DNA of 64,000 nucleotides from Nitzschia sp. DOCU1. Its lineage: Eukaryota; Bacillariophyta; Bacillariophyceae; Bacillariales; Bacillariaceae. Positions 1 to 64,000 of the stretch are shown here, one piece after another. The stretch lies in contig OX595993.1 in the NCBI GenBank assembly GCA_951394045.1, forward strand, positions 1 through 64,000, in the 5' to 3' direction. The stretch's first letter is position 1, and each line of letters begins with the position of its first letter. Under the pieces are notes generated by a model. That model ran no database searches. It was not told where the DNA came from and was given only the letters and a program-made list of their open reading frames with translations. Position numbers and translations under genes: made by a program.

Positions 1-597
1 AGCCCCTCTATTCATCCTAGCAAGCACATGGCGAGGATATCGCAGGATAGAATAACAACTAGTTTGGATCGGGTGGACAGCGAACAATCAGTGATGACGA
101 CGAGAGCATCCAGAGCATCTAGTACGAAGAAGAACAGGGGATAAATGGAATTTTTCCATCTTCGTGGTGCACAACGGATTGGGCCAGGGCTAACATGCTG
201 CCCCATACAAACTCTTATTATCACAATGCCGCAGTAGCTACTACTGGTATCCACACTGCTATTTGTCGTCTGCTGTCCTCGTTTTTGGTGCCGCGGTGAC
301 CGGCGGCACTAAGTCAATGGCTGGGCATTCGAGCACCATCAAAACCAAATGCGCAGTTGACACCAAACGCAAGTGCATTGGTGCACAGAATACGCACAAT
401 AGAAGAATCGTATGAATGATACAAGGCAGAAATTGGCGACACTGCGAAGGAGTAATATACCGGCAGTAGTTGTGTCGTATTATTCACGATGACGGACCAA
501 CCAGTGACCCTTCGTCTTTTGAGAATGATCGCACGTAGTTAAAGAAATAAGGCTATTAGCCAAAGCGAGGTTTTGTCATACCAGCGTACACATAATG
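1..597. other. No gene recognised
   Basis: I see no credible coding region, RNA gene or recognisable element here. Short open frames on both strands lack domain-like composition and are probably chance. The stretch precedes a tandem repeat and a truncated Helitron copy, so it may be decayed mobile DNA, but I found no alignment to the complete Helitron further right. Confidence 0.5.
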
Positions 598-805
598 TTG
601 CACCACGCAAAATGTGGGCTTTACCTACGTTATGTGTCATGCCGCACGCGCCATTTGAAATGGCTAGAAATTGTCAACAACAGTGCATTGAATATACGTA
701 TTGCACCACACAAAATGTGGGCTTCACGCACATTATGCATGTCATGCCGCATGCGCCGTTTGAAATGGCTAGAAATCCTCAACAGCAGCGAATTGAATAT
801 ACGTA
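598..805. repeat. Tandem duplication of a ~104-bp unit
   Basis: Two adjacent diverged copies, 598-700 and 701-805. Each starts TTGCACCACRCAAAATGTGG and ends with AATATACGTA; substitutions are scattered and unit 2 is 2 bp longer. Open frames across it on both strands simply follow the repeat, so I treat it as non-coding. It lies about 125 bp before the truncated Helitron copy. Confidence 0.85.
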
Positions 806-930
806 TTTTGAAAATTAAGGAATGTAAATGCGGCAGATGCCCCTTGACATGGCTATTGGGCAAAGAATCCGCAACATTAAATAACTGCGCACAGAATTAA
901 AAGATAGCGCAAATATGTGAAACTGGGCCT

Positions 931-1532
931 ACAACAATTCGGGTGGATCAGAAACAAACCAGCTTTCTTCGAAGAACAACAAGCTTTTGTCGACACAACA
1001 AGAATGAATATAATATTTGAACATGATGACAAGACTACGACAGTCAATCTTGGCCGACGACATTGAGGACGACGAAGAGAATGATGATTCGAACGACGAA
1101 GAAGACGACGAAGACGACGACGATTCAGACGATGAAGATGTATAGTAAATAGGAAGCGCACCTAATGCGCAGCCAAAATGTGCAGCACTACTGCGCACTC
1201 TATTTTTGTACCATCAAAATCGCAAGCACCTTTTTGGTCTCTCCACAAATCCTGTCCGAGCGACGTCTTTGACGCAGCTCACGACAACCAAAGTCATACT
1301 TTATTTAACCCAAAGTAGATTACGACAGCAAAAGTCATCCATTTCTGTAACTAATGCGAGGATGCCGGCGAGGATGCCTTGCCTCCAAAAAGGCAAATTC
1401 CATAAATGAAAATCCACTGATATTTTTTCTTCTCTAAGTGAGGGCTTAGTAAAAACGAAAACGCGACCTAAAAAATGAGCGGTTGAATCCCCCCCCCCAC
1501 ACCCCCCCCAGGTATAGCGAGTGGCCTCGGAT
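931..1532 (+). mobile_element. Internally deleted Helitron copy (3' part)
   Basis: Sense-strand remnant of the same Helitron family that lies inverted at 3795-9805. From about 931 it matches the helicase segment around the Walker B region (FEEQQAF...RMN). Near 1003-1020 it jumps about 1.1 kb to the last residues (MMTRLRQSILAD), the acidic tail and the stop at 1143-1145. It then continues through the same 3' non-coding tail, with a C-rich run near 1490-1510, ending at the shared GGCCTCGGAT (1523-1532). Both joined parts contain GAATAT, so the deletion probably used microhomology. The joined frame is not open throughout. A non-autonomous derivative; its 5' limit is unclear. Confidence 0.8.
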
Positions 1533-1815
1533 CTACTAGGTACGTACAGCAGTAAAGTCGGTGGTATAGTATGGATACGGCTCATCGCCGGTGAGTGTAT
1601 GACAGACGTCAGCATTCTTTCGACACTATGTATTTGAAGAAGCTACTTGAGCTACCAAGCATTCACTACTACTATACCGCAATGGGTGCCCTATACATTT
1701 GTTTGTTTGGAGGTACTAATCTGCCCGCGTTCTTTCCATTGTATAATCATGGCCTACTACGGAAGCAAAGCGTATTTATAATCCAGTTTGGTGGAGCCTC
1801 CTAGGGGGCTCAAGA

Positions 1816-3493
1816 TTAGCGGCAAGAAAAGAAGCCACCACTGCGGTTCTCCCAATCCATGAGGATCGAGTTCAACGAACCCAACAATGCCGCACCCGTA
1901 AAGATTAGGGAGAATCCAATCAGCACGTAAGAAATTAGGCTAGTCGTCGAAGGAAACCAGATCGGAACCCCAATGACCTTGCGATACAGGATCGCTGGTA
2001 AAAGTAGTGTCAGAGGTATACTTGTCAATGCACCGATCAATGCCACCAAATCTTTGAAGAAAGGAATTGCGTTGGAGATTAAAAAAGCGCTTGAAGCCGT
2101 TGAGAACGTCAAGATCAGCCATCGATGATGGTCCTCAAGGTCTTTGACCGGACCCCACTTGTGAAAGAAAATGCGGTCCATGGATGCACAGATGGCCTGA
2201 GAATTGATTGCATAGGAGACCACGACATGAATCCATAAGAAAAATCCTGCTATTCGTCTGTCCAAACCCGATGGAACTGCATCGAAGAGAAAGCTGGGTG
2301 GATCTTTTCAAAAGAAGCGAGCACGCGTCATATAAGAGCATTGCAAAAATCCCAGCAGACGCCAGACCACACATAATGTCCTTACTTGAGCCCGAGAATA
2401 CCACGACAAGGACATAGAACGAGGCGAAAATCGTGAGCGACACCGCGAGGCTCTTCGGGGCAGCTTCACGATCCGCAAGTTCATGTCGAATGTTTAGGAA
2501 GAGCTTTTGCGATCCCATGGCAAATCCAATACTGCCCATGGAAGAGAGCTTCCTAAAAATCGAAAAGTTGTTATTGGAGCCGGCAGACAGGTACCTTCGA
2601 ACGTTGCCCTCATCGTGGGGCGCGCCATCGTACTGTGCAAAGTATATGCACTGCATAATGACGACGAGTAGGGCCGACAGGGAAACCAGACTGACCGTTC
2701 GTCCCAAGTTGGCCATCGTGCGCAGCTGGGAAACCACAAACATCAGCGTAGCAGCTATCAGCCCAGCTTGTGGGATGCAGAGCCAGTCTTCGCCTAGTAA
2801 TGCTGCCACTGCATGAGCCATCACCAATATGTAGTCTCCGAGGACCAGAAATATGTTTGTATAGAACAAAACCATAACAACCCGTGCGTAGAGGGGATTT
2901 CGAAAGAGAGCCGCGGTCATCCCAATAAAATCAAAAGTCGCAGTATCGTGATGCAAGGAATGGTGATTCCCAGTCTGGTCTGGATCCAATTGATCGTCGC
3001 CATCGTCGTCGTCGCCTGCAATGGCGTCATAGATTCTCTCGCCGCGGTCTGGGGCGAAGACTTCCGTTTGCTCTAAGACATGATCTTCATCAATGCCAGT
3101 GAGTGACTTGAATTGTTCATTTTCCGCCTTTTGTTTTCTCTCCACATATGCCGCGGCATTGCTCAAAATAGTGCCCGCGTACAAATTAATCGGGCCGTTC
3201 AACACTAAGAAGGAAAGCCCAAAGCCCCAGCCCAATACACTAATGCTCCCCGGAAGTGCCAACACGCCGGTCCCCATACAATCTGCAGTTAAAAGGGCGG
3301 CTCCTTGCCAAAACGTCAAATCGTTTGGCGAAGCATACCTGTAGTCGGTGGCCGCGGAGAAGTTGGAATCTCGCCGTCGAAGAGACGTGAAACCAGGTGG
3401 CATCATCGACGGTATTGTAGGGTCGCGGATCCCGAGAAAGAAGTCATCCTCCTTGGCTTCTTGAATACCTCTGTTGCTCGATCCTATTATCAT
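1816..3493 (-). CDS. AAAP-family amino-acid transporter, 2 exons
   Basis: Exons 3493-2386 and 2276-1816, 522 aa. The 109-bp intron (GTAAGG...GCAG) restores the frame so that the chain reads FSGS-IPSG-LDRRIAGFF. A charged cytosolic N-terminus of about 65 residues is followed by WQGAALLTADCMGTGVLALPG, typical of transmembrane helix 1 in the amino acid/auxin permease (AAAP) family, then about ten hydrophobic helices. The acidic loop near residues 115-170 is long. By family, it should be a proton-coupled amino-acid transporter of the plasma membrane or vacuole; substrate and location cannot be read from sequence. The gene and the adjacent tRNA sit between two inverted Helitron 3' ends. Confidence 0.85.
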
Positions 3494-3648
3494 GTTGAAA
3501 TGACGTTGAAGGATCTGTTAGCAAAGCATCAGCACAGCTCTTTCTTCAATAGAGTGTCAGAGGTCGATAGTCGACAATCCATACTGTGGTCGCGCGGCAA
3601 AAACGATCTTTCGTCCAGCTTGTCTCCCCGCGATTTTCGTAAAAAGTT

Positions 3649-3721
3649 CACCGAATAAGGGGATCGAACCCTTGACCACACGATTAAGAGTCGTGCGCTC
3701 TACCGACTGAGCTAATTCGGC
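3649..3721 (-). tRNA. tRNA-Lys (CTT)
   Basis: A 73-nt cloverleaf on the minus strand. The acceptor arm GCCGAAT pairs with ATTCGGT (G:U at the first pair). The A-box-like TAGCTCAGTCGG and B-box-like GGTTCGATCC are intact. The anticodon stem CACGA/TCGTG encloses loop CTCTTAA, giving anticodon CTT. No intron, and CCA is not encoded. It lies 74 bp from the Helitron 3' end. Confidence 0.95.
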
Positions 3722-3794
3722 ATGTTGACTCTGGCATATTTATCTAGCTTGATAGAATTTAGGAAACGTAAATTGTCGATTCCGCCAGGAATGA

Positions 3795-6700
3795 ATCCGA
3801 GGCCACTCGCTATACCTGGGGGGGGTGTGGGGGGGGGGATTCAACCTTCCATTTTTTAGGTCGCGTTTTCGTTTTTACTAAGCCCTCACTTATAGAAGAA
3901 AAAATATCAGTGGATTTTCATTTATCGAATTTCACTTTTTGGAGGCAAGGCATCCTCGCCGGCATCCTCGCATTAGTTACAGAAATGGATGACTTTTGCT
4001 GTCGTAATCTACTTTGGGTTAAATAAAGTATGACTTTGGTTGTCGTGAGCTGCGTCAAAGACGTCGCTCGGACAGGATTGTGGAGAGAACAAAAAGGTGC
4101 TTGTGATTTTGATGGTACAAAAATAGAGTGCGCAGTAGTGAGGCGCATTTTGGCTGCGCAGTATGTGCGCTTCCTATTTACTATACATCTACCGTTTCTA
4201 AATCTTCGTCGTCTGAATCGTCGTCTTCTTGGTTGTCATCTTCGTCGGCCAAGATTGACTGTCGTAGTCTTGTCATCATATTCAAATATTCTTCGTCAGG
4301 CTGAAAAGAGATATCGTCGGGCAAGGCAGAGGAGAGGAAAATGCCACTTAGTGTACGAACTCTGGAAAGGACGACATAGGCCCAGTTTCGCATCCGACAC
4401 CAATCAACCACGACCAGATTGTCGACAGATTTGCCTTGTAGTTTGTGGACCGTAGTAGCGTAATTTATCACGGCTGGAAAGTGAACCAGATCGATTGCCA
4501 GGCTCTCTCTTTTCTTCTTGCTTGGGTCAGTACTGCAAGGATATTGGACCTTCATCGTTTTCGATCTCGGATAAAGTTTGAAGATGCCTTCGAATGATGG
4601 GGAGTGCATTTTGTCGAAGCGCAAAACAATATGATCAACATCATCAATAGCCACCGTATTGACCCATCGCCCATGCATTTTCATTGGTTTTAGCTGCGCA
4701 TTGGGCTTGAATACCGCTTTTTGGAATGCGCAGCAGGTTCCATTTGCGACTCCGAGTTTCACCGTTATATTCTCGCTCACCATCATCTCGCATCCGTGAA
4801 AAAGTGCCAGAAACGGATCTGCTTTGTAGGTTCTATTCGTGATGTGTGCATCGGAACACCTTTCCCACAACAATTTATGATGAAGCGGAGTGAGAGTCCG
4901 CTTATTGACTGACCATTTGCCGGTACCTCGAATAATGATGGCGCCTTCTGGGATAGGATCCCCGCGCTGAGATGAGTGAAACTGATTGAGGTAAGTGCGA
5001 AAAACACTTGCGTTGATTTCAGAGCGTTTCTGGTTGGTGAATACCGCATACCGCGCATCCAAATTCTGAGGAATTTTTAGCTTGTTGGGGTATATTTCAC
5101 GTTCGCGTAATAGGGTGCGCAGAAGTGCATCATCACCATCTCGTGCTTTACTCATTGCTTCGCCCAAAAGAGGATCGTCCTTGTACCTGTGCGTTCCATC
5201 TAGTTCCACCATTTGATTCAAGCAAAGTTCCCACAATGGACTTGGCTCTCCCTTGAAGATGGGTTCACCACCAATTCCATCCAATTGGCAGAAATCGCCA
5301 ATGAATACAATTGGTATGTTTCCGTAAGCATATTGTCGACAATCCGTCAAGCTTTGCAAACGTGCGCTCAAATTGCGCAAAGTTGTCTGAGTTCCAAACG
5401 ATATCTCGTCAACGATATTCATTCTAGTGTCGATGAAGGCTTGTTGTTCCTCGAAGGTAGCTGGTTTATTTTTGATCAACCCGAATTGTCGACAAGTTGT
5501 ATCACCTGCAATCGAAATGGAAGCAGCACCGGTAATAGCCGTCAACCGAATTGTTGTTTCCGTGAAGTGATGGTGGATGTTGGAACTAAAAGCTTTAGCG
5601 TAAGCCATAAGAGAATCCAGAATTTTTGCTGTATTCGACAGTTAGGACTGTTGCGTTCTCATTATTCAAATAGCAGGATATTGCGACTTACATTTTCCGG
5701 CACCGGCTGGACCTGTGATGAACATCGTCAGCGGTCCCACCCGCTGTCGTGATCCACACGCCATTCGTTTCAATCGAGCCTTTTCTCTCAAATTGCCAGG
5801 ACCTTCTGCATCTTTATAGAACGTCGAGACATAAGTCGAAGCCAAAATTTCGAAGGCACGCTGTTGCTTTTTGTCAAGTTTGTCTCGCCTGCCCCATTGC
5901 TTGATGGATGCGCATGTGCCGTTTGCAAAACTGGTGATATTACCACTTCGTTCTGCAGCAGTGTTTGTAGAATACACTAGCGTGCTTTGGGTTGCGAGTC
6001 TGTTTAAGGTTTGCAGTTGGCATTTGAAACGCTCATTATGGACTGCGCCACCAGTCAATGAAGGCTCTTCTGCAGGAAGTTGATGTTCACTTATGACAGA
6101 TACGGATTGATGGGGTGCTAAATTCGCTGTAGTAGACGAAATAGTAACTTCATTGCATGCTCCTTTCTGGGCGACGTTCGAAGGGTTGATAACCTCCGAA
6201 ACGTAACTTGCATCAACGTTGTCAGCAGTGTCGAATTCTATGGAAGCTTGCGCTAACACTGATTCGAGATGCTGAGCTTCCATAAAGGGATCTGCTTCTT
6301 CCAAGTTTTCTTCTGCTTCTTCATCCAGTGTCGTAGTATTCGTCAATTCATTCATTGGTAGTTCAACGCGCAGTGAATTATGAATATTCTGAATATTGTT
6401 GCCGTATTGGATTGCCTCTTCCGAAATGTACTGCGCATACTCGCGAAAAGCCTCTTGATAGCTCTCGTTGTTGCCAAGAAGTTCTTCAAAATTCTGGAAT
6501 GGCTTGAAAAGCATCAAGAACCTCCGACAGTATGTTTCCCTGTTCTTGAAAATGGGGGAGGATGACGGCAAATCGCAAGGTTGAAGCAACGATCCACCGA
6601 ATTCTGAAGAACTGACCAACCAACTCCATCCGAAATTGCCCACACGTTTCTCGTTGCATTTGACAATAACATAACGTTGGTGCAGAGGATGGTCGGCAGT

Positions 6701-9700
6701 GAAATGATAGGCTTTTAGGTCTTGAGTTTTTGCCATAGCCGCTGGCACAACATCGGTTTGCCGATAGAACTTAAAAAAGGTCCAGTCCTTCAATCGGGCA
6801 TCACGGTAGATATAATTCATAGCAGTATGACACCAAGTCGCTTTCCCGTTAACCATTCGCATCACACCAAGTGAATCTTTACCAAGCAGCCATGATTCCG
6901 ATGAAACGACGGGTATAGCAACATTAGGATGCGAGAAACGGAAGCGTGATTCTCGCAGAGCAAGATAATGCGCCATTGGCGCAGCGCAAATGTGTGCGTT
7001 CACGTGGGCATAAACTCCGGCTAATAAGCGACGGAACCCTTCATGACGCGGTGTTCTTTCATTGGAATCCTGCTGTTCTTGGGCATTTATCAGATTCGAA
7101 ATAACTTCAGCAACTTTGGCGTAAGCTTGCCGTTCTTCCTTTTGCTGACCTTTAGCTTGATATCCTGTGACATAGAAAACGCATGGTCCATTCATTGCGA
7201 CTAACACGTTCGTGTTGTACCCGAGAGATTTGGTCAGAATTGGAGAATGCGTATTCATGAAAGCATCTTGTACGTTTCGAGCAGGGGTGAACCGAAACAT
7301 TTCATACTCGGTAGATTCACCGAACACGTTAAACCACAAATCCAAACAACCTTTAGTTTTCAACATATCCTTCTCGCACGTTTCCTCTGGTAGATTGAAA
7401 CAACATTCGCAGCCTTTTGCGAAACAGCGGTTGACATGAACACAACAGTGGGTATTATGGAATACGCTTGACATAAAGTAGCGACGTCCAGTTTGCTTAG
7501 GTTCCTGTGTGCACCAATCAGTGTTCATTTGTTCGTTGAACAAAAAATGATCAATTCGTTTGTTCTTGTCAGGAAATTCGTAGTTGTCTGAGTTCATAAC
7601 GAAGTTGATTGCATTAGCATTCACGTCGTCGATGCGCAGCTTATTTCCACACGTGTGGCACGTTGCGATGTGACCGTTGTGTTCTCGACATTTGCGCTTA
7701 TGCCGCATTTCTCGCAGTACTTGTTTTGGTACAGGTGTGATGTTTCGTTCCTTTTGTCGTCTTGTAATATAAGACTGTGCATCCCTTTTCCTCTTTCGTA
7801 CTCGTTGCTTAGGATTGCATTTTGGACACTGAAAAACACGGTAGTCTGAAAAGATCCCAGATTCCAGATCTTCATCTTGGAAAAGCTTTGCGCTGGCTAT
7901 TTTGCCACAAAATGTAAGTAGTTCCTTTTTTGCAATCGATCTTGCGGATTTCGACACACTATCATCTTGACATTGCACGTTGTGCATTAACTTTCCCCAA
8001 TCCTTAATAAACAGCAGAAAGTGTCCATGAAGCGTTTTTCTTCCTTGTTCTTCTGTCGCCAAGCACCACGCAGTCAACTCACCAAAGATTCCCGGTCCTT
8101 TAGCTTTATGCTCCTTGCAATCCCATTGGAGCAGGTGTTCGATCACAAGAGTCGTGATACGATCGTATTCTTCGGCACAGAAACCAGGGTAACTGTTGCG
8201 AGTTGTCTGACGTTCCAGATATTGTTCATATATCAGTTCGTTTGACATGGCGTCTATGACTTCTGGCGGTTCATACTCAAAACGGTTCTCTTGAGGTAGG
8301 GCATAGCATGAGATGCGATAGTTGCGTTTATCGTCCGGGGTCAACGTAAGAAAGACAGCGGGAAGACCGAATTCCATAACGTATCCAAAATATTCGCGGC
8401 GCGCTTTTTGAGCGGCTTCATTAGTATGTGGCAAACTTCCGCATGTAGCATGAATGGATCGCAAGAACTGTGCGTTTCGCTGAGATGAATATTGTCTTGG
8501 ATCATTAGACCTCACTGCTCTAATCCCACTTTGTAGTTCATCCACCGTCATGGCACCAACTTGCTCTGCGAACGAGGTTCCTCGAGGATGTGAAAAATTC
8601 GCTCGTAAGCAAGTATCTTTGAATATCAGCTCTTTCATGAGGAGATTGAAGACAATCAATATGAACATTGCCCCATGGAACGCACGGTTACCAGATTGTA
8701 AATAACGGCGCAGTGTTTTTGTTTGATTCCTCTTGAAAGCAGTCGGAACTTGAAAAATCTTTGACAGCTGGCCCAATGCCGGATCTCCGGGTAACCCAGA
8801 ATGACCGTACGGAAATATCAGAGGAAACGCACGTGAAACAGTGTCGTTGTTGTAGTCCACGACAATATCTGCACTAGGTCGTGCATGAATTCTTGCGTTG
8901 AAATTACCATTCTCAAACCGTTCCATAACGAATTTGCGAAATTCTTCCTGATTTGCGAAACCACCATTCAAAGTAGTGGGATTGGAGCCATCTGGAAGTA
9001 CGACTGTGACACTAACATGATTCTCCAGCACGACGTCCTGAGTTTGAAGAAGGTCTTCGTCGTCACTTTAAATGTTACTTGTTGTCAGCTTCATAATAAG
9101 TCGAATATTGGACAATAATTGACTGCGCACTCCACTTACCAATTTTGTGTCTCAATATATGGTTCCGGAACCGTGTCGGGGATGACAATATTTGCATAGT
9201 GACAGTTGTTCGCTTTCAACCAAAGGAGTGCGCGCTTCACTTTTGCGCCGTCCACCATTACTTGTTTTAACACTGTTGCTCGTTGATCAGTTGTGAAAGG
9301 CCCACACAACACGACTAGCAATTGTCCATTCATTCCCGCACTGTTGAGGTTGTCAATATGCGATACAATCGGTCCAGGTTTGTGATCGTAAAAAGTATGC
9401 CAGCCTTGAATATGCTGATGACACCCTCCGAAAAAGATCCAACTCTGGCAAACGGTGCGCACTGTACTAACCAACGCCAGTTCCACTTCGTTCAGACAAG
9501 TCAGTTCAGGTGGCGGGTCGCCAACAAGATATCCCATGATTAGTGCGTCGTCAGGCGGCCACCGTGTCTTCGGACTTTTATCAGAATTGTCTTCCAAATG
9601 CTTTTTGCAGCAATTGCAGATGGCTATGCGGTCCTGCAACTTGTTGTTGTTGTCGTCGTTGTGATTTCAGCTTGCAATTCAACGAATTATGACCTTTCGC

Positions 9701-9805
9701 ACAAAAACCCGATCCATCGATGTCAGAATTTTCCACCACTCCACGCCGGCCGTTTTCACTACGCAACTGATGGCTGCCTACATATTTCGAGCATGCCAAT
9801 AGCAT
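3795..9805 (-). mobile_element. Helitron, full coding content, minus orientation
   Basis: Holds a Rep/helicase gene with HUH nuclease and Pif1-like helicase motifs. The 3' boundary at 3795 is set by the end of homology with the inverted copy at 931-1532. About 340 bp of shared 3' tail (3795-4150) is nearly identical between the two, suggesting recent activity. The shared terminus reads GGCCTCGGAT, preceded by two C runs; a canonical CTRR end and terminal hairpin are not obvious. The 5' boundary is not resolved and lies somewhere between 9640 and 10155; 9805 is nominal. Confidence 0.75.
4181..9639 (-). CDS. Helitron Rep/helicase (DUF6570-HUH-Pif1)
   Basis: Three exons: 9639-9140, 9065-5692 and 5628-4181, about 1773 aa. 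Introns of 74 bp (GTAAGT...AAAG) and 63 bp (GTAAGT...ACAG) both restore frame; the second splits the Walker A lysine/serine, giving GPAGAGKS. Order: DUF6570-like N-terminus with a Cys pair (CNCC) and GDPPPEL; Rep with HUH motif HGHFLLF and a two-tyrosine motif (YVTGYQAK); a Cys/His-rich stretch; then SF1B Pif1-like helicase with Walker A, Walker B (VDE), GDFCQLDG, HKLQGKSV and VVLSRVRTL; then an acidic tail. It would nick and unwind DNA for rolling-circle transposition. The first exon is uncertain: an upstream frame near 9690-9800 has a zinc-knuckle-like C..KGH....C that may belong to it. No stops or frameshifts seen in the spliced frame. Confidence 0.85.
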
Positions 9806-10155
9806 ACCACACGCGAGCTGTTGAAGTCAGCGCTTCCCAACTGACGCTTGCGCAGCCTCAATAAATGCGATTCCCCCACCATTCACCCTCATCCAGGCAC
9901 GCAAGTATGTTCCGCATATACGTTACTTACACGCGCGCCACACCAGCCATCCTCGACGCCCACCAGTTCCGCCATCACGCGTGCCAGCCACTCCCGGCAT
10001 GATGCCCACAGAACCCAGCCACGTGTCCAGGCCGAGCCCTTCTTTGCAATCGAATAATCATCCGACAAAGCCTGGCGACAGCACATATTCATCCTCCCAA
10101 GCCTTCAAAACGAACTACGTAACGATATCTCCAATACGATCAATTCATCTCATTT
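9640..10155. other. Helitron 5' flank, no confident gene
   Basis: Holds the undefined 5' end of the Helitron and an open minus frame (9805-9581) with a possible zinc knuckle that could be an upstream exon of the Rep gene. Nothing else is recognisable. Confidence 0.4.
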
Positions 10156-11172
10156 TTACAGTGGGAGTAGGGTTGGGTAGTCAGCATAGACTTCTTGAGA
10201 GGTGATCCTTTCGTTACGCCTTTCTGGGCTCCACAGCACCTCTGCGGATAGTAAGCAGTCATCCACCTGGCAGTCGCTAGCAATCCGAGTCAAGGCGCTC
10301 TCTAGCTCGATGCGGTTACGAATCTGTGAAATGCGGGTGGAATCACCCTTAATACAAAGATTGATGGTAACGATAGCCACTGTGGCTCGGGGGTACGCAT
10401 CTACCGAAGCGTAAGGCGCACGATTGCTTTGTTTGCCCCCGCTGTAATTTGAAACTGGTGATACATGTAGAAAATAAGGAATTGTAGAAAAGCATTGAGT
10501 CGGCCAAAAGACACGGCACACGAAGCTGAGCACAATAAATCGATCGTTCCACAACGTACCAGTCTCTTCGTCGTACTTGCTTCTGCCTCCGATAGAAAGG
10601 ATGTTAAATTCTCGCTGAGCATCAGATGCTTTACGGAAATGCGAATATGTCGAGTCTGCAGAAACAATGGCATCCTTTTGGCGTAAAAGCTCCAGCGTTG
10701 CCTCTGTGATTAGGTCTTGAACGCCCTTTCGCGTATCTGTACGAGCCGACAAAGCCAGCCGAGAAAGTCGAGCCAAGATGGAATTAGGGCTGTCGCGATC
10801 AGGAACATTCAAAGCCACTGTAACTGAAACGACCGAAATGCCTGGACCTAGGGCACTTTCGAGGTTTCCACGGCGGCCGTCCTCACCAAGTTTGTCCATG
10901 ACGTTCAGAGCGACAATTGAACCAACGGCGGTCACCAAAACAACGTCGGACATTCGGGCCCGTCTCACTGGGCCAGCATACGCCCTGGTCGCCACAGCGG
11001 TTTCTCCTACGAGTTGCGAATGAGAGTGCACGTGCACATGGGGGGCCCGGTGAATAATGATCCTTGGTTGCGCTCGATGGTAGGATCGAATAGGCCCCGA
11101 ATGGTAGGAGGAAGACCTTGGCGGTGACATCCTAGAGATTGGAGGTGGGCTTTGCCTGAAAGAGCCACCCAT
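10156..11172 (-). CDS. DUF1517 (FLAP1-like) plastid protein, 5' end damaged
   Basis: Exons 11172-10560 and 10400-10156 (intron 159 bp, GTACGT...GTAG), 285 aa from the first Met. Family features: N-terminal Ser/Pro/Arg-rich stretch, a hydrophobic helix (VVLVTAVGSIVALNV), the core with LSRLALSA, GVQDLITEATLELLR and SKYDEET, and the C-terminal VLWSPERR...YADYPTL. DUF1517 proteins occur in cyanobacteria and plastids; FLAP1 is linked to acclimation to fluctuating light. Upstream of this Met the frame stays open as a hydrophobic leader ending NPAFARSGGRMGG, like a thylakoid signal, then meets a TGA at the junction with a retroelement about 11235. So either exon 1 and its transit peptide were cut off by the insertion, or a distant exon splices in (a pyrimidine-rich tract ends in AG just before CCTTTGCC). 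Confidence 0.75.
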   Translation of the reverse strand: MGGSFRQSPPPISRMSPPRSSSYHSGPIRSYHRAQPRIIIHRAPHVHVHSHSQLVGETAVATRAYAGPVRRARMSDVVLVTAVGSIVALNVMDKLGEDGRRGNLESALGPGISVVSVTVALNVPDRDSPNSILARLSRLALSARTDTRKGVQDLITEATLELLRQKDAIVSADSTYSHFRKASDAQREFNILSIGGRSKYDEETGTLWNDRFIVLSFVCRVFWPTQCFSTIPYFLHVSPVSNYSGGKQSNRAPYASVDAYPRATVAIVTINLCIKGDSTRISQIRNRIELESALTRIASDCQVDDCLLSAEVLWSPERRNERITSQEVYADYPTLLPL

Positions 11173-11239
11173 TCGACCACCACTTCGGGCAAAGGCTGGG
11201 TTGATAGTTGCAAAATTTAGGACAAAGAAGAGGATGTAA

Positions 11240-12460
11240 TTGAACAGTCATTCGTGCCTGAGACAAGGTCCGAGAGAACCACTCTGACCGCCGAGGTCGG
11301 CAGGCGCCATCAGCATGATCTCCACCCTGGCCGATCAAAGCATCAAGGGTTTCTACCTCCGAGGGCGATAGTTGGTCCAAATCCAATGGAGCCCGTTTGG
11401 CAAAGGCATTATTCGCGGTTAGATGGTCGTGAAGACGCTCGATATATGTAGCCACACCTGCTTTATCCTTGCTTTTGACCCCCCGAGAAATAATGGCAGG
11501 AAGTGGGGAAGCCTGTCCTCTAAACAGAGCGGTCTCATCGAACTCAAGAAGTAGGCCACGGTGATCACTGTTCACAATACGAGACACTGGGGTATACCCA
11601 ATCCGTGTTAAACAAGGCACCAGCTCCGGTGACAAAAGGACAGAGTCAATTCTGCGAGATCCGGGTTGGCGAGTCTCGAACGATGGATGATGCGGGTATT
11701 TTGCAAGCCAAGGGTCGCATAGGCCGGTCTGGGTGGCCAGGCGAAGCAGGCCAGATCTCGGGTCCTCCAACGTCTCATTCCAGTCCCCGCCCACGATAAT
11801 ACCATGCTGTTGGTTCTGAAGGGACTTGATAAATACGAGTAGATCGGCTATAAACGCAGAACGAGGATGTTCATCTCGTTCCTGTAGATCCAGAGCGTTA
11901 CGTTGTTGATGCCATGCCGTGTGGCCAGCCTCACCCTGCTTATAAGTGGGATCCTTGCAAACTTGATAAACAGAAATCACCGTTAGAGGCATGCCAGAAG
12001 AGCGCCGAAAAGTCATGTAGCTCCATCGTCCCATCGAGTCCCCTCCTCGTCCTTGAGGTTCTAGTCTTCCCACCATAGCGCCCACAGTTATTATAGCGGT
12101 GCCCCCTGGTTTGGTGCTTGTGAGAGATGCTTGTTGGCTTGAGTCAAACTGGCATGCCGCTCGGCCAGGAGCAGCTTTATGAACCATGTCGCTGAGACGC
12201 ATTTTTGTCTGAAGCTGTTGGGTGTCCTGATGGTGCTCAGATAGCGCCAAAACGTCAATATTTTCATGGTCTTGGAAATGCACTAAATCTTCCAATGTAT
12301 TGCCATCTGGACTAAACTGCAAGCCTCGAACGTTCTGAAAAAGCAGACACACGTGACCTGATAGTGACTCAGTCAGGATATTGGAGCCTTTCCAATCGTT
12401 ATCATGATTTGGAAGAGGAAGTCGCCGTTGGAGGAATCTTGCCGTGTTGGAGGCGGCCAA
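11240..12460 (-). pseudogene. Retroelement EEP endonuclease, C-terminally cut
   Basis: An endonuclease/exonuclease/phosphatase fold with motifs in order: LLFQNVRG (Asn), LALSEHH (Glu), GGTAI, VISVYQV, GIIVGGDWNET (Asp/Asn), RRIDSVLL (Asp) and NSDHRGLLLEF (catalytic Asp-His). This type of domain makes the target-site nick for non-LTR retrotransposition. The frame overlaps the end of ORF1 in the -1 frame and is open upstream of the nominal TTG, so translation may depend on frameshifting or re-initiation. After about residue 400 it reads into antisense-free DUF1517 gene sequence, so the reverse transcriptase expected downstream is missing. Confidence 0.75.
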
Positions 12461-12465
12461 GCGGA

Positions 12466-14224
12466 CTATGGTGCGTCGCTCTCCGAATCCATGGTCATGG
12501 GATCCGAAGAGCTAGCAGCATGTTCGCGATGAGGTGTCGCATGGGCGTTGACTTTCTTGAGGGGGCGTTGGGGAGAGCCAACATCCTCAGCAGGACGCCC
12601 TTGTTTGGATTGAAGAAACGCAAGAAGATCCTGCGAGATTTTGTTGTTATGAGCAACTTGATTAGCCAGCTCTTGTTGGCTATCTTTGGTGACCCATGGA
12701 CTGTTGGATCCGGTCATGGAATTAATTGTACGTTGTATGATCTTGTCGACCAACTCGTCAAATTTCTTCTGATGAGCTTCTAAATCCTCTAAGAATTTGG
12801 TCTGCAAGGCCTGCATTTTTTCTTCCATTTGGGCCTCCTTTTTTCTTCATGGCGTCATCAATACGGTTCTGCACAGTGACATCATCCAGTGTACTCATCT
12901 GCGTAGTGGTCGTCTCCAAATAAGCATCGTCGTTGCGGGATTTCTGAGGCAAGGGCGGAAAAGCAGCTTGGCTAAGATCGCAAAACAATTCCACCGGGGG
13001 CAAACGCTTCCATGGATTTGATGCGGCGGTCCAAATAGTGCTGACTGCAACCGAGTCATCCTCGTCCGGGAGTGCAAAGGCTTGATTGTATTTACCAGTT
13101 CGGGACGTACCAGATGGAGAGGCCGTAGAGCGACCTGGAATACTTTGAAACCGAACAGGGCCAAAAGAGTATTTCTTCAAGTGCTCGTCCAACCAGTTGC
13201 TGACCATGCCATAAGTCCCGGCAGTGACAGACAGGTTGATGCGCTGTTTCTGAAAGTCAGGGTACACGCGATAGATGTCGGGTGCATCATGGAGTATAGT
13301 ACGCAATGACTCCACATTCTCCAAATCATCCTTGATGTAATTAGTCAAGGTCACATTGCGGATTTGAATATTGCGATGTTCCGACATGTAGGCCACGTGT
13401 TGCTTGATCCAGCGGGCAAAAGTAGCTGGGCTGTCCTTTTTAAGAGCATATGGAAGAAAGTTGGGAAGATTCTTCTCCACAAGAGCTGATCTGTCCATCA
13501 AAAATCGAGCGAACTTGATTGAACTTTTCGGGACATGCACACGCAAAATATCCGTACTAACCACTTTGCCTTGGATAGTGACTCTCTCTACAACACGGTC
13601 AAAACCCATGGGAATAATCACCTCGCCATCTAAAAAATTGCTGGAGTCATCCAGAAAGAGTGCAATATCCTGGGCAAGGGACTTGTCGTTGCGTGCAGCA
13701 GTAAAAGCATGATCCCAGGCTTCGTTAATACCCTCCGCCAGAACGTCATAGGCCGAAGTGTATGGGTGCTCTTTAATCAAGTAGCCTAACAGAAGAGTTT
13801 CCAAGCCTTTATCAAAGGGAGTGGGATGAATACGGAGATAAATCTTGCGCTCCGAAAACCATTTCATGCCGATTCGAGATTTAATGGTAGAAAAGGGAGT
13901 TTTGGTAAAAAGCTGGAATCCCAAGAGAACTTTGCTTTCTCGGCCCTCCACTTTCGTCACATAAAAATCATCATAGAATGACTCCATAGCGGGCTTGGCA
14001 GTCAAAGAAAATGCCTTTCCTTTGCCATTGCGGAGAATCAACGTTTCGTCTTTTGCAGCCGAAATGACCTGTTGCACCACCTGCATCAAAACTCCGGCAA
14101 TGTTCAATTTTTCGCCCCTACCGTCAGGAATCACCTCCAACCGCACCAAATACTCGTGGGTGATACCATTCCCAGCATATCCACCACTGGAGTAGGCTGG
14201 AATCGAAGCGGAAGAGAAAGTCAT
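12466..14224 (-). CDS. Retroelement ORF1 protein, one frameshift
   Basis: Frame 1 runs 14224 to about 12845 (about 460 aa), then continues in another frame to the stop at 12466 (a further ~125 aa). The switch is at a run of six A in ATGAAGAAAAAAGGAGG near 12842-12850. After removing one base the chain reads on as a charged coiled coil (MEEKMQALQTKFLEDLEAH) and ends in a Ser/Asp tail. The main part has no motif I recognise; its place before an endonuclease ORF is the reason for calling it ORF1. The frameshift may be a mutation, a sequencing error or a programmed slip. Confidence 0.55.
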
Positions 14225-14662
14225 GGTAGTAACAAATACGTGTAGAAAGCTACGGTACTTTTCTACTGCTAAGTTTTTCGCTCTTCAGCGTCTTTCAACC
14301 AGAAAGAATGACATGGCTCCAGTTTGTAATTTATGACCTCGTTTTGAACTGGATTGTCGTCCCGTATTGAGCATATGGCTTCATTACTACCACTATTTGA
14401 ATCTTTCCAAAATACGAGAAACCATGTAAGACATGTCGCTGCGACACCTTATAACTGTCAACTCTCCCCAATTGGCCCGCTCCTTCCAGCAACTCCCGCC
14501 TTAGTCTAATCAAAGTTTGAAAAAGCTAGTCTTAGTTCAAACATCCTCCCGCCTTAGTCCAGCAGTTGGCTCTGACCCACTCCAGGACTCTCTCTTAGTT
14601 ATCCCACCTTACATTGAAAGATGCAAAGTCCCCACTAATGTTCCAACTTTAACAACCCAGCA
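14225..14662. other. Divergent spacer between retroelement and large ORF
   Basis: About 440 bp between the 5' end of the retroelement ORF1 (minus) and the large plus-strand gene. Contains several short direct repeats around CTCCCGCCTTAGTC near 14490-14570. No gene seen. Confidence 0.4.
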
Positions 14663-17600
14663 ATGAAGATGTTATCCATCCAATCCCGCAACAAAAGAAG
14701 GCGTGGCGGCTCTATTACCCTGACCAGATCCACTTTCACCACCACAGTAACTGCTGATGGAAGTGGGCAAGTCAACACCAACAACGAGGACATTAGTCTG
14801 CATGTATCTCAAAGTAGCAACAACCATAGAACACTCACTCATCTTGGTTCCGATGACTCTTACCTTCGTCTTCATTCACAAGATACTGAAACCCCTCTTT
14901 ACCAATCCAGGTTTCACGACCATCAGTTTGATCTCATCATCAATGACACAGATTCTGACAAAGAGGAATCCCAGCCCTCGGAGGACCATCATCAAACACC
15001 CGCAGATTCTGACGAGGAGGAATCCCAGACCTCAGACCAACGTAATCTTCTCTCTGAGAAGGAGATTGAGTCCACCCAGTATGCCGAATGTACAAACGCC
15101 ACCTTGGAGGCAACGTTGGAGCTCTTCTCCTTTTGCCTCGATGGGGGTACCTCTCTTACATTCTTTGATAATCTCATAACCCTCCTTCGTGGCCATGCCA
15201 AGAATACCAACGTTAACTTCAGTCAACTTCCTTCCCTTCCTCTTCTGATACAATTTCTGAATTCTAGTTTCAAATGTCCAACTCCAACAGAGGTGATGGT
15301 GGATAGACATTCTGTCCAAACTTTTGACATACTTGGACAGATCACGGATCTCCTGTCCTCAGACCTCACGGATGACATATCAAACCTATGCGTAAACCCT
15401 GCACCTGATACAATCTTCAAGCCATATGTACCTGCGGATGAAGACAAGTACTCGGAGATCCAGGGCTCGGATTGGTACATGCGCACCTGTGACAAGTCCC
15501 TGTTGACTCCATACTTGGACTCAGATGGCAACAATGTCCCCGGGTTTGTCTTGCCCTTAGTCATCTACATGGATAAGACTGGTACTGATATGTACCAGAG
15601 GTACCCATTAGAGCCAGTCATGTTCACCCTGTCAATCTTTCGCCGTGCGATCCGCGAGAAAGAACAATCATGGCGCCACCTCGGGTTCATCCCTGACCTT
15701 ACCTCTTGTACTCAGAAAGACGACGACGGCTCAAATTCTTGTGGTGCTAACAGTACCACCAAGAGTGTCCAGCTGTACCACGACTGCTTGCGGGCAATAC
15801 TTTCCCGTCTGGTGTCTCTGCAAAAGAATCCCCCCGTTGTCACCTTGGACTTTGGAGGTAACAAACAACGTTGCGCATTAATCCTGCCAGTTTCAATAGT
15901 AACTGGCGACCAGCTATCTCAAGACAAGAACTGTGGAGGAAAAGCAGTAGCCAGTGGGGCCGGTCGTCTTCACCGCTCCTGCATGACAAGCCACTATCAA
16001 GTGGCTTCTTGTACTGCAAAATCAACCCGATGTACCCCTGTCAGCAAAAGAGTACTCGAACGACTGTCGAACATAGCTCAGAGTGATAAGGAGGGCTCTG
16101 TTGATCATCAACGACTTTTTGCAACAATGGATGTTTCGGTTGACAACGCCACAGCAAGAAATTTGCTGATTCGACGTGCCAAGATTGCAAGAGTTGTTCT
16201 TGAGGATGTATTATCGACTCACCCAATCAACAACGCATGGAATGAAGTAGACTTTGGAGACAATATCAATGGAATTCACCAAGCCACTGTTGATGACTTC
16301 ATGCATTACCACGAGAGTGGACTTGGTATGTACGTCGGACAGGTTGCATACCTTGGTCTCACCAAGACAGAAAGAAACCAGATCGAGGAATTGTCCAAGC
16401 GACTTATTGGTACTACCCGAAGCGGGATTCGCGACGAGTATCCCAGAGGTCATTTCCACTCTGGCTTTTCTAATATGACTCTGCTGACGGCCAGCGAGAA
16501 GATAGGCTTGCTTTTTTCCCTTCACTTGTGTCTCAGAACCGAACAAGGCTATGAAGTCTTCGAAACGGCACTCAAAAGACAACAGCTGAAGTATATATCA
16601 TTTCCGATCACCAAGACAACAGTTAACGAAGAAGATGACAGCAAACACAGGAAGAATAAGCGAAGCAAACCAAAGCAATCGGATGAAGGCATTGACTCAC
16701 CGCCATCACTAGAGGATTATGCAACTGTTGAAAGCAAGCATCAGTACCGTGATCGCAACAAGAAACATCCTTTCCCCCGTACTGAGAAGACCGCAAGGTT
16801 AGTAACGGCGCAAATCAAACGTCACTGTCTTAGTTTTGTTCTCGATCTGGATCTGGACAAGATGCAGTTGGACATCCTTCTGTCGGAAGTGTGGTCAATA
16901 GTCCGTACCAGCATCGAAGACACAGATGACCTTATGTTTAAGGAATTCGATGATGACGGTAGTTCTGTCAGCAACACAACTCCAGGAGAGCAAAGAATCG
17001 ATGCACTCATCCCCACACTACTCCTAACCCCCCTGCCCACAACAAGAAAAGTTGACGAAGCGTCAAAATATCATTCCACCCCCACTGTGAAACACGACGG
17101 TGAGAAGGTTGTGGCAAAGCATCCATTCATGGAGCTGCGACAGTCAGACGGCTGGATTACAAAACATCGGCGAATCAAACCGTTGACCAAGGGCGATGGT
17201 GAAACATCCTGTGTCCTCTCAACTGTGGATGACTTCCAGGAGTTCCTCGAAGTTTGTCTTGCTTTCCATGCCTTTCTCCACTATTCCAACCAGCTACCAC
17301 TATCGGTACGACAGGATTTCGTCTTGATAGACCACGCTTTCAGCTCCTTTGTTGATTTATACCGACGCACAGTATACCGGGGAGACAAAGGAATTGACGA
17401 TACAACATGCAAGATCCATTCACATCTCCACCAGCCACTGCTTATGAAAGAGTACTGCGATCCACAAAACTCAGAAGCGGGAAAGGGCGAGCGTGGATTG
17501 AAAGTCTGGGCAAAGCTTGTTTCAATTACAGCTCTCAAGCGCGGGCCTCGTACCTTCGTAAAGCAAACATCCCTCCGCGTCCAAGAGCGGCAACTGCTCC

Positions 17601-18373
17601 GCAGAGCCGCCATTGCCAAAAGTCGTCGCCAGAAACACCTTGAAGACAAACCTAGCACTGACGAGGCGGAACAAGGTGGGGCGGTTGGTTGCCTTTTCAA
17701 GAGGAAACAGCCACATTTCATCTATCGATTGGGTCCAAACGGAACAGGACTGGAGACCTTGTATGAGGTCGATCGAGTTGGTGTGCTGGAACCCGCCCTG
17801 AAAAATCCTTTCCCTGCTGATCTACTGACTGCACTGGAGTGTTTGGAACCGTCCCAGAGTACATTCAAGATCTGGCTAGAGGCAGAGCTTCAAACCGAAC
17901 ACGACGGCAGGCAATACGTCCGTTGTATACCATGCCGACCGGGGGAAAGCGCATACTACGACTGGGCTGCAGTTCAGTTCCCGCAGGAAAATAACAACAT
18001 TGTCCCGGCAAAGATTCTGTTGTTTTACGAGAACAAAGATGGCGATGCAAAAGCAATCGTCCACTCGGCGGACTACCCAACAGGCAAACTCAAAGAGAAC
18101 GGTAACTTCGGAATCGGTAGGTTGGCCAGCAGATGGAAGTTGTGTTGGACTGCGAACGGGTGGCCTCGTCTGTATAGTATATCAGCTTCGGACATCCAGC
18201 ACCTACTCTATGTTGTGGAAGAGCAGGCAAATCCAAACAGACGACCCATCCCACCTCATTGCACAACTACAGCCGAGCGTAACAAATACAAGATACAGGC
18301 ACTGAAATCCAGAAGCGAGTGGGCAGCTGAGTTTCTAAAATGGGCAGGGGAGAGACAATCAGATCGGACATAG
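14663..18373 (+). CDS. 1236-aa protein, possible KDZ/Plavaka-like transposase
   Basis: Single uninterrupted frame, ATG at 14663. N-terminal 150 residues are acidic and Ser/Thr-rich. Around residues 295-345 it reads LPLVIYMDKTGTD...YPLEPVMFTL...REKEQSWRHLGFIPDL, which resembles the first catalytic block of Plavaka/KDZ DDE transposases (an Asp after a hydrophobic strand, then price-like 'PV' and 'lG.iP' elements). About residue 414, VTGDQLSQDKNCGG could be the second acidic block, followed by a Cys/His cluster (RSC, HYQVASC, TRC). A Lys/Arg-rich NLS-like stretch is near 665. The third acidic residue is not placed. If right, this is a DNA-transposon protein; otherwise a diatom-specific unknown. 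Its stop is 64 bp from the stop of the convergent minus gene. Confidence 0.5.
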   Translation: MKMLSIQSRNKRRRGGSITLTRSTFTTTVTADGSGQVNTNNEDISLHVSQSSNNHRTLTHLGSDDSYLRLHSQDTETPLYQSRFHDHQFDLIINDTDSDKEESQPSEDHHQTPADSDEEESQTSDQRNLLSEKEIESTQYAECTNATLEATLELFSFCLDGGTSLTFFDNLITLLRGHAKNTNVNFSQLPSLPLLIQFLNSSFKCPTPTEVMVDRHSVQTFDILGQITDLLSSDLTDDISNLCVNPAPDTIFKPYVPADEDKYSEIQGSDWYMRTCDKSLLTPYLDSDGNNVPGFVLPLVIYMDKTGTDMYQRYPLEPVMFTLSIFRRAIREKEQSWRHLGFIPDLTSCTQKDDDGSNSCGANSTTKSVQLYHDCLRAILSRLVSLQKNPPVVTLDFGGNKQRCALILPVSIVTGDQLSQDKNCGGKAVASGAGRLHRSCMTSHYQVASCTAKSTRCTPVSKRVLERLSNIAQSDKEGSVDHQRLFATMDVSVDNATARNLLIRRAKIARVVLEDVLSTHPINNAWNEVDFGDNINGIHQATVDDFMHYHESGLGMYVGQVAYLGLTKTERNQIEELSKRLIGTTRSGIRDEYPRGHFHSGFSNMTLLTASEKIGLLFSLHLCLRTEQGYEVFETALKRQQLKYISFPITKTTVNEEDDSKHRKNKRSKPKQSDEGIDSPPSLEDYATVESKHQYRDRNKKHPFPRTEKTARLVTAQIKRHCLSFVLDLDLDKMQLDILLSEVWSIVRTSIEDTDDLMFKEFDDDGSSVSNTTPGEQRIDALIPTLLLTPLPTTRKVDEASKYHSTPTVKHDGEKVVAKHPFMELRQSDGWITKHRRIKPLTKGDGETSCVLSTVDDFQEFLEVCLAFHAFLHYSNQLPLSVRQDFVLIDHAFSSFVDLYRRTVYRGDKGIDDTTCKIHSHLHQPLLMKEYCDPQNSEAGKGERGLKVWAKLVSITALKRGPRTFVKQTSLRVQERQLLRRAAIAKSRRQKHLEDKPSTDEAEQGGAVGCLFKRKQPHFIYRLGPNGTGLETLYEVDRVGVLEPALKNPFPADLLTALECLEPSQSTFKIWLEAELQTEHDGRQYVRCIPCRPGESAYYDWAAVQFPQENNNIVPAKILLFYENKDGDAKAIVHSADYPTGKLKENGNFGIGRLASRWKLCWTANGWPRLYSISASDIQHLLYVVEEQANPNRRPIPPHCTTTAERNKYKIQALKSRSEWAAEFLKWAGERQSDRT

Positions 18374-18436
18374 CCATAACCTAGAGTTCCACTGATCTCT
18401 CTTACCATGTTTAGTTCCTTCGCTTTTATTGACTGA

Positions 18437-21400
18437 CTATATAGTGAATAGCCGTTGCACACGTGTTGCCTCACGGCTTCCATATGGCTTCACCCAAGAG
18501 CACCCATAGTCGTCCAGAGACCACACACCTTGGCCTTTAATGAATACATCAACCAATTGCAATAGACGTCCGTCGGTGCTCTCGCACAGTTCAACCTCGA
18601 GCTCGTCGTTGTGTTTTACCCGTGACGGCTCAGATAGCTCTTGTTTTAACATCTCACAGACATCGAAGACCTGCTCGTCGGAGAACCCATGTGAAGTTAT
18701 GTGACCGTGCGATGCGGCTGTCTTGACTGGGAAAAGGATTTCTCGCAGCTTTGGGTGTGCATGGAGGTGAATTCGTAGGTGTGCACAAAATTGGAGGAAG
18801 ACTTGTAGTCGAAACAACCCAAGCTCGCATCTTGCCACCGCGTTTATATCCCCTGTAGTTTTTTCAAGGAGCTCTTCCATTGCCCAAGAGTCAATCGACG
18901 GCATTTCGTTGATTTTATTCAACAGTCCAAGGAGGATAGTCGTTATAGACTCGACTTTGTTGGGTCCGTCGCCAGACTTTTGAAAAGTCTGGCGGAAATT
19001 AAACCCAATAGGCGAGTACCTTGGGTTTGGGCCGCCAATGAACTCGCCTCCACCATCCTTCTCACCAAACATTTTCACGCACCAGTCATGGTAGAGAAAG
19101 GCTGGTCCCGGGTACGGTTTCAAAACCTCGCTTCGTTCAAACCGACTGAGTACCTCCCAGAAATAATGGAACGAATTCTGCCAGCTGGCAACCATGGCAA
19201 GCTGGATCATTCCCCGCTCAGTCAACCATGGCGAAACCCTATGAATGGCGGTGCAGGCGGCCGAGATCCATAAACTTCTGGTGGGTGCGGTGACAACAGT
19301 GAAGTAGTCCTGGACCAGATTCTGAAAATGTATTGTGTCTCAAAGGGCATGTAGTCGTCAAGGTAGAACGGGGAAAGGTCACGACATGTGGGAAGGATCG
19401 AAGGTTGTGCCGCACCCTTGTACATGCCAAATAGTTGGCGATAACGGGCGTCAACAGCATCTTGGTAGGTCTTGATCTGCGCCTTGATTCTTAGAACTTC
19501 AGAAATGTGGCTGAGCATATAATCGCCTAACCGCTTTCTGAAGTTGATTATAATCTTCAGACTCCAAAGGCTTCCGAGAGAGTCAACAAAGGTAAACGAC
19601 TTGCATGCGGTCCAGTTGTAGCCTTGGCGCTCGTCGTTATGGTCATCTTTGTGACGAGTGCCCGACTGCAGGTCGGATAGGTTCAGAACCTGGATTGTGA
19701 TCCACTCAACGTAGATCTCGTCTGCGAAAAGGAAGGATCGCAGATGGTCCGCAAATTCCAGGTAGCGGCGCTCGTTTAGGACGAATGGACGCCCCATTTC
19801 CACAGCCATCCGTTTACACGCACGGCACATGCCCTCCACTAGTCGGCCTAGAACCACCCAAATTGTCTCTCCAGTTTTCGAACGGAAAAAAACATCGGTC
19901 CCACAAAGGGTCTTTGGACGGTACACCTTCCCTGGCTCCATCGCAAGGCCTGCATTACCGAAATCAAGCCTAGACCCAAGCTTACTGTTTGACGAGCGAG
20001 ATGGGTCATTTTTGCCTTGTTCAAAAACGAATTGAACGAGGACGCGCAGGTCCCAGGCGAGGGCATCTCCGGAAAAAGACTCGTCATAAATAGAACAACC
20101 TGGCCTTGCAACAATGACATGGGGGCGACACCGGTTGAGGGTACCGACTCCACCACTCAACATTACTTGGGTGTTGCGCAAGAGGCCAGCCTCTGGCCAC
20201 ATTGTTTGTTGGAGGGCCTCCTTTGGCAACACCTCGAACTGGTGGTAGCAACTTTTGAGATCCCACGCCTGATACAGTTCGGCAGGAGAGTGGTACAGGT
20301 GGATGTCGAAGTCCTCGGTTTCGATCACCAAACGCGCCACCACAGAAGCCATTTCTTGTTGAGTGGCTAGGCGGGGTATTTCCTGCCACCGACTCGAATC
20401 ATCGTATGGTACATCTATGCAATTCGTAGCTGTTGCCACAGTAATAGCCGGCTCCACCATAGTAGTAGTAGGCGCCACAAATATACCGCCGGCAGTACTG
20501 CAAGCTGCCTCCCCCGTAGTGGCTGCCGCCGCTGCACGAGTCACAGTAGTAATGGTAACTGGCGGCCCCGCCGTAGGACTGAGGGTTGAGAGGATGGACG
20601 GAAAATTTTCAAGGGGGGCAAGAGCACCAGAACTAGGGCCGTCATCGACCTTCCGGCGCTTGCTCCGATTGAGTGAGGCCTGGGCCTCTACAAGGGAAGC
20701 TTGACGACGAAGTCCTGCAAGCGCCGCCTTGGTGGAACTGTTTTTTCCCTTCGTTTTCTGCAGGCTCAAAAGCTGCATAAAAACTACAACCCGGACTATG
20801 ATGTACTCCCGTTCGAGGGACCGGGCAAGGTGGTCATAAGACGATTTCTTGAACTTGGAATGTAGGGTTTGGAAGAGATGGTCATTGTAGTCCTGGACAG
20901 GCAGTCCGCTGTTTGCACGGCGGACTTTGTCCAGGAACTCTTCGGGCTCTTTGATCCATTCCTTCAAAAGATTCTTACGGTCGGTCATGGCTGCAACATC
21001 TCGGCAGACCATTAAGAGATCTTGGATCCGCTCCAACATCTCGCGCCGGGTGGAACATTTCCTGAAGACGATAGTAAATAGCTTCTCCATGTACCGCGGG
21101 TTTTGTCGCTTTGTTTTTTTTAATACCTTCACGTCTTCGTTGCCTACAGCAAAGATCAGGGCGGACATACCAAGCTGCATAACTTGGTGCTCACGGCGGA
21201 TCCTAGCGTATGCAGATTGCTGGTGGTGGAAGTCGACGACGTGAGCTTTGCCATAGGTGGGCAATGCCTTGCAACGGCCATCCTTGTGGTTGATATCATC
21301 GGCGTTGCTGGGATCGTCCTCGAACTCGATATGATCTTCTTCAGCAAGATCAATCTCATCAGGCATGTCGATAAAGATTCTTTTTGACTGCAAAAAGCGA

Positions 21401-22012
21401 AAAATTGAGTCCAGAATGGCAGAGAGACGATAATACCTGGCCACAACTTCGTAGTCCTGAATGTTCAGACAGTCTTCGATGCGCCGGTATGATATTTCTT
21501 TAAAGAACAAGGAGTTAGTTTAATATCATTTAAACAAGTACTTGTAAACTAGCGACTTGAAACTCACCTATTTTATTCCCTTTCTTTAGGGAGACCGCCC
21601 AGCCACGGACGCCAAGATAGTCCATGAAGCTCATTTGGAGCTCCTTGGCAAAAACATTCTGTGCAAAAAGAGCATCTCGGAAGAAGTGCCTTTTCTGCTT
21701 GCGAGCCCAGATTAAACAAACAGCGAAGACACGCATGGACGGCTGGTACCGGCCTTCCTTCTCGAAGCTCTGCTTGTCGTGGTGGGACTCCACCACCGTC
21801 TTGAACAGGTGCTCCAAGTCGCAGCCCAAGCCATTGGTGAAAAGTTTTGCCTCCTTTGCCAAAACGGTGTCGTTTTGGAGCTCCTCGAGCGAAAAGAGGC
21901 CGGTAATCTGCTGGCCCGCCACCAAAGGCTCGAGTTGTTGTGTTCGGGGATGAGCTTCAACATCAAAATCGATGGGAGGATCGTCGGCGGTGTTGGAATC
22001 GTCGTCCACCAT
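18437..22012 (-). CDS. Unknown large protein, 2 exons, one frameshift
   Basis: ATG at 22012; exon 1 22012-21568, intron 70 bp (GTGAGT...AAAG), exon 2 from 21497 down to 18437. The intron restores the frame (GNKI-EISYRRIED). Near 19340 the frame must shift (after DYMPFET the chain continues FQNLVQDYFTVV in another frame) to reach the final 290 or so residues, so the copy is either broken there, mis-sequenced, or has a tiny missed exon boundary. About 1190 aa overall. It has a Lys/Arg patch (KRRKVDD) and an Ala/Thr-rich linker near the middle but no domain I recognise. Large size and convergent pairing with the 1236-aa ORF suggest both may belong to one mobile element. Confidence 0.55.
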
Positions 22013-22054
22013 GGTCAAACGAGGATGGTGTGAGTTTTTGGTGAGATAATGGCG

Positions 22055-22169
22055 CTACGGGAAAAAAGCGCAGGCAACTCTTGTAGGCCAAAGCAGGCCT
22101 GCTTTGGCCTACCAGAGTTGCCTACGCTTTTTGTACGTAGAAAGAGTTGCCCACGCCTTTTCCCCGTAG
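22055..22169. repeat. Nested fold-back palindrome (MITE-like)
   Basis: The core 22068-22127 is a near-perfect 60-bp palindrome centred on GCAGGCCTGC (arms match at about 27 of 29 positions). An outer pair, 22055-22082 and 22142-22169, is also inverted (CTACGGGAAAA.../...TTTTCCCCGTAG), so the whole could form a long hairpin. No clear target duplication. It lies 40 bp upstream of the start of the unknown minus-strand gene, so it might act in its promoter. Confidence 0.8.
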
Positions 22170-22676
22170 AGGCCATACTCATTCAGTGCAGCAGGGTGAG
22201 GTTGGGCGAGGAAGAATTATGAGAGGAGAAACTGCAAGCTCCGCACCATGATGGTTCCGGCCTGAGAGAGAGGAGAACTCAGTTAGTGTCGTTTGCGGTC
22301 ACCCGGTCTTGCTTGCAGAAGGGAGAACATTCCCGGAACTTCCTACATAATCCAGCACTTATGGGATAAGTTTCGACGGTACCATTTGGGCCTAATTTAA
22401 ATACACGTAATCGGAGAAAGCTAAAAGTCCGCTGAAGGTATATATAGCCCAACTTGAATCATGGTGTTCTCGGATTCTAATAAATATTTGGTGAGTCTAA
22501 ATAAGTGCTTACCCTGTCTGAATTAAGACTGTGCAATGTTGTACAGTGTACTTGGGCGCACTTAGTCCTGAGGTACATTGGTGAGTCCAAAGAGAGCTGG
22601 GTGGGTTGGGGAGGCGTGGAGAGAGGCGTGGATTTCTAAAGTGTACGACAAAGGGCTATTTTAACGCACGGGGACT
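22170..22676. other. No gene recognised
   Basis: About 500 bp with no supported coding region or RNA gene. Several copies of GTGAGTCYAAA and GTAC-containing words occur but with no clear structure. Confidence 0.4.
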
Positions 22677-23081
22677 TTGGGGGGGATCTTGGGGGGCTTT
22701 GCGCAGGTCGACCCTCAAAAACAGCCTCTAGATGTAGTTTTCGGGAGCAGCGTTTGGGACGAACTTGACGCCCAGCAGCACGGCTTCCTCGACTGGAAAA
22801 GGCAGCAAGAAGCAAAGAAAAAGCGCTCGCTAGTAGTAGATGTAGAGTGTAGTAGTTGTGGTGTGGCTACTACTAACCAGCTAGCAGAGACTTTCGCTCA
22901 ATCCAACAAGGTTAGGGTATTTTTGCGTCTTCCAAGACTTTATGTTTTGGTTTCGGGCGGTGGGGACAGCAGTTGGGACCGAGTATTTGACAATCCACAC
23001 TATACTGGTTATCGTCTCCAATGCCATGCTCGTGGCCAAGGAGTTGACCATTTCTGTGCCGCGCGATCAGCATATGACTGA
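22677..23081 (+). CDS. Hypothetical 134-aa open frame
   Basis: Charged N-terminal half with a Lys-rich patch (KRQQEAKKKRS) then a Cys/Gly part; no domain recognised. Other frames over the same DNA are also open (plus 22942-23157, minus 23247-22912), so the reading is ambiguous. It may be a relic of a mobile element. Low support. Confidence 0.2.
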   Translation: MGGILGGFAQVDPQKQPLDVVFGSSVWDELDAQQHGFLDWKRQQEAKKKRSLVVDVECSSCGVATTNQLAETFAQSNKVRVFLRLPRLYVLVSGGGDSSWDRVFDNPHYTGYRLQCHARGQGVDHFCAARSAYD

Positions 23082-24008
23082 TGACATTGTCAATGCTATG
23101 AATGGTACGGTCGTAGATGCTGTCAGCCGATACTCCCGCAGCACAAGGCCAAGGTGAAAACATTGAAATGCAACTATTCAAGCCTGGGTACAATGCTACC
23201 ATTGATGCCTGAAAGTAAATGGCTTCTATTCCCTCTTGGATCATCAATCATTCTCGGTAATATTACATGTTTTTCACGATCTCCAGGCGGTACCATCCCT
23301 CCTCTTACCGTTCCGGCTTGGACTATTGGAGATGGCCCCGGTTGTTGATCGATGTGCGTCCACTCTCGCTCATGGTCAAAAAGAGGAGCTTGAAGATCTG
23401 ACACTTGCTTGCTTCCACACAGGAGATTCACGCCGAATCTTTCACTGACATTTCACGCCGAATGCTTCACTGATGTTTGTGGCTCTTTGATGAATTACTC
23501 GAGCTGCATGATTGGAACGATCGTCTTTGGGAGGAAATGGTCGCATTATTATTGCCACAAACCAGCAAATGCGGATTTTGTGGATGACCATTTGGGGGGA
23601 TTTCCCCCCAGAGTAAAAAAAAGGTAACAACAAGGGCGCCCCAGGACTCACGTCGCTCAGCTGTCCTCCAAGACCCAAGTGCCGTAGATCTTTGATTTCC
23701 TGACCGCACTTTTTCTTACAAAACATATCTTTTCGGACGTCTGGGAGACGGCGATTCCGACATGTGTCCCAGTTTGATGGGCAGTGCGCAATGATGAACA
23801 ACGCCCCCCATTTCAACTGCTCGCCGAGCCTTTTGAGAACGAGCAAACGGAATGAAACGATTCTTCGATAATCCACAAGTGGTTAGTAGTAATCGCAATC
23901 TCTTCCACCGCAACATGTACGTAAGGCCCAAAATTCCACCCATGTGGTATTTTTTGTACCAAAATTCCATTTCCCCGTATGTAGAAATACCGATACCGTC
24001 ATTGGAGT
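23082..24008. other. No confident gene
   Basis: About 900 bp with overlapping short open frames on both strands and no recognisable domain. A short near-repeat, TTTCACGCCGAAT, occurs twice around 23430-23465. Possibly decayed coding sequence. Confidence 0.4.
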
Positions 24009-24467
24009 TTGTGGATTTCCCATGGTGTTGACGTGGCGAATCCACTGCGGAGTGGACAGGAATTGTGGAGTTTAGTGGCCAAAAATTCCACAATACGATC
24101 CGCAATACCAAGCGCTATTTTCACACAACAATGCTGGTTGCTGCCACAACAACAAATACAACTTCATTCCAAACCTGCTGAAACAAAACAACAATGGCAA
24201 ACATTAATACACCTGGCCCATGCCCCAATCCAATATGGACTCAAATTCATGAGTACCATGATGATGATGGATGCTAAAGCTGCCTGTCAGGCTGCGCCAG
24301 CCTTGCTCTTGAGTGGCATTGAAGGTGGGATCCAAGAAGAGAAAGCCGTGGAGAAAGCCTTGGGTGCAGCAAGTGCCACCACGTCCAAAGCAAGTCAATC
24401 GATTGCTGGGGATGCCATGGCAGCCATACGACAAGCGCTAAAGAAACGACTCAAGGGGTTGCAGTAA
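24009..24467 (+). CDS. Hypothetical Ala-rich 152-aa open frame
   Basis: The second half, from an internal Met run near 24250, is Ala/Ser-rich and helical in composition and ends KKRLKGLQ; the first half looks like chance coding. No family recognised. A smaller product starting at the internal Met cluster (about 70 aa) is equally possible. Confidence 0.3.
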   Translation: MWISHGVDVANPLRSGQELWSLVAKNSTIRSAIPSAIFTQQCWLLPQQQIQLHSKPAETKQQWQTLIHLAHAPIQYGLKFMSTMMMMDAKAACQAAPALLLSGIEGGIQEEKAVEKALGAASATTSKASQSIAGDAMAAIRQALKKRLKGLQ

Positions 24468-25235
24468 AATTATGTTGGAGACTTCTTAATTGCTTCTGCC
24501 TATATCCTTCGGCGCTGCTACTTTGGCTATGGGCCGGCATGGTCCCCAGACATTGCTTAGTAGTTGAGGCGTATGCATAATCTCCACACGATTGCTCAGT
24601 AATACTAGTAATGAGTAGTCGCCATTTTTAATCTTAGTATTGCAATGAACTTGGGTGGATATGGGTTTTGCTAGTATTAGTGGTACTAGCGCCCTTGTCC
24701 CGGTCAACGAGGACATTGCTCTAGAGAGCGAATTACTACTACGATACTAGCTAGTATGATGAAAGGTATTTTGGGACCAAGTCAGCCTGATGGTCCGAAG
24801 CGGGGAGTTGGCGACAGTTGCCACTGACAAAATTTATGATGTGTAAGGTGGAGACACATGTGACCCGAAGATATTGCGTCAAATGCAGAAGGATAAAGCC
24901 ACTGGAGGGCGTCCATTCACTGCGAATAGTATCAATGGTGACAGTATGAGTACAGTGATTTATGTTTTGAAATGAGAAAGTCTCCTCTTCCAATATAGTG
25001 TAGCAGTAGCTACTTGCTTGCCATCTTGTCGTCGTCGCTGAACTTTGACTCAAAGGAATATCGTACGTGCGCGCTCTTCGCACGAGAGTTCAAGTGATGC
25101 GAACACTGTACACGGGATTGTGTGTGGTTTTGTTGTGGAGTATTTTGAGACTACCCTCGTCGTCGGTAAACTGCCAACAGCATCACCATGGACTGAGAAA
25201 GTAATGATTCTTTGACGGAGAACTCCCTTCATCTA
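24468..25235. other. Intergenic, TAGTA/ACTAGT-rich
   Basis: Contains several CTAGTA/ACTAGT words (e.g. around 24600-24760), also frequent in other spacers of the window. No gene recognised. Confidence 0.4.
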
Positions 25236-25665
25236 CGGGCAATAATAAGTGCTACTCGTACAATGTGGTGGCCTTTGTACCATGCCATTGATCCGAACTG
25301 ATAGCTCTTGTACTTGACGCCTTCGTCGCACTTCCGTCTGGGCTGCAATATCCGCTAACGCCGATATAGGGACAAACTTGAAGGGCACTCACAAGTGCTA
25401 CTGGTACGAATGTCATACCACCTCATGAATCATCGAAATGTCCGAAATGAGGCTTGCATGATAGATAGATGCAGGATCGTGTTATGAAATGAGTGGGCGG
25501 AGGTTCCTCAAACGTTCGCTTTCGAATGTTCCATTTCCGAATCGGCACTGGATCGAACCATCAATACTCAAAGGTTGGTCTTGCTTTTCCGCCGGGGCTC
25601 TGATAAACGCTAAGTGCATTCGAAGGACAATCGCAAAGGGCACTAATAAGTGCTATTGGTGCGAC
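25236..25665. repeat. Three dispersed copies of a short palindromic motif
   Basis: Copies at about 25236, 25381 and 25638 share GGCA(C)TnnnAAGTGCTAYTSGTRCRA; in the second and third copies GCACT and AGTGC form a small inverted repeat. Spacing is about 145 and 257 bp. The last copy overlaps the first codons of the longest open frame of the next gene, which supports choosing a later start codon there. Confidence 0.55.
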
Positions 25666-25881
25666 GGCTCATCATTTATGATGAGGCGGAAAGTACACCC
25701 AACGTATTTCGCTCGCCTATTAATGCCATCACTGCGCAAATTTTCGTTTAGGGCCTTTGAATCTCCATGTTGGAACAAACAACTTTTCAGCACGACTTCT
25801 TTGGTTGTCCCCCTTTGTTTGGTGCTTTTGTGGTTTGGCTCGATCATAGTAGGTCTTGCCTTGATTGTCATCAACACGACC

Positions 25882-28800
25882 ATGATCACGATTTCCTCTT
25901 CGTTCTTTCTTTGGCGCGTACTCTTGTGCTCGGTACTGCTTCCGGGCAGCAGCCACATGCTGCTGGTCCAGGGATATCCGTCCTCCGCGAACGGAAAGAT
26001 TGTAAAGGGAAACCGTGACTTCTTCCTACGAAAACTAACCGAGCCGGTCTCAAAAACTGGCGACGCACCTGCCTGCACTCTGAACGACGCTGATGGTCTT
26101 TTCGATGAAAGCTTTCGCGTCAAGCTCAAAGCTTCGGAAGAAAGTGGGGTTAGAGACAACTTCATTCTACACGACTTACTCCAACAGAACTTCGACGAAG
26201 ATGTATTTCGTCAGAGCATCGAAAAAGAGTATCAGGATGACAACAGCAGCTGCAGAGTCGTTGTTCACCAAGCTGCAGCATCGCTAGTAGTACTCCGAAA
26301 CGAGATTCTAGCTCGGGTCGAAGGGTATTTCTGCGGAGACTGCCAAGGAAAAGCTAGGTTGCTTTTGGACGCTATTCAATCCGAACTTCAAGCATCTCTA
26401 CTAGGCGTTGATGAAAAGATAGAAGTATTGGATGTTTTGACCCATTCTGAAGAAGGATCTTCTTCTGTTTTTCTGTCGGACAAAGTGGGCGACGAAAATC
26501 AAAGTTTGGGGGAGAAGAGGTCCCTCCAAGACTCTTTGCTTCTTTGCTCCGAGCGACTGCCAGAGACTGAATTCGAAAGTGTTGTTTTTGCAATCGTTGA
26601 TACGGGCAGTATGGTTGCTTTGACCCAAGAACAGGCGGATGCTATAGGGGGTGTCTTTCTCTCATCCCATCAAGAGGCACTCGAACAGGGAGCACCTACC
26701 TTTTGCGATCCATATTTTCGCAAAGTCCAGAATGTCACAATCGTTAAGGACGAGGAATATGTTGCTCTCGATCCCAACTATCATCGAGTTAACATCAGGG
26801 CCCAAGGAATCTGTCAGAATTGTAAAAGTCGAGACGTGCTGTACCAAGCAGAACCAGATTCGTTGATGCAGGTCCCGACTTTCAACACTACTTCTGGTGG
26901 ATGTTCGTGTCCGGGGGGCAACATTACTCGCCGAATGATTACCGAGGAAGAGCTATTCAACGCGTTTTCCAGCAGGCTGTTGACGACTGCATCGTTGAAT
27001 TTGGTGTCCATCCAGCAGGCCGTACCGGTCACTTGCGGCGTGAATCAAGTTCCCTTCACGTTTCGAAGCATCGTCGAATTCAACCGGAGCTGCGCCTCGG
27101 GCCTATCCATTAACGACAAGCGGGCGATAGGAAAAGCATACGTAACTTCCTACAACCAGTTGGTCTCGCAGAACTACTGCGATCCTTACTTTCGTGTTCT
27201 GGAAAACGCTACCATTGTTCTGGAAAACGCTACCATTGTTCAAGAGAAAGTGGCAACAGCCGACGGCAAGTTTCGGGTCGAAGTGGAAGTAACTGGAGCC
27301 CTTCGTTGTGCGGATCCAACTGCGCCTGATTGTAGTGTCGATGAGATTGGATTATTCGACTTGCCATCGAAGACAGTTTTGGTAAATCGACGAAACTTGC
27401 AACAGCGACGCGACCTCCAACAAGGAGAATGCAGCTGCCCAGCCGATGCGATTGCGGATCGAGGAATCCTTGAGAGTGAGTTCCTCGACGAGTTTGAAGA
27501 ACAAGTCGAGGCTATTGCTCCGACTTTGGAATGCCCCGACGTGCAAATCGCGGGAGACTGTGCGTTTGGAAGCTTGTTTGACTCCGTTCTCCAAGTGAAC
27601 TTTGCAGATCCGATTGCGGCTCAAGAAGCCTCGGAACAAATCGGGGCGGCCGCATTGGAGTCTCTTAAAGCAGTTTTCTCGCCTGCCAATACCTCGGTCT
27701 GCAACCTTGACTTTCGTGCGTTCGAAAGTGCTCAAGTCATATTCACGAATTCGGCCCGACGTCAACTTGACGAGGACATCTCGAATACTCGACATCTCCA
27801 AGCTGACTCCACATTGTCGACGTCAGAGCCACCATCGTTGAGTCCCACGACGTTGTTCGGGTCAATGCCGACGAACAGCACTACGAACAATGTGAGTTCG
27901 ACGGTAGGGCTTCTGGTTGTTTCAGGAGCATGCGCTGGCTGCAGCAATGACCTCTTTCCTGCAAATCAAGTTTCGGACAGCAGCCGGTCGTGGGAGCATC
28001 TTCGAGGCTTGGTCGAGCAACGATCGTCTTCTCGATATCTCCAAGAAAATAGCAAAGTAGCAACCTCCAATTGTTTCTGTGGGTTGAATGCGACTATTTT
28101 CGAAAGGGTCCCAAGTATCTCGGAATTTCAAGCTTTACTCCAAGAGCGACTCCCGCAGCTTGAGATCACTGGTATAACTCAGGTCAAAAACGATGCCTTG
28201 GTTTTCAACTATCCGTGTACAAAGAATGTCACATCCTTCGACAAGAATGTCACTCTTGAGATCCAATACAATTGCGCCGGGACCTCTGACGCCCCGCAAA
28301 TCGCCGACGAGGTCAAGGCCTCCATCGCAGAATCGTTCAAACAGACCTACAACTCCTTGAAAGCCAATTTGTGTGATCCATTTAACATCCGAGTTGATTC
28401 TGCTCGCGTGGTCGAAGTCGGCAAGTTTCGGAATGGTACTTCTAGTCTGCCCTTCCAACTTTCTTTGACTGTCCTATGCAACGGGTGCGATGTTAGCTCC
28501 ACTAACCTCTATGGGTTTCCCTCCGACGATGGCTCGCCGTACGCACCGACAAGAAGGTCTCGGCGAGATCTTTCTTTTCTTGAAGAGAAGCTCAAGTATG
28601 CACCACCGGGAACCCGCCGTGCACAAGAGGGAACTTGCACTTGTAGTGCGCTCCTTCCAAGACGGGCTCCACTCGAAGCCGAAGTAACAGCAGCCATGAG
28701 TCCAGCGTTGCAAGGCTTGGGATTAGCATGCATCGGAAATACAACGGAATGCCAGTTCGGCTCTGGATTCGGTGCGAACATTCTGTTTGAGATTCAGCTA

Positions 28801-31341
28801 GGCGCGACACTGGATGAGGAAGCATCGGGAGCAATTCTCCTTGAAGCCTTTACCACAGTATTGACAGGCGCTATCAACTGCGAGAACCCTTACCAATGCA
28901 ACCAGGTTGCCGGCTATTTGACAGATGCGGATTTCTCGCTGGACTTTGTGTACAACAGCATGGGACAGGGATCCTCCGACACGACCGCGGGTTCTACAAC
29001 TCGAAGAGATCTGCAATTCTTCGATGGAATTGTCGATGCCAACTCGACCCTTAACGTTTCCGACGCTCCGTCTGCTTCGCCTACTATTGATTCGTCGCTT
29101 ATCCTTTTGTCTTCATCAGGTGTCTGCAACGGTTGCCCGAACGATTTGCTTAATGGAAACCAAGCAAGTGCCCGACGAGCTTTGGAAACTCTTGGGGACC
29201 TCAAGGACGTTCAAATGACGGATGCCAACGACTACCGTTTCTTGCAAGATGGTGACAGCACTACAGCCGCCGAAGATTCTTCAACCTGCACCAACAATAC
29301 AAGTGGCGAGAGCCGCCCCGAGTCGGATTGCTACTGTCCAGTATCGTCTGTGGTCATAGCATCATCTTCCTTTGTTTTTGACCGGGCCGCGTTCATTCAA
29401 GACATTATAGACACAGCGCGGCAACTGGGCGGGGACTTCACAGTCATCGGGAGTCAAATTATTTCTCGAGTCGAGTGCTCGGCCGAAACAACGTTCACCA
29501 CACTCATTTCATTCGAGTTCTCGGCATTCCAATGGATCATTTACAACATGAATGATGTTCAAGTGCTTGGTAACCAGGTTGCCAATGCGTACAACAACTT
29601 GGTCGCCCAACATTGTGACCACTACTTTCGCAATTCCGTCACCTTGACCTTTGTTCCGGGGACTCTTGAACTGAAATCCAGCGATGGGTCCGCAAGACAT
29701 GGACGCGATCTGCAAACTGGGTGTTACAACTACATTGCTACATTCCGAGTGGATGGCCTGTGTCGTGGTTGTCAAGATCTGGGGAGCCCGATTCCATTGT
29801 TCGGCGCTAGCAGTTTGCGGAAATTGGGCGCTCGTGTAGTTGATTGGGAAATGAAGCCTAGTAAAGAACGAGGCTGGGGTTTCAACGAAGATCGAATGAC
29901 CACCATTTCCCCTAAAGATCGAAATTCTCGCCAGCTTCAAAAAAGCGCCTCCTGCATTTGCGATGAGATCGCCAGTCAGAATCCAGATGCTCCAAGTCGC
30001 GCAGATATCCAGAATGAAATATCGTCTGTCAACTGGCCCGCCCTTGGCCAAGGCACGATTTGCGGTCTGCCAGTTGATCCTGTTGTCGATTGTCCTCGAA
30101 CTGCCGCAGAAATGACGGGAATTGCCGCGACTGTGCCGATTTCTTTCTGGGTGAGCCGTAAGGACGGGGAATGCTTAACGCTGGCCGATGTGAGCTTATT
30201 GGCAGACACTTTTATGCAAGAATTTAACGCCATCAAGGGTGACGGTCGGTACTTTCCTTGCCAGCCTGAATATGTCCAAATCTCATCGGTGACATTTGAT
30301 CCAAATATCATTGGGAATTGCCGTCGTCGACTAGTTGACGGGCGATGGCTTCGGGACGGGATCAGCGTTGAAATCGGAGTTACTTTCCAGTCCAATACTG
30401 GCACCGATGTAGCCAGGGCCGCCATTGCGGACAATGTCGTTGAGGTCGCACAGACTAATGTCAATGTGAAAACAAGTTTGACTGCTCTCAGTTCAGGAAC
30501 GACAAGTCCATCGAGTGTCCCGTCGTCTTATCCAAGCTCGTTTCCCAGTGTTTTCCCCAGCTCTTTTCCGAGTTCTCTACCAAGCTCTTTTCCAAGTTCT
30601 TCTCCACTTTCTTCTCAAAGTTCTTTTCCTCCCACCTCTTTTCCAAGTTCTTCTCCACTTTTCCCTCCATCAAACATGCCATCGGGAAAATGCCCCACCT
30701 CGGCAGACTCGTGTACTGGGGGTTTGTTTGAGGTGCTTACTTGGTGCAACTCATTCGCTGGTACTGATTATGCATGCTGCTCTACTGGTGACATCTCATG
30801 TCAATGGGATGGTTTGGCCACAATTTCCAAGGGTTCTTGCAAGGGCACCCGTGCTTGCTTTTTGGCAGCCGGATCGGAATCCATCGCAACCACCACTGTG
30901 GGTGCCAACTCCTGCAATGGAGATAATGCGTGCGACCAGATCGGTTTTTGGGATACTATTAGCCAATTTGCCACGTCCGTATCGATTGACGGCAATTCGT
31001 GCAATGGAAATGCCGCGTGCTACGAAATCGCTCAAGCTAAAGGCGAGACCGTATCCATTGGGAGTGGTTCTTGCAACGCAGACTTTGCGTGCATGGGTGT
31101 TGGTAGATCCAAGACAACTTCCGCCAAGATCGGCACCAATTCCTGCATTGAAGGAGAATATGCATGCTATTGTGTGGCTTGTAACTTGGCAACTTCGGTG
31201 GAAATTTTGAGTTCGACTTGCACCGCCACGGCTTGCTTACCCACCTATCCTAATATTTGCGGTGGTTCGTTCCCTGGTCGTTTTGGAGACTACGAGAATA
31301 AAGTGACTTGCGACGTCTGCGATTGTACGTCTTCTCCGTAG
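25882..31341 (+). CDS. Large secreted modular Cys-rich protein with FPSS repeats
   Basis: ATG chosen at 25882 because it begins a typical signal peptide (SSFFLWRVLLCSVLLPGSS); 1819 aa. The frame is open from 25489, but those codons look non-coding. Modules repeat at roughly 250-300 residue intervals, marked by DPYFR-like blocks followed by N.TIV (three close copies), 'C.GC' pairs and CSCP/CTCS/CICDE blocks after RRxLQ. Near 30505-30680 there is a Ser/Pro tract of about ten FPSS-type units, as in diatom cell-wall and adhesive proteins. The C-terminal ~200 residues hold ~24-residue repeats with consensus SCNG..AC..IG...ATSV.IG, suggestive of a beta-solenoid. Likely secreted to the wall or extracellular matrix (inference). 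A broken partial copy follows in tandem. Confidence 0.75.
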   Translation: MITISSSFFLWRVLLCSVLLPGSSHMLLVQGYPSSANGKIVKGNRDFFLRKLTEPVSKTGDAPACTLNDADGLFDESFRVKLKASEESGVRDNFILHDLLQQNFDEDVFRQSIEKEYQDDNSSCRVVVHQAAASLVVLRNEILARVEGYFCGDCQGKARLLLDAIQSELQASLLGVDEKIEVLDVLTHSEEGSSSVFLSDKVGDENQSLGEKRSLQDSLLLCSERLPETEFESVVFAIVDTGSMVALTQEQADAIGGVFLSSHQEALEQGAPTFCDPYFRKVQNVTIVKDEEYVALDPNYHRVNIRAQGICQNCKSRDVLYQAEPDSLMQVPTFNTTSGGCSCPGGNITRRMITEEELFNAFSSRLLTTASLNLVSIQQAVPVTCGVNQVPFTFRSIVEFNRSCASGLSINDKRAIGKAYVTSYNQLVSQNYCDPYFRVLENATIVLENATIVQEKVATADGKFRVEVEVTGALRCADPTAPDCSVDEIGLFDLPSKTVLVNRRNLQQRRDLQQGECSCPADAIADRGILESEFLDEFEEQVEAIAPTLECPDVQIAGDCAFGSLFDSVLQVNFADPIAAQEASEQIGAAALESLKAVFSPANTSVCNLDFRAFESAQVIFTNSARRQLDEDISNTRHLQADSTLSTSEPPSLSPTTLFGSMPTNSTTNNVSSTVGLLVVSGACAGCSNDLFPANQVSDSSRSWEHLRGLVEQRSSSRYLQENSKVATSNCFCGLNATIFERVPSISEFQALLQERLPQLEITGITQVKNDALVFNYPCTKNVTSFDKNVTLEIQYNCAGTSDAPQIADEVKASIAESFKQTYNSLKANLCDPFNIRVDSARVVEVGKFRNGTSSLPFQLSLTVLCNGCDVSSTNLYGFPSDDGSPYAPTRRSRRDLSFLEEKLKYAPPGTRRAQEGTCTCSALLPRRAPLEAEVTAAMSPALQGLGLACIGNTTECQFGSGFGANILFEIQLGATLDEEASGAILLEAFTTVLTGAINCENPYQCNQVAGYLTDADFSLDFVYNSMGQGSSDTTAGSTTRRDLQFFDGIVDANSTLNVSDAPSASPTIDSSLILLSSSGVCNGCPNDLLNGNQASARRALETLGDLKDVQMTDANDYRFLQDGDSTTAAEDSSTCTNNTSGESRPESDCYCPVSSVVIASSSFVFDRAAFIQDIIDTARQLGGDFTVIGSQIISRVECSAETTFTTLISFEFSAFQWIIYNMNDVQVLGNQVANAYNNLVAQHCDHYFRNSVTLTFVPGTLELKSSDGSARHGRDLQTGCYNYIATFRVDGLCRGCQDLGSPIPLFGASSLRKLGARVVDWEMKPSKERGWGFNEDRMTTISPKDRNSRQLQKSASCICDEIASQNPDAPSRADIQNEISSVNWPALGQGTICGLPVDPVVDCPRTAAEMTGIAATVPISFWVSRKDGECLTLADVSLLADTFMQEFNAIKGDGRYFPCQPEYVQISSVTFDPNIIGNCRRRLVDGRWLRDGISVEIGVTFQSNTGTDVARAAIADNVVEVAQTNVNVKTSLTALSSGTTSPSSVPSSYPSSFPSVFPSSFPSSLPSSFPSSSPLSSQSSFPPTSFPSSSPLFPPSNMPSGKCPTSADSCTGGLFEVLTWCNSFAGTDYACCSTGDISCQWDGLATISKGSCKGTRACFLAAGSESIATTTVGANSCNGDNACDQIGFWDTISQFATSVSIDGNSCNGNAACYEIAQAKGETVSIGSGSCNADFACMGVGRSKTTSAKIGTNSCIEGEYACYCVACNLATSVEILSSTCTATACLPTYPNICGGSFPGRFGDYENKVTCDVCDCTSSP

Positions 31342-32032
31342 ATAATCAGTTGAATTGGCAACGCATCTTCAACAAAATGCATGTCTTATAACAATAATGA
31401 CTTTACATGAACGACTTTTTGACTTGTCGTGTGTATTGTTCATTGTCAATGCTCCATCCAGCGTTGCCTGTGTGGATCGAATTCTGCCATGGTCATTATT
31501 ATCATCATGGTCATCGTCGTCGTTGCCCGCCGATAGAAAGAAAAGATCGCGGGCGCCCAAAAAAGATACCAATGGCAAGATATGTATGTGGGTACCACAA
31601 ACTCGTGGTGGTGAACGTAGCTAAAGTCATTTCGCGATCAATGCAGAAGGCAATTTTGCTTTTTTTGACGATCCGGATGCGCGCGTCGGCCGAGGCGCCG
31701 CGTTAGTTTGACTGATCCGACTGTTCCAATACTTGCGACGATTCTGAATGATCCGTTCTACATTTACGAATATTCGGGAATGTCATTGTCTTTTGTGGTT
31801 CAAATGGCGGAGGCTTTTTCTATGTGTTGACATTCGCCTTCTCCAAACGACATTCTGCATTTGTTAGTCTACGCGAACTAATAAGTAAGCCTGCTCGCGG
31901 CAAAGTTGACTTTCAGTCCATCAGTCATTGTGAAGGCACGTGGGAACAGCAACGTTTCTGAATTACCTATAACTCTCTATACCGGTAGTAGAGAGTAGAC
32001 CACAACACCACGAAACATTAAAAGGGGAGTTG
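31342..32032. other. Spacer; 3' flank shared with the next copy
   Basis: Holds the 3' flank of the large gene. Parts of it (e.g. 31855-31945, with GCCTGCTCGCGGCAAA) recur after the tandem copy at about 34640-34725, so the duplication included the flank. It also carries the dispersed repeat at 31470-31640. Confidence 0.6.
31470..31640 (+). repeat. Dispersed repeat, inverted partner near 43 kb
   Basis: Matches the reverse complement of about 42990-43160 with scattered substitutions and small indels; both contain AAAAAAGATACCAATGGCAA and GTGGTGGTGAACGTAGCTAA. It lies shortly upstream of the tandem partial copy of the Cys-rich gene, and its partner lies right next to the aminopeptidase fragment. 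Confidence 0.75.
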
Positions 32033-34195
32033 GCATGGACGCCACCTCAAACTTGGATGTTACAACTACGTTGCAACATTTCGAGTGGATGGTTTGTGTC
32101 GCGGTTGTCAAGATTTGGGGAGCTCAATTCCATTGTTCGGCTCTAGTAGCAGTATTCGAGAAGGACCGTCAAAGACAAGAAAAGGGTCACAGCATAAATA
32201 CGATGACCGCAACTCGTCCTGAAAATCCCCATTTTCGCCGCCGTCTACAAGAAAGCGCCGCATGCGTTTGCGATGAGGTTGCCAGTCAGAACCCAGATGC
32301 TCCAAGTCGCGCAGCTGTCCAGAGTGAAATATCATCTATCAACTGGGCCGCCTTTGGCCAAAGCACAATTTGCAGTCTCCCAGTCAATCCCGTCGTCGAT
32401 TGTCCACGGAACGCCGCCGAGATGGAAATCGCCGAGAATATTCCAATTTCTTTCTGGGTAAGCCGTGACGACGGGGCCTGCTTAACTCTGGCCGATGTGA
32501 CCCTGTTGGCGGAGACATTTGTGCAAGAATATAACGCCATCAAGGGAGACGGTCGCTTCTTTCCTTGCCAGCCGGAATACGTGCAAATCTCGTCGGTGAC
32601 CTTTGACCCGAATATCGTTGCGGGTTGCCCAGCGCGTCGTCAATTATCCAACGGGCGATGGCTCCGGGACGGGATTAACGTGGAATTGGACTTTACTGCG
32701 AACTCCAATACTGGCACCAATCTAGCCCAGATCGCCAATGTGGACAACGTCGTTGAGGTTGCAAGGACCAATGTCAATATCAAAACAGGTTTCACGGCTC
32801 TAACGGAAGGATCGCCGAGCCCATCGTCTGTTCCGTCGAAGTTTCCAAGTTCTTTTCCGTCGTCGTTTCCAAGTGCTTTTCCATCTTCTTTCCCAAGTGA
32901 ATTCCCGACGTCAAAACCATCCGAGTCTCCAAGTTTGTTTCCACCATGCAGCCTTCAGTCACAATCTTGTTTTGGAATTGCTGCTGATGTCTGGGCTTGG
33001 TGCGCCTCATTTGTCGCCACAGCAGATCAATGCTGCATTGGAACCAATGCATGCCTCTGGTTGGACCAAGCCACCGTCACCATATTTCGAGGATCGTGTA
33101 CTGACGAGCAGGCCTGCGACTTTGCAGGCTCACTGGCAACCATCATCGTGGGTTCCAACTCATGCACTGATTACGGTCTTGCCGTAGCATTGGTTCAACC
33201 GGGGCAACCTCCATCATTATAGGCAGCAATTCTTGCAATGGCCGTGGTGCATGTCGCTCAATTTCTCGAGATGTCGGCAAGACGGTATCCATTGACGATG
33301 GCTCTTGCAATGAAGACTATGCGTGTGAATATATGGGCGAATCTTCGGCCACTGCCGTGACTATTGGGGATGGGTCTTGTGTCGGTGTTAATTCGTGCCA
33401 GGAAGTTGGTAGCATCGACGCTACTTCCATCATCATTGGGGACCGGTCCTGCAACGATCTCCGTTCATGCAATTTTGTTGGTTATGGCAAGTCAGCTTTC
33501 GTCATGATTGGCACCAACTCTTGCATTGGAGTAGATGCGTGTTATGCCCTTGGTGACTCCTCTGCAACTTCCGTGACGATTTCAAAGTCGACTTGCACCG
33601 CCAAGGCTTGCGGCAACGTCGACTCTAGAATTTGTGGTGGTTCTGTTATTGGTACACCAGAACCTTCTCGCTATCAAGAACTTGAAGGTGCCGTGACTTG
33701 CAAAGACTGCGAATGCTTATCTTCAGCTCCTGTCACTCCAACACCCGCCCCAACCCCCAGCTGCCCCGCCGGAACGTGCTGTGGGACGGTGGATCAGGTC
33801 AACACCTGCTGTGCCTTGTTGCCAGTTGCTGATCGTTGCTGCGTTGGTACCAATGCATGCATTCTTTGGGCAGGCACAGCCACCATTTCCTATGGCTCAT
33901 GCAATGGCCTTGGTGCCTGCTATGCCATTGGATCCACATCTGAAACCACAACCGTGGGTACTGGCTCGTGCAATGGTGAATATGCATGCTACTGGATTGG
34001 TTTTACTGCTGCAGCTTCCGTCATTATTGGCGGTGCATCGTGCACCGATGATTATGCGTGCGTTCAACTTGGTTACAACTTTGCCACTTCCGTCGGCATT
34101 GCCGATTCGGCTTGCACAGCCGCATATGATTGTAGCAATTATTAGGACCTTACCGGAGCCGCGACTTGTACCGGCAGCACTTGTTCGTCGGGGTA
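32033..34195 (+). pseudogene. Broken tandem copy of the Cys-rich secreted protein
   Basis: Corresponds to the region from about 29695 to the end of the large gene, so it lacks signal peptide and first modules. The homologous frame starts at 32033 (GRHLKLGCYNY...). Lesions: a frame change between about 32120 and 32215; a one-base loss near 33177 (after SCTDYG), after which the repeats continue in another frame; and a TAG at 34143 followed in frame by 16 more residues ending CSSG. It keeps a Ser/Pro FPSS tract (about 32815-32940) and has more SCNG..AC repeats than the parent, including a second block after a Thr/Pro linker (TPTPAPTPSC). Products from the two longer frames (32035-33222, 33333-34145) are possible but would be partial. 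Confidence 0.75.
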
Positions 34196-35092
34196 GATAT
34201 TTGAAGAATTGAATTCGCAATGCCAGCTCAACACCGACCATAAAGTAACAATATAAATGAAACAAGGACTTGCCATGAACGACCGACTTTTGCCACATTT
34301 GTCGTTTTGCTTGGTGCGCTCCATGCAAACGCGTGCGCAAGGTCATTCTCACATATGAAAATTGGCGATGACACTTCTCCATAATTGAATATTAGACATC
34401 GGGCCGCCAGCCTAATTACCAAACAACGAATCGGCAGGCCCTAATCGAATATCATACTCGATTGAGGTGTTGTGTGGATGTAATGTCAGCCTATGATGCA
34501 CAAAACTATTATCTTTCTTACAATTGGGCCGGAAATAATCTACATTTTCGAATGTCATTGTTCTGTTCTCGGATTCTGTAAGAATAGTTCTGAAATTGGG
34601 CACATATTTGAAAAGTTCTTTTCATAGACGACTTTATGCATTCGTTTGGCTACGCGAACTGAGAAATATGCCTGCTCGCGGCAAAATGACTTTCAGTCCG
34701 TCATTGTGAGGGCACACGGGCACACCGACGGTAACGAGCCATCTCTTGTCCACCAACATCTTTTTGACGGGAGTATTAATGTGGTGGTCCGACTGAACTT
34801 CATTTCGGGTAGTGTCCAAGTTGGCAAGAAGACTTCTTGTTGGCCTTCACCGATGGTACCAAGCGGTGTGGTCATCATTACGAAGGCCTCATCAAGTCAT
34901 ACTTCTTAGATCATTAAGATTTCTTATAGGAATTACGAGACGTGTGCTAGTGAATAGGTTCTTCTTCTCCTTGTCAAAGGTATCCTATTAGGTTTCAACA
35001 TTTGTATTACTATTTTATTTAAATTTCTGGATAAAATTATGTTTGCTGCTTTCAAAGACTTTCAAAAGGAGGGGCTGTTCGAAAAGTACGGC
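34196..35092. other. Duplicated 3' flank, no gene
   Basis: Roughly the first 530 bp correspond to the flank after the parent gene (shared words at 34640-34725). The rest is AT-rich spacer before the aminopeptidase stop. No gene seen. Confidence 0.5.
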
Positions 35093-38000
35093 CTATTTCA
35101 ATCCACGGTTGACAATTTCGTAGAGATCCTCCGAGATAGGTTTCATGGCCGCCAGCTTTTCGAGTTCAGCCTTCATTTGCGCACCACGCCCTTCGGAATA
35201 CTTGCGCCACTGAATAAGCGAGCTAGCGAGTCGAGACGAGATTTGAGGGTTCAGCTTGTCGATCTCTGCAAGGGTTTCGCCCAGGAACTTGTAGCCCTCG
35301 CCACTTTCGTCATGAAACGCTGTGTTCGTGGCAAAGGCGCCAATCAACGACCGACACCGATTCGGGTTCTTGAGTGTAAAGTCGGGGTGCCCTTTCAGTT
35401 TCTTGACACGATCCAAGATGTCAGGCAAGTCCGCCATGGCTTGTACGGTGAACCACTTGTTCAAAACCAACGCGTCTCCCTTGGCATCGTCATAAAACGT
35501 CTGAATAGCCTTGTCTCGGGCCGCCGCGCCTGCTCCATCCATGGAAGACAAAGCCGAAAGGGCTGCCATTTTGTCTGTCATGCCCGTGGCCTTTTCAAAA
35601 TGATTAGTAGCAAGTTGAGCGGCAGCCAGTTGTTCTTCGGGCGTTTCCTTGATGGAGCATAGATATTCCAAGCATACATTGCGGAGTCGTCGGCGCCCAA
35701 TGGAATCGGCGTCCACCTTGAAAACGTCTCCCTCGGCTTCCATTTCGGCCGTCAACTCATCATATCGTTCTTGCAACTCGTTCTTAAATTCGCGAGACAA
35801 GGACTGTTTGATGACTCCCCTCGCTTTCTTGATAGCAATCGGGTCGACGATTCCTTCCACAATCTCCGCCAATGTTCCTTCGGTCGGAAGCATCAAGGCA
35901 TACGCTAGAATGGAATAATCTTTTGAGTTCTTGTCTCCCAAGGTACGCCCGAAAGCCTCCTTGACGTATGCTAGAGTCTTGTCCGAAACGCCAGAGGCTA
36001 GTTGTTGGAAAATAGCCGTCGTGTAGAGTTTCTGGCCAGCATCCCACTTGTTGAATCCATCGGTGTCCCGAGCCGCCAAAAAGGCCAAGTCTTCTTCATT
36101 TTCGTCTCCCGAAGCAGGCATCAACTTGACTGGAGCCGAAAAATCGCGAAGAATGGATGGTACCACATCTCCCTTGACGTCAAATTCAAAAGTTTGCGTC
36201 TCTTTTGTCAATTCCAAAACGATAGTAGGAAGGACTTCCTCCCCAGTCTTCTTGTCCAGCAATCCCAGAGACACAGGAATGAGCAAGGGCGTTGCGCTGT
36301 TGGACTTTTGTGATAATGTCAAGGAAAATTTGCCATTGGAAGTTGCATACTCATATGTGACAATAGGAGTTCCATTGGTAGAATACCAAAGAGCAAATTG
36401 CGATAGGTCCTTGCCATTGGCGTCGGCCATGGCCGCCAAGAAATCATCGCATGTAACCGCTTGTCCATCATGGCGTTCAAAATACAAGTCCATGCCCTTG
36501 CGAAAGCCTTCTCGGCTCAACAAAGTCTGATACATGCGAATGACTTCAGATCCTTTGGTATAGACTGTGGCCGTGTAAAAGTTGTCCATGGAAATGCTAA
36601 AGGAGTAGAGGAAGAAACATTCGTGAGTATTTGTAGCCAAGAGTCAGGTCGAGAGTTCCATACGAATACATACTAGGAATCTGGTCGAATGGGATGACTC
36701 ATGGGTCCGGCATCTTCGGCAAACTGACGAGCTCGGAGTCCTCGAACATTTTCGATCCGATTGACAGCCTTGCTATTGAGATCGCCGCTGAATTCTTGAT
36801 CCCTAAAAACTGTCAGGCCCTCTTTGAGTGTCAATTGAAACCAATCGCGACAAGTGACACGATTGCCGGTCCAATTGTGAAAGTATTCATGTCCAATGAC
36901 GCCTTCTACTCGTTCAAAGTCGGTATCGGTCGCTGTTTCTTGATCGGCCAAAACATAGGCAGTATTAAAGACATTGAGGCCTTTATTTTCCATGGCACCC
37001 ATATTGAAATCATCCACTGCGACGACATTATAAATATCCAAATCGTATTCCAAACCAAATGTATCTTCATCCCATTTCATGCTTCGTTTGAGAGATTCCA
37101 TGGCATAACCCAGTTTGTGAACATTGTGCCGTTCACTAAAAATCTGCAATTGCACCTTGCGTCCACTAGGACGAGTCGTGTACGAGTCTTCAATCTTTCC
37201 CAAGTTGCCCGCCACACAACAAAACAAATAACTAGGCTTGGGGAAAGGGTCACTCCACACGGCATAGTGACGACCTTGATCGAGTTGACCTTGTTCTACC
37301 AAATTACCATTCGCCAGCAATACAGGATAATCTTGAGCAGACGCTTCCAATCGGACGCGGGTAAATGTAGCCATGTTATCCGGTCGATCTGGATAATACG
37401 TAATACGACGAAATCCCATGGCTTCACATTGGGTACAATACATGGTACCTGACTTGTACAGGCCACTGAGTTGCGTATTGTCTTCGGGGACCAATTCGAC
37501 GACCGTCCTAACTTGGAATTCTCCTGGGGGTAAATTCTTCAATGTCAACTTTCCAGGAGACAATACATATTGATCTTCTGTCAAATCTTTGCCATTGACT
37601 TGTAGTTTCAAGAGTTTGACACTCGTTTCATCCCCATCCAAGGTTAATTCTTGAGAACGGCTTCCTGAATAGTTTGGATTGGGCTGGCAGGTCATGATGG
37701 ATGTGACGGTCGTGGTTCCCTCGTAAATGACAAAATCCATTTCCATTGTTTTGACAGTGTAGGACAAGGGTTCGTAGTCGCTTCGAAAGATTTCGACGGG
37801 GGCGACTTCGGCACTTGCTACGGCGCTGTTAAGTGCCGTAGTAGACATGCTCGAAAGGCTTCCACCTCGCATACTAGTGGCCAGGGGATACAGCCCCCCA
37901 GCTCCCAGAAGTGCCGAAGAAAGTTTGGAAGGACCCGCCACACATTGTTGTTGTTGTTGTGCTGCACCTACTCGCATCAAGGAATAACTTGCCACCAAGG

Positions 38001-38124
38001 ATGACAATTCACGCCCCGTTCCACCACGTCGAAAGCTTAAAGGACGAAAGGCTCTGGAAGGACGATGATGAGCTGCAGCCGCCAGCCACAAAAACATGGA
38101 GACATGCTTGGCCGAGAACTTCAT
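35093..38124 (-). CDS. PepN-type M1 aminopeptidase, 2 exons
   Basis: Exons 38124-36674 and 36596-35093, intron 77 bp (GTATGT...TTAG), 984 aa. The junction gives HPIRPDSYISMDNFYT, matching bacterial PepN. The exopeptidase motif GAMENKGLNVFN is near residue 380, and the zinc motif HEYFH at about 412 is followed by the third ligand in LKEGLTV. It removes N-terminal amino acids from peptides. The first ~105 residues are not part of the catalytic fold: a hydrophobic start (MFLWLAAAAHH), an Arg/Ser-rich stretch and a Gln run, consistent with a plastid or secretory-type leader with an F after a short signal (RAFRPL), as in diatom plastid targeting. That localisation is inference. A rearranged inverted fragment lies at 43187-43932. 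Confidence 0.93.
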
Positions 38125-38706
38125 TGTTGTATCTAGTTATGTATCGTAGCAGTTGAAAAGAGACAAGTGCAACGTTTACATTGTGGATCGAATCATCTCC
38201 ATGGTCATTCTGCTTCATTCGTCGGCGTCATCGTCATCACCCCCCACCGATTTTAGGAAAGATCTCGTGTCATACGATGACGTCAGTGTGGCGAACGAAG
38301 ATCCCTTCTTCATGGTGTTACGTAGGTAGGTACCGCAACATCATGAGTACGACAACTCATATTATTTTTTTTTCGACCGACGCGACTTCAATTACGGGAG
38401 CCTACCCATCGGTCCCGACACTACAGTAGTCGGCACAATGGAAGTTATTGGAGGAAATACTCGTACTTGAAAGTAGTAGAAATAGTTGCAATACTATTTG
38501 CCTGTAGCGAATAGCTACTTTTTACTAAGAGACGAGCCTATTTTGGCGTACAACTATTGCAGCTCTAGAGACTAGCTCTCGATTTGGCAAGGCCAGACTG
38601 GCCTACAATCCAAGTAGTGACATTAAACTACAACAAACAGAATATAAAACTAGTATTATTTTCGTGGTCAATTTAATTGTATATTATTCTGTAGTCTCGT
38701 CATGAA
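38125..38706. other. Intergenic spacer, TAGTA-rich
   Basis: Between the aminopeptidase start and the carrier stop; no gene seen. The 38400-38560 part has repeated TAGTA/AGTAG words. The start (38160-38235) resembles other CATGGTCATT...CGTCATCGTC tracts in the window. Confidence 0.4.
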
Positions 38707-39979
38707 TTACTTTTGCTTGGGAAAGAGAACTTCTTCAAAATGTTTCCACAAAATACTAAACAAAATACCTTGCATTCCATTGGCCAAAATTTTGGTTTCC
38801 AATCCTCGAAATAAGAGGCCCGTGACACCACTTTCGGCAATGACATTATTGAAGACTTGCATATAAGTCAATTGTTGAGGATGCGACTGTTTGTATACTT
38901 TGAGGACCCGAATACTATTTGAACAGGTATCACTGACCGCACTGGAACAAAATCCCAAGAGTGCACGACGTCCCAATTTTTCATACCACAGTCCATCTTT
39001 GGGTTCGGGGATCTTTTCACTTAGGAAATTATAAGTGAAAAACCAAGGATAATGTCCGACAAAAGTGGCCGATGCGGCCGCCAAGGATCCATTGTACAAT
39101 GCTAGAGGACCCGCCACTTTGACCTTGGTGACAACGTCACTGAATTTTCCAGTAACTTGCATGGTAGTCTATAAACATGAGTGAAAAGAACGAGTGCAAG
39201 AGTATAAGCAAACAGCAGGACAGCAACAATGACGACGACGACGAAAAATCGGGCGAGTAAAACGGTCTCTGACCCTTGTTTTCTTTTCGTTTCTTCGTTT
39301 CGTACCTTGACTGTATCAATCGGCATGAGAAAAATACGAAAGGTACCTGCTGCGACACTGCAGGCGATGGTTTTAATTCCCACATTGACATTTTGGGTAG
39401 CCTCCAAATTATCCAACAGAGTCAAAATGCCCGTATTGGCAGCCGTATCTCCAAATCTCGACAAGGGACCCTGCAAAAGAGCCGGCAAGACACCTCGATA
39501 AAACCGAGGAATGCCACCATCGGCATAAATCGCCCTCAATGCTTGAGGGAAGGTAGTACCATTGCGGTATTGATAATTGACCTACCATATGGCACGAAAA
39601 AAAGGACGAGTGAGAGAGTTGCAGTCATGTAAGCCAAAATGAACAAACGACGGGACAGTCCTAGTCCAATTGCAGCTGCTCTAGAGTCAGTCCTAAAGTG
39701 GTAGATCGCTTTTCACTCGTAACCGGTCCACCTGCTGTCTACTACCACCGACACCAGAGAATACACGTCTCCGTTTGCTGCTCGACAGACCCTTCCCTTT
39801 CTATTCATCCATTCATCATTCCAAATTATACGTACAGTCGTTCGCATCCACATGAGACAGGCCACATTGGCACCCATGGCAACCGCTCCCGCCGTTCCAC
39901 CACGAACTGCCGAGGCACTAGCTTTGGCAATCACATCCCGAAAGGATAGAGGTTCTTTTTTCTTTTCAGTAGTAGACAT
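38707..39979 (-). CDS. Mitochondrial carrier family protein, 3 exons
   Basis: Exons 39979-39836, 39581-39306 and 39168-38707, with introns of 254 bp (GTACGT...GTAG) and 137 bp (GTACG...ATAG); 293 aa. The second junction rebuilds PIDTVK-TTMQ, the signature of the carrier family (P-x-D/E-x-x-K/R). Six helices can be outlined in three repeats; the other two signatures are degenerate. It should sit in the mitochondrial inner membrane; the substrate is not readable. An in-frame upstream ATG at 40018 would add 13 residues. Confidence 0.8.
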
Positions 39980-40721
39980 GTTGAAATGAAATGAGTGCAA
40001 AACAGTCACAAATGCCAATGCCTCTCAAATGAGAAAGAGGAAGGAAAGGATGCGAAGTGGGGAAGAAATGCCGATACTACCCGGCGTGGGCCACATTCTC
40101 GTTGCTTGTGGGTATCATAAAACCTGGTAAGCAACGTCATCACCAGCCCCCCGTACGTGCGTATGCAATGATTGGTTGGTTAAAACGTGTCCATTACGAC
40201 ATGACGCCGCCAATCATCCATGTCACGCTGTCTGACGTCATGTGCTCGGCTACCGCTTTTCCCCCTAAAACAATCCATTCGAAAAGGCGCAGCCAAAGCA
40301 GTTAGCTGGACAGTAGTAGATTGCACTCGAATGGCTAGTCTTTTGTCATTTGTAGCCGACCATGGTAGTAGTGGTTCACATGGTATACTGTATCTTGGTA
40401 GTAGCAGCAACCACTCTTGGTTATAGTAGCACTAGCCACGCCGGCACTCCTCTAGGCTAGTGCCGGCGCGAGGCGGCGTAAAAGATGGTATGGGTAGTAG
40501 TCGTACTCTAGCAGTTTGTCAAGGCCGCCGTGTAGGTAGTCATCATGCCTTCTACTCGTAGAGTACTAGTAGTAGGGTACTACTAGCTACTCTAGAGAGA
40601 GGAGGCGTCTTGTTCTAGCTACACTAGAATAGTAGAAAACAAGGATCCTGGAGCATTCCTATCCTGGTCGACTGATACTATACCTACTCATTCTAAATTG
40701 CTTTTAGTAATCTTGTTATTA
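39980..40721. other. Intergenic spacer, ACTAGT/TAGTAG-rich
   Basis: Between the carrier start and the heat-shock-factor stop. Dense TAGTAG, ACTAGT and CTAGAG words occupy 40430-40640, including an imperfect inverted pair GCCGGCACT.../...AGTGCCGGC near 40440-40465. No gene seen. Confidence 0.5.
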
Positions 40722-42569
40722 TTAATACGCTGGCGGCGGACACGCTGGATAATTGGCCAAGTGTGGTTCTTCTTCGGGATTCCCCGCCGATCGAATGCGA
40801 TTGCCATTGACTTTTTGTCGCGTCATGCGCCGTGTCAAAAATTTCATGCCCCTCAAAAACTTTTCATGATAATACGACCCTTGATCGGGTCCGGCCGAGA
40901 ATCGATTAAAGCCATACAAGTTGAGCTGTCTTAGGAAAGAGGATTTTTTGGTCATGACAAAGTATCGTGGCAAAATAAAGTCACAAAATTCTTGAGGTTT
41001 GTGAATACGAAACGAACGGCCATGAGGTAACCATCCAATGATATGAGCTTGTCCATTGTGTTCAATTTCCGTCAAAATTTCATGAAGTTTGAGTGGAAAG
41101 GCCGCATTGGGAGTCTTGGTATTGTTGGCCTTGAGCAAGTTCAGTTCTTCGGCCAGTGGAGTTTCGTGACAAAAGTCTTGATAGGCATGTTGGACAAATA
41201 ATCGTCGATTATTCTTCATGGTCAAGCCTGGTGGTAACTTTTGATAGTTGTAGGCTTGTAATTGTTGTTGCCGAGCAGCCGCATCTTCATCACTAGTGAT
41301 ACTAGCGGACGAAGTTGGTGCCGGTGCTCCTCGGGGTACAATCAAGGGTCGAATTTCCGTGGCTACCGCCACTAGATTAGTACTTCGTGATTCTTCTAGA
41401 GCTGCCGTGGCCAGACCACCTCGTATCGCTGGAGCTGCCTTGCTGGCCGAGGAGGCATCAGCCGCCGCAGCATCATTCGCGAGTCGTTCACTAATCATGG
41501 CCAAGACTTCCATGGAATGTGTACGACTCAGTGCAGTCGAAAGCTTGTGAGAACTAGTAGCAGTAGCGCTCAATGTGGACGTTTCCGTAGGATGTGCTTG
41601 TGCTCGATGTTCGGGAGACGAAACAGGATCGTAGTATTGTTCGAGTGTCGAATCGTTTCCATCCTCGTCCTCCTCGCTCGTAGGATGCTGATGATGATGA
41701 TGATTTGCTATCAAAGACGGTTCACGTGACTGTCCATTCGTTTCATGTGGTTTCGTAGTAGTAGTAGTTGATCCATTCCTTTGTGAATGTGTTTCTTCTT
41801 CTTGTGCATGTTCTTCTAGACTAGACTCTTGTTGTTGTTGTTGAAGAGTCAAGCATGCCACGACACTACAAATAGCTGGAGAATGGTGGTCACTTTGAAT
41901 CCATAATCCTCCTTCTTGAATGCAAATCGTGGCCTTGGTGTCTCGTGGCAAGTCGCCTTGTATCTGGCCTTGATGAACATGTAAACCCCGTGGTACGCCC
42001 AAGAGTACCACTAGCTCTTGTTGTTGCCTGCCATTGCCACTACTACCACTTAATCTTAGCAAGTTTCGATTCATGGCATCTTGCAAGGCACGTTGACATG
42101 CCAAGGTAGCATCCTCCTGGACACAAGTATCCACACCCAGTCCTAAACTGGACATGGACAAGAACTGTGGATGGCTTTGATGTTGATGATGGCTTTGATG
42201 CATAGTGGATGCTTCTCCTTCTTCTTTGTTGCGAGACGAGGATGAGACGGCCGTTGGAGGAAATGTAGTAATAGCAACTGAATCAGCAGGGGTGTTGTTG
42301 TGCTGGTGTTGGATATAGCTAGCAGGAGTAGCAGCAGCAGTAGCAGTAGCAGTAAATGGAGTGGCTGCTGCTCTCGTCCTCACATCGTGTGATGCCGATG
42401 ATTCGGATGGCACGACGGCTTCGGAATCCAACCACCACCGGTTCGGGTTTCTCATTGATGATGATGGCGGAGAGGATGCCAGCACGCGCTCTCGAACGCC
42501 CAACAATGTCGCAGCTGCCATTTCACGAGGACAATCTTCTTCTAATGCTAATGAAGATGATTTTGTCAT
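40722..42569 (-). CDS. Heat shock factor-type transcription factor
   Basis: ATG at 42569 gives 615 aa; the frame is open to 42767, but those residues include a short hydrophobic run unlikely in a nuclear protein. The HSF DNA-binding domain is near residues 486-587: FPLKLHEIL, HIIGWLPHGRSFRIHKPQEF, LPRYF, and the recognition helix region SSFLRQLNLYGFNR. Only about 28 residues follow it, so there is no HR-A/B coiled coil in the usual place. The long N-terminus is Ser/Thr/Gln/His-rich and disordered. Diatom genomes hold many HSF genes, so stress-specificity cannot be assumed. No intron needed. Confidence 0.9.
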   Translation of the reverse strand: MTKSSSLALEEDCPREMAAATLLGVRERVLASSPPSSSMRNPNRWWLDSEAVVPSESSASHDVRTRAAATPFTATATAAATPASYIQHQHNNTPADSVAITTFPPTAVSSSSRNKEEGEASTMHQSHHQHQSHPQFLSMSSLGLGVDTCVQEDATLACQRALQDAMNRNLLRLSGSSGNGRQQQELVVLLGVPRGLHVHQGQIQGDLPRDTKATICIQEGGLWIQSDHHSPAICSVVACLTLQQQQQESSLEEHAQEEETHSQRNGSTTTTTKPHETNGQSREPSLIANHHHHQHPTSEEDEDGNDSTLEQYYDPVSSPEHRAQAHPTETSTLSATATSSHKLSTALSRTHSMEVLAMISERLANDAAAADASSASKAAPAIRGGLATAALEESRSTNLVAVATEIRPLIVPRGAPAPTSSASITSDEDAAARQQQLQAYNYQKLPPGLTMKNNRRLFVQHAYQDFCHETPLAEELNLLKANNTKTPNAAFPLKLHEILTEIEHNGQAHIIGWLPHGRSFRIHKPQEFCDFILPRYFVMTKKSSFLRQLNLYGFNRFSAGPDQGSYYHEKFLRGMKFLTRRMTRQKVNGNRIRSAGNPEEEPHLANYPACPPPAY

Positions 42570-42989
42570 GGTGGCAACTCGGTAATGCATGGAAACAGGG
42601 ATGGATGAGACAAAAACAAACAAACAAACACACAAAAAACTCCCTCTCATCATCGTCAGAGAGAAAAACGACGAGCAACGAATGGTTCTCGTTTTTGCCG
42701 TACCAGACTTTAGCGCGGCAAAAAAGGGATCCGAAGCCTTGTGATTCGGCAGAAGAGCGTGGGACATTTTGATTGGATGACGTGGAATGACGCGAGTTCA
42801 TCCTTTCGGATGCTTTCGGCCACCTCGTCGGAACCCGAACGTGGTGTCGCGATTGGCTCATGCTGTCGTCATCGTGGTCTGAACTTTGTCCGATAGTCGC
42901 ATCAGTCATTCTTTGGTGGCGCGTGCGAGAGAGAGCCGGGCTCCCGGCCGGCGCATCAATTGCCTCGGCCGACGCGCGCAACGAATAGA

Positions 42990-43160
42990 TCGACCAAAAG
43001 CAAAATGAACTTAGCTACGTTCACCACCACGATATGGTGGGACCCACATACATATCTTGCCATTGGTATCTTTTTTACTAGGCGCCCGCGATCTTTCTGA
43101 TCGGCGGCGACCACGACGACGATGACCATGATAATAATAATGACCATTGCAAAATTTCGA
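42990..43160 (-). repeat. Dispersed repeat, inverted partner of 31470-31640
   Basis: Reverse complement of the repeat near 31.5 kb; the match includes TTGCCATTGGTATCTTTTTT and TTAGCTACGTTCACCACCAC. It ends about 30 bp before the aminopeptidase fragment. Open frames on its minus strand are rich in Arg/His but do not form a known domain. Confidence 0.75.
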
Positions 43161-43186
43161 TCCACGCTCTTTGTAAGAACTGCTAC

Positions 43187-43932
43187 ATGATGGGCAAGCG
43201 GTCACATGTGATGATTTCTTGGCGGCTTGTCTCGCGAATTCAAGAACGAGTTGCAAGAACGATATGATGAGTTGACGGCCGAAATGGAAGCCGAGGGAGA
43301 CGTTTTCAAGGTGGACGCCGATTCCATTGGGCGCCGACGACTCCGCAATGTATGCTTGGAATATCTATGCTCCATCAAGGAAACGCCCGAAGAACAACTG
43401 GCTGCCGCTCAACTTGCTACTAATCATTTTGAAAAAGGCCACGGGCATGACAGACAAAATGGCAGGCCTATCGGCTTTGTCTTCCATGGATGGTGAAGGC
43501 GCGGACGCCCGCGAAAAGGCCATGCAGACGTTTTATGATGATGCCAAGGGGGACGCCTTGGTTTTGAACAAGTGGTTCACCGTACAAGCCATGGCGGACT
43601 TGCCTGACATCTTGGATCGTGTCAAGAAACTGAAAGAGCACCCCGACTTTACACTCAAGAACCCGAATCGGTGTCGGTCGTTGATTGGCGCCTTTGCCAC
43701 GAACACAGCGTTTCATGACGAAAGTGGCGAGGGCTACAAGTTCCTGGGCGAAACCCTTGCAGAGATCGACAAGCTGAACCCTCAAATCTCGTCTCGACTC
43801 GCTAGCTCGCTCATTCAGTGGTGCAAGTATTCCGAAGGGCGTGGTGCTCAAATGAAGGCTGAACATGAAAAGCTGGCGGCTATGAAACCTATTTCGGAGG
43901 ATCTCTATGAAATTGTCAACCGTACGTGTGGT
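43187..43932 (+). pseudogene. Rearranged fragment of the aminopeptidase gene
   Basis: Two pieces of the gene at 35093-38124, inverted relative to it. 43187-43226 matches the part encoding HDGQAVTCDDFLAA; it then jumps about 650 bp to LSREFKNELQER and runs to EDLYEIVN (43917), ending just before the parental stop. An extra A in a run near 43432 breaks the frame (parent EKATGMTDK). Identity elsewhere is very high, so the duplication is recent. No catalytic residues are present; surely non-functional as an enzyme. Confidence 0.9.
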
Positions 43933-44061
43933 GCGATTCCCTCTTCTAAACAAGTCTTTGATTACTGCAAATTACATTTTCGCCACTTCGTTCCGTAATC
44001 TACAAATTCGAATATTATCCAATTAGAACTCCCTCTGATTTCTATGAAGCTCTTCAATGTG

Positions 44062-44180
44062 TCGGCGTGGTCCGCGCCAAACTCCATCGTTTGCCACTCC
44101 AAACACTGCTTAAGCAATGCTCTTGTGCCATTCAAATAGCTGCGGCTGGTTCATAGTACACAAAGGATGGAACATCTTCA
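44062..44180 (-). pseudogene. Degenerate extra copy of a TPR segment
   Basis: Matches the part of the neighbouring TPR gene at about 44415-44540 (CLEWQTMELGADHADTLTTL and the preceding FVYFEIAAAIWM), but with a stop and frame shifts. It follows that gene's stop directly and looks like a decayed tandem repeat unit. Confidence 0.7.
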
Positions 44181-44181
44181 T

Positions 44182-45284
44182 CTAAAACAAAAGTTCCGCC
44201 TCGTCGTTCTTTCCTTGCGATTGGTAAAACAAAAGTTCCGCCTCTTCGTTCTTCCCTTGCGATTGGTAAAGCCTCACCAAATCATTCATTGCAGCCAATG
44301 TATCAGGGTGATCCTCTCCTAGCGTCTGCTTTTTCGTCTCCAAACACTGCAAGTACAAACTTTCAGCCGCGCTGTAAAGACTCGCCAAATTATTCAGTGT
44401 AGTCAATGTGTCGGCGTGGTCCGCGCCCAACTCCATCGTTTGCCATTCCAAACACTTCATAACCAGTGGTTCAGCCTTTTCGTATCGCTCTGGCGCCATC
44501 CAAATAGCTGCGGCTATCTCAAAGTAAACAAAGGATGGAAAATCTTCCAAGTTGATGCTACGGTGGTCCTCTGCTAATCTTGTAGCCATGGAAGCCACCC
44601 ATGATCGATACCGTTCGAACAGGACAGAGTCCAGTGATTCAAATCCAATCTCGTGTCGGATGACGTTGAATATGATGTTCTCCTTTTCACGGTTGTTGGT
44701 CGCTGTGCTTTTCTCCGCTCGAACAACCGCCAAAATGCTGTTAATAGTCCTTACCACTCCCAAAAATGACACATCGTTCAAGACTTGTTGTTCTTGCCAT
44801 TCTCCCAATGCGATTTCGAATCTCGCCCCAACCGAAATCGCACAGTAGGCCTGTGTAAGGCATGGGGGCATTCCACGGACTCATGACCATGACGACTCGC
44901 TGCCTTGAAGGTAGTGCTCAGCCAATCATAGCTCCATGCATGTTCGTTTTCGACATGCTGATTGATGGAAAATAAATCCCACCAAAGGACCACGGTATCC
45001 GTCTCTTTTTTTAAATGATGCGAAAGAGCGTCCACAACGTCCAAGAACCTGTAGCCAAACCAATGGGAGACAAAAACGTTTGGCTTTCCTACATGTGTAG
45101 TCTTGCCTTCGGTTCTTAACTTTTGGCAGTACGAAGTGTTTCTTGTTCCTCCCTTGGTGAAACGCTCAAGGACTTGCTGCGTCGTTAAGTTTCCGAGCTT
45201 ATTTCTGCCCCCACAAATCTTTGGAATGAAGTCCTCTACAATCCATTCAAGCTTAACACCATCGTATGGAAATTCAGCTGCCAT
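44182..45284 (-). pseudogene. TIR-like/TPR receptor-type gene, broken
   Basis: Reads from ATG 45284 (MAAEFPYDG). The N-terminal block has NVFVSHWFGYRFLDVVDAL, VVLWWDLFSINQH and WLSTTFKAA, the pattern of an alpha/beta domain common in algal proteins with kinesin-light-chain-type TPRs; its resemblance to TIR/toll-like folds is my inference. After FKAA, two frame changes occur within about 50 bp (the piece VVMVMSPWN is in a different frame from both sides), and about six residues are missing before CAISVGARFE. The second half, 44871-44182, continues open with KLC-type TPRs (LEWQTMELGADHADTLTTLNNLA and KKQTLGEDHPDTLAAMNDL) and ends in a 45-bp duplicated unit (YQSQGKN.EAELLF). TPRs normally bind partners or ligands. 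It starts head-to-head with the CHAT gene. Confidence 0.7.
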
Positions 45285-45599
45285 GGGACAGGGGTTTTTA
45301 CTAACGATATCTTCAAACGAAAACGCAATAGACGTTCCTCTATCAAAACCTTTACAAGGAAAGGACCCTACTTTGGATTTTGGAATCGACGAATGACGGT
45401 GGAAATTGCAGGTGAGAAAAATCGTTGATTGGTAGAAACGCAAGAGGTCTAAAATACTACAACTTATTAGCAACGGATTCTAACTCGTACGCTGGTCTGG
45501 TCGTTCCGCGAGAGTAGTCGCTTTTTCGGTCGTCCCCCCACACTGCATGAGATCTTTCACACAAATATTCTAATCGGGGAAAGTGAAACTGCTATCATC
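45285..45599. promoter_or_regulatory. Divergent promoter region between the two receptor-like genes
   Basis: 315 bp between ATG 45284 (minus) and ATG 45600 (plus). Being the only spacer for both genes, it must have held both promoters. I see no clear TATA box or repeat. Inferred from arrangement alone. Confidence 0.45.
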
Positions 45600-47629
45600 A
45601 TGCCAAGCGTAAAAATCTTCCAAGCTTCTCCCTTGGGATTTGAATACCCTAATGGAGTCTTTATCCCTTTCAAAAGCCTTGACCCGGTAGCCGAACGGGT
45701 CGCCATTACTAAAGCCTTGTAGAATACCAACCTGACACCTGATTTTGAAATTGCAACTATCGAAAGTTTGAGGCGTTTCAACACCGAGAAAGAACATGCA
45801 TTTCTTCACATTTCTTGCCATACCGTAACAGCCACCAGAGAAAATGACAAGACCGAGAAAAAAGAGCTTCATCTTGTGATTGAAAATTCTTTAGGTGGAG
45901 CCGTTCTTTGGTCAAAAACGCAAATTGCAGAGTGGATGGCTCAGAGAAGCCATGAGAGCAAGCTCGCGGTAGTATTTGTTGCAGCGTGTCGTTCCAGAGA
46001 GATTGGAGATTTTTTGTTGCCTCAGGCGTCAATTATGTTGTCTGCAGCAAAGAGCAGGAGCACGATTTACGTTCAATGGCTTCACGGATCTTTGCTGATC
46101 ATTTCTACCAGGCTAAAGCAAGAGGACACAGTGTCATAAATGCCTTCGATCATGCGTGTGCGGCGGTTAAAGAGTCGCAGGAGATGGAACAATCTGGAGT
46201 GGATGTAGCAGAAGAAGTTAAAAAGTTTGCACTGTCGCGAAAAGATGCTGAAAAATCAGAAACCATCAAGAGTAACAAGGACGACATCACTCCGTTCCCT
46301 CTGCTACCACCAAGTCCCCCTAAACATTTTTTTGGCCGGCAAAAGGAGATACATCAAATAGTGAAAGCCTTGGTTCATTCTGAAAAGGCACTTGTTGGAA
46401 TCAAAGGATGCCCTGGGATTGGAAAGAAGTCTTCGGCTCGAGCGGTCGGAGACTTTATGGTCTCGCACAAGTTTTGGGCCGAGGTAGTACTGTGGCTGCC
46501 TACGTTGATGCATCATTGTAATGTCAAGACCGAAGACTTGGCTACCGAGGGAGACATTAGGTGCTGCAGCCAGAGGCTTCTGGGTCGAATTGGCGGCAAG
46601 GCTCTCATAATGCTTGACACGAAAGGCTATGGAAAGAAGACTATAGAAAGGCTGGGAGCACTGGTGCAAAAATTGATTGAGGAAAACTGCCAAAGTGTCA
46701 AGGTCTTAGTTCTCTACACCGAGGATACTACAATGCATGTGTTCCAGACAGCTGAACTTGAAATTGTTTCTTTCGCTGAACTTGATTTTGAAAGCGGACT
46801 TGGCCTGTTCGCAAGACACTTGAATGCTGATGCTTGTAAAGCGATCCTCCAGCTGGGCACCAGGAACGTAAAAAAGGGACTCGAACTGACAAAACAGGTG
46901 TTGGGAAATGGGATTCCTGCCAAGACAATTTTTGCCGCAAAGAATATAACATTTCCACAATGCAAGGCGTTGCTCAGTGGAGAGCCGTCGGATGAAGTCT
47001 TTAAAGACTTATTGATGAAAATGGACAATGATTATCAAAAGATGCTACACCGAACTGTCCCACAATCTCAAGCAGAAGTGCAGGATCATTTTGGTCCTTT
47101 GTTAGAGAAAGAGAGCAGGGTCTATACAAAATCTGCGCCGGCATATCTCCGTCCAGCCAAAATGGGGGAAGTAATTACTACAGTCATCGGTGGGAAGAAA
47201 GAAACGGAATCGAAAGTCAAGGATGATGATTCATGGGTTGCACGTGGCATTTCTGGCGAATTTTACGTTTTGACAAAACCTGAATTCGAGAAGAGGTACG
47301 ACAAGGATGGCACACCGATCGATGGAAAGGATGCCGGCTCAAGCATTCGACATTTGCGCAAGGATGGGTTTTGGAGATACGAACCCAAACGTCAAAACGT
47401 TTTGGCTCACCAAATCAAAAAAGAGGACATGACGTGGTTTCGACATGGCCAAGATGTGTCGACCGATCAAGTACAAGCCACGCATTTCATCGCCCCATGG
47501 GGTGAAGGAGATTATTTGGTCAGGCTTCAAGGGAAAGCTGGTGATGGAATCTATCGCATCGAGCAGTTCACATTTGGAGAGACCTACAAGGAAGACAATG
47601 AACTTGGCGAGAAACCTCGGCGCCTCTGA
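45600..47629 (+). pseudogene. CHAT caspase-like + STAND-type NTPase, two lesions
   Basis: Reads from ATG 45600. Residues ~1-170 match the CHAT (caspase HetF-associated) peptidase: catalytic His in FLHISCH, catalytic Cys in VFVAACRS, then SGVNYVVCS and HDLRSMASRIFADHFY. Two lesions interrupt it: an in-frame TAG at 45720-45722 after KAL, and a one-base loss at the T run 46010-46015, after which the chain continues in another frame. From about 45986 to 47629 the frame is intact: a linker, FFGRQKEIHQI, a P-loop GCPGIGKKSS, Walker B-like ALIMLDTKG, and a C-terminal part with APWGEGDYLVR...YRIEQFTF that resembles the PGDYG family (tentative). The P-loop has Lys where Ser/Thr is usual after GK. CHAT+NTPase proteins act as death or defence proteases in bacteria and fungi. 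A 547-aa product lacking most of CHAT could still be made. Confidence 0.75.
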
Positions 47630-48004
47630 GATTGCCTGTTCCTCAGACGGCAAAAAGCTTGTTGCCGACGGAAAAAAAGGCATTGACGGTCGACTATATA
47701 TGAAACAGTGTCCCCTGAATCTTCATTTCTCATTGATTGGCATCTTCGCCATGAACAAGTTCTTGGGACAAAACGTGGATAGAAATGTGCCAACCACCTT
47801 GATTCCCCCCAATTTTCAAGTAAGTTGCATTTTTCAATGAAAAAAATACGAAAGCGCGGTGAGAGATTCAAATGCACTAGGAGAAACCATGGATTGAACT
47901 AGTAGGCCGGCCACTTTGAATCTCCCAAACATATTTGAACTTTAACAAATACAAAAGCAGTAGCAGCCATCTCCGGCCGGCTTTACAACAGTAGTATGAA
48001 TGCA
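47630..48004. other. No gene recognised
   Basis: About 375 bp of 3' flank. No coding or RNA gene supported. Confidence 0.4.
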
Positions 48005-48315
48005 TCATATAGTCATGTCAGCTTTTGTTCCGATGTACTTTACCCTTGAGCAACCACCTTTTCTTTTTCTTCTTTCCAATACTCGACATTTGAAGAGATA
48101 ATGGGCAAAATCCTCTCTTCCAACATCATTGTGGAAGCCTTGCCCTTAATATTGGTCATCGTCATTGTTGTTTTTTCACCTCTTCTTGCACTCTGCTGCC
48201 AAGCTTGTTTTTCAGCCTCTCTTGTCGCTCTCAACTCTTCTTTTCTTGCTTCCGTCCTTCTTCTTCTTTTCTTTGGGTCAAAATGAATCATTGGCACCGC
48301 AGTTGTACCGGCCAA
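48005..48315 (-). pseudogene. Chimeric fragment with a duplicated phosphodiesterase tail
   Basis: 48005-48123 is about 90% identical to 52050-52158, the last codons and 3' flank of the GPCR-phosphodiesterase (EERILPIISSNVEYWKEEKEK). Upstream, the frame continues into unrelated Lys/Arg-rich sequence (PKKRRRRTEARKEELRATRE) from a Met at 48315, giving an open 91-aa chimera. No catalytic residue is present. Possibly expressed, but more likely a duplication scar. Confidence 0.75.
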
Positions 48316-49430
48316 GTCCTTAGAGTAGATGAAATGCCCTCAAAGTATCTACTTTTTTGGCAACATGGCGGTAGAATCTACGTATGGGATACAGTGCAGA
48401 TTCTACAAACTACAATGACCTTATTGGTTCCATAGGATAGGATAAGGCGAGCTGGAGTATGAAAATGCAACGAGGTTCTCATTTGCAGTCGTATATATCG
48501 ATGGAAATGAGACCCTACCACGAGAAAAAAGCGCAACACTTCTAAAAATGAGACCCAGTAGCTAAAAGAAGAGTTATGACTATCCTTCGTTCTCAACCCC
48601 AAGCCTTAGCAAAAGTAAAATACTACTATATTTAGCAACCCCGATTGAAAGTATCAACCTTACATGTTCATGTTTACCTTCTGATAATAAGGTCACCGAG
48701 TCACTGTCATATCCGTAAAGCAAGTACTAGCATGCACCATGCAGTGCTAGTATTGCTCGCCTTTGATATACCTACTGAAAGCTAGTAGTTGTAGTACTAT
48801 TGAATATTCCATACTATAGTAGTTTTAGTTCTTCCAAGTAGTCCTTTTAGTAGTACCATCGACGATGAAAAGCCTGGGCTAACCCTATTATTCTTGACAC
48901 CAGGAGCAAGTTGCCAGAGTTTGCCGTTTGTGAAATTTTGTAAAGTGGCGTTTGTTTGTGTTGTCGGCAAATTTCCTGGATCGACAGCTTCTATTGACGG
49001 TACCTAGATTGTAATCCTCGGTAGCTAGAAAAAGCCGCCGAAAATTTGGGGTGGGCAGGCTCATTTTTTCAAGTCAAGTTCCAGCTTCGTAGGATTCTAC
49101 AGTTTTAACTTGAAGTACAGAAAAAGCTATTAACGCGATTTCTACGCACACGTCATTCAGCTTCACCGTAGTGCCCGCGGTACACACTAAAATAATAGCA
49201 CTTTGGGATAAAGTAGCCTAAAACGGTTCTAAGTCTTGAGCTAAATAGTTTCACTCTGGGTTAATGTAATGAATCCTTGATGAATCTGATGACGAATCTT
49301 CGAGATTCCATTGGATCTTTTCCATTTCCATCCGATCGGCGGAAATATCGGCATCTGCTTGGCAGCGCAGCATCGACGAGCTTACCGTCGCAATGTACCC
49401 ACAAGATCTCGAATCGTTTTCTTGTGCATC
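48316..49430. other. Long spacer, no gene recognised
   Basis: About 1.1 kb, including a TAGTA/AGTACT-rich part at 48715-48860. Short open frames only. Upstream region of the phytase-like gene. Confidence 0.45.
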
Positions 49431-51917
49431 ATGATGATGATGATGATGAGACTTACGCAGCTATTGTTGTTTAGCTTGGGCCTTTTGCCCATGACGGGCC
49501 ATGCCATGGTATGGAACCGTGTTTCGACCTTCTTGGCGTGCCAGCAGTTCGACGCGGCTTGCAACGATTCCACCGAAACAGTTGCTGAGATTGTGTCTGC
49601 CACGCCAGACGGATCAACATTAGTCTACACGGATTCTCCTGGCGAACAGATCGGTTTCGTCGACATTACTGATGCCTCCATGCCCATGGCGGCTGGCAGA
49701 CTCGCTATGTCTGGGGAGCCCACCTCCGTTACGATCACCCCTGACGGTATGTTCGCCTTGGTGGCGGTCAATACTTCGCCCAACTTTACCGACCCCTCGG
49801 GTATTCTGAGCGTTGTAGACATTGCAACCCAGACCATTGTCACCGAAATTGATATTGGGGGACAGCCGGACTCCGTTGCCATTTCTTCCGATGGTAACTA
49901 CGTGGCCATTTGCATGGAAAATGAACGCGATGAAGAACTGGGAGATGGGTTCCCCCCTCAGATGCCTGCCGGCTTTATTTGGGTCATCGATACCAATGGC
50001 GCTGGCGATCCGTCTACATGGACGACGACTCGTGTGGAAGTGACGAATCTCGCGGACATGAAATTCCCTGAAGATCCCGAGCCTGAGTTTGTCGACATCA
50101 ATGCCAATAATGTGGCCGCGATTACCCTCCAAGAGAATAACTTCATTGTCCTGATTGACTTGCCAACGGCGACTATTTTGTCTTCTTACTCGGCCGGCGA
50201 GGTTGACTTGACCGAAATTGATATTGAAGCCAACAAGCTTATCGATCAAACAAGTGGTCTTACTGCCGTGCCGCGCGAGCCGGATGGTGCCGCATGGATT
50301 GGAACCGACTTCTTCGCAGTCGCCAATGAAGGCGACTTGGAAGGGGGATCGCGGGGTTTTACCATCTACGCCCTGGACGGTACCGTGGTGTACGATTCAG
50401 GCAATTTGCTCGAACACCTGACCGTCCGGTACGGACATTATCCCGAAGGACGTTCCGACGCCAAGGGCAACGAACCTGAAAATATCCTTTACTTGACGAC
50501 CAGTGATGGCATGGGCTTTCTCGCCGTCAATTTGGAGCGAGCCGGTAGCACCGTCGTCTTTTCAGTACCTGATCCACTCGACATTGCTAACAACCCTCCG
50601 GTCTTTGCTCAAATCTTACCGACCCTCTTGCGCCCCGAAGGAATCGTCGCGGTTCCCGGCCGAGATATAATTGCTGTTGCCTGCGAAGAAGATGTCCGGG
50701 AGGACAAGATTCGTGGCGGCATTGTTCTGTTTGAATACCAACAAGGAGATGTGCCAGACTATCCGGTATTTGTTTCAGCGGATCGCGCCGACGGCACTCC
50801 CATTCCTTTTTCAGCCCTGTCCGGCTTGTCCGCTATGGCTGGAGACATGGAGACCCTATATGCCATTGCGGACTCGGCCTATATCAAGTCTCGAATGTAT
50901 GAAATCAATGTTGGCTCCTTTCCTCACATGGTCACAAAGGAAATTCCCATTGTCGATTCGAATGGCATCTTGGCCGCAGCCTTTCCCATGGACGCTTTTA
51001 ATGGCTACATGTTGGTCAACGACGACGACATGACGGTCAACATGGATCAAGAAGGTATTGCCGCCAGCTACAAGGGCGGCTTCTGGATCGCTAATGAGGG
51101 AAGTGGGACTGTTGGTGACGCAGAACGTCCCGTTGAAATGAACAACTTCATCATCAAGGTTGATGAGAACGGTGTCATTGAAGATCTCATTACATTGCCC
51201 GAAGAACGCAACGCCATTCAAGTACGATACGGCTTTGAAGGTGTCGCCGAAGAAGGCGATCGTTTGGTCGTTGTCGTTCAGCGTGAATGGGACGGCGAAG
51301 AACACCCACGTATTGGTATTTACGATACAGTCGCCGGAGAATGGACTTTTGTCTACTATCCTCTCGATGCTGTCGAGTCTCAAAATGGAGGCTGGGTTGG
51401 TCTATCAGAGATTTCCTCTTTGGGGGGCGGCATTTTCTTGGTCCTTGAGCGCGACGACCAAGCGGGCCCGGATGCCGCCATTAAGCGCATTTACCAGATT
51501 GAAATCCCCTGCGACATTTCCGCAGACACTGTCCTCACCAAGACTTTGGTCACGGATCTCTTGCCGACCCTGAAGACTACGAATGGATACGTTTATGAAA
51601 AGATCGAGGGTATGACCGTCAATGCCGATGGCAAGGTTTACGTCAACAACGATAATGATGGTGTCGACGACAATGCGGGTGAACAGTACATGTTCGAAAT
51701 GGACGGTTTGGGCTTGACCATGGCGGATCCCCTCGTGTGCCCAACACGCGCTCCGTCCGAAGCACCTCCAACTACATCGCCCCCATCTGGATCGCCCCCA
51801 ACTGAATCGCCTCCAACTGGAGGAGATGGAAGTGCTGCTGCTGGATCATTTGGTTGGACGTTCCCGATCATGATCGCCATTGGAACATTGGCCATCGTTG
51901 GCCAAGGAAGTTGGTGA
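49431..51917 (+). CDS. Secreted phytase-like esterase/beta-propeller protein
   Basis: Start chosen within the Met run at 49431, giving a signal peptide (RLTQLLLFSLGLLPMTGHA) and 828 aa; the frame is open from 49311 but the extra 40 residues would bury the signal. The first half has repeated VDI/DIA blades with TSVTITPDG and DSVAISSDGNYVAI, typical of a seven-bladed propeller. The second half, with SGLSAMAGD, YAIAD, GIAASYKGGFWIANEG, IQVRYGFEGVA and KIEGMTVNADGKVYVNNDND, fits the 'esterase-like activity of phytase' family. A Ser/Pro/Thr linker precedes a hydrophobic C-terminus (FPIMIAIGTLAIV), so it may be anchored at the surface. A role in phosphate release from organic phosphate is plausible by family, not shown. 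Confidence 0.8.
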   Translation: MMMMMMRLTQLLLFSLGLLPMTGHAMVWNRVSTFLACQQFDAACNDSTETVAEIVSATPDGSTLVYTDSPGEQIGFVDITDASMPMAAGRLAMSGEPTSVTITPDGMFALVAVNTSPNFTDPSGILSVVDIATQTIVTEIDIGGQPDSVAISSDGNYVAICMENERDEELGDGFPPQMPAGFIWVIDTNGAGDPSTWTTTRVEVTNLADMKFPEDPEPEFVDINANNVAAITLQENNFIVLIDLPTATILSSYSAGEVDLTEIDIEANKLIDQTSGLTAVPREPDGAAWIGTDFFAVANEGDLEGGSRGFTIYALDGTVVYDSGNLLEHLTVRYGHYPEGRSDAKGNEPENILYLTTSDGMGFLAVNLERAGSTVVFSVPDPLDIANNPPVFAQILPTLLRPEGIVAVPGRDIIAVACEEDVREDKIRGGIVLFEYQQGDVPDYPVFVSADRADGTPIPFSALSGLSAMAGDMETLYAIADSAYIKSRMYEINVGSFPHMVTKEIPIVDSNGILAAAFPMDAFNGYMLVNDDDMTVNMDQEGIAASYKGGFWIANEGSGTVGDAERPVEMNNFIIKVDENGVIEDLITLPEERNAIQVRYGFEGVAEEGDRLVVVVQREWDGEEHPRIGIYDTVAGEWTFVYYPLDAVESQNGGWVGLSEISSLGGGIFLVLERDDQAGPDAAIKRIYQIEIPCDISADTVLTKTLVTDLLPTLKTTNGYVYEKIEGMTVNADGKVYVNNDNDGVDDNAGEQYMFEMDGLGLTMADPLVCPTRAPSEAPPTTSPPSGSPPTESPPTGGDGSAAAGSFGWTFPIMIAIGTLAIVGQGSW

Positions 51918-52053
51918 ACAGTGGCATGAGCTGATTCGTACGAATGTAGTTATTGAAGTCAGAGATTATAGTTATCAGTCCAATGGATATCACTATCATC
52001 TGCTGCTGGAGCACTCCTACTAGTAGACTGGTAGTACGATATAGTCGCGTCGG

Positions 52054-55000
52054 CTATTGTTCCGATGTACTTTCCCCTTGAGCAAGCGCCTTTTCTTTTT
52101 CTTCTTTCCAATACTCGACATTCGACGAGATAATGGGCAAAATCCTCTCTTCCACGAGATCTAAAATGGTGGCCAAAACTTCGTAGGCAGGCATGATCAC
52201 ATAAGCGATAAAGCCCAACTGCGAGTCGGGCTTTTTGGTTTTGGTACGGTCGCAGTTCGGAGAAATTGGGAGGCCCAATTTCAATTCTTTGTCGCCCTGG
52301 GCAAAGAATTCTTCCAAGCAACGGTCGGTCCACAGTTTGAACAGCGGATCGGGTTTGGCAGGATTCGATATATCTGCAACATGGAGGATGTAACAAAGAA
52401 TCTTCCACGACGATTCTTCGTCGCCAAACGATCGTTCACCACCTTCGCTATGACTCATCACGAGCGCCTTCATGGCGCTTACCGACGCAAAATGCTTGCT
52501 CATGTCTGTATGTAAGACAGCATCAATCATTTTGGCACGAATCGCCTTGAGTTGTTCGGGTGTTGCGTTGCATAAGGGATTCAACGGCGAAGCGCAACCA
52601 TGGTTGATATGCGACAGCCGCCGATTAGGCGTATTCCAGCCATGATCGTCCCCCAACATGACCTGAAACGCGTGAGAAATATGACGATTCTCCAAAATGG
52701 AGTGATCATTATACAGAAGGGCTAGATCCGTCCGAGCATTGGCTTGGAAAGAATTGTTTTCCCCGGGATGTTTGACATCGTGTACAGCGGCCGCCAGCAA
52801 AATGGCAAAAATGTCGAGTTTGGTGGTTGGGAAAGAGTCTCCAATCATTTGAATCAACGTGTGGACCGTCTGAACAACATCTGCTGCATGAATTTGGTTA
52901 TGGTAACTGTGGAATTGCGGCCAACGTTAGGAACGAAGGATATACAAACATGCTCAACGTTCCTCCATACTTACGGGTTCGTTTCCTTGTAGTCTTGTTC
53001 AATGACACGCAAATAGTCGCATAGTTGCTCGGCAGGAACCCTCAACGTCTCGTCGGCAAAGTTGTAGCCTCGTAGTTCATCCAATTGAATCATGACGCCA
53101 CAATGACGGCCCATAGAATATTGTGCATGTGGAGACCCCAATATGGCCCATCCCACGAACAAGAGTGGATTCTTGCCGTTTGTCAACTCCAACAAATCAA
53201 AGACATTGAATTCCCACCTCTTGAGAGACGACCACGAGAGCAGGCGAAAGAGGCGCATTTGGTTTTCACGGGGCAAGGCCATGAATTCTGGAAGGACGTA
53301 TTCCAACAAGTCGCTCTCGAACTCTTCGCTCTTAAGATATCCTCCAAAAGTCGGCTTGGCCAACTCTCCTGTAGCGGTTGCGATAGTGGGAGAAAAGCCA
53401 CCAAATTCTTTCAGAATGTAGCGGGCGGTTTCGGAAATCTGACCAATCGGCTGGAGGCCCTTTTTGAGGACATGCATCGATTGGTTGACTCCCTGTAGAG
53501 CTTTTTTACGTAGCAAGTGCAGAGGCAAATGCAACAACTGGCCTTGTTTGGCATCGCCTTGCTGCATTAGCAAAACTTTGATACTTTCTAATTGCTCTCG
53601 CGTTTTGTCTGACAGGAGCGCGATACTTCGCTCTGGCTCGTCTTCGCCACCTTCATTGGGTGGTTTCGGATTCAAGAGTTCGTTGATGGTCGCCACGGCC
53701 TGATCCCATTGAGAAGTCGTTTGACTGCCCCGACGAAATCCCGCCGGTCGCAAGGATATCTTTCGAATCGTTGACAAGAATTGACCCGACAAATCCTCTT
53801 CGTCCGCCACAACATCGGTTTGCCTTTCTTTTCGCAACTTGGCCTTTTCTCGAGAATACTTCCACTGACTAAATATTTTCGGAAAGAAAATGACTCCCAA
53901 AATGGCCATGTCTGGAAGACAAATACAAACTGTCATTACGATATGAATGCCAGATGGCGAATCTCTCACAGCCACAAGTAAAGGCACCCCAATGACAAAG
54001 GTTTCCACCATGACGACAAGGGCGATGGAAATGTATTTGGATTCTTGAAATTTGTTTCCCATGTGACGAACTTTGACCAACAAATACGTCGTCAAGACCA
54101 TGAGTAAGACATGAAAACCCAAAATGGGACCAAAAAAGGCCCATACGGATACCCCATCCGGATCTGAAGCACGACAACGTCCGACAGTTTCAATCGTCAG
54201 GACTCCCGTATCGGGATCAATAGTAGCACCCATTTCTTCTCGTTCATACTGTAGCACAGAGAGGAGGGAGGACAGCGTCAGACCAGGTTCGTTCTACGAG
54301 ACATGGGTCATTATCTCAAACAAACTTACCACCAAAGGATTGACCAGCGTCAAGGCCAAGACAAAGGCCACATCCACCAAGACAGCCTTGACTACCAATT
54401 GAAAAAAGCGACAAAAGGATATATCCGGCGCTTCTGACTCTTCGTTCCTTTGTTCTTGGTCTTCTTGTGGCTGCTCTTCTTTTATGGGTGGTTGCGGATC
54501 TGAATTTGTAATGACTTCCTCACGAGTAGCAGTTTTTTCAGCTACCAAACTCAATCGACTCTTGGTAGACAAGGCCGACATGATACTCATGCGACTTCGT
54601 GTCGACGAAGCCATGCTCATTCGACTGCGTGTCGACGATGCCATGCTCATTCGACTGCGTGTCGATGAAGCCATGCTTATGCGACTTCCACCAGCCGACG
54701 ACGCCATGCTCCATCGAGGACTGTTGTTGGACAAGAGGATACCCTTGGTACTTTGTTGTTGTTGTTGTGGAGGCGGCGGCGATGACGACGAGGATGCCAT
54801 GCTCACTCGATGATTGTTGGTCAGCATACTCTTGGTACTTTGTCGTGGCAAAGTTGATTTCCCAGCCACTGCCACGGACAATCGTGGCGAACCTTTGGCT
54901 TGCTGCTGCTGTGACGATTGTGTCTTGATTTCATCATCCTTATCGTCTTGTTGTTGTTCTTCTACTGGCGCATACTGTTTGATTTTGTAAAGTCGATAGG

Positions 55001-56846
55001 TCTTGACACTGAGACTGGCATATTGCAAAACCCATCCAATGGAATATAAAAAGGGTGCGACTTGACAGCCACGCGTGTCTTCAAAGGACAAGGCCAAGAC
55101 TGTACTGCTGGAACAAATGGCGCCGACACAAATCAAGGCCAGATATTCCCATTGAGAGACTTGAACGACTGTAGAATGAGAATTGTAAATCATCCATACC
55201 AAGCACGACAAGGACATGAACCAGCTCAATGCCACTACGACAATTCCCAAACTCCAAGCACTGTAGGATAAATCCGTGGAATCATCTTGTGCGATACAAT
55301 AGGATTGTCCTGCAGTCGAAGTACTGCCATCAGGACAAGGTGTGCATTTCACGTCTGAATTTTCATTTTGAGAATACGTGTTGGGAGGACAAGGTTGACA
55401 TGCCCATGCCAGCAAGGACGTGCGTGCCGAGGTATTCCAATATTCACCAGCCGAACAATTAAGAGCCGACGGGGCCGGAATCATCCATGCCGCTTGAGCT
55501 TGCCACAATGGAGCCACCAAGACATTTTGTAACTGTTGCGTGTTGTTTGCCATAATCATGGGTAACCATTGAGTACTTGCCGCAGCAGGACGACCCTTGT
55601 TTTGGAGTGTGACGGAATCCAAATGAAAAGGACCCAACAAGGTTTCCGTCGTTTGAAATTTCGCCAAGGAATCTCGATAATTATTTTGGGTAGTAGTGTC
55701 CATGCTTTCATAATGTTCCGCCAATATCATGACCGTCACATAACTCACTACCATGTCCGCATCGACGTTGGGATATTCGGGACCCAAGGTCGCTTGAACA
55801 TGATCCACAAATTCCAACGAATTGGCAAAATACACATCCGAATACATCATGCTGGCATGCCATTGACTACCACTAGACCAATATGCCATGTTGTTCGTGT
55901 CCTGAACTGGCGTACTACTCCACAATGACAAGGGTTGACAATCTGGCAATTGCATCCATGCTTGCTCCAACGTTTGCGTATCTGCCGCAGACGCACAAAC
56001 TACCAGAGCGACATTCTCCCGACAGGATTCTTGTGCCAAACTTGTCAAATTAGTCAAAGAAGTATTCCACTGGTAAACTTGTACGGGCAGAAACTCGTCA
56101 TGCACCAAATCCTGATAGCGCCTCAAAGCCGATTGACAAATGGAAGCATATTCGTGAGCATCATACAAGATTGCCAAGTGTGCAGTCGCAAATGTTCGAG
56201 AATACAAGACAAATGACAGTGCTTGCATATACGCCAAGGGATACAAATCACTCGAAATGGGCACGCCCAATACATAGGGTTGCCCACTGTAAAAGGCGGG
56301 AGTATCGACCGAACTCAACAGAGGAACTTGATACTCTTGAGCGATGGGAACTTCTAGAGCGGCAACCAGTGGACAAGTACCCACAATGGCTACTGCTTGT
56401 TGCGTCGTTGTAGTGTTGTTGCGACTCTTTTCGAGCAACTCTTGCAAGACTTGACCGTGTTGCTCGGCATAATTGTTGGTAGACTTGCTAGATCCCGCAA
56501 TGACAGACACATAACTCATGGTAGTAGTATTATGCAATGACAATAAATGGACTGCCACACTTGCACCATCTCGAGTAGTACCACATTCAGCAGGTGTGAC
56601 TTGTAGTAGAGTCAGGCCTGGACTGTTGGATAGAAACGTCGATGAAAGGATGCAGGGAAATTCATCTGCTGGCGACGTCGTCGTTGCGAATTCAAGACTT
56701 GTCAGTGAACAAGCCGGCCATGACAAGTCTAATTGCCGGGGATTCAAAGCAGTGACACATAAAGTGCTGCTGCTGCTGCTAAATGCCATGACCAGCCAAC
56801 CGCAGCCTCTGGGGACGAAGGATGACCTTGGCCGTCGGCGTTTCAT
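52054..56846 (-). CDS. Class C GPCR fused to cyclic-nucleotide phosphodiesterase
   Basis: Exons 56846-54330, 54248-52975 and 52906-52054; introns 81 and 68 bp, both restoring frame (NPLV-YEREE and NP-YHNQIH). About 1547 aa; an upstream in-frame ATG at 56981 would add 45. Order: signal-like start; extracellular periplasmic-binding/ANF-type domain (about 25-460); a Cys-rich linker (CPPNTYSQN, CTPCPDGS); seven hydrophobic helices as in GABA-B-like receptors, with a ~170-residue Ser/Gln-rich insertion in a loop; a cytosolic linker; then a class I phosphodiesterase domain with YHNQIHAADV, AVHDVKHPG, HTDMSKHF and HVADISNPAKP, which carry the metal ligands. It would let an extracellular ligand control cAMP/cGMP breakdown directly. 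A 3' fragment is duplicated at 48005. Confidence 0.88.
54590..54700 (-). repeat. 30-bp coding repeats in the receptor loop
   Basis: Three to four tandem 10-residue units of the type RMSMASSTRS within the intracellular insertion of the GPCR-PDE. RxS and SxR contexts look like basophilic kinase sites. Copy number may vary between alleles. Confidence 0.8.
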
Positions 56847-56981
56847 TTTTGTGGTCGTTGTGTCAGTCTTCTCGTTCTGGATCGTTCCCAGAACTGACTG
56901 GGGGTATTGACTACTGTTGCTGCTGCAGTTTCTGTCGTCAATGAGATTGCTAGTAGCTACGGTAGTGATTGTAGCATGCAA

Positions 56982-57194
56982 AGCTACAACAATAAGGGTA
57001 TTCTCGCGCAGATTGTAGAATAGAATGGATCCATGTTGGGTAAGGTGTCATGAGAGAGATGAGATCTTGCATGCAGTCTCTCTCGCGCTGCGACGCGTGT
57101 CCTTGGTGCCGGAAGTAAAAAGACACTTATTAATGTCTGTAAACATGTATCATGACTATGCCGTCACATTACAGACTCGCTCAATGAGAATTTC
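56982..57194. other. Spacer between GPCR-PDE and transposon
   Basis: About 210 bp upstream of the GPCR-PDE gene; presumably part of its promoter. No gene seen. Confidence 0.35.
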
Positions 57195-57281
57195 GGAAGG
57201 GACTGTTTCACAAAAGAACAATGATAAACTTCGTACAGTTCGGTAATTGCTGGAAGGGACTGTTTCACAAAAGAACAATGA
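57195..57281. repeat. Direct repeat across the transposon's left end
   Basis: GGAAGGGACTGTTTCACAAA plus ten more bases occurs at about 57195-57224 and again at 57252-57281. The first copy lies just outside the inverted-repeat boundary (57227), the second just inside. Could mark an older insertion or a terminal duplication. Confidence 0.75.
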
Positions 57282-57800
57282 ATTAATATGCCCTTCGTGA
57301 ATCAACTTCGCCAAAATTTATCCGGCCCGGCTGCCTGGGTGCTTCTTTGGGTTTGGGTTGGTAGGTACCTCACAACCGTACGTACCAGGGACACCAACGA
57401 AAATACCGCATGTTGCCAGTTTTGGCGATGCGGAGCGACAGACAGATCTCAACGTGGTAGGGCCAAGGGGAAAGGGGGCGTGCAGGCGCGCAAGACGAAT
57501 TTTCGAGTACCGCAACGGATACACAAACAGTTTTGGTTGGTCAGTTTGACTGTGTAACGACATCATTTACTTAAAGCATATAATTATTGTAGTATATGCC
57601 TTTTGAATTCAGCGAGCATGTCGGTCATTCAACGAATCGCCAGATCACCCCTTAAAGATGAAAGCCTCCCTGGCGACATGGCGGGGGGAATTGGCGGGAG
57701 TCGGGGGGAGTCGGGGGGAATCGGGGGGGGGGGAGGGGGGGAGGGGGAATTGGCGGGAAATTCCCGCCAATTCCCGCCGATTCCCCCCGACTCCCGCCAA
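57227..57800 (+). repeat. Left terminal inverted repeat, G-rich inner end
   Basis: Pairs with 60447-61019. Starts AACTTCGTACAGTTCGG. From about 57680 to 57760 it is dominated by G runs (GGGGGG, GGCGGG), a strong G-quadruplex candidate, followed by the complementary C-rich part, so each TIR also contains a local inverted repeat. Confidence 0.85.
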
Positions 57801-57911
57801 AGAGTCATCGCCGCGCCTGCCAGGCAGCGTCGCGAGCGCGGCGAGACGGACGGTTTGCTTGGGTTTTGGTGCATTGCGATCAACAAAAGTTTCTCATCCA
57901 TCACAAAAACC

Positions 57912-58694
57912 ATGGCGAGCAGCAGCAACAACAAAAGGAGAAAGAAGGAGGACAATACCCGTAACTTCGGGGCCTCAGTCCCCATGGCAATCGATGCCAC
58001 CACTGCCAACCCCGCGAAAAAGCGCAAAGAACGTGCTGCTCCAAACGCCGCCGAGGCTCCGCGGCAACCCACGCCTGCTCAGCGCAGAAGAGAGGAAGAG
58101 CGGCAGGCCAAAGCGACAATTCGCAGGGAAATGAAGGAAAGGAAAGAGGCGGAGCGGGAAGCTGAGGCAAAGAAGAAGAAGGAACAGAAGGAACGGAAGT
58201 TGCGATGGGAGGATAGTGCGGCGAAAAGAGTTTTGCTAAACGACCTAGCAAGTGGACTTCTGTCGATGAACCGAGAAGAGGTTCCGCCAATGGCTGCGGG
58301 GGAGGTTTATAAAGGGCACGAAGCGTTCGAACTTGTCACCTACGAACAGTTCCGGACGAATCTAAACAACTACCGCAACGCAATGCCGCAAAAGCTGGCG
58401 AGGGTGAGTCACGAGCTTGAAGCCCTGCGTAGGGATCGAGTTTTGCACCCACGTCAAACAAGGAATGCTCGTGGTGAGCTCGTCTTTGACTTACACGAGG
58501 CAAAACGGCAGTTGCGGATCGATGTGAAGGCTGGGCTTCACAAAAGATTTACCCCGGCGGGGCTTCAATCGAAACGGAGTGTCTACCAGCACTTCGACCC
58601 CATAAAGTTCAAGGAACGCATTTATCAGGAAGAGCGTAGGGTGCGTTTTGTCAACTACATGAATGACAAACGCAAGAATGAAGTCAAATGGTAG
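57912..58694 (+). CDS. Transposon accessory protein, basic coiled coil
   Basis: Start at the ATG 57912, outside the TIR, gives 260 aa. The frame is open from 57603 but those codons are the TIR itself. Begins SSNNKRRKKEDN (NLS-like), then a long Arg/Glu/Lys-rich coiled coil, then a conserved-looking part with YKGHEAFELVTYEQFRTNL, RGELVFDLHEAKRQLR and EERRVRFVNYMNDKR. Harbinger-type elements usually encode a second DNA-binding protein beside the transposase; this is the likely equivalent. The stop is within KW-TAG at a possible GTAGGT donor, so splicing to the next exon cannot be excluded. Confidence 0.6.
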   Translation: MASSSNNKRRKKEDNTRNFGASVPMAIDATTANPAKKRKERAAPNAAEAPRQPTPAQRRREEERQAKATIRREMKERKEAEREAEAKKKKEQKERKLRWEDSAAKRVLLNDLASGLLSMNREEVPPMAAGEVYKGHEAFELVTYEQFRTNLNNYRNAMPQKLARVSHELEALRRDRVLHPRQTRNARGELVFDLHEAKRQLRIDVKAGLHKRFTPAGLQSKRSVYQHFDPIKFKERIYQEERRVRFVNYMNDKRKNEVKW

Positions 58695-58894
58695 GTAGTA
58701 GCAGTAGTATCTAATAGACAACTAGATGTTGACACATACAACACACTTTCCACATGACAATCGCTAACATTACGAGACTAGTTGCTACGAACCTAGAAAA
58801 TTGGTAGCACCGTTCTATGGTATCGAACTATATATCCTCCCAATTTCAGCTCTGTAGTCAATCTATAGCCAAATCTATCATTGTTCATGCGTAG

Positions 58895-59542
58895 CAATGC
58901 GCATCGACCTTTAACATTTGCGAGGATTACTGTGGTGGGCAACACATCTGGGATTGGATTGAGAAGACCCGAGATCTCAAGGCCAAGAAAATCATCTGGC
59001 GCGAGTATCTTGATGATCCTTCCACGGAAACGTTCATTGCAACTGTTGATGGTACTGACCTAAAGCGGTGGGAGCCGAAAACCCATCCACGCTACAACAT
59101 CGACAAAGCCCAGTGCTCTCACAAAATGAAGCACGCAGCTGGCAAGTTCGAAATTGGAATTTCGGCATTCCGTTCCGAGGATGTTTGGGTGAGTGGCCCA
59201 CATCGTGGTGGCAAGGGTGACAGGGAGATCTTTCAAGAAGGGATGATGCTGAAGGTAAAACCAGGTAAGATGGTCATTGCCGATAGCGGCTACGAAAACC
59301 AGAGCTGCCCGATCATGTCGGCAATGATGGCTCTACCAAGCCAATATGACCCTCCCGAGCTCCACAACTTCAAGGCTAGAGCTCGTTGCAGACACGAGTC
59401 ATTCAATGGTCGAATGGCGAAGTTTAATTGCGTTTCTACTACTTTTAGGCATGGTACCAAAAAAATGGAGCTCTGCATTGAAGCTGTCATCGTGACACTT
59501 CAATATCAAATGGAGAACGGATCCCCTCTATTTGATGTGTAG
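58895..59542 (+). pseudogene. IS5/Harbinger-like DDE transposase, N-terminus missing
   Basis: Open for 215 codons from just after a TAG at 58892-58894. DDE motifs: first Asp in IATVDGTD, second in MVIADSGYE, and the Glu in RCRHESFNGRM; ends VTLQYQMENGSPLFDV, which is the usual C-terminus of this family as I recall it. The helix-turn-helix N-terminus and a start codon are absent, so either an upstream exon splices in (the TAG itself is a possible AG acceptor) or the copy is truncated. It would cut and rejoin DNA at the TIRs. Confidence 0.7.
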
Positions 59543-59613
59543 CTAATGAATAGAAATAATCTTGATGTAATGAATAGTACTAAATTACTCATTCGTATAC
59601 TATATACGGCGCC

Positions 59614-59975
59614 GAAGAAGCCTGCTGTGCATTCGTTGCTAAATCGTTGACAACCTAGCCGAGTCCAAAGGCTACCCCACTCTCTCATCCGTTTATATAC
59701 ACCTCCCGAAGAAGGAATACCATGGGAAATGAGTCAATGCGCGCAACATGCCATCGTCGAATGTCAAAATCATTCGCTGCGAAGAAGCGCCACTGTTCAT
59801 TCCTTGCTAAATGGTAGACAGGCTAGCCGAGTCCAAAGTTGCCCCACTCACTCTCATTCGTATAGACCACGCGCCAAGGAAGGAATAGCATGGGAAATGA
59901 GTCGATGCACGCTACATGCCACCGTTGAACGTCGAAATCGATCGCTGCGAAGAAGCGCTGCTGTGCATTCGTTGG
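59614..59975. repeat. Tandem repeat, ~168-bp period, about 2.2 copies
   Basis: The block GAAGAAGC..CTG(T)TCATTC recurs at 59614, 59781 and 59949; each unit also carries GCTAGCCGAGTCCAAAG-like and CATGGGAAATGAGTC words. Non-coding. Lies inside the transposon, downstream of the transposase. Confidence 0.8.
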
Positions 59976-60446
59976 TTGTGGTCGGGACTAGTACCTTGGG
60001 GCGAGTAGTATGACTCGGCGATGGACGGCTATCGAAAGGGTGAAGCAGACACCGTAGGTGCAGAAATTTGCTGCTGCTGCTGCTGCTGACGTTGGACGAG
60101 TTCGGTGTGACCAACACGAGATTCGGTTGAAATGGCACAAGGTTTTGTTCTTGATCATAGTTGCTGTTGTCGTAGTCGTGGTGGCCGTAGTACTTTCGCC
60201 ACCAAAGAGATCAGCAAAGTCAACGTTGGATCCCCACGAATAGATGGTTGTTGTTATTGTCCAAGGAGGACAAAGAAGCGATGGTAGTAAGAGGTGTAAG
60301 ACTTGTGCTGACAACAGTCATCCTTTGCGGTCATCAACACATCGTGTCCCTGGCATGCCAGTCCATCAAGTCGTTGATGCGTCTGTCGCACCAAGCTCGC
60401 CGTGCTCGCAGAGATCGCCCGCCCGCCACCCGCATACACTCTGCCC
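59976..60446. other. Transposon interior, no gene
   Basis: Includes a (GCT)n run near 60068-60086. Short open frames only. Confidence 0.45.
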
Positions 60447-61019
60447 TGGGGGAGTCGGGGGGAATCGGCGGGAATTGGCGGGAATTTTCCCGCCAATTCC
60501 CCCTCCCTCCCCCTCCCCCCCCCGACTCCCCCCAATTCCCGCCAATTCCCGCCAATTCCCCCCGCCATGTCGCCAGGGAGGCTTTCATCTTTAAGGGGTG
60601 ATCTGGCGATTCGTTGAATGACCGACATGCTCGCTGAATTCAAAAGGCATATACTACAATAATTATATGCTTTAAGTAAATGATGTCGTTACACAGTCAA
60701 ACTGACCAACCAAAACTGTTTGTGTATCCGTTGCGGTACTCGAAAATTCGTCTTGCGCGCCTGCATGCCCCCTTTCCCCTTGGCCCTACTGCGGTGAGAT
60801 CTGTCTGTCGCTCCGTATCGCCAAAATTAGCAACATGCGGTATTTTCGTTGGTGTCCCTGGTACGTACGGTTGTGAGGTACCTACCAACCCAAACCCAAA
60901 GAAGCACCCAGGCAGCCGGGCCGGATAAATTTTGGCGAAGTTGATTCACGAAGGGCATATTAATTCATTGTTCTTTTGTGAAACAGTCCCTTCCAGCAAT
61001 TACCGAACTGTACGAAGTT
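60447..61019 (-). repeat. Right terminal inverted repeat
   Basis: Reverse complement of 57227-57800; differs mainly in the number and order of the GGCGGGAATT/GGGGGGAGTC units near 60460-60570. The outer end reads CCGAACTGTACGAAGTT. Confidence 0.85.
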
Positions 61020-61177
61020 CCAAATCATCCTTTTTGGAGAAAAGACGTGGCGGCATCAGTGTCGTGGGAGCGAGAACTCTGCGGCACCCCCCCCAGCACT
61101 ACGGCACCACCCCCCAGCACTACACAGCTAGCGAGTAGTAGTAGCATTGAATTTCGAAATACCAACCAGTAGTAGCC

Positions 61178-62500
61178 ATGAATAAGACAACAAGAAGGAC
61201 GACAAATGGCTTGCGACTTTTTGCTGCTGGCCTTATCATGTCAGTATATCTGATTTCTGATTGCCCTTCTCTGCAACAATACTTGGTATCCTCGAATGAT
61301 TCTGAGGTAAAAGAAGCAACCGCATTTTCAATGGAGGACGACGATGCAACTCCATTGCCTCCTTCTCCTCCTCCTCCAGAGTGCACAAACTCTCAGCTTG
61401 AAAGTATCGCAGACACGATCAGCAGTCGAGCAAAGCTTGGTAGCTTGACTCGATGCCCTGACAACACATGGATCATGCAAGACGAGCCCCCACCTGCTAG
61501 TACTGCTGATGATGGTGATACCACTCATGAGGCGAGCATGTCGTCGTCTGGACGACAACCTATATTGTGGGAGATTCCGCCGGCGAATCGAACCTTTCCT
61601 CCCACGGCAATTTCGGTTGGATGCAACAAGGGTCAAGACGCTGTGAATACACTCCGAATGCTATCCAAAAACCCCATGTTTGATACCCATGCATGGATAA
61701 ATGCCCTGAATGCTTCTTCTTTAACAAAGTTTCAATGTGGTGGCTCCCTCACTCATAATACTTTCTCTCAATACCATCTTCCCATGATGGATACTATGCT
61801 AGGCGCGACGCCATCAGTTTCGCGCCGAGATGATGCTCAAGTGTATTGCATTGAACCCATGCCGAGTACCTTTGCACATCTTGAGCGGGCTTTGAAGCAA
61901 TTGAAGTGGCCTGTTTCAAACTTTTATTTGGCGAATCTCGCAATGGATGGATCAGCACGAGCATCAGCTTCTCGGCCATACATTCTCTTCCCTAATACAA
62001 GCTTGGCGGGAACTGAGAGCTTGGGCATCAAAGATTGCCTTGGAGCAGAAAGTGAAGGGGCGGAAACAAAAAAGAACGGGACTTGCGTAAAAGTAGCTTT
62101 GACGACGTTGGACAAGTTTGTTTTGGAACATGGGATTGAAGAAATTGACTATTTGAGTGTCGATACCGAGGGCAATGACTGGCCCGTTTTGTTGGGAGGT
62201 ATGGACGTGACTCTGCCTCGTGTCAAGTATCTCGAATTTGAATACCATCAAGTAGGGCAATGGCAACATTTTAGTCTCAAGCAAGCCATAAACACGCTAG
62301 CAGAGCACAAAGGCGGATTCATTTGTTACTGGGCTGGGGCGAAAGGAAAGTTGTGGCGAATCTCGGGTTGTTGGAGAGACGAGTACGATCAGTGGAAGAC
62401 ATGGTCAAACGTAGCTTGCGTAAGTCGGAGGACAGCTCCTACCTTGGCGGCACGCATGGAAGAGCGATTTCTACAAACAATTGACGCGGAAGGAGCTTGA
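61178..62500 (+). CDS. FkbM-family methyltransferase, membrane-anchored
   Basis: 440 aa, no intron. A basic start and a hydrophobic stretch (LFAAGLIMSVYLISD) suggest a signal anchor, so the enzyme likely faces the Golgi/ER lumen. An acidic/Pro-rich stem follows. The catalytic part has AISVGCNKGQDAVNTL (SAM-binding strand and loop), YCIEPMPSTFAHLE (acidic residue after strand 2), VALTTLDKFVLEHG and IDYLSVDTEGNDWPVLLG, the hallmark of Methyltransf_21/FkbM proteins. It should O-methylate a sugar or other hydroxyl using SAM; the acceptor is unknown. Sits about 160 bp from the transposon's right end. Confidence 0.88.
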   Translation: MNKTTRRTTNGLRLFAAGLIMSVYLISDCPSLQQYLVSSNDSEVKEATAFSMEDDDATPLPPSPPPPECTNSQLESIADTISSRAKLGSLTRCPDNTWIMQDEPPPASTADDGDTTHEASMSSSGRQPILWEIPPANRTFPPTAISVGCNKGQDAVNTLRMLSKNPMFDTHAWINALNASSLTKFQCGGSLTHNTFSQYHLPMMDTMLGATPSVSRRDDAQVYCIEPMPSTFAHLERALKQLKWPVSNFYLANLAMDGSARASASRPYILFPNTSLAGTESLGIKDCLGAESEGAETKKNGTCVKVALTTLDKFVLEHGIEEIDYLSVDTEGNDWPVLLGGMDVTLPRVKYLEFEYHQVGQWQHFSLKQAINTLAEHKGGFICYWAGAKGKLWRISGCWRDEYDQWKTWSNVACVSRRTAPTLAARMEERFLQTIDAEGA

Positions 62501-62616
62501 GGAGATCCTCTAGATACTACTAAGAACAAGAAGACGATTCTACGGATCCATCACGATAATCTAAATTTGGGTCAATGCGATTGGGCACGATATTACTCTG
62601 TTGACGACTCCGCCTC

Positions 62617-63051
62617 ATGGGCACTTACGACATTTTAGAAGAAACCGCTACTACTACTAGTACAACGGAAGCATCCGAAGATCAAGGCCTGGTTGCAGCA
62701 GCAGCAGCCAGCACAACCACCGCGATTTTGCCCCCACCACCCATGGATGTTTCGACGAGTAGTAGTATTACCACTACCGAAAAAAGACCATGCAATACGA
62801 CAGCGGCAGCCCCAACGCACGTGCTCGAGCAACAACCATCCAGTAGTTTGTCTTTGTCTTCGGTACAAGTCAAACTCAAGATGACCTCGACTCAAGTCAA
62901 AAAACAACGCCGAGTCTTGACCAGTTTTAGTAGTCATCATCCTCGCATTACTACTATTTTAGTAGTCATCATCGCATTTCTACTATTTAGTAGTCATCAT
63001 GGCAGTACTACTACACGACTACATAGAAGGCACCCTCCAGCAGACAAGTAA
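62617..63051 (+). CDS. Small Thr/Ser-rich single-pass membrane protein
   Basis: 144 aa from ATG 62617. Low-complexity Thr/Ala/Pro-rich first 90 residues, a basic patch (KKQRR), then one hydrophobic helix (ITTILVVIIAFLLF) and a His/Arg-rich end. No family recognised. It could be the first exon of a longer gene, since the topology (disordered cytosolic N-terminus, one helix, then a short tail) is typical of diatom surface-protein N-termini. Confidence 0.45.
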   Translation: MGTYDILEETATTTSTTEASEDQGLVAAAAASTTTAILPPPPMDVSTSSSITTTEKRPCNTTAAAPTHVLEQQPSSSLSLSSVQVKLKMTSTQVKKQRRVLTSFSSHHPRITTILVVIIAFLLFSSHHGSTTTRLHRRHPPADK

Positions 63052-63711
63052 ATTACTTCGACGAATGCAAGCAAACATAATTTTGATTCAAGAAGAAGAT
63101 GATGATAGTATTGTATCGTCATCCTGCGGGGTTTGTTTGGAGAGAGTGTGCCGTTATCTGTAGCAAGGAAGAAGCATTTGCGAGGAGCAAGGTGCACCAC
63201 CAAGTCTACACTCAAAGCGAGTAGTGTCAGCTGTTCCTGCCCGCCAACGTCTACCATCGAAGAACTGAAATGTCTCTTTAAGCAGAAGAACGTCATTTAC
63301 AGAACCATTCCCGCGTAGCCTTTAAGAACTGAGATGTCGTTGGGAGAAGACGAATGTCACCATCACATGCTGTGCAAAACTTCCGGACTGGAAACTTCAT
63401 TATCTGTAGAACATCACATTCATGGCTGCACCAATCGTATTTCGCGAAAATGGGAAGAAAGAGAACAATTTGCGAATCAATCGAGTCGTTCGGTGACATG
63501 ACACATGGAGTGCAGTGCAGTGCAGTACTGTGTCCTGTACGTGGGTACGCGATGATGCGCCATGGCAACCCGACACAACACCGAGGCAGCAGCAACAACC
63601 ACAAGCATCACCATCATTCCTTCCTTCATTCTCTCTTACCCCTTGAAACGGAGAGACGGTTGCAGCCGACAAGGGGAGAGGAGTCGTTCTTGTAGTGCTG
63701 CAAGCAGACGA
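63052..63711. other. No confident gene
   Basis: About 660 bp with several short open frames on both strands, none with a recognisable domain. May hold the promoter of the gene that starts at 63712, or further exons of the small membrane protein. Confidence 0.35.
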
Positions 63712-64000
63712 ATGACGCCACGAATAATGTTACCAGCGAAACGACGAGGACGATCGCGGCATAACAACGACAACAACAAGCTCGATCTCGATGATGATAA
63801 TGATGATGATGAGTTGGATTCCTCGCATCGTAAACTTTCACGTCGATTAATAGGAACAACAACAGACGTTGACGAAGTAGTCATGAATACTCATCGTCGT
63901 CGTCGTCATTGTCATCGAGACGACAAAGACGAAGCAACCGACGATGACGAGGATGACCAGCAGCACGTCGAACAAACAAACGACCATGCGACGACTCGTC
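63712..64000 (+). CDS. Partial gene, Arg/Asp-rich N-terminus, runs off the window
   Basis: Open from ATG 63712 to the window end (96 codons). Composition alternates basic (KRRGRSRH, HRRRRHCHRDDK) and acidic Asp tracts, with no domain visible. Could be a nuclear protein's disordered start or a chance frame in CGA/GAT-rich DNA. Confidence 0.4.
   Translation, partial: MTPRIMLPAKRRGRSRHNNDNNKLDLDDDNDDDELDSSHRKLSRRLIGTTTDVDEVVMNTHRRRRHCHRDDKDEATDDDEDDQQHVEQTNDHATTR

Follow-up and report, generated by a model that had tools for sequence, protein, structure and literature searches.

Diatoms are major primary producers of the ocean, and little is known of how they sense intracellular bacteria and viruses. 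In the first 64,000 nucleotides of contig C9 of Nitzschia sp. DOCU1 (C9:1-64000, hereafter the window; genome 52.1 Mb in 63 contigs), a first-pass annotation described two head-to-head genes, one encoding a CHAT protease fused to a P-loop NTPase and the other a TIR-like domain with kinesin-light-chain-type (KLC-type) TPRs, and proposed that they form a paired module resembling plant sensor/helper receptors. The locus raises the question of whether the two genes belong together, and of what each of them represents in the rest of the genome.

Two damaged genes lie back to back in the window

The divergent arrangement was as described, with 315 bp between an ATG at 45284 on the minus strand and an ATG at 45600 on the plus strand. 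The former is the first ATG of the minus gene, whose true start is uncertain because similarity to one relative extends back to 45311. The features of the locus are collected in Table 1, together with a tandem array of the family to which the plus gene belongs.

Table 1. Positions of the features discussed; coordinates without a contig name refer to the window.
Feature	Position	Strand	Remarks
Truncated inverted M1 aminopeptidase copy	43186..43998	+	Source gene 35096-38124
Displaced partial duplicate of 44403-44547	44054..44179	-	76.6% identity; rearranged TPR/linker debris
Minus gene, overall	45284-44182	-	Alpha/beta block and kinesin-light-chain-type TPRs
Alpha/beta block, first part (TIR/HET-like by motif only)	44898..45284	-	Alignment to relatives
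Block second part, linker and truncated KLC-type TPRs, in a different frame	44182..44871	-	
Plus gene, overall	45600-47629	+	CHAT caspase-like domain, then STAND-like P-loop NTPase
CHAT, 5' part	45600..46022	+	His in HISCHT, Cys in AACRS
CHAT, 3' part, in a different frame	46007..46279	+	PF12770 profile 216-271
STAND/NB-ARC-like P-loop NTPase	46280..47053	+	Walker A, Walker B, GNGIP
C-terminal module, single copy	47054..47590	+	Module repeats in relatives C15, C9b and C11b
C5a, C5b and C5c, LRR-CHAT-NTPase-macro-like	C5:3326354-3342838	Middle gene on opposite strand	Frames of 1516, 1467 and 1462 aa

From its ATG the plus gene is interrupted by an in-frame TAG at 45720-45722 and by a frameshift near 46010, 3' of which it is open in another frame up to the stop at 47627-47629. 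Pfam searches of the longer raw ORFs gave no CHAT match at E≤1. When the two halves were searched separately, CHAT (PF12770) was the top match for each and the matches were collinear, the 5' piece covering profile positions 130-200 (15.3 bits, E 0.014) and the 3' piece positions 216-271 (13.9 bits, E 0.037), both below the 24-bit cut-off. Because these pieces are sub-threshold, the identification leans on the nearest relative, at C15:495487-497124, which shares 63% and 56% identity with the two parts in the window and has a CHAT domain over the cut-off (44.3 bits). HISCH and AACRS align with the catalytic His and Cys columns, and the dyad that had been pointed out by eye is present in the window copy.

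The fused P-loop NTPase was likewise borne out, by a Walker A sequence (GCPGIGKK, 46406-46429), an acidic Walker B (ALIMLDTK) and a GxP motif (GNGIP). Position 8 of the Walker A is Lys, not Ser or Thr, and the copy is without a canonical GxxxxGK[ST]. Its nSTAND1 match stayed under the cut-off of 27.1 bits (16.3 bits, E 0.0079), and none of the Pfam NB-ARC, NACHT and nSTAND1 profiles passed in the window copy, nor did its raw ORFs match an LRR profile. C-terminal modules are fewer than in the relatives. A likely intron seen by eye in the C15 relative (GTAAGT...CAG) has no counterpart in the window copy (47243-47250) or in C9b.

In the minus gene, the KLC-type TPRs were confirmed by Pfam matches to TPR_12 (67.7 bits) and TPR_10 (58.8 bits), and no NTPase domain was among the matches listed for this protein. 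The first part of the alpha/beta block is 68-71% identical to three relatives over 126-142 aligned columns. The frame then switches between 44898 and 44862, inside the block that bears the motif SPWxxPxPxxRAWCxFE, which is invariant in 5/5 aligned relatives. On the 3' side of the break the minus gene reads CLTQAYC where the C6:1388k relative reads CVFEAYC, so that the Glu position would be Gln; we take this Glu to be the catalytic residue of TIR enzymes. The TPR array is short or truncated and shuffled, with a 42-nt local duplication. Both genes are thus damaged, as had been noted at first reading.

The alpha/beta block is TIR/HET-like by motif

Two motifs of the minus-gene block, WxDLFSxNQH and RAWCxFE, resemble those of HET and TIR domains, and on this basis the block may be called alpha/beta and, tentatively, TIR/HET-like. 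Passages of one study describe HET homologues in stramenopiles and a similarity of HET to TIR (PMC4986451). The block is like fungal HET and TIR domains in these motifs and differs from them in having no profile match. TIR_2 (PF13676) matched nowhere in the genome in a search whose control matched in 4/14 genomes, and HET (PF06985) was likewise without a match, the control genomes also being silent. Pfam searches with the N-terminal blocks of four relatives listed neither a TIR nor a HET family at E≤5; a PDB sequence search of the block returned only an unrelated phage collar protein (E 0.73), and its AlphaFold model (mean pLDDT 42) was unusable for the fold. The TIR-like identity given in the first-pass annotation was not upheld by any of these searches.

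The plus gene belongs to a family of CHAT-NTPase proteins

CHAT domains fused to a STAND-like NTPase define a family with at least 11 loci in this genome (the window, C9b, C15, C11a, C11b, C6, C10, C5a, C5b, C5c and C7), of which the plus gene is a decayed copy. CHAT passed the curated cut-off in 9/11, the exceptions being the window copy and C5c; C5b was borderline, passing in one search (25.9 bits) and scoring 23.2 bits in another. NTPase profiles passed in two of the ten loci outside the window, C11a (NB-ARC 26.6, nSTAND1 33.1 bits) and C7 (NACHT 33.0, nSTAND1 33.7 bits), and remained below cut-off in the other eight. When the predicted fold of the C15 NTPase was aligned to known structures, plant NB-ARC and archaeal ATPases came first and AAA+ proteins followed closely. 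Identity of the core to C15 ranges from 23 to 39% across members. The His-Cys dyad is kept in the window copy and seven other loci, while C5a, C5b and C5c have lost one or both residues. The Walker A Ser/Thr is retained in 4/11 loci, among which C7 has GR for GK; because P-loops are degenerate, several members may bind nucleotide without hydrolysing it, or not bind it at all.

Four layouts were found: the CHAT-NTPase core alone, the core with C-terminal modules, N-terminal LRRs with the core, and LRR-CHAT-NTPase-macro. LRRs occur in five loci and the repeated C-terminal module in others, with matches at two or more places in each of C15, C9b and C11b. C7 carries CHAT, NACHT/nSTAND1 and LRR_6, all over their cut-offs, in a single open frame. 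CHAT, NTPase and LRR also pass in C11a, spread over two frames; in the C5 trio LRR is over cut-off and the NTPase was identified by alignment. We regard the CHAT-STAND family of this diatom as a genuine variant of the NLR-like type; among the open-licence papers listed in our literature searches, none describes a diatom CHAT-STAND protein.

Several features were seen around these loci. C9b (C9:65676-69704) and C11b (C11:1432649-1436626) have two C-terminal modules and a hydrophobic stretch, and by eye their ends look like degenerate metalloproteases; C11b has one in-frame stop, and a copia-type polyprotein frame adjoins it (by eye). A segment at C13:328119-328331 matches the C-terminal module, with neither CHAT nor NTPase among the matches listed there.

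The decayed minus gene comes from a different family, that of the alpha/beta-TPR proteins, which is dispersed over at least eight loci: the window, C3, C7, C16 and four on C6. Of the C6 loci three are open and one, C6:3477k, is broken; C16 has one in-frame TGA. The TPR-family gene at C6:3558388-3562725 has a tandem pair of alpha/beta blocks, the first degenerate, and two near-identical Sel1-like frames (by eye) adjoin it.

A probable island of dead gene copies

Beside the pair lies what is, by its sequence, a recent inverted duplicate of part of an aminopeptidase gene: 43226-43923 repeats, in inverted orientation and at 96.6% identity, positions 35105-35801, which belong to the 3' part of this M1 gene. 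Smaller pieces within 43000-43998 are similar to 36432-36472 (92.7%) and 31472-31635 (85.9%), with internal gaps. Because three unrelated damaged genes adjoin here, we regard this part of the window as a site gathering copies and not a working module. The CHAT-NTPase copy, the TPR copy and the aminopeptidase fragment form an island of dead gene copies, and both copies of the pair are most likely functionless.

Were the stops and frameshifts assembly errors or introns, both genes could be intact. One break does coincide with a run of T (near 46010) and another with a run of G (near 44865), places typical of long-read errors, and the C15 relative has its likely intron; yet a nonsense codon and several breaks crowd into 2.8 kb, the TPR array is truncated and shuffled, C-terminal modules are fewer than in other members, and other frames in the window and the family stay open for more than 1,400 codons. 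We consider intact genes unlikely.

Whether the dead copies once worked together was judged from the genome-wide positions of both families, which tell against a functional divergent pair. Among the at least 11 CHAT-NTPase and at least eight TPR-family loci, the two families are adjacent once, in the window only, and 0/10 of the other CHAT-NTPase loci in this genome have a known TPR-family locus within 20 kb. C9b has the broken TPR gene of the window at a distance of 20 kb; on C7 and C6 the two families stand 199 kb and 833 kb apart, and for seven CHAT loci the contig carries no TPR-family locus that is known. This lack of neighbouring homologues is the observation that the first-pass annotation had itself named as telling against a paired module. 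A co-regulated sensor/helper receptor pair, lately inactivated at this locus, would account for the 315 bp divergent spacing, and the adjacency is unusual because uniform placement predicts only 0.0017 pairs at 500 bp or less; yet this is a single case picked post hoc, the expectation having been calculated once the pair had been noticed. None of the ten other CHAT-NTPase loci is paired with any of the seven other TPR-family loci, the C15 relative stands instead head-to-head with a calpain-like frame (by eye), and the aminopeptidase fragment shows that copies accumulate here. Such a pair is accordingly very improbable, and the back-to-back position of the two broken copies is probably an accident. 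The window locus is evidence solely that such copies arise and get lost.

Intact members resemble NLR-like receptors with a built-in protease

Peptide-pattern scans, which reach only relatives sharing the short patterns, were run on IMG/VR with the TPR-family block and with the CHAT-NTPase core, and on GTDB genomes. They yielded nothing closely related to the complete core; the single match, of 40 residues near the NTPase start, lay on a Paramagnetospirillum contig. With no relative of the whole core in either scan, a bacterial or viral origin was set aside. PADLOC gave no match for the C15 core, C5b and C7 proteins, in which they differ from bacterial STAND/CHAT defence systems (SAVED-CHAT, CRISPR-associated caspase-like proteins, Avs); the C11a NTPase weakly matched seven models (best E 8.5e-6, 23.5 bits).

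There are parallels in eukaryotes as well. The sections available of two reports describe how CHAT proteases that form part of fungal NLRs, or are joined to TPRs, activate gasdermins (PMC12881547, PMC10197012). As far as those sections go, the fungal proteins share with the diatom family a caspase-like CHAT effector joined to an NLR-type NTPase, whereas their repeats are WD40, TPR or ANK and the diatom members carry LRRs at the N terminus or a module at the C terminus, in some cases with a macro domain. A search of this diatom, run without a positive control, identified no gasdermin partner. Plant and animal NLRs likewise combine an NB-ARC/NACHT-class NTPase, LRRs and a death-type effector domain, but the diatom proteins have their LRRs ahead of the effector and the NTPase, use a CHAT protease as effector and, in the C5 trio, carry a macro-like domain after these parts. 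Among stramenopiles, brown-algal NB-ARC-TPR and LRR-ROCO proteins are candidate immune receptors, and the portions of that account available to us do not mention a CHAT domain (PMC11378527).

The intact family is best read as NLR-like receptors that carry their own protease, some of them now pseudoproteases, and we think it rather likely that this reading, together with that of the window as a dead-copy island, is right. The protease and NTPase switch of the first-pass annotation is supported for the plus-gene family; its sensor/helper pair is not supported. From these domain combinations we infer a putative immune role. In such receptors the sensor part, either the LRRs or the repeated C-terminal module, would keep the NTPase at rest; a ligand or damage might then cause a nucleotide-linked rearrangement and NTPase assembly, assembly would cluster and activate the CHAT protease, and the active protease would cleave a target, perhaps leading to cell death. 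Because the C5 trio has lost catalytic residues and kept its LRR, NTPase and macro-like parts, its members could be regulators or could signal without proteolysis. More tentatively, the union of LRRs, CHAT protease, STAND switch and macro-like domain in one diatom protein could amount to a contracted inflammasome, with the dead C5 paralogues as decoys or regulators and the broken copies as birth-and-death debris, a possibility that we entertain with some reserve.

The family might instead be non-immune, serving internal signalling or regulated cell death under nutrient stress or in the sexual cycle, its NTPase then being a structural scaffold. That many members have degenerate P-loops and have lost catalytic residues would fit this, as would the divergence of the members, which are not recent hypervariable copies; the LRR, STAND-like and caspase-like parts nevertheless resemble receptor families, as do the C5 tandem array and the pseudogene, and we regard a non-immune function as the less likely reading, though a fair possibility. 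If the receptor reading is true, contracted protease-NLR receptors would occur in a photosynthetic protist as well as in fungi and bacteria, and the C5, C7, C11a and C15 loci offer named open genes to work from.

Other observations

Further NB-ARC matches over cut-off lie at C4:1006952, C9:1065089, C1:1910687, C2:87709 and C6:159204. A profile search for the silicon-transporter family gave 18 exon-level matches over cut-off in the genome, in support of the first-pass reading of this DNA as that of a diatom. Elsewhere in the window, one or more class C GPCR-like genes with 7tm_3 matches occupy 52974-56981 on the minus strand.
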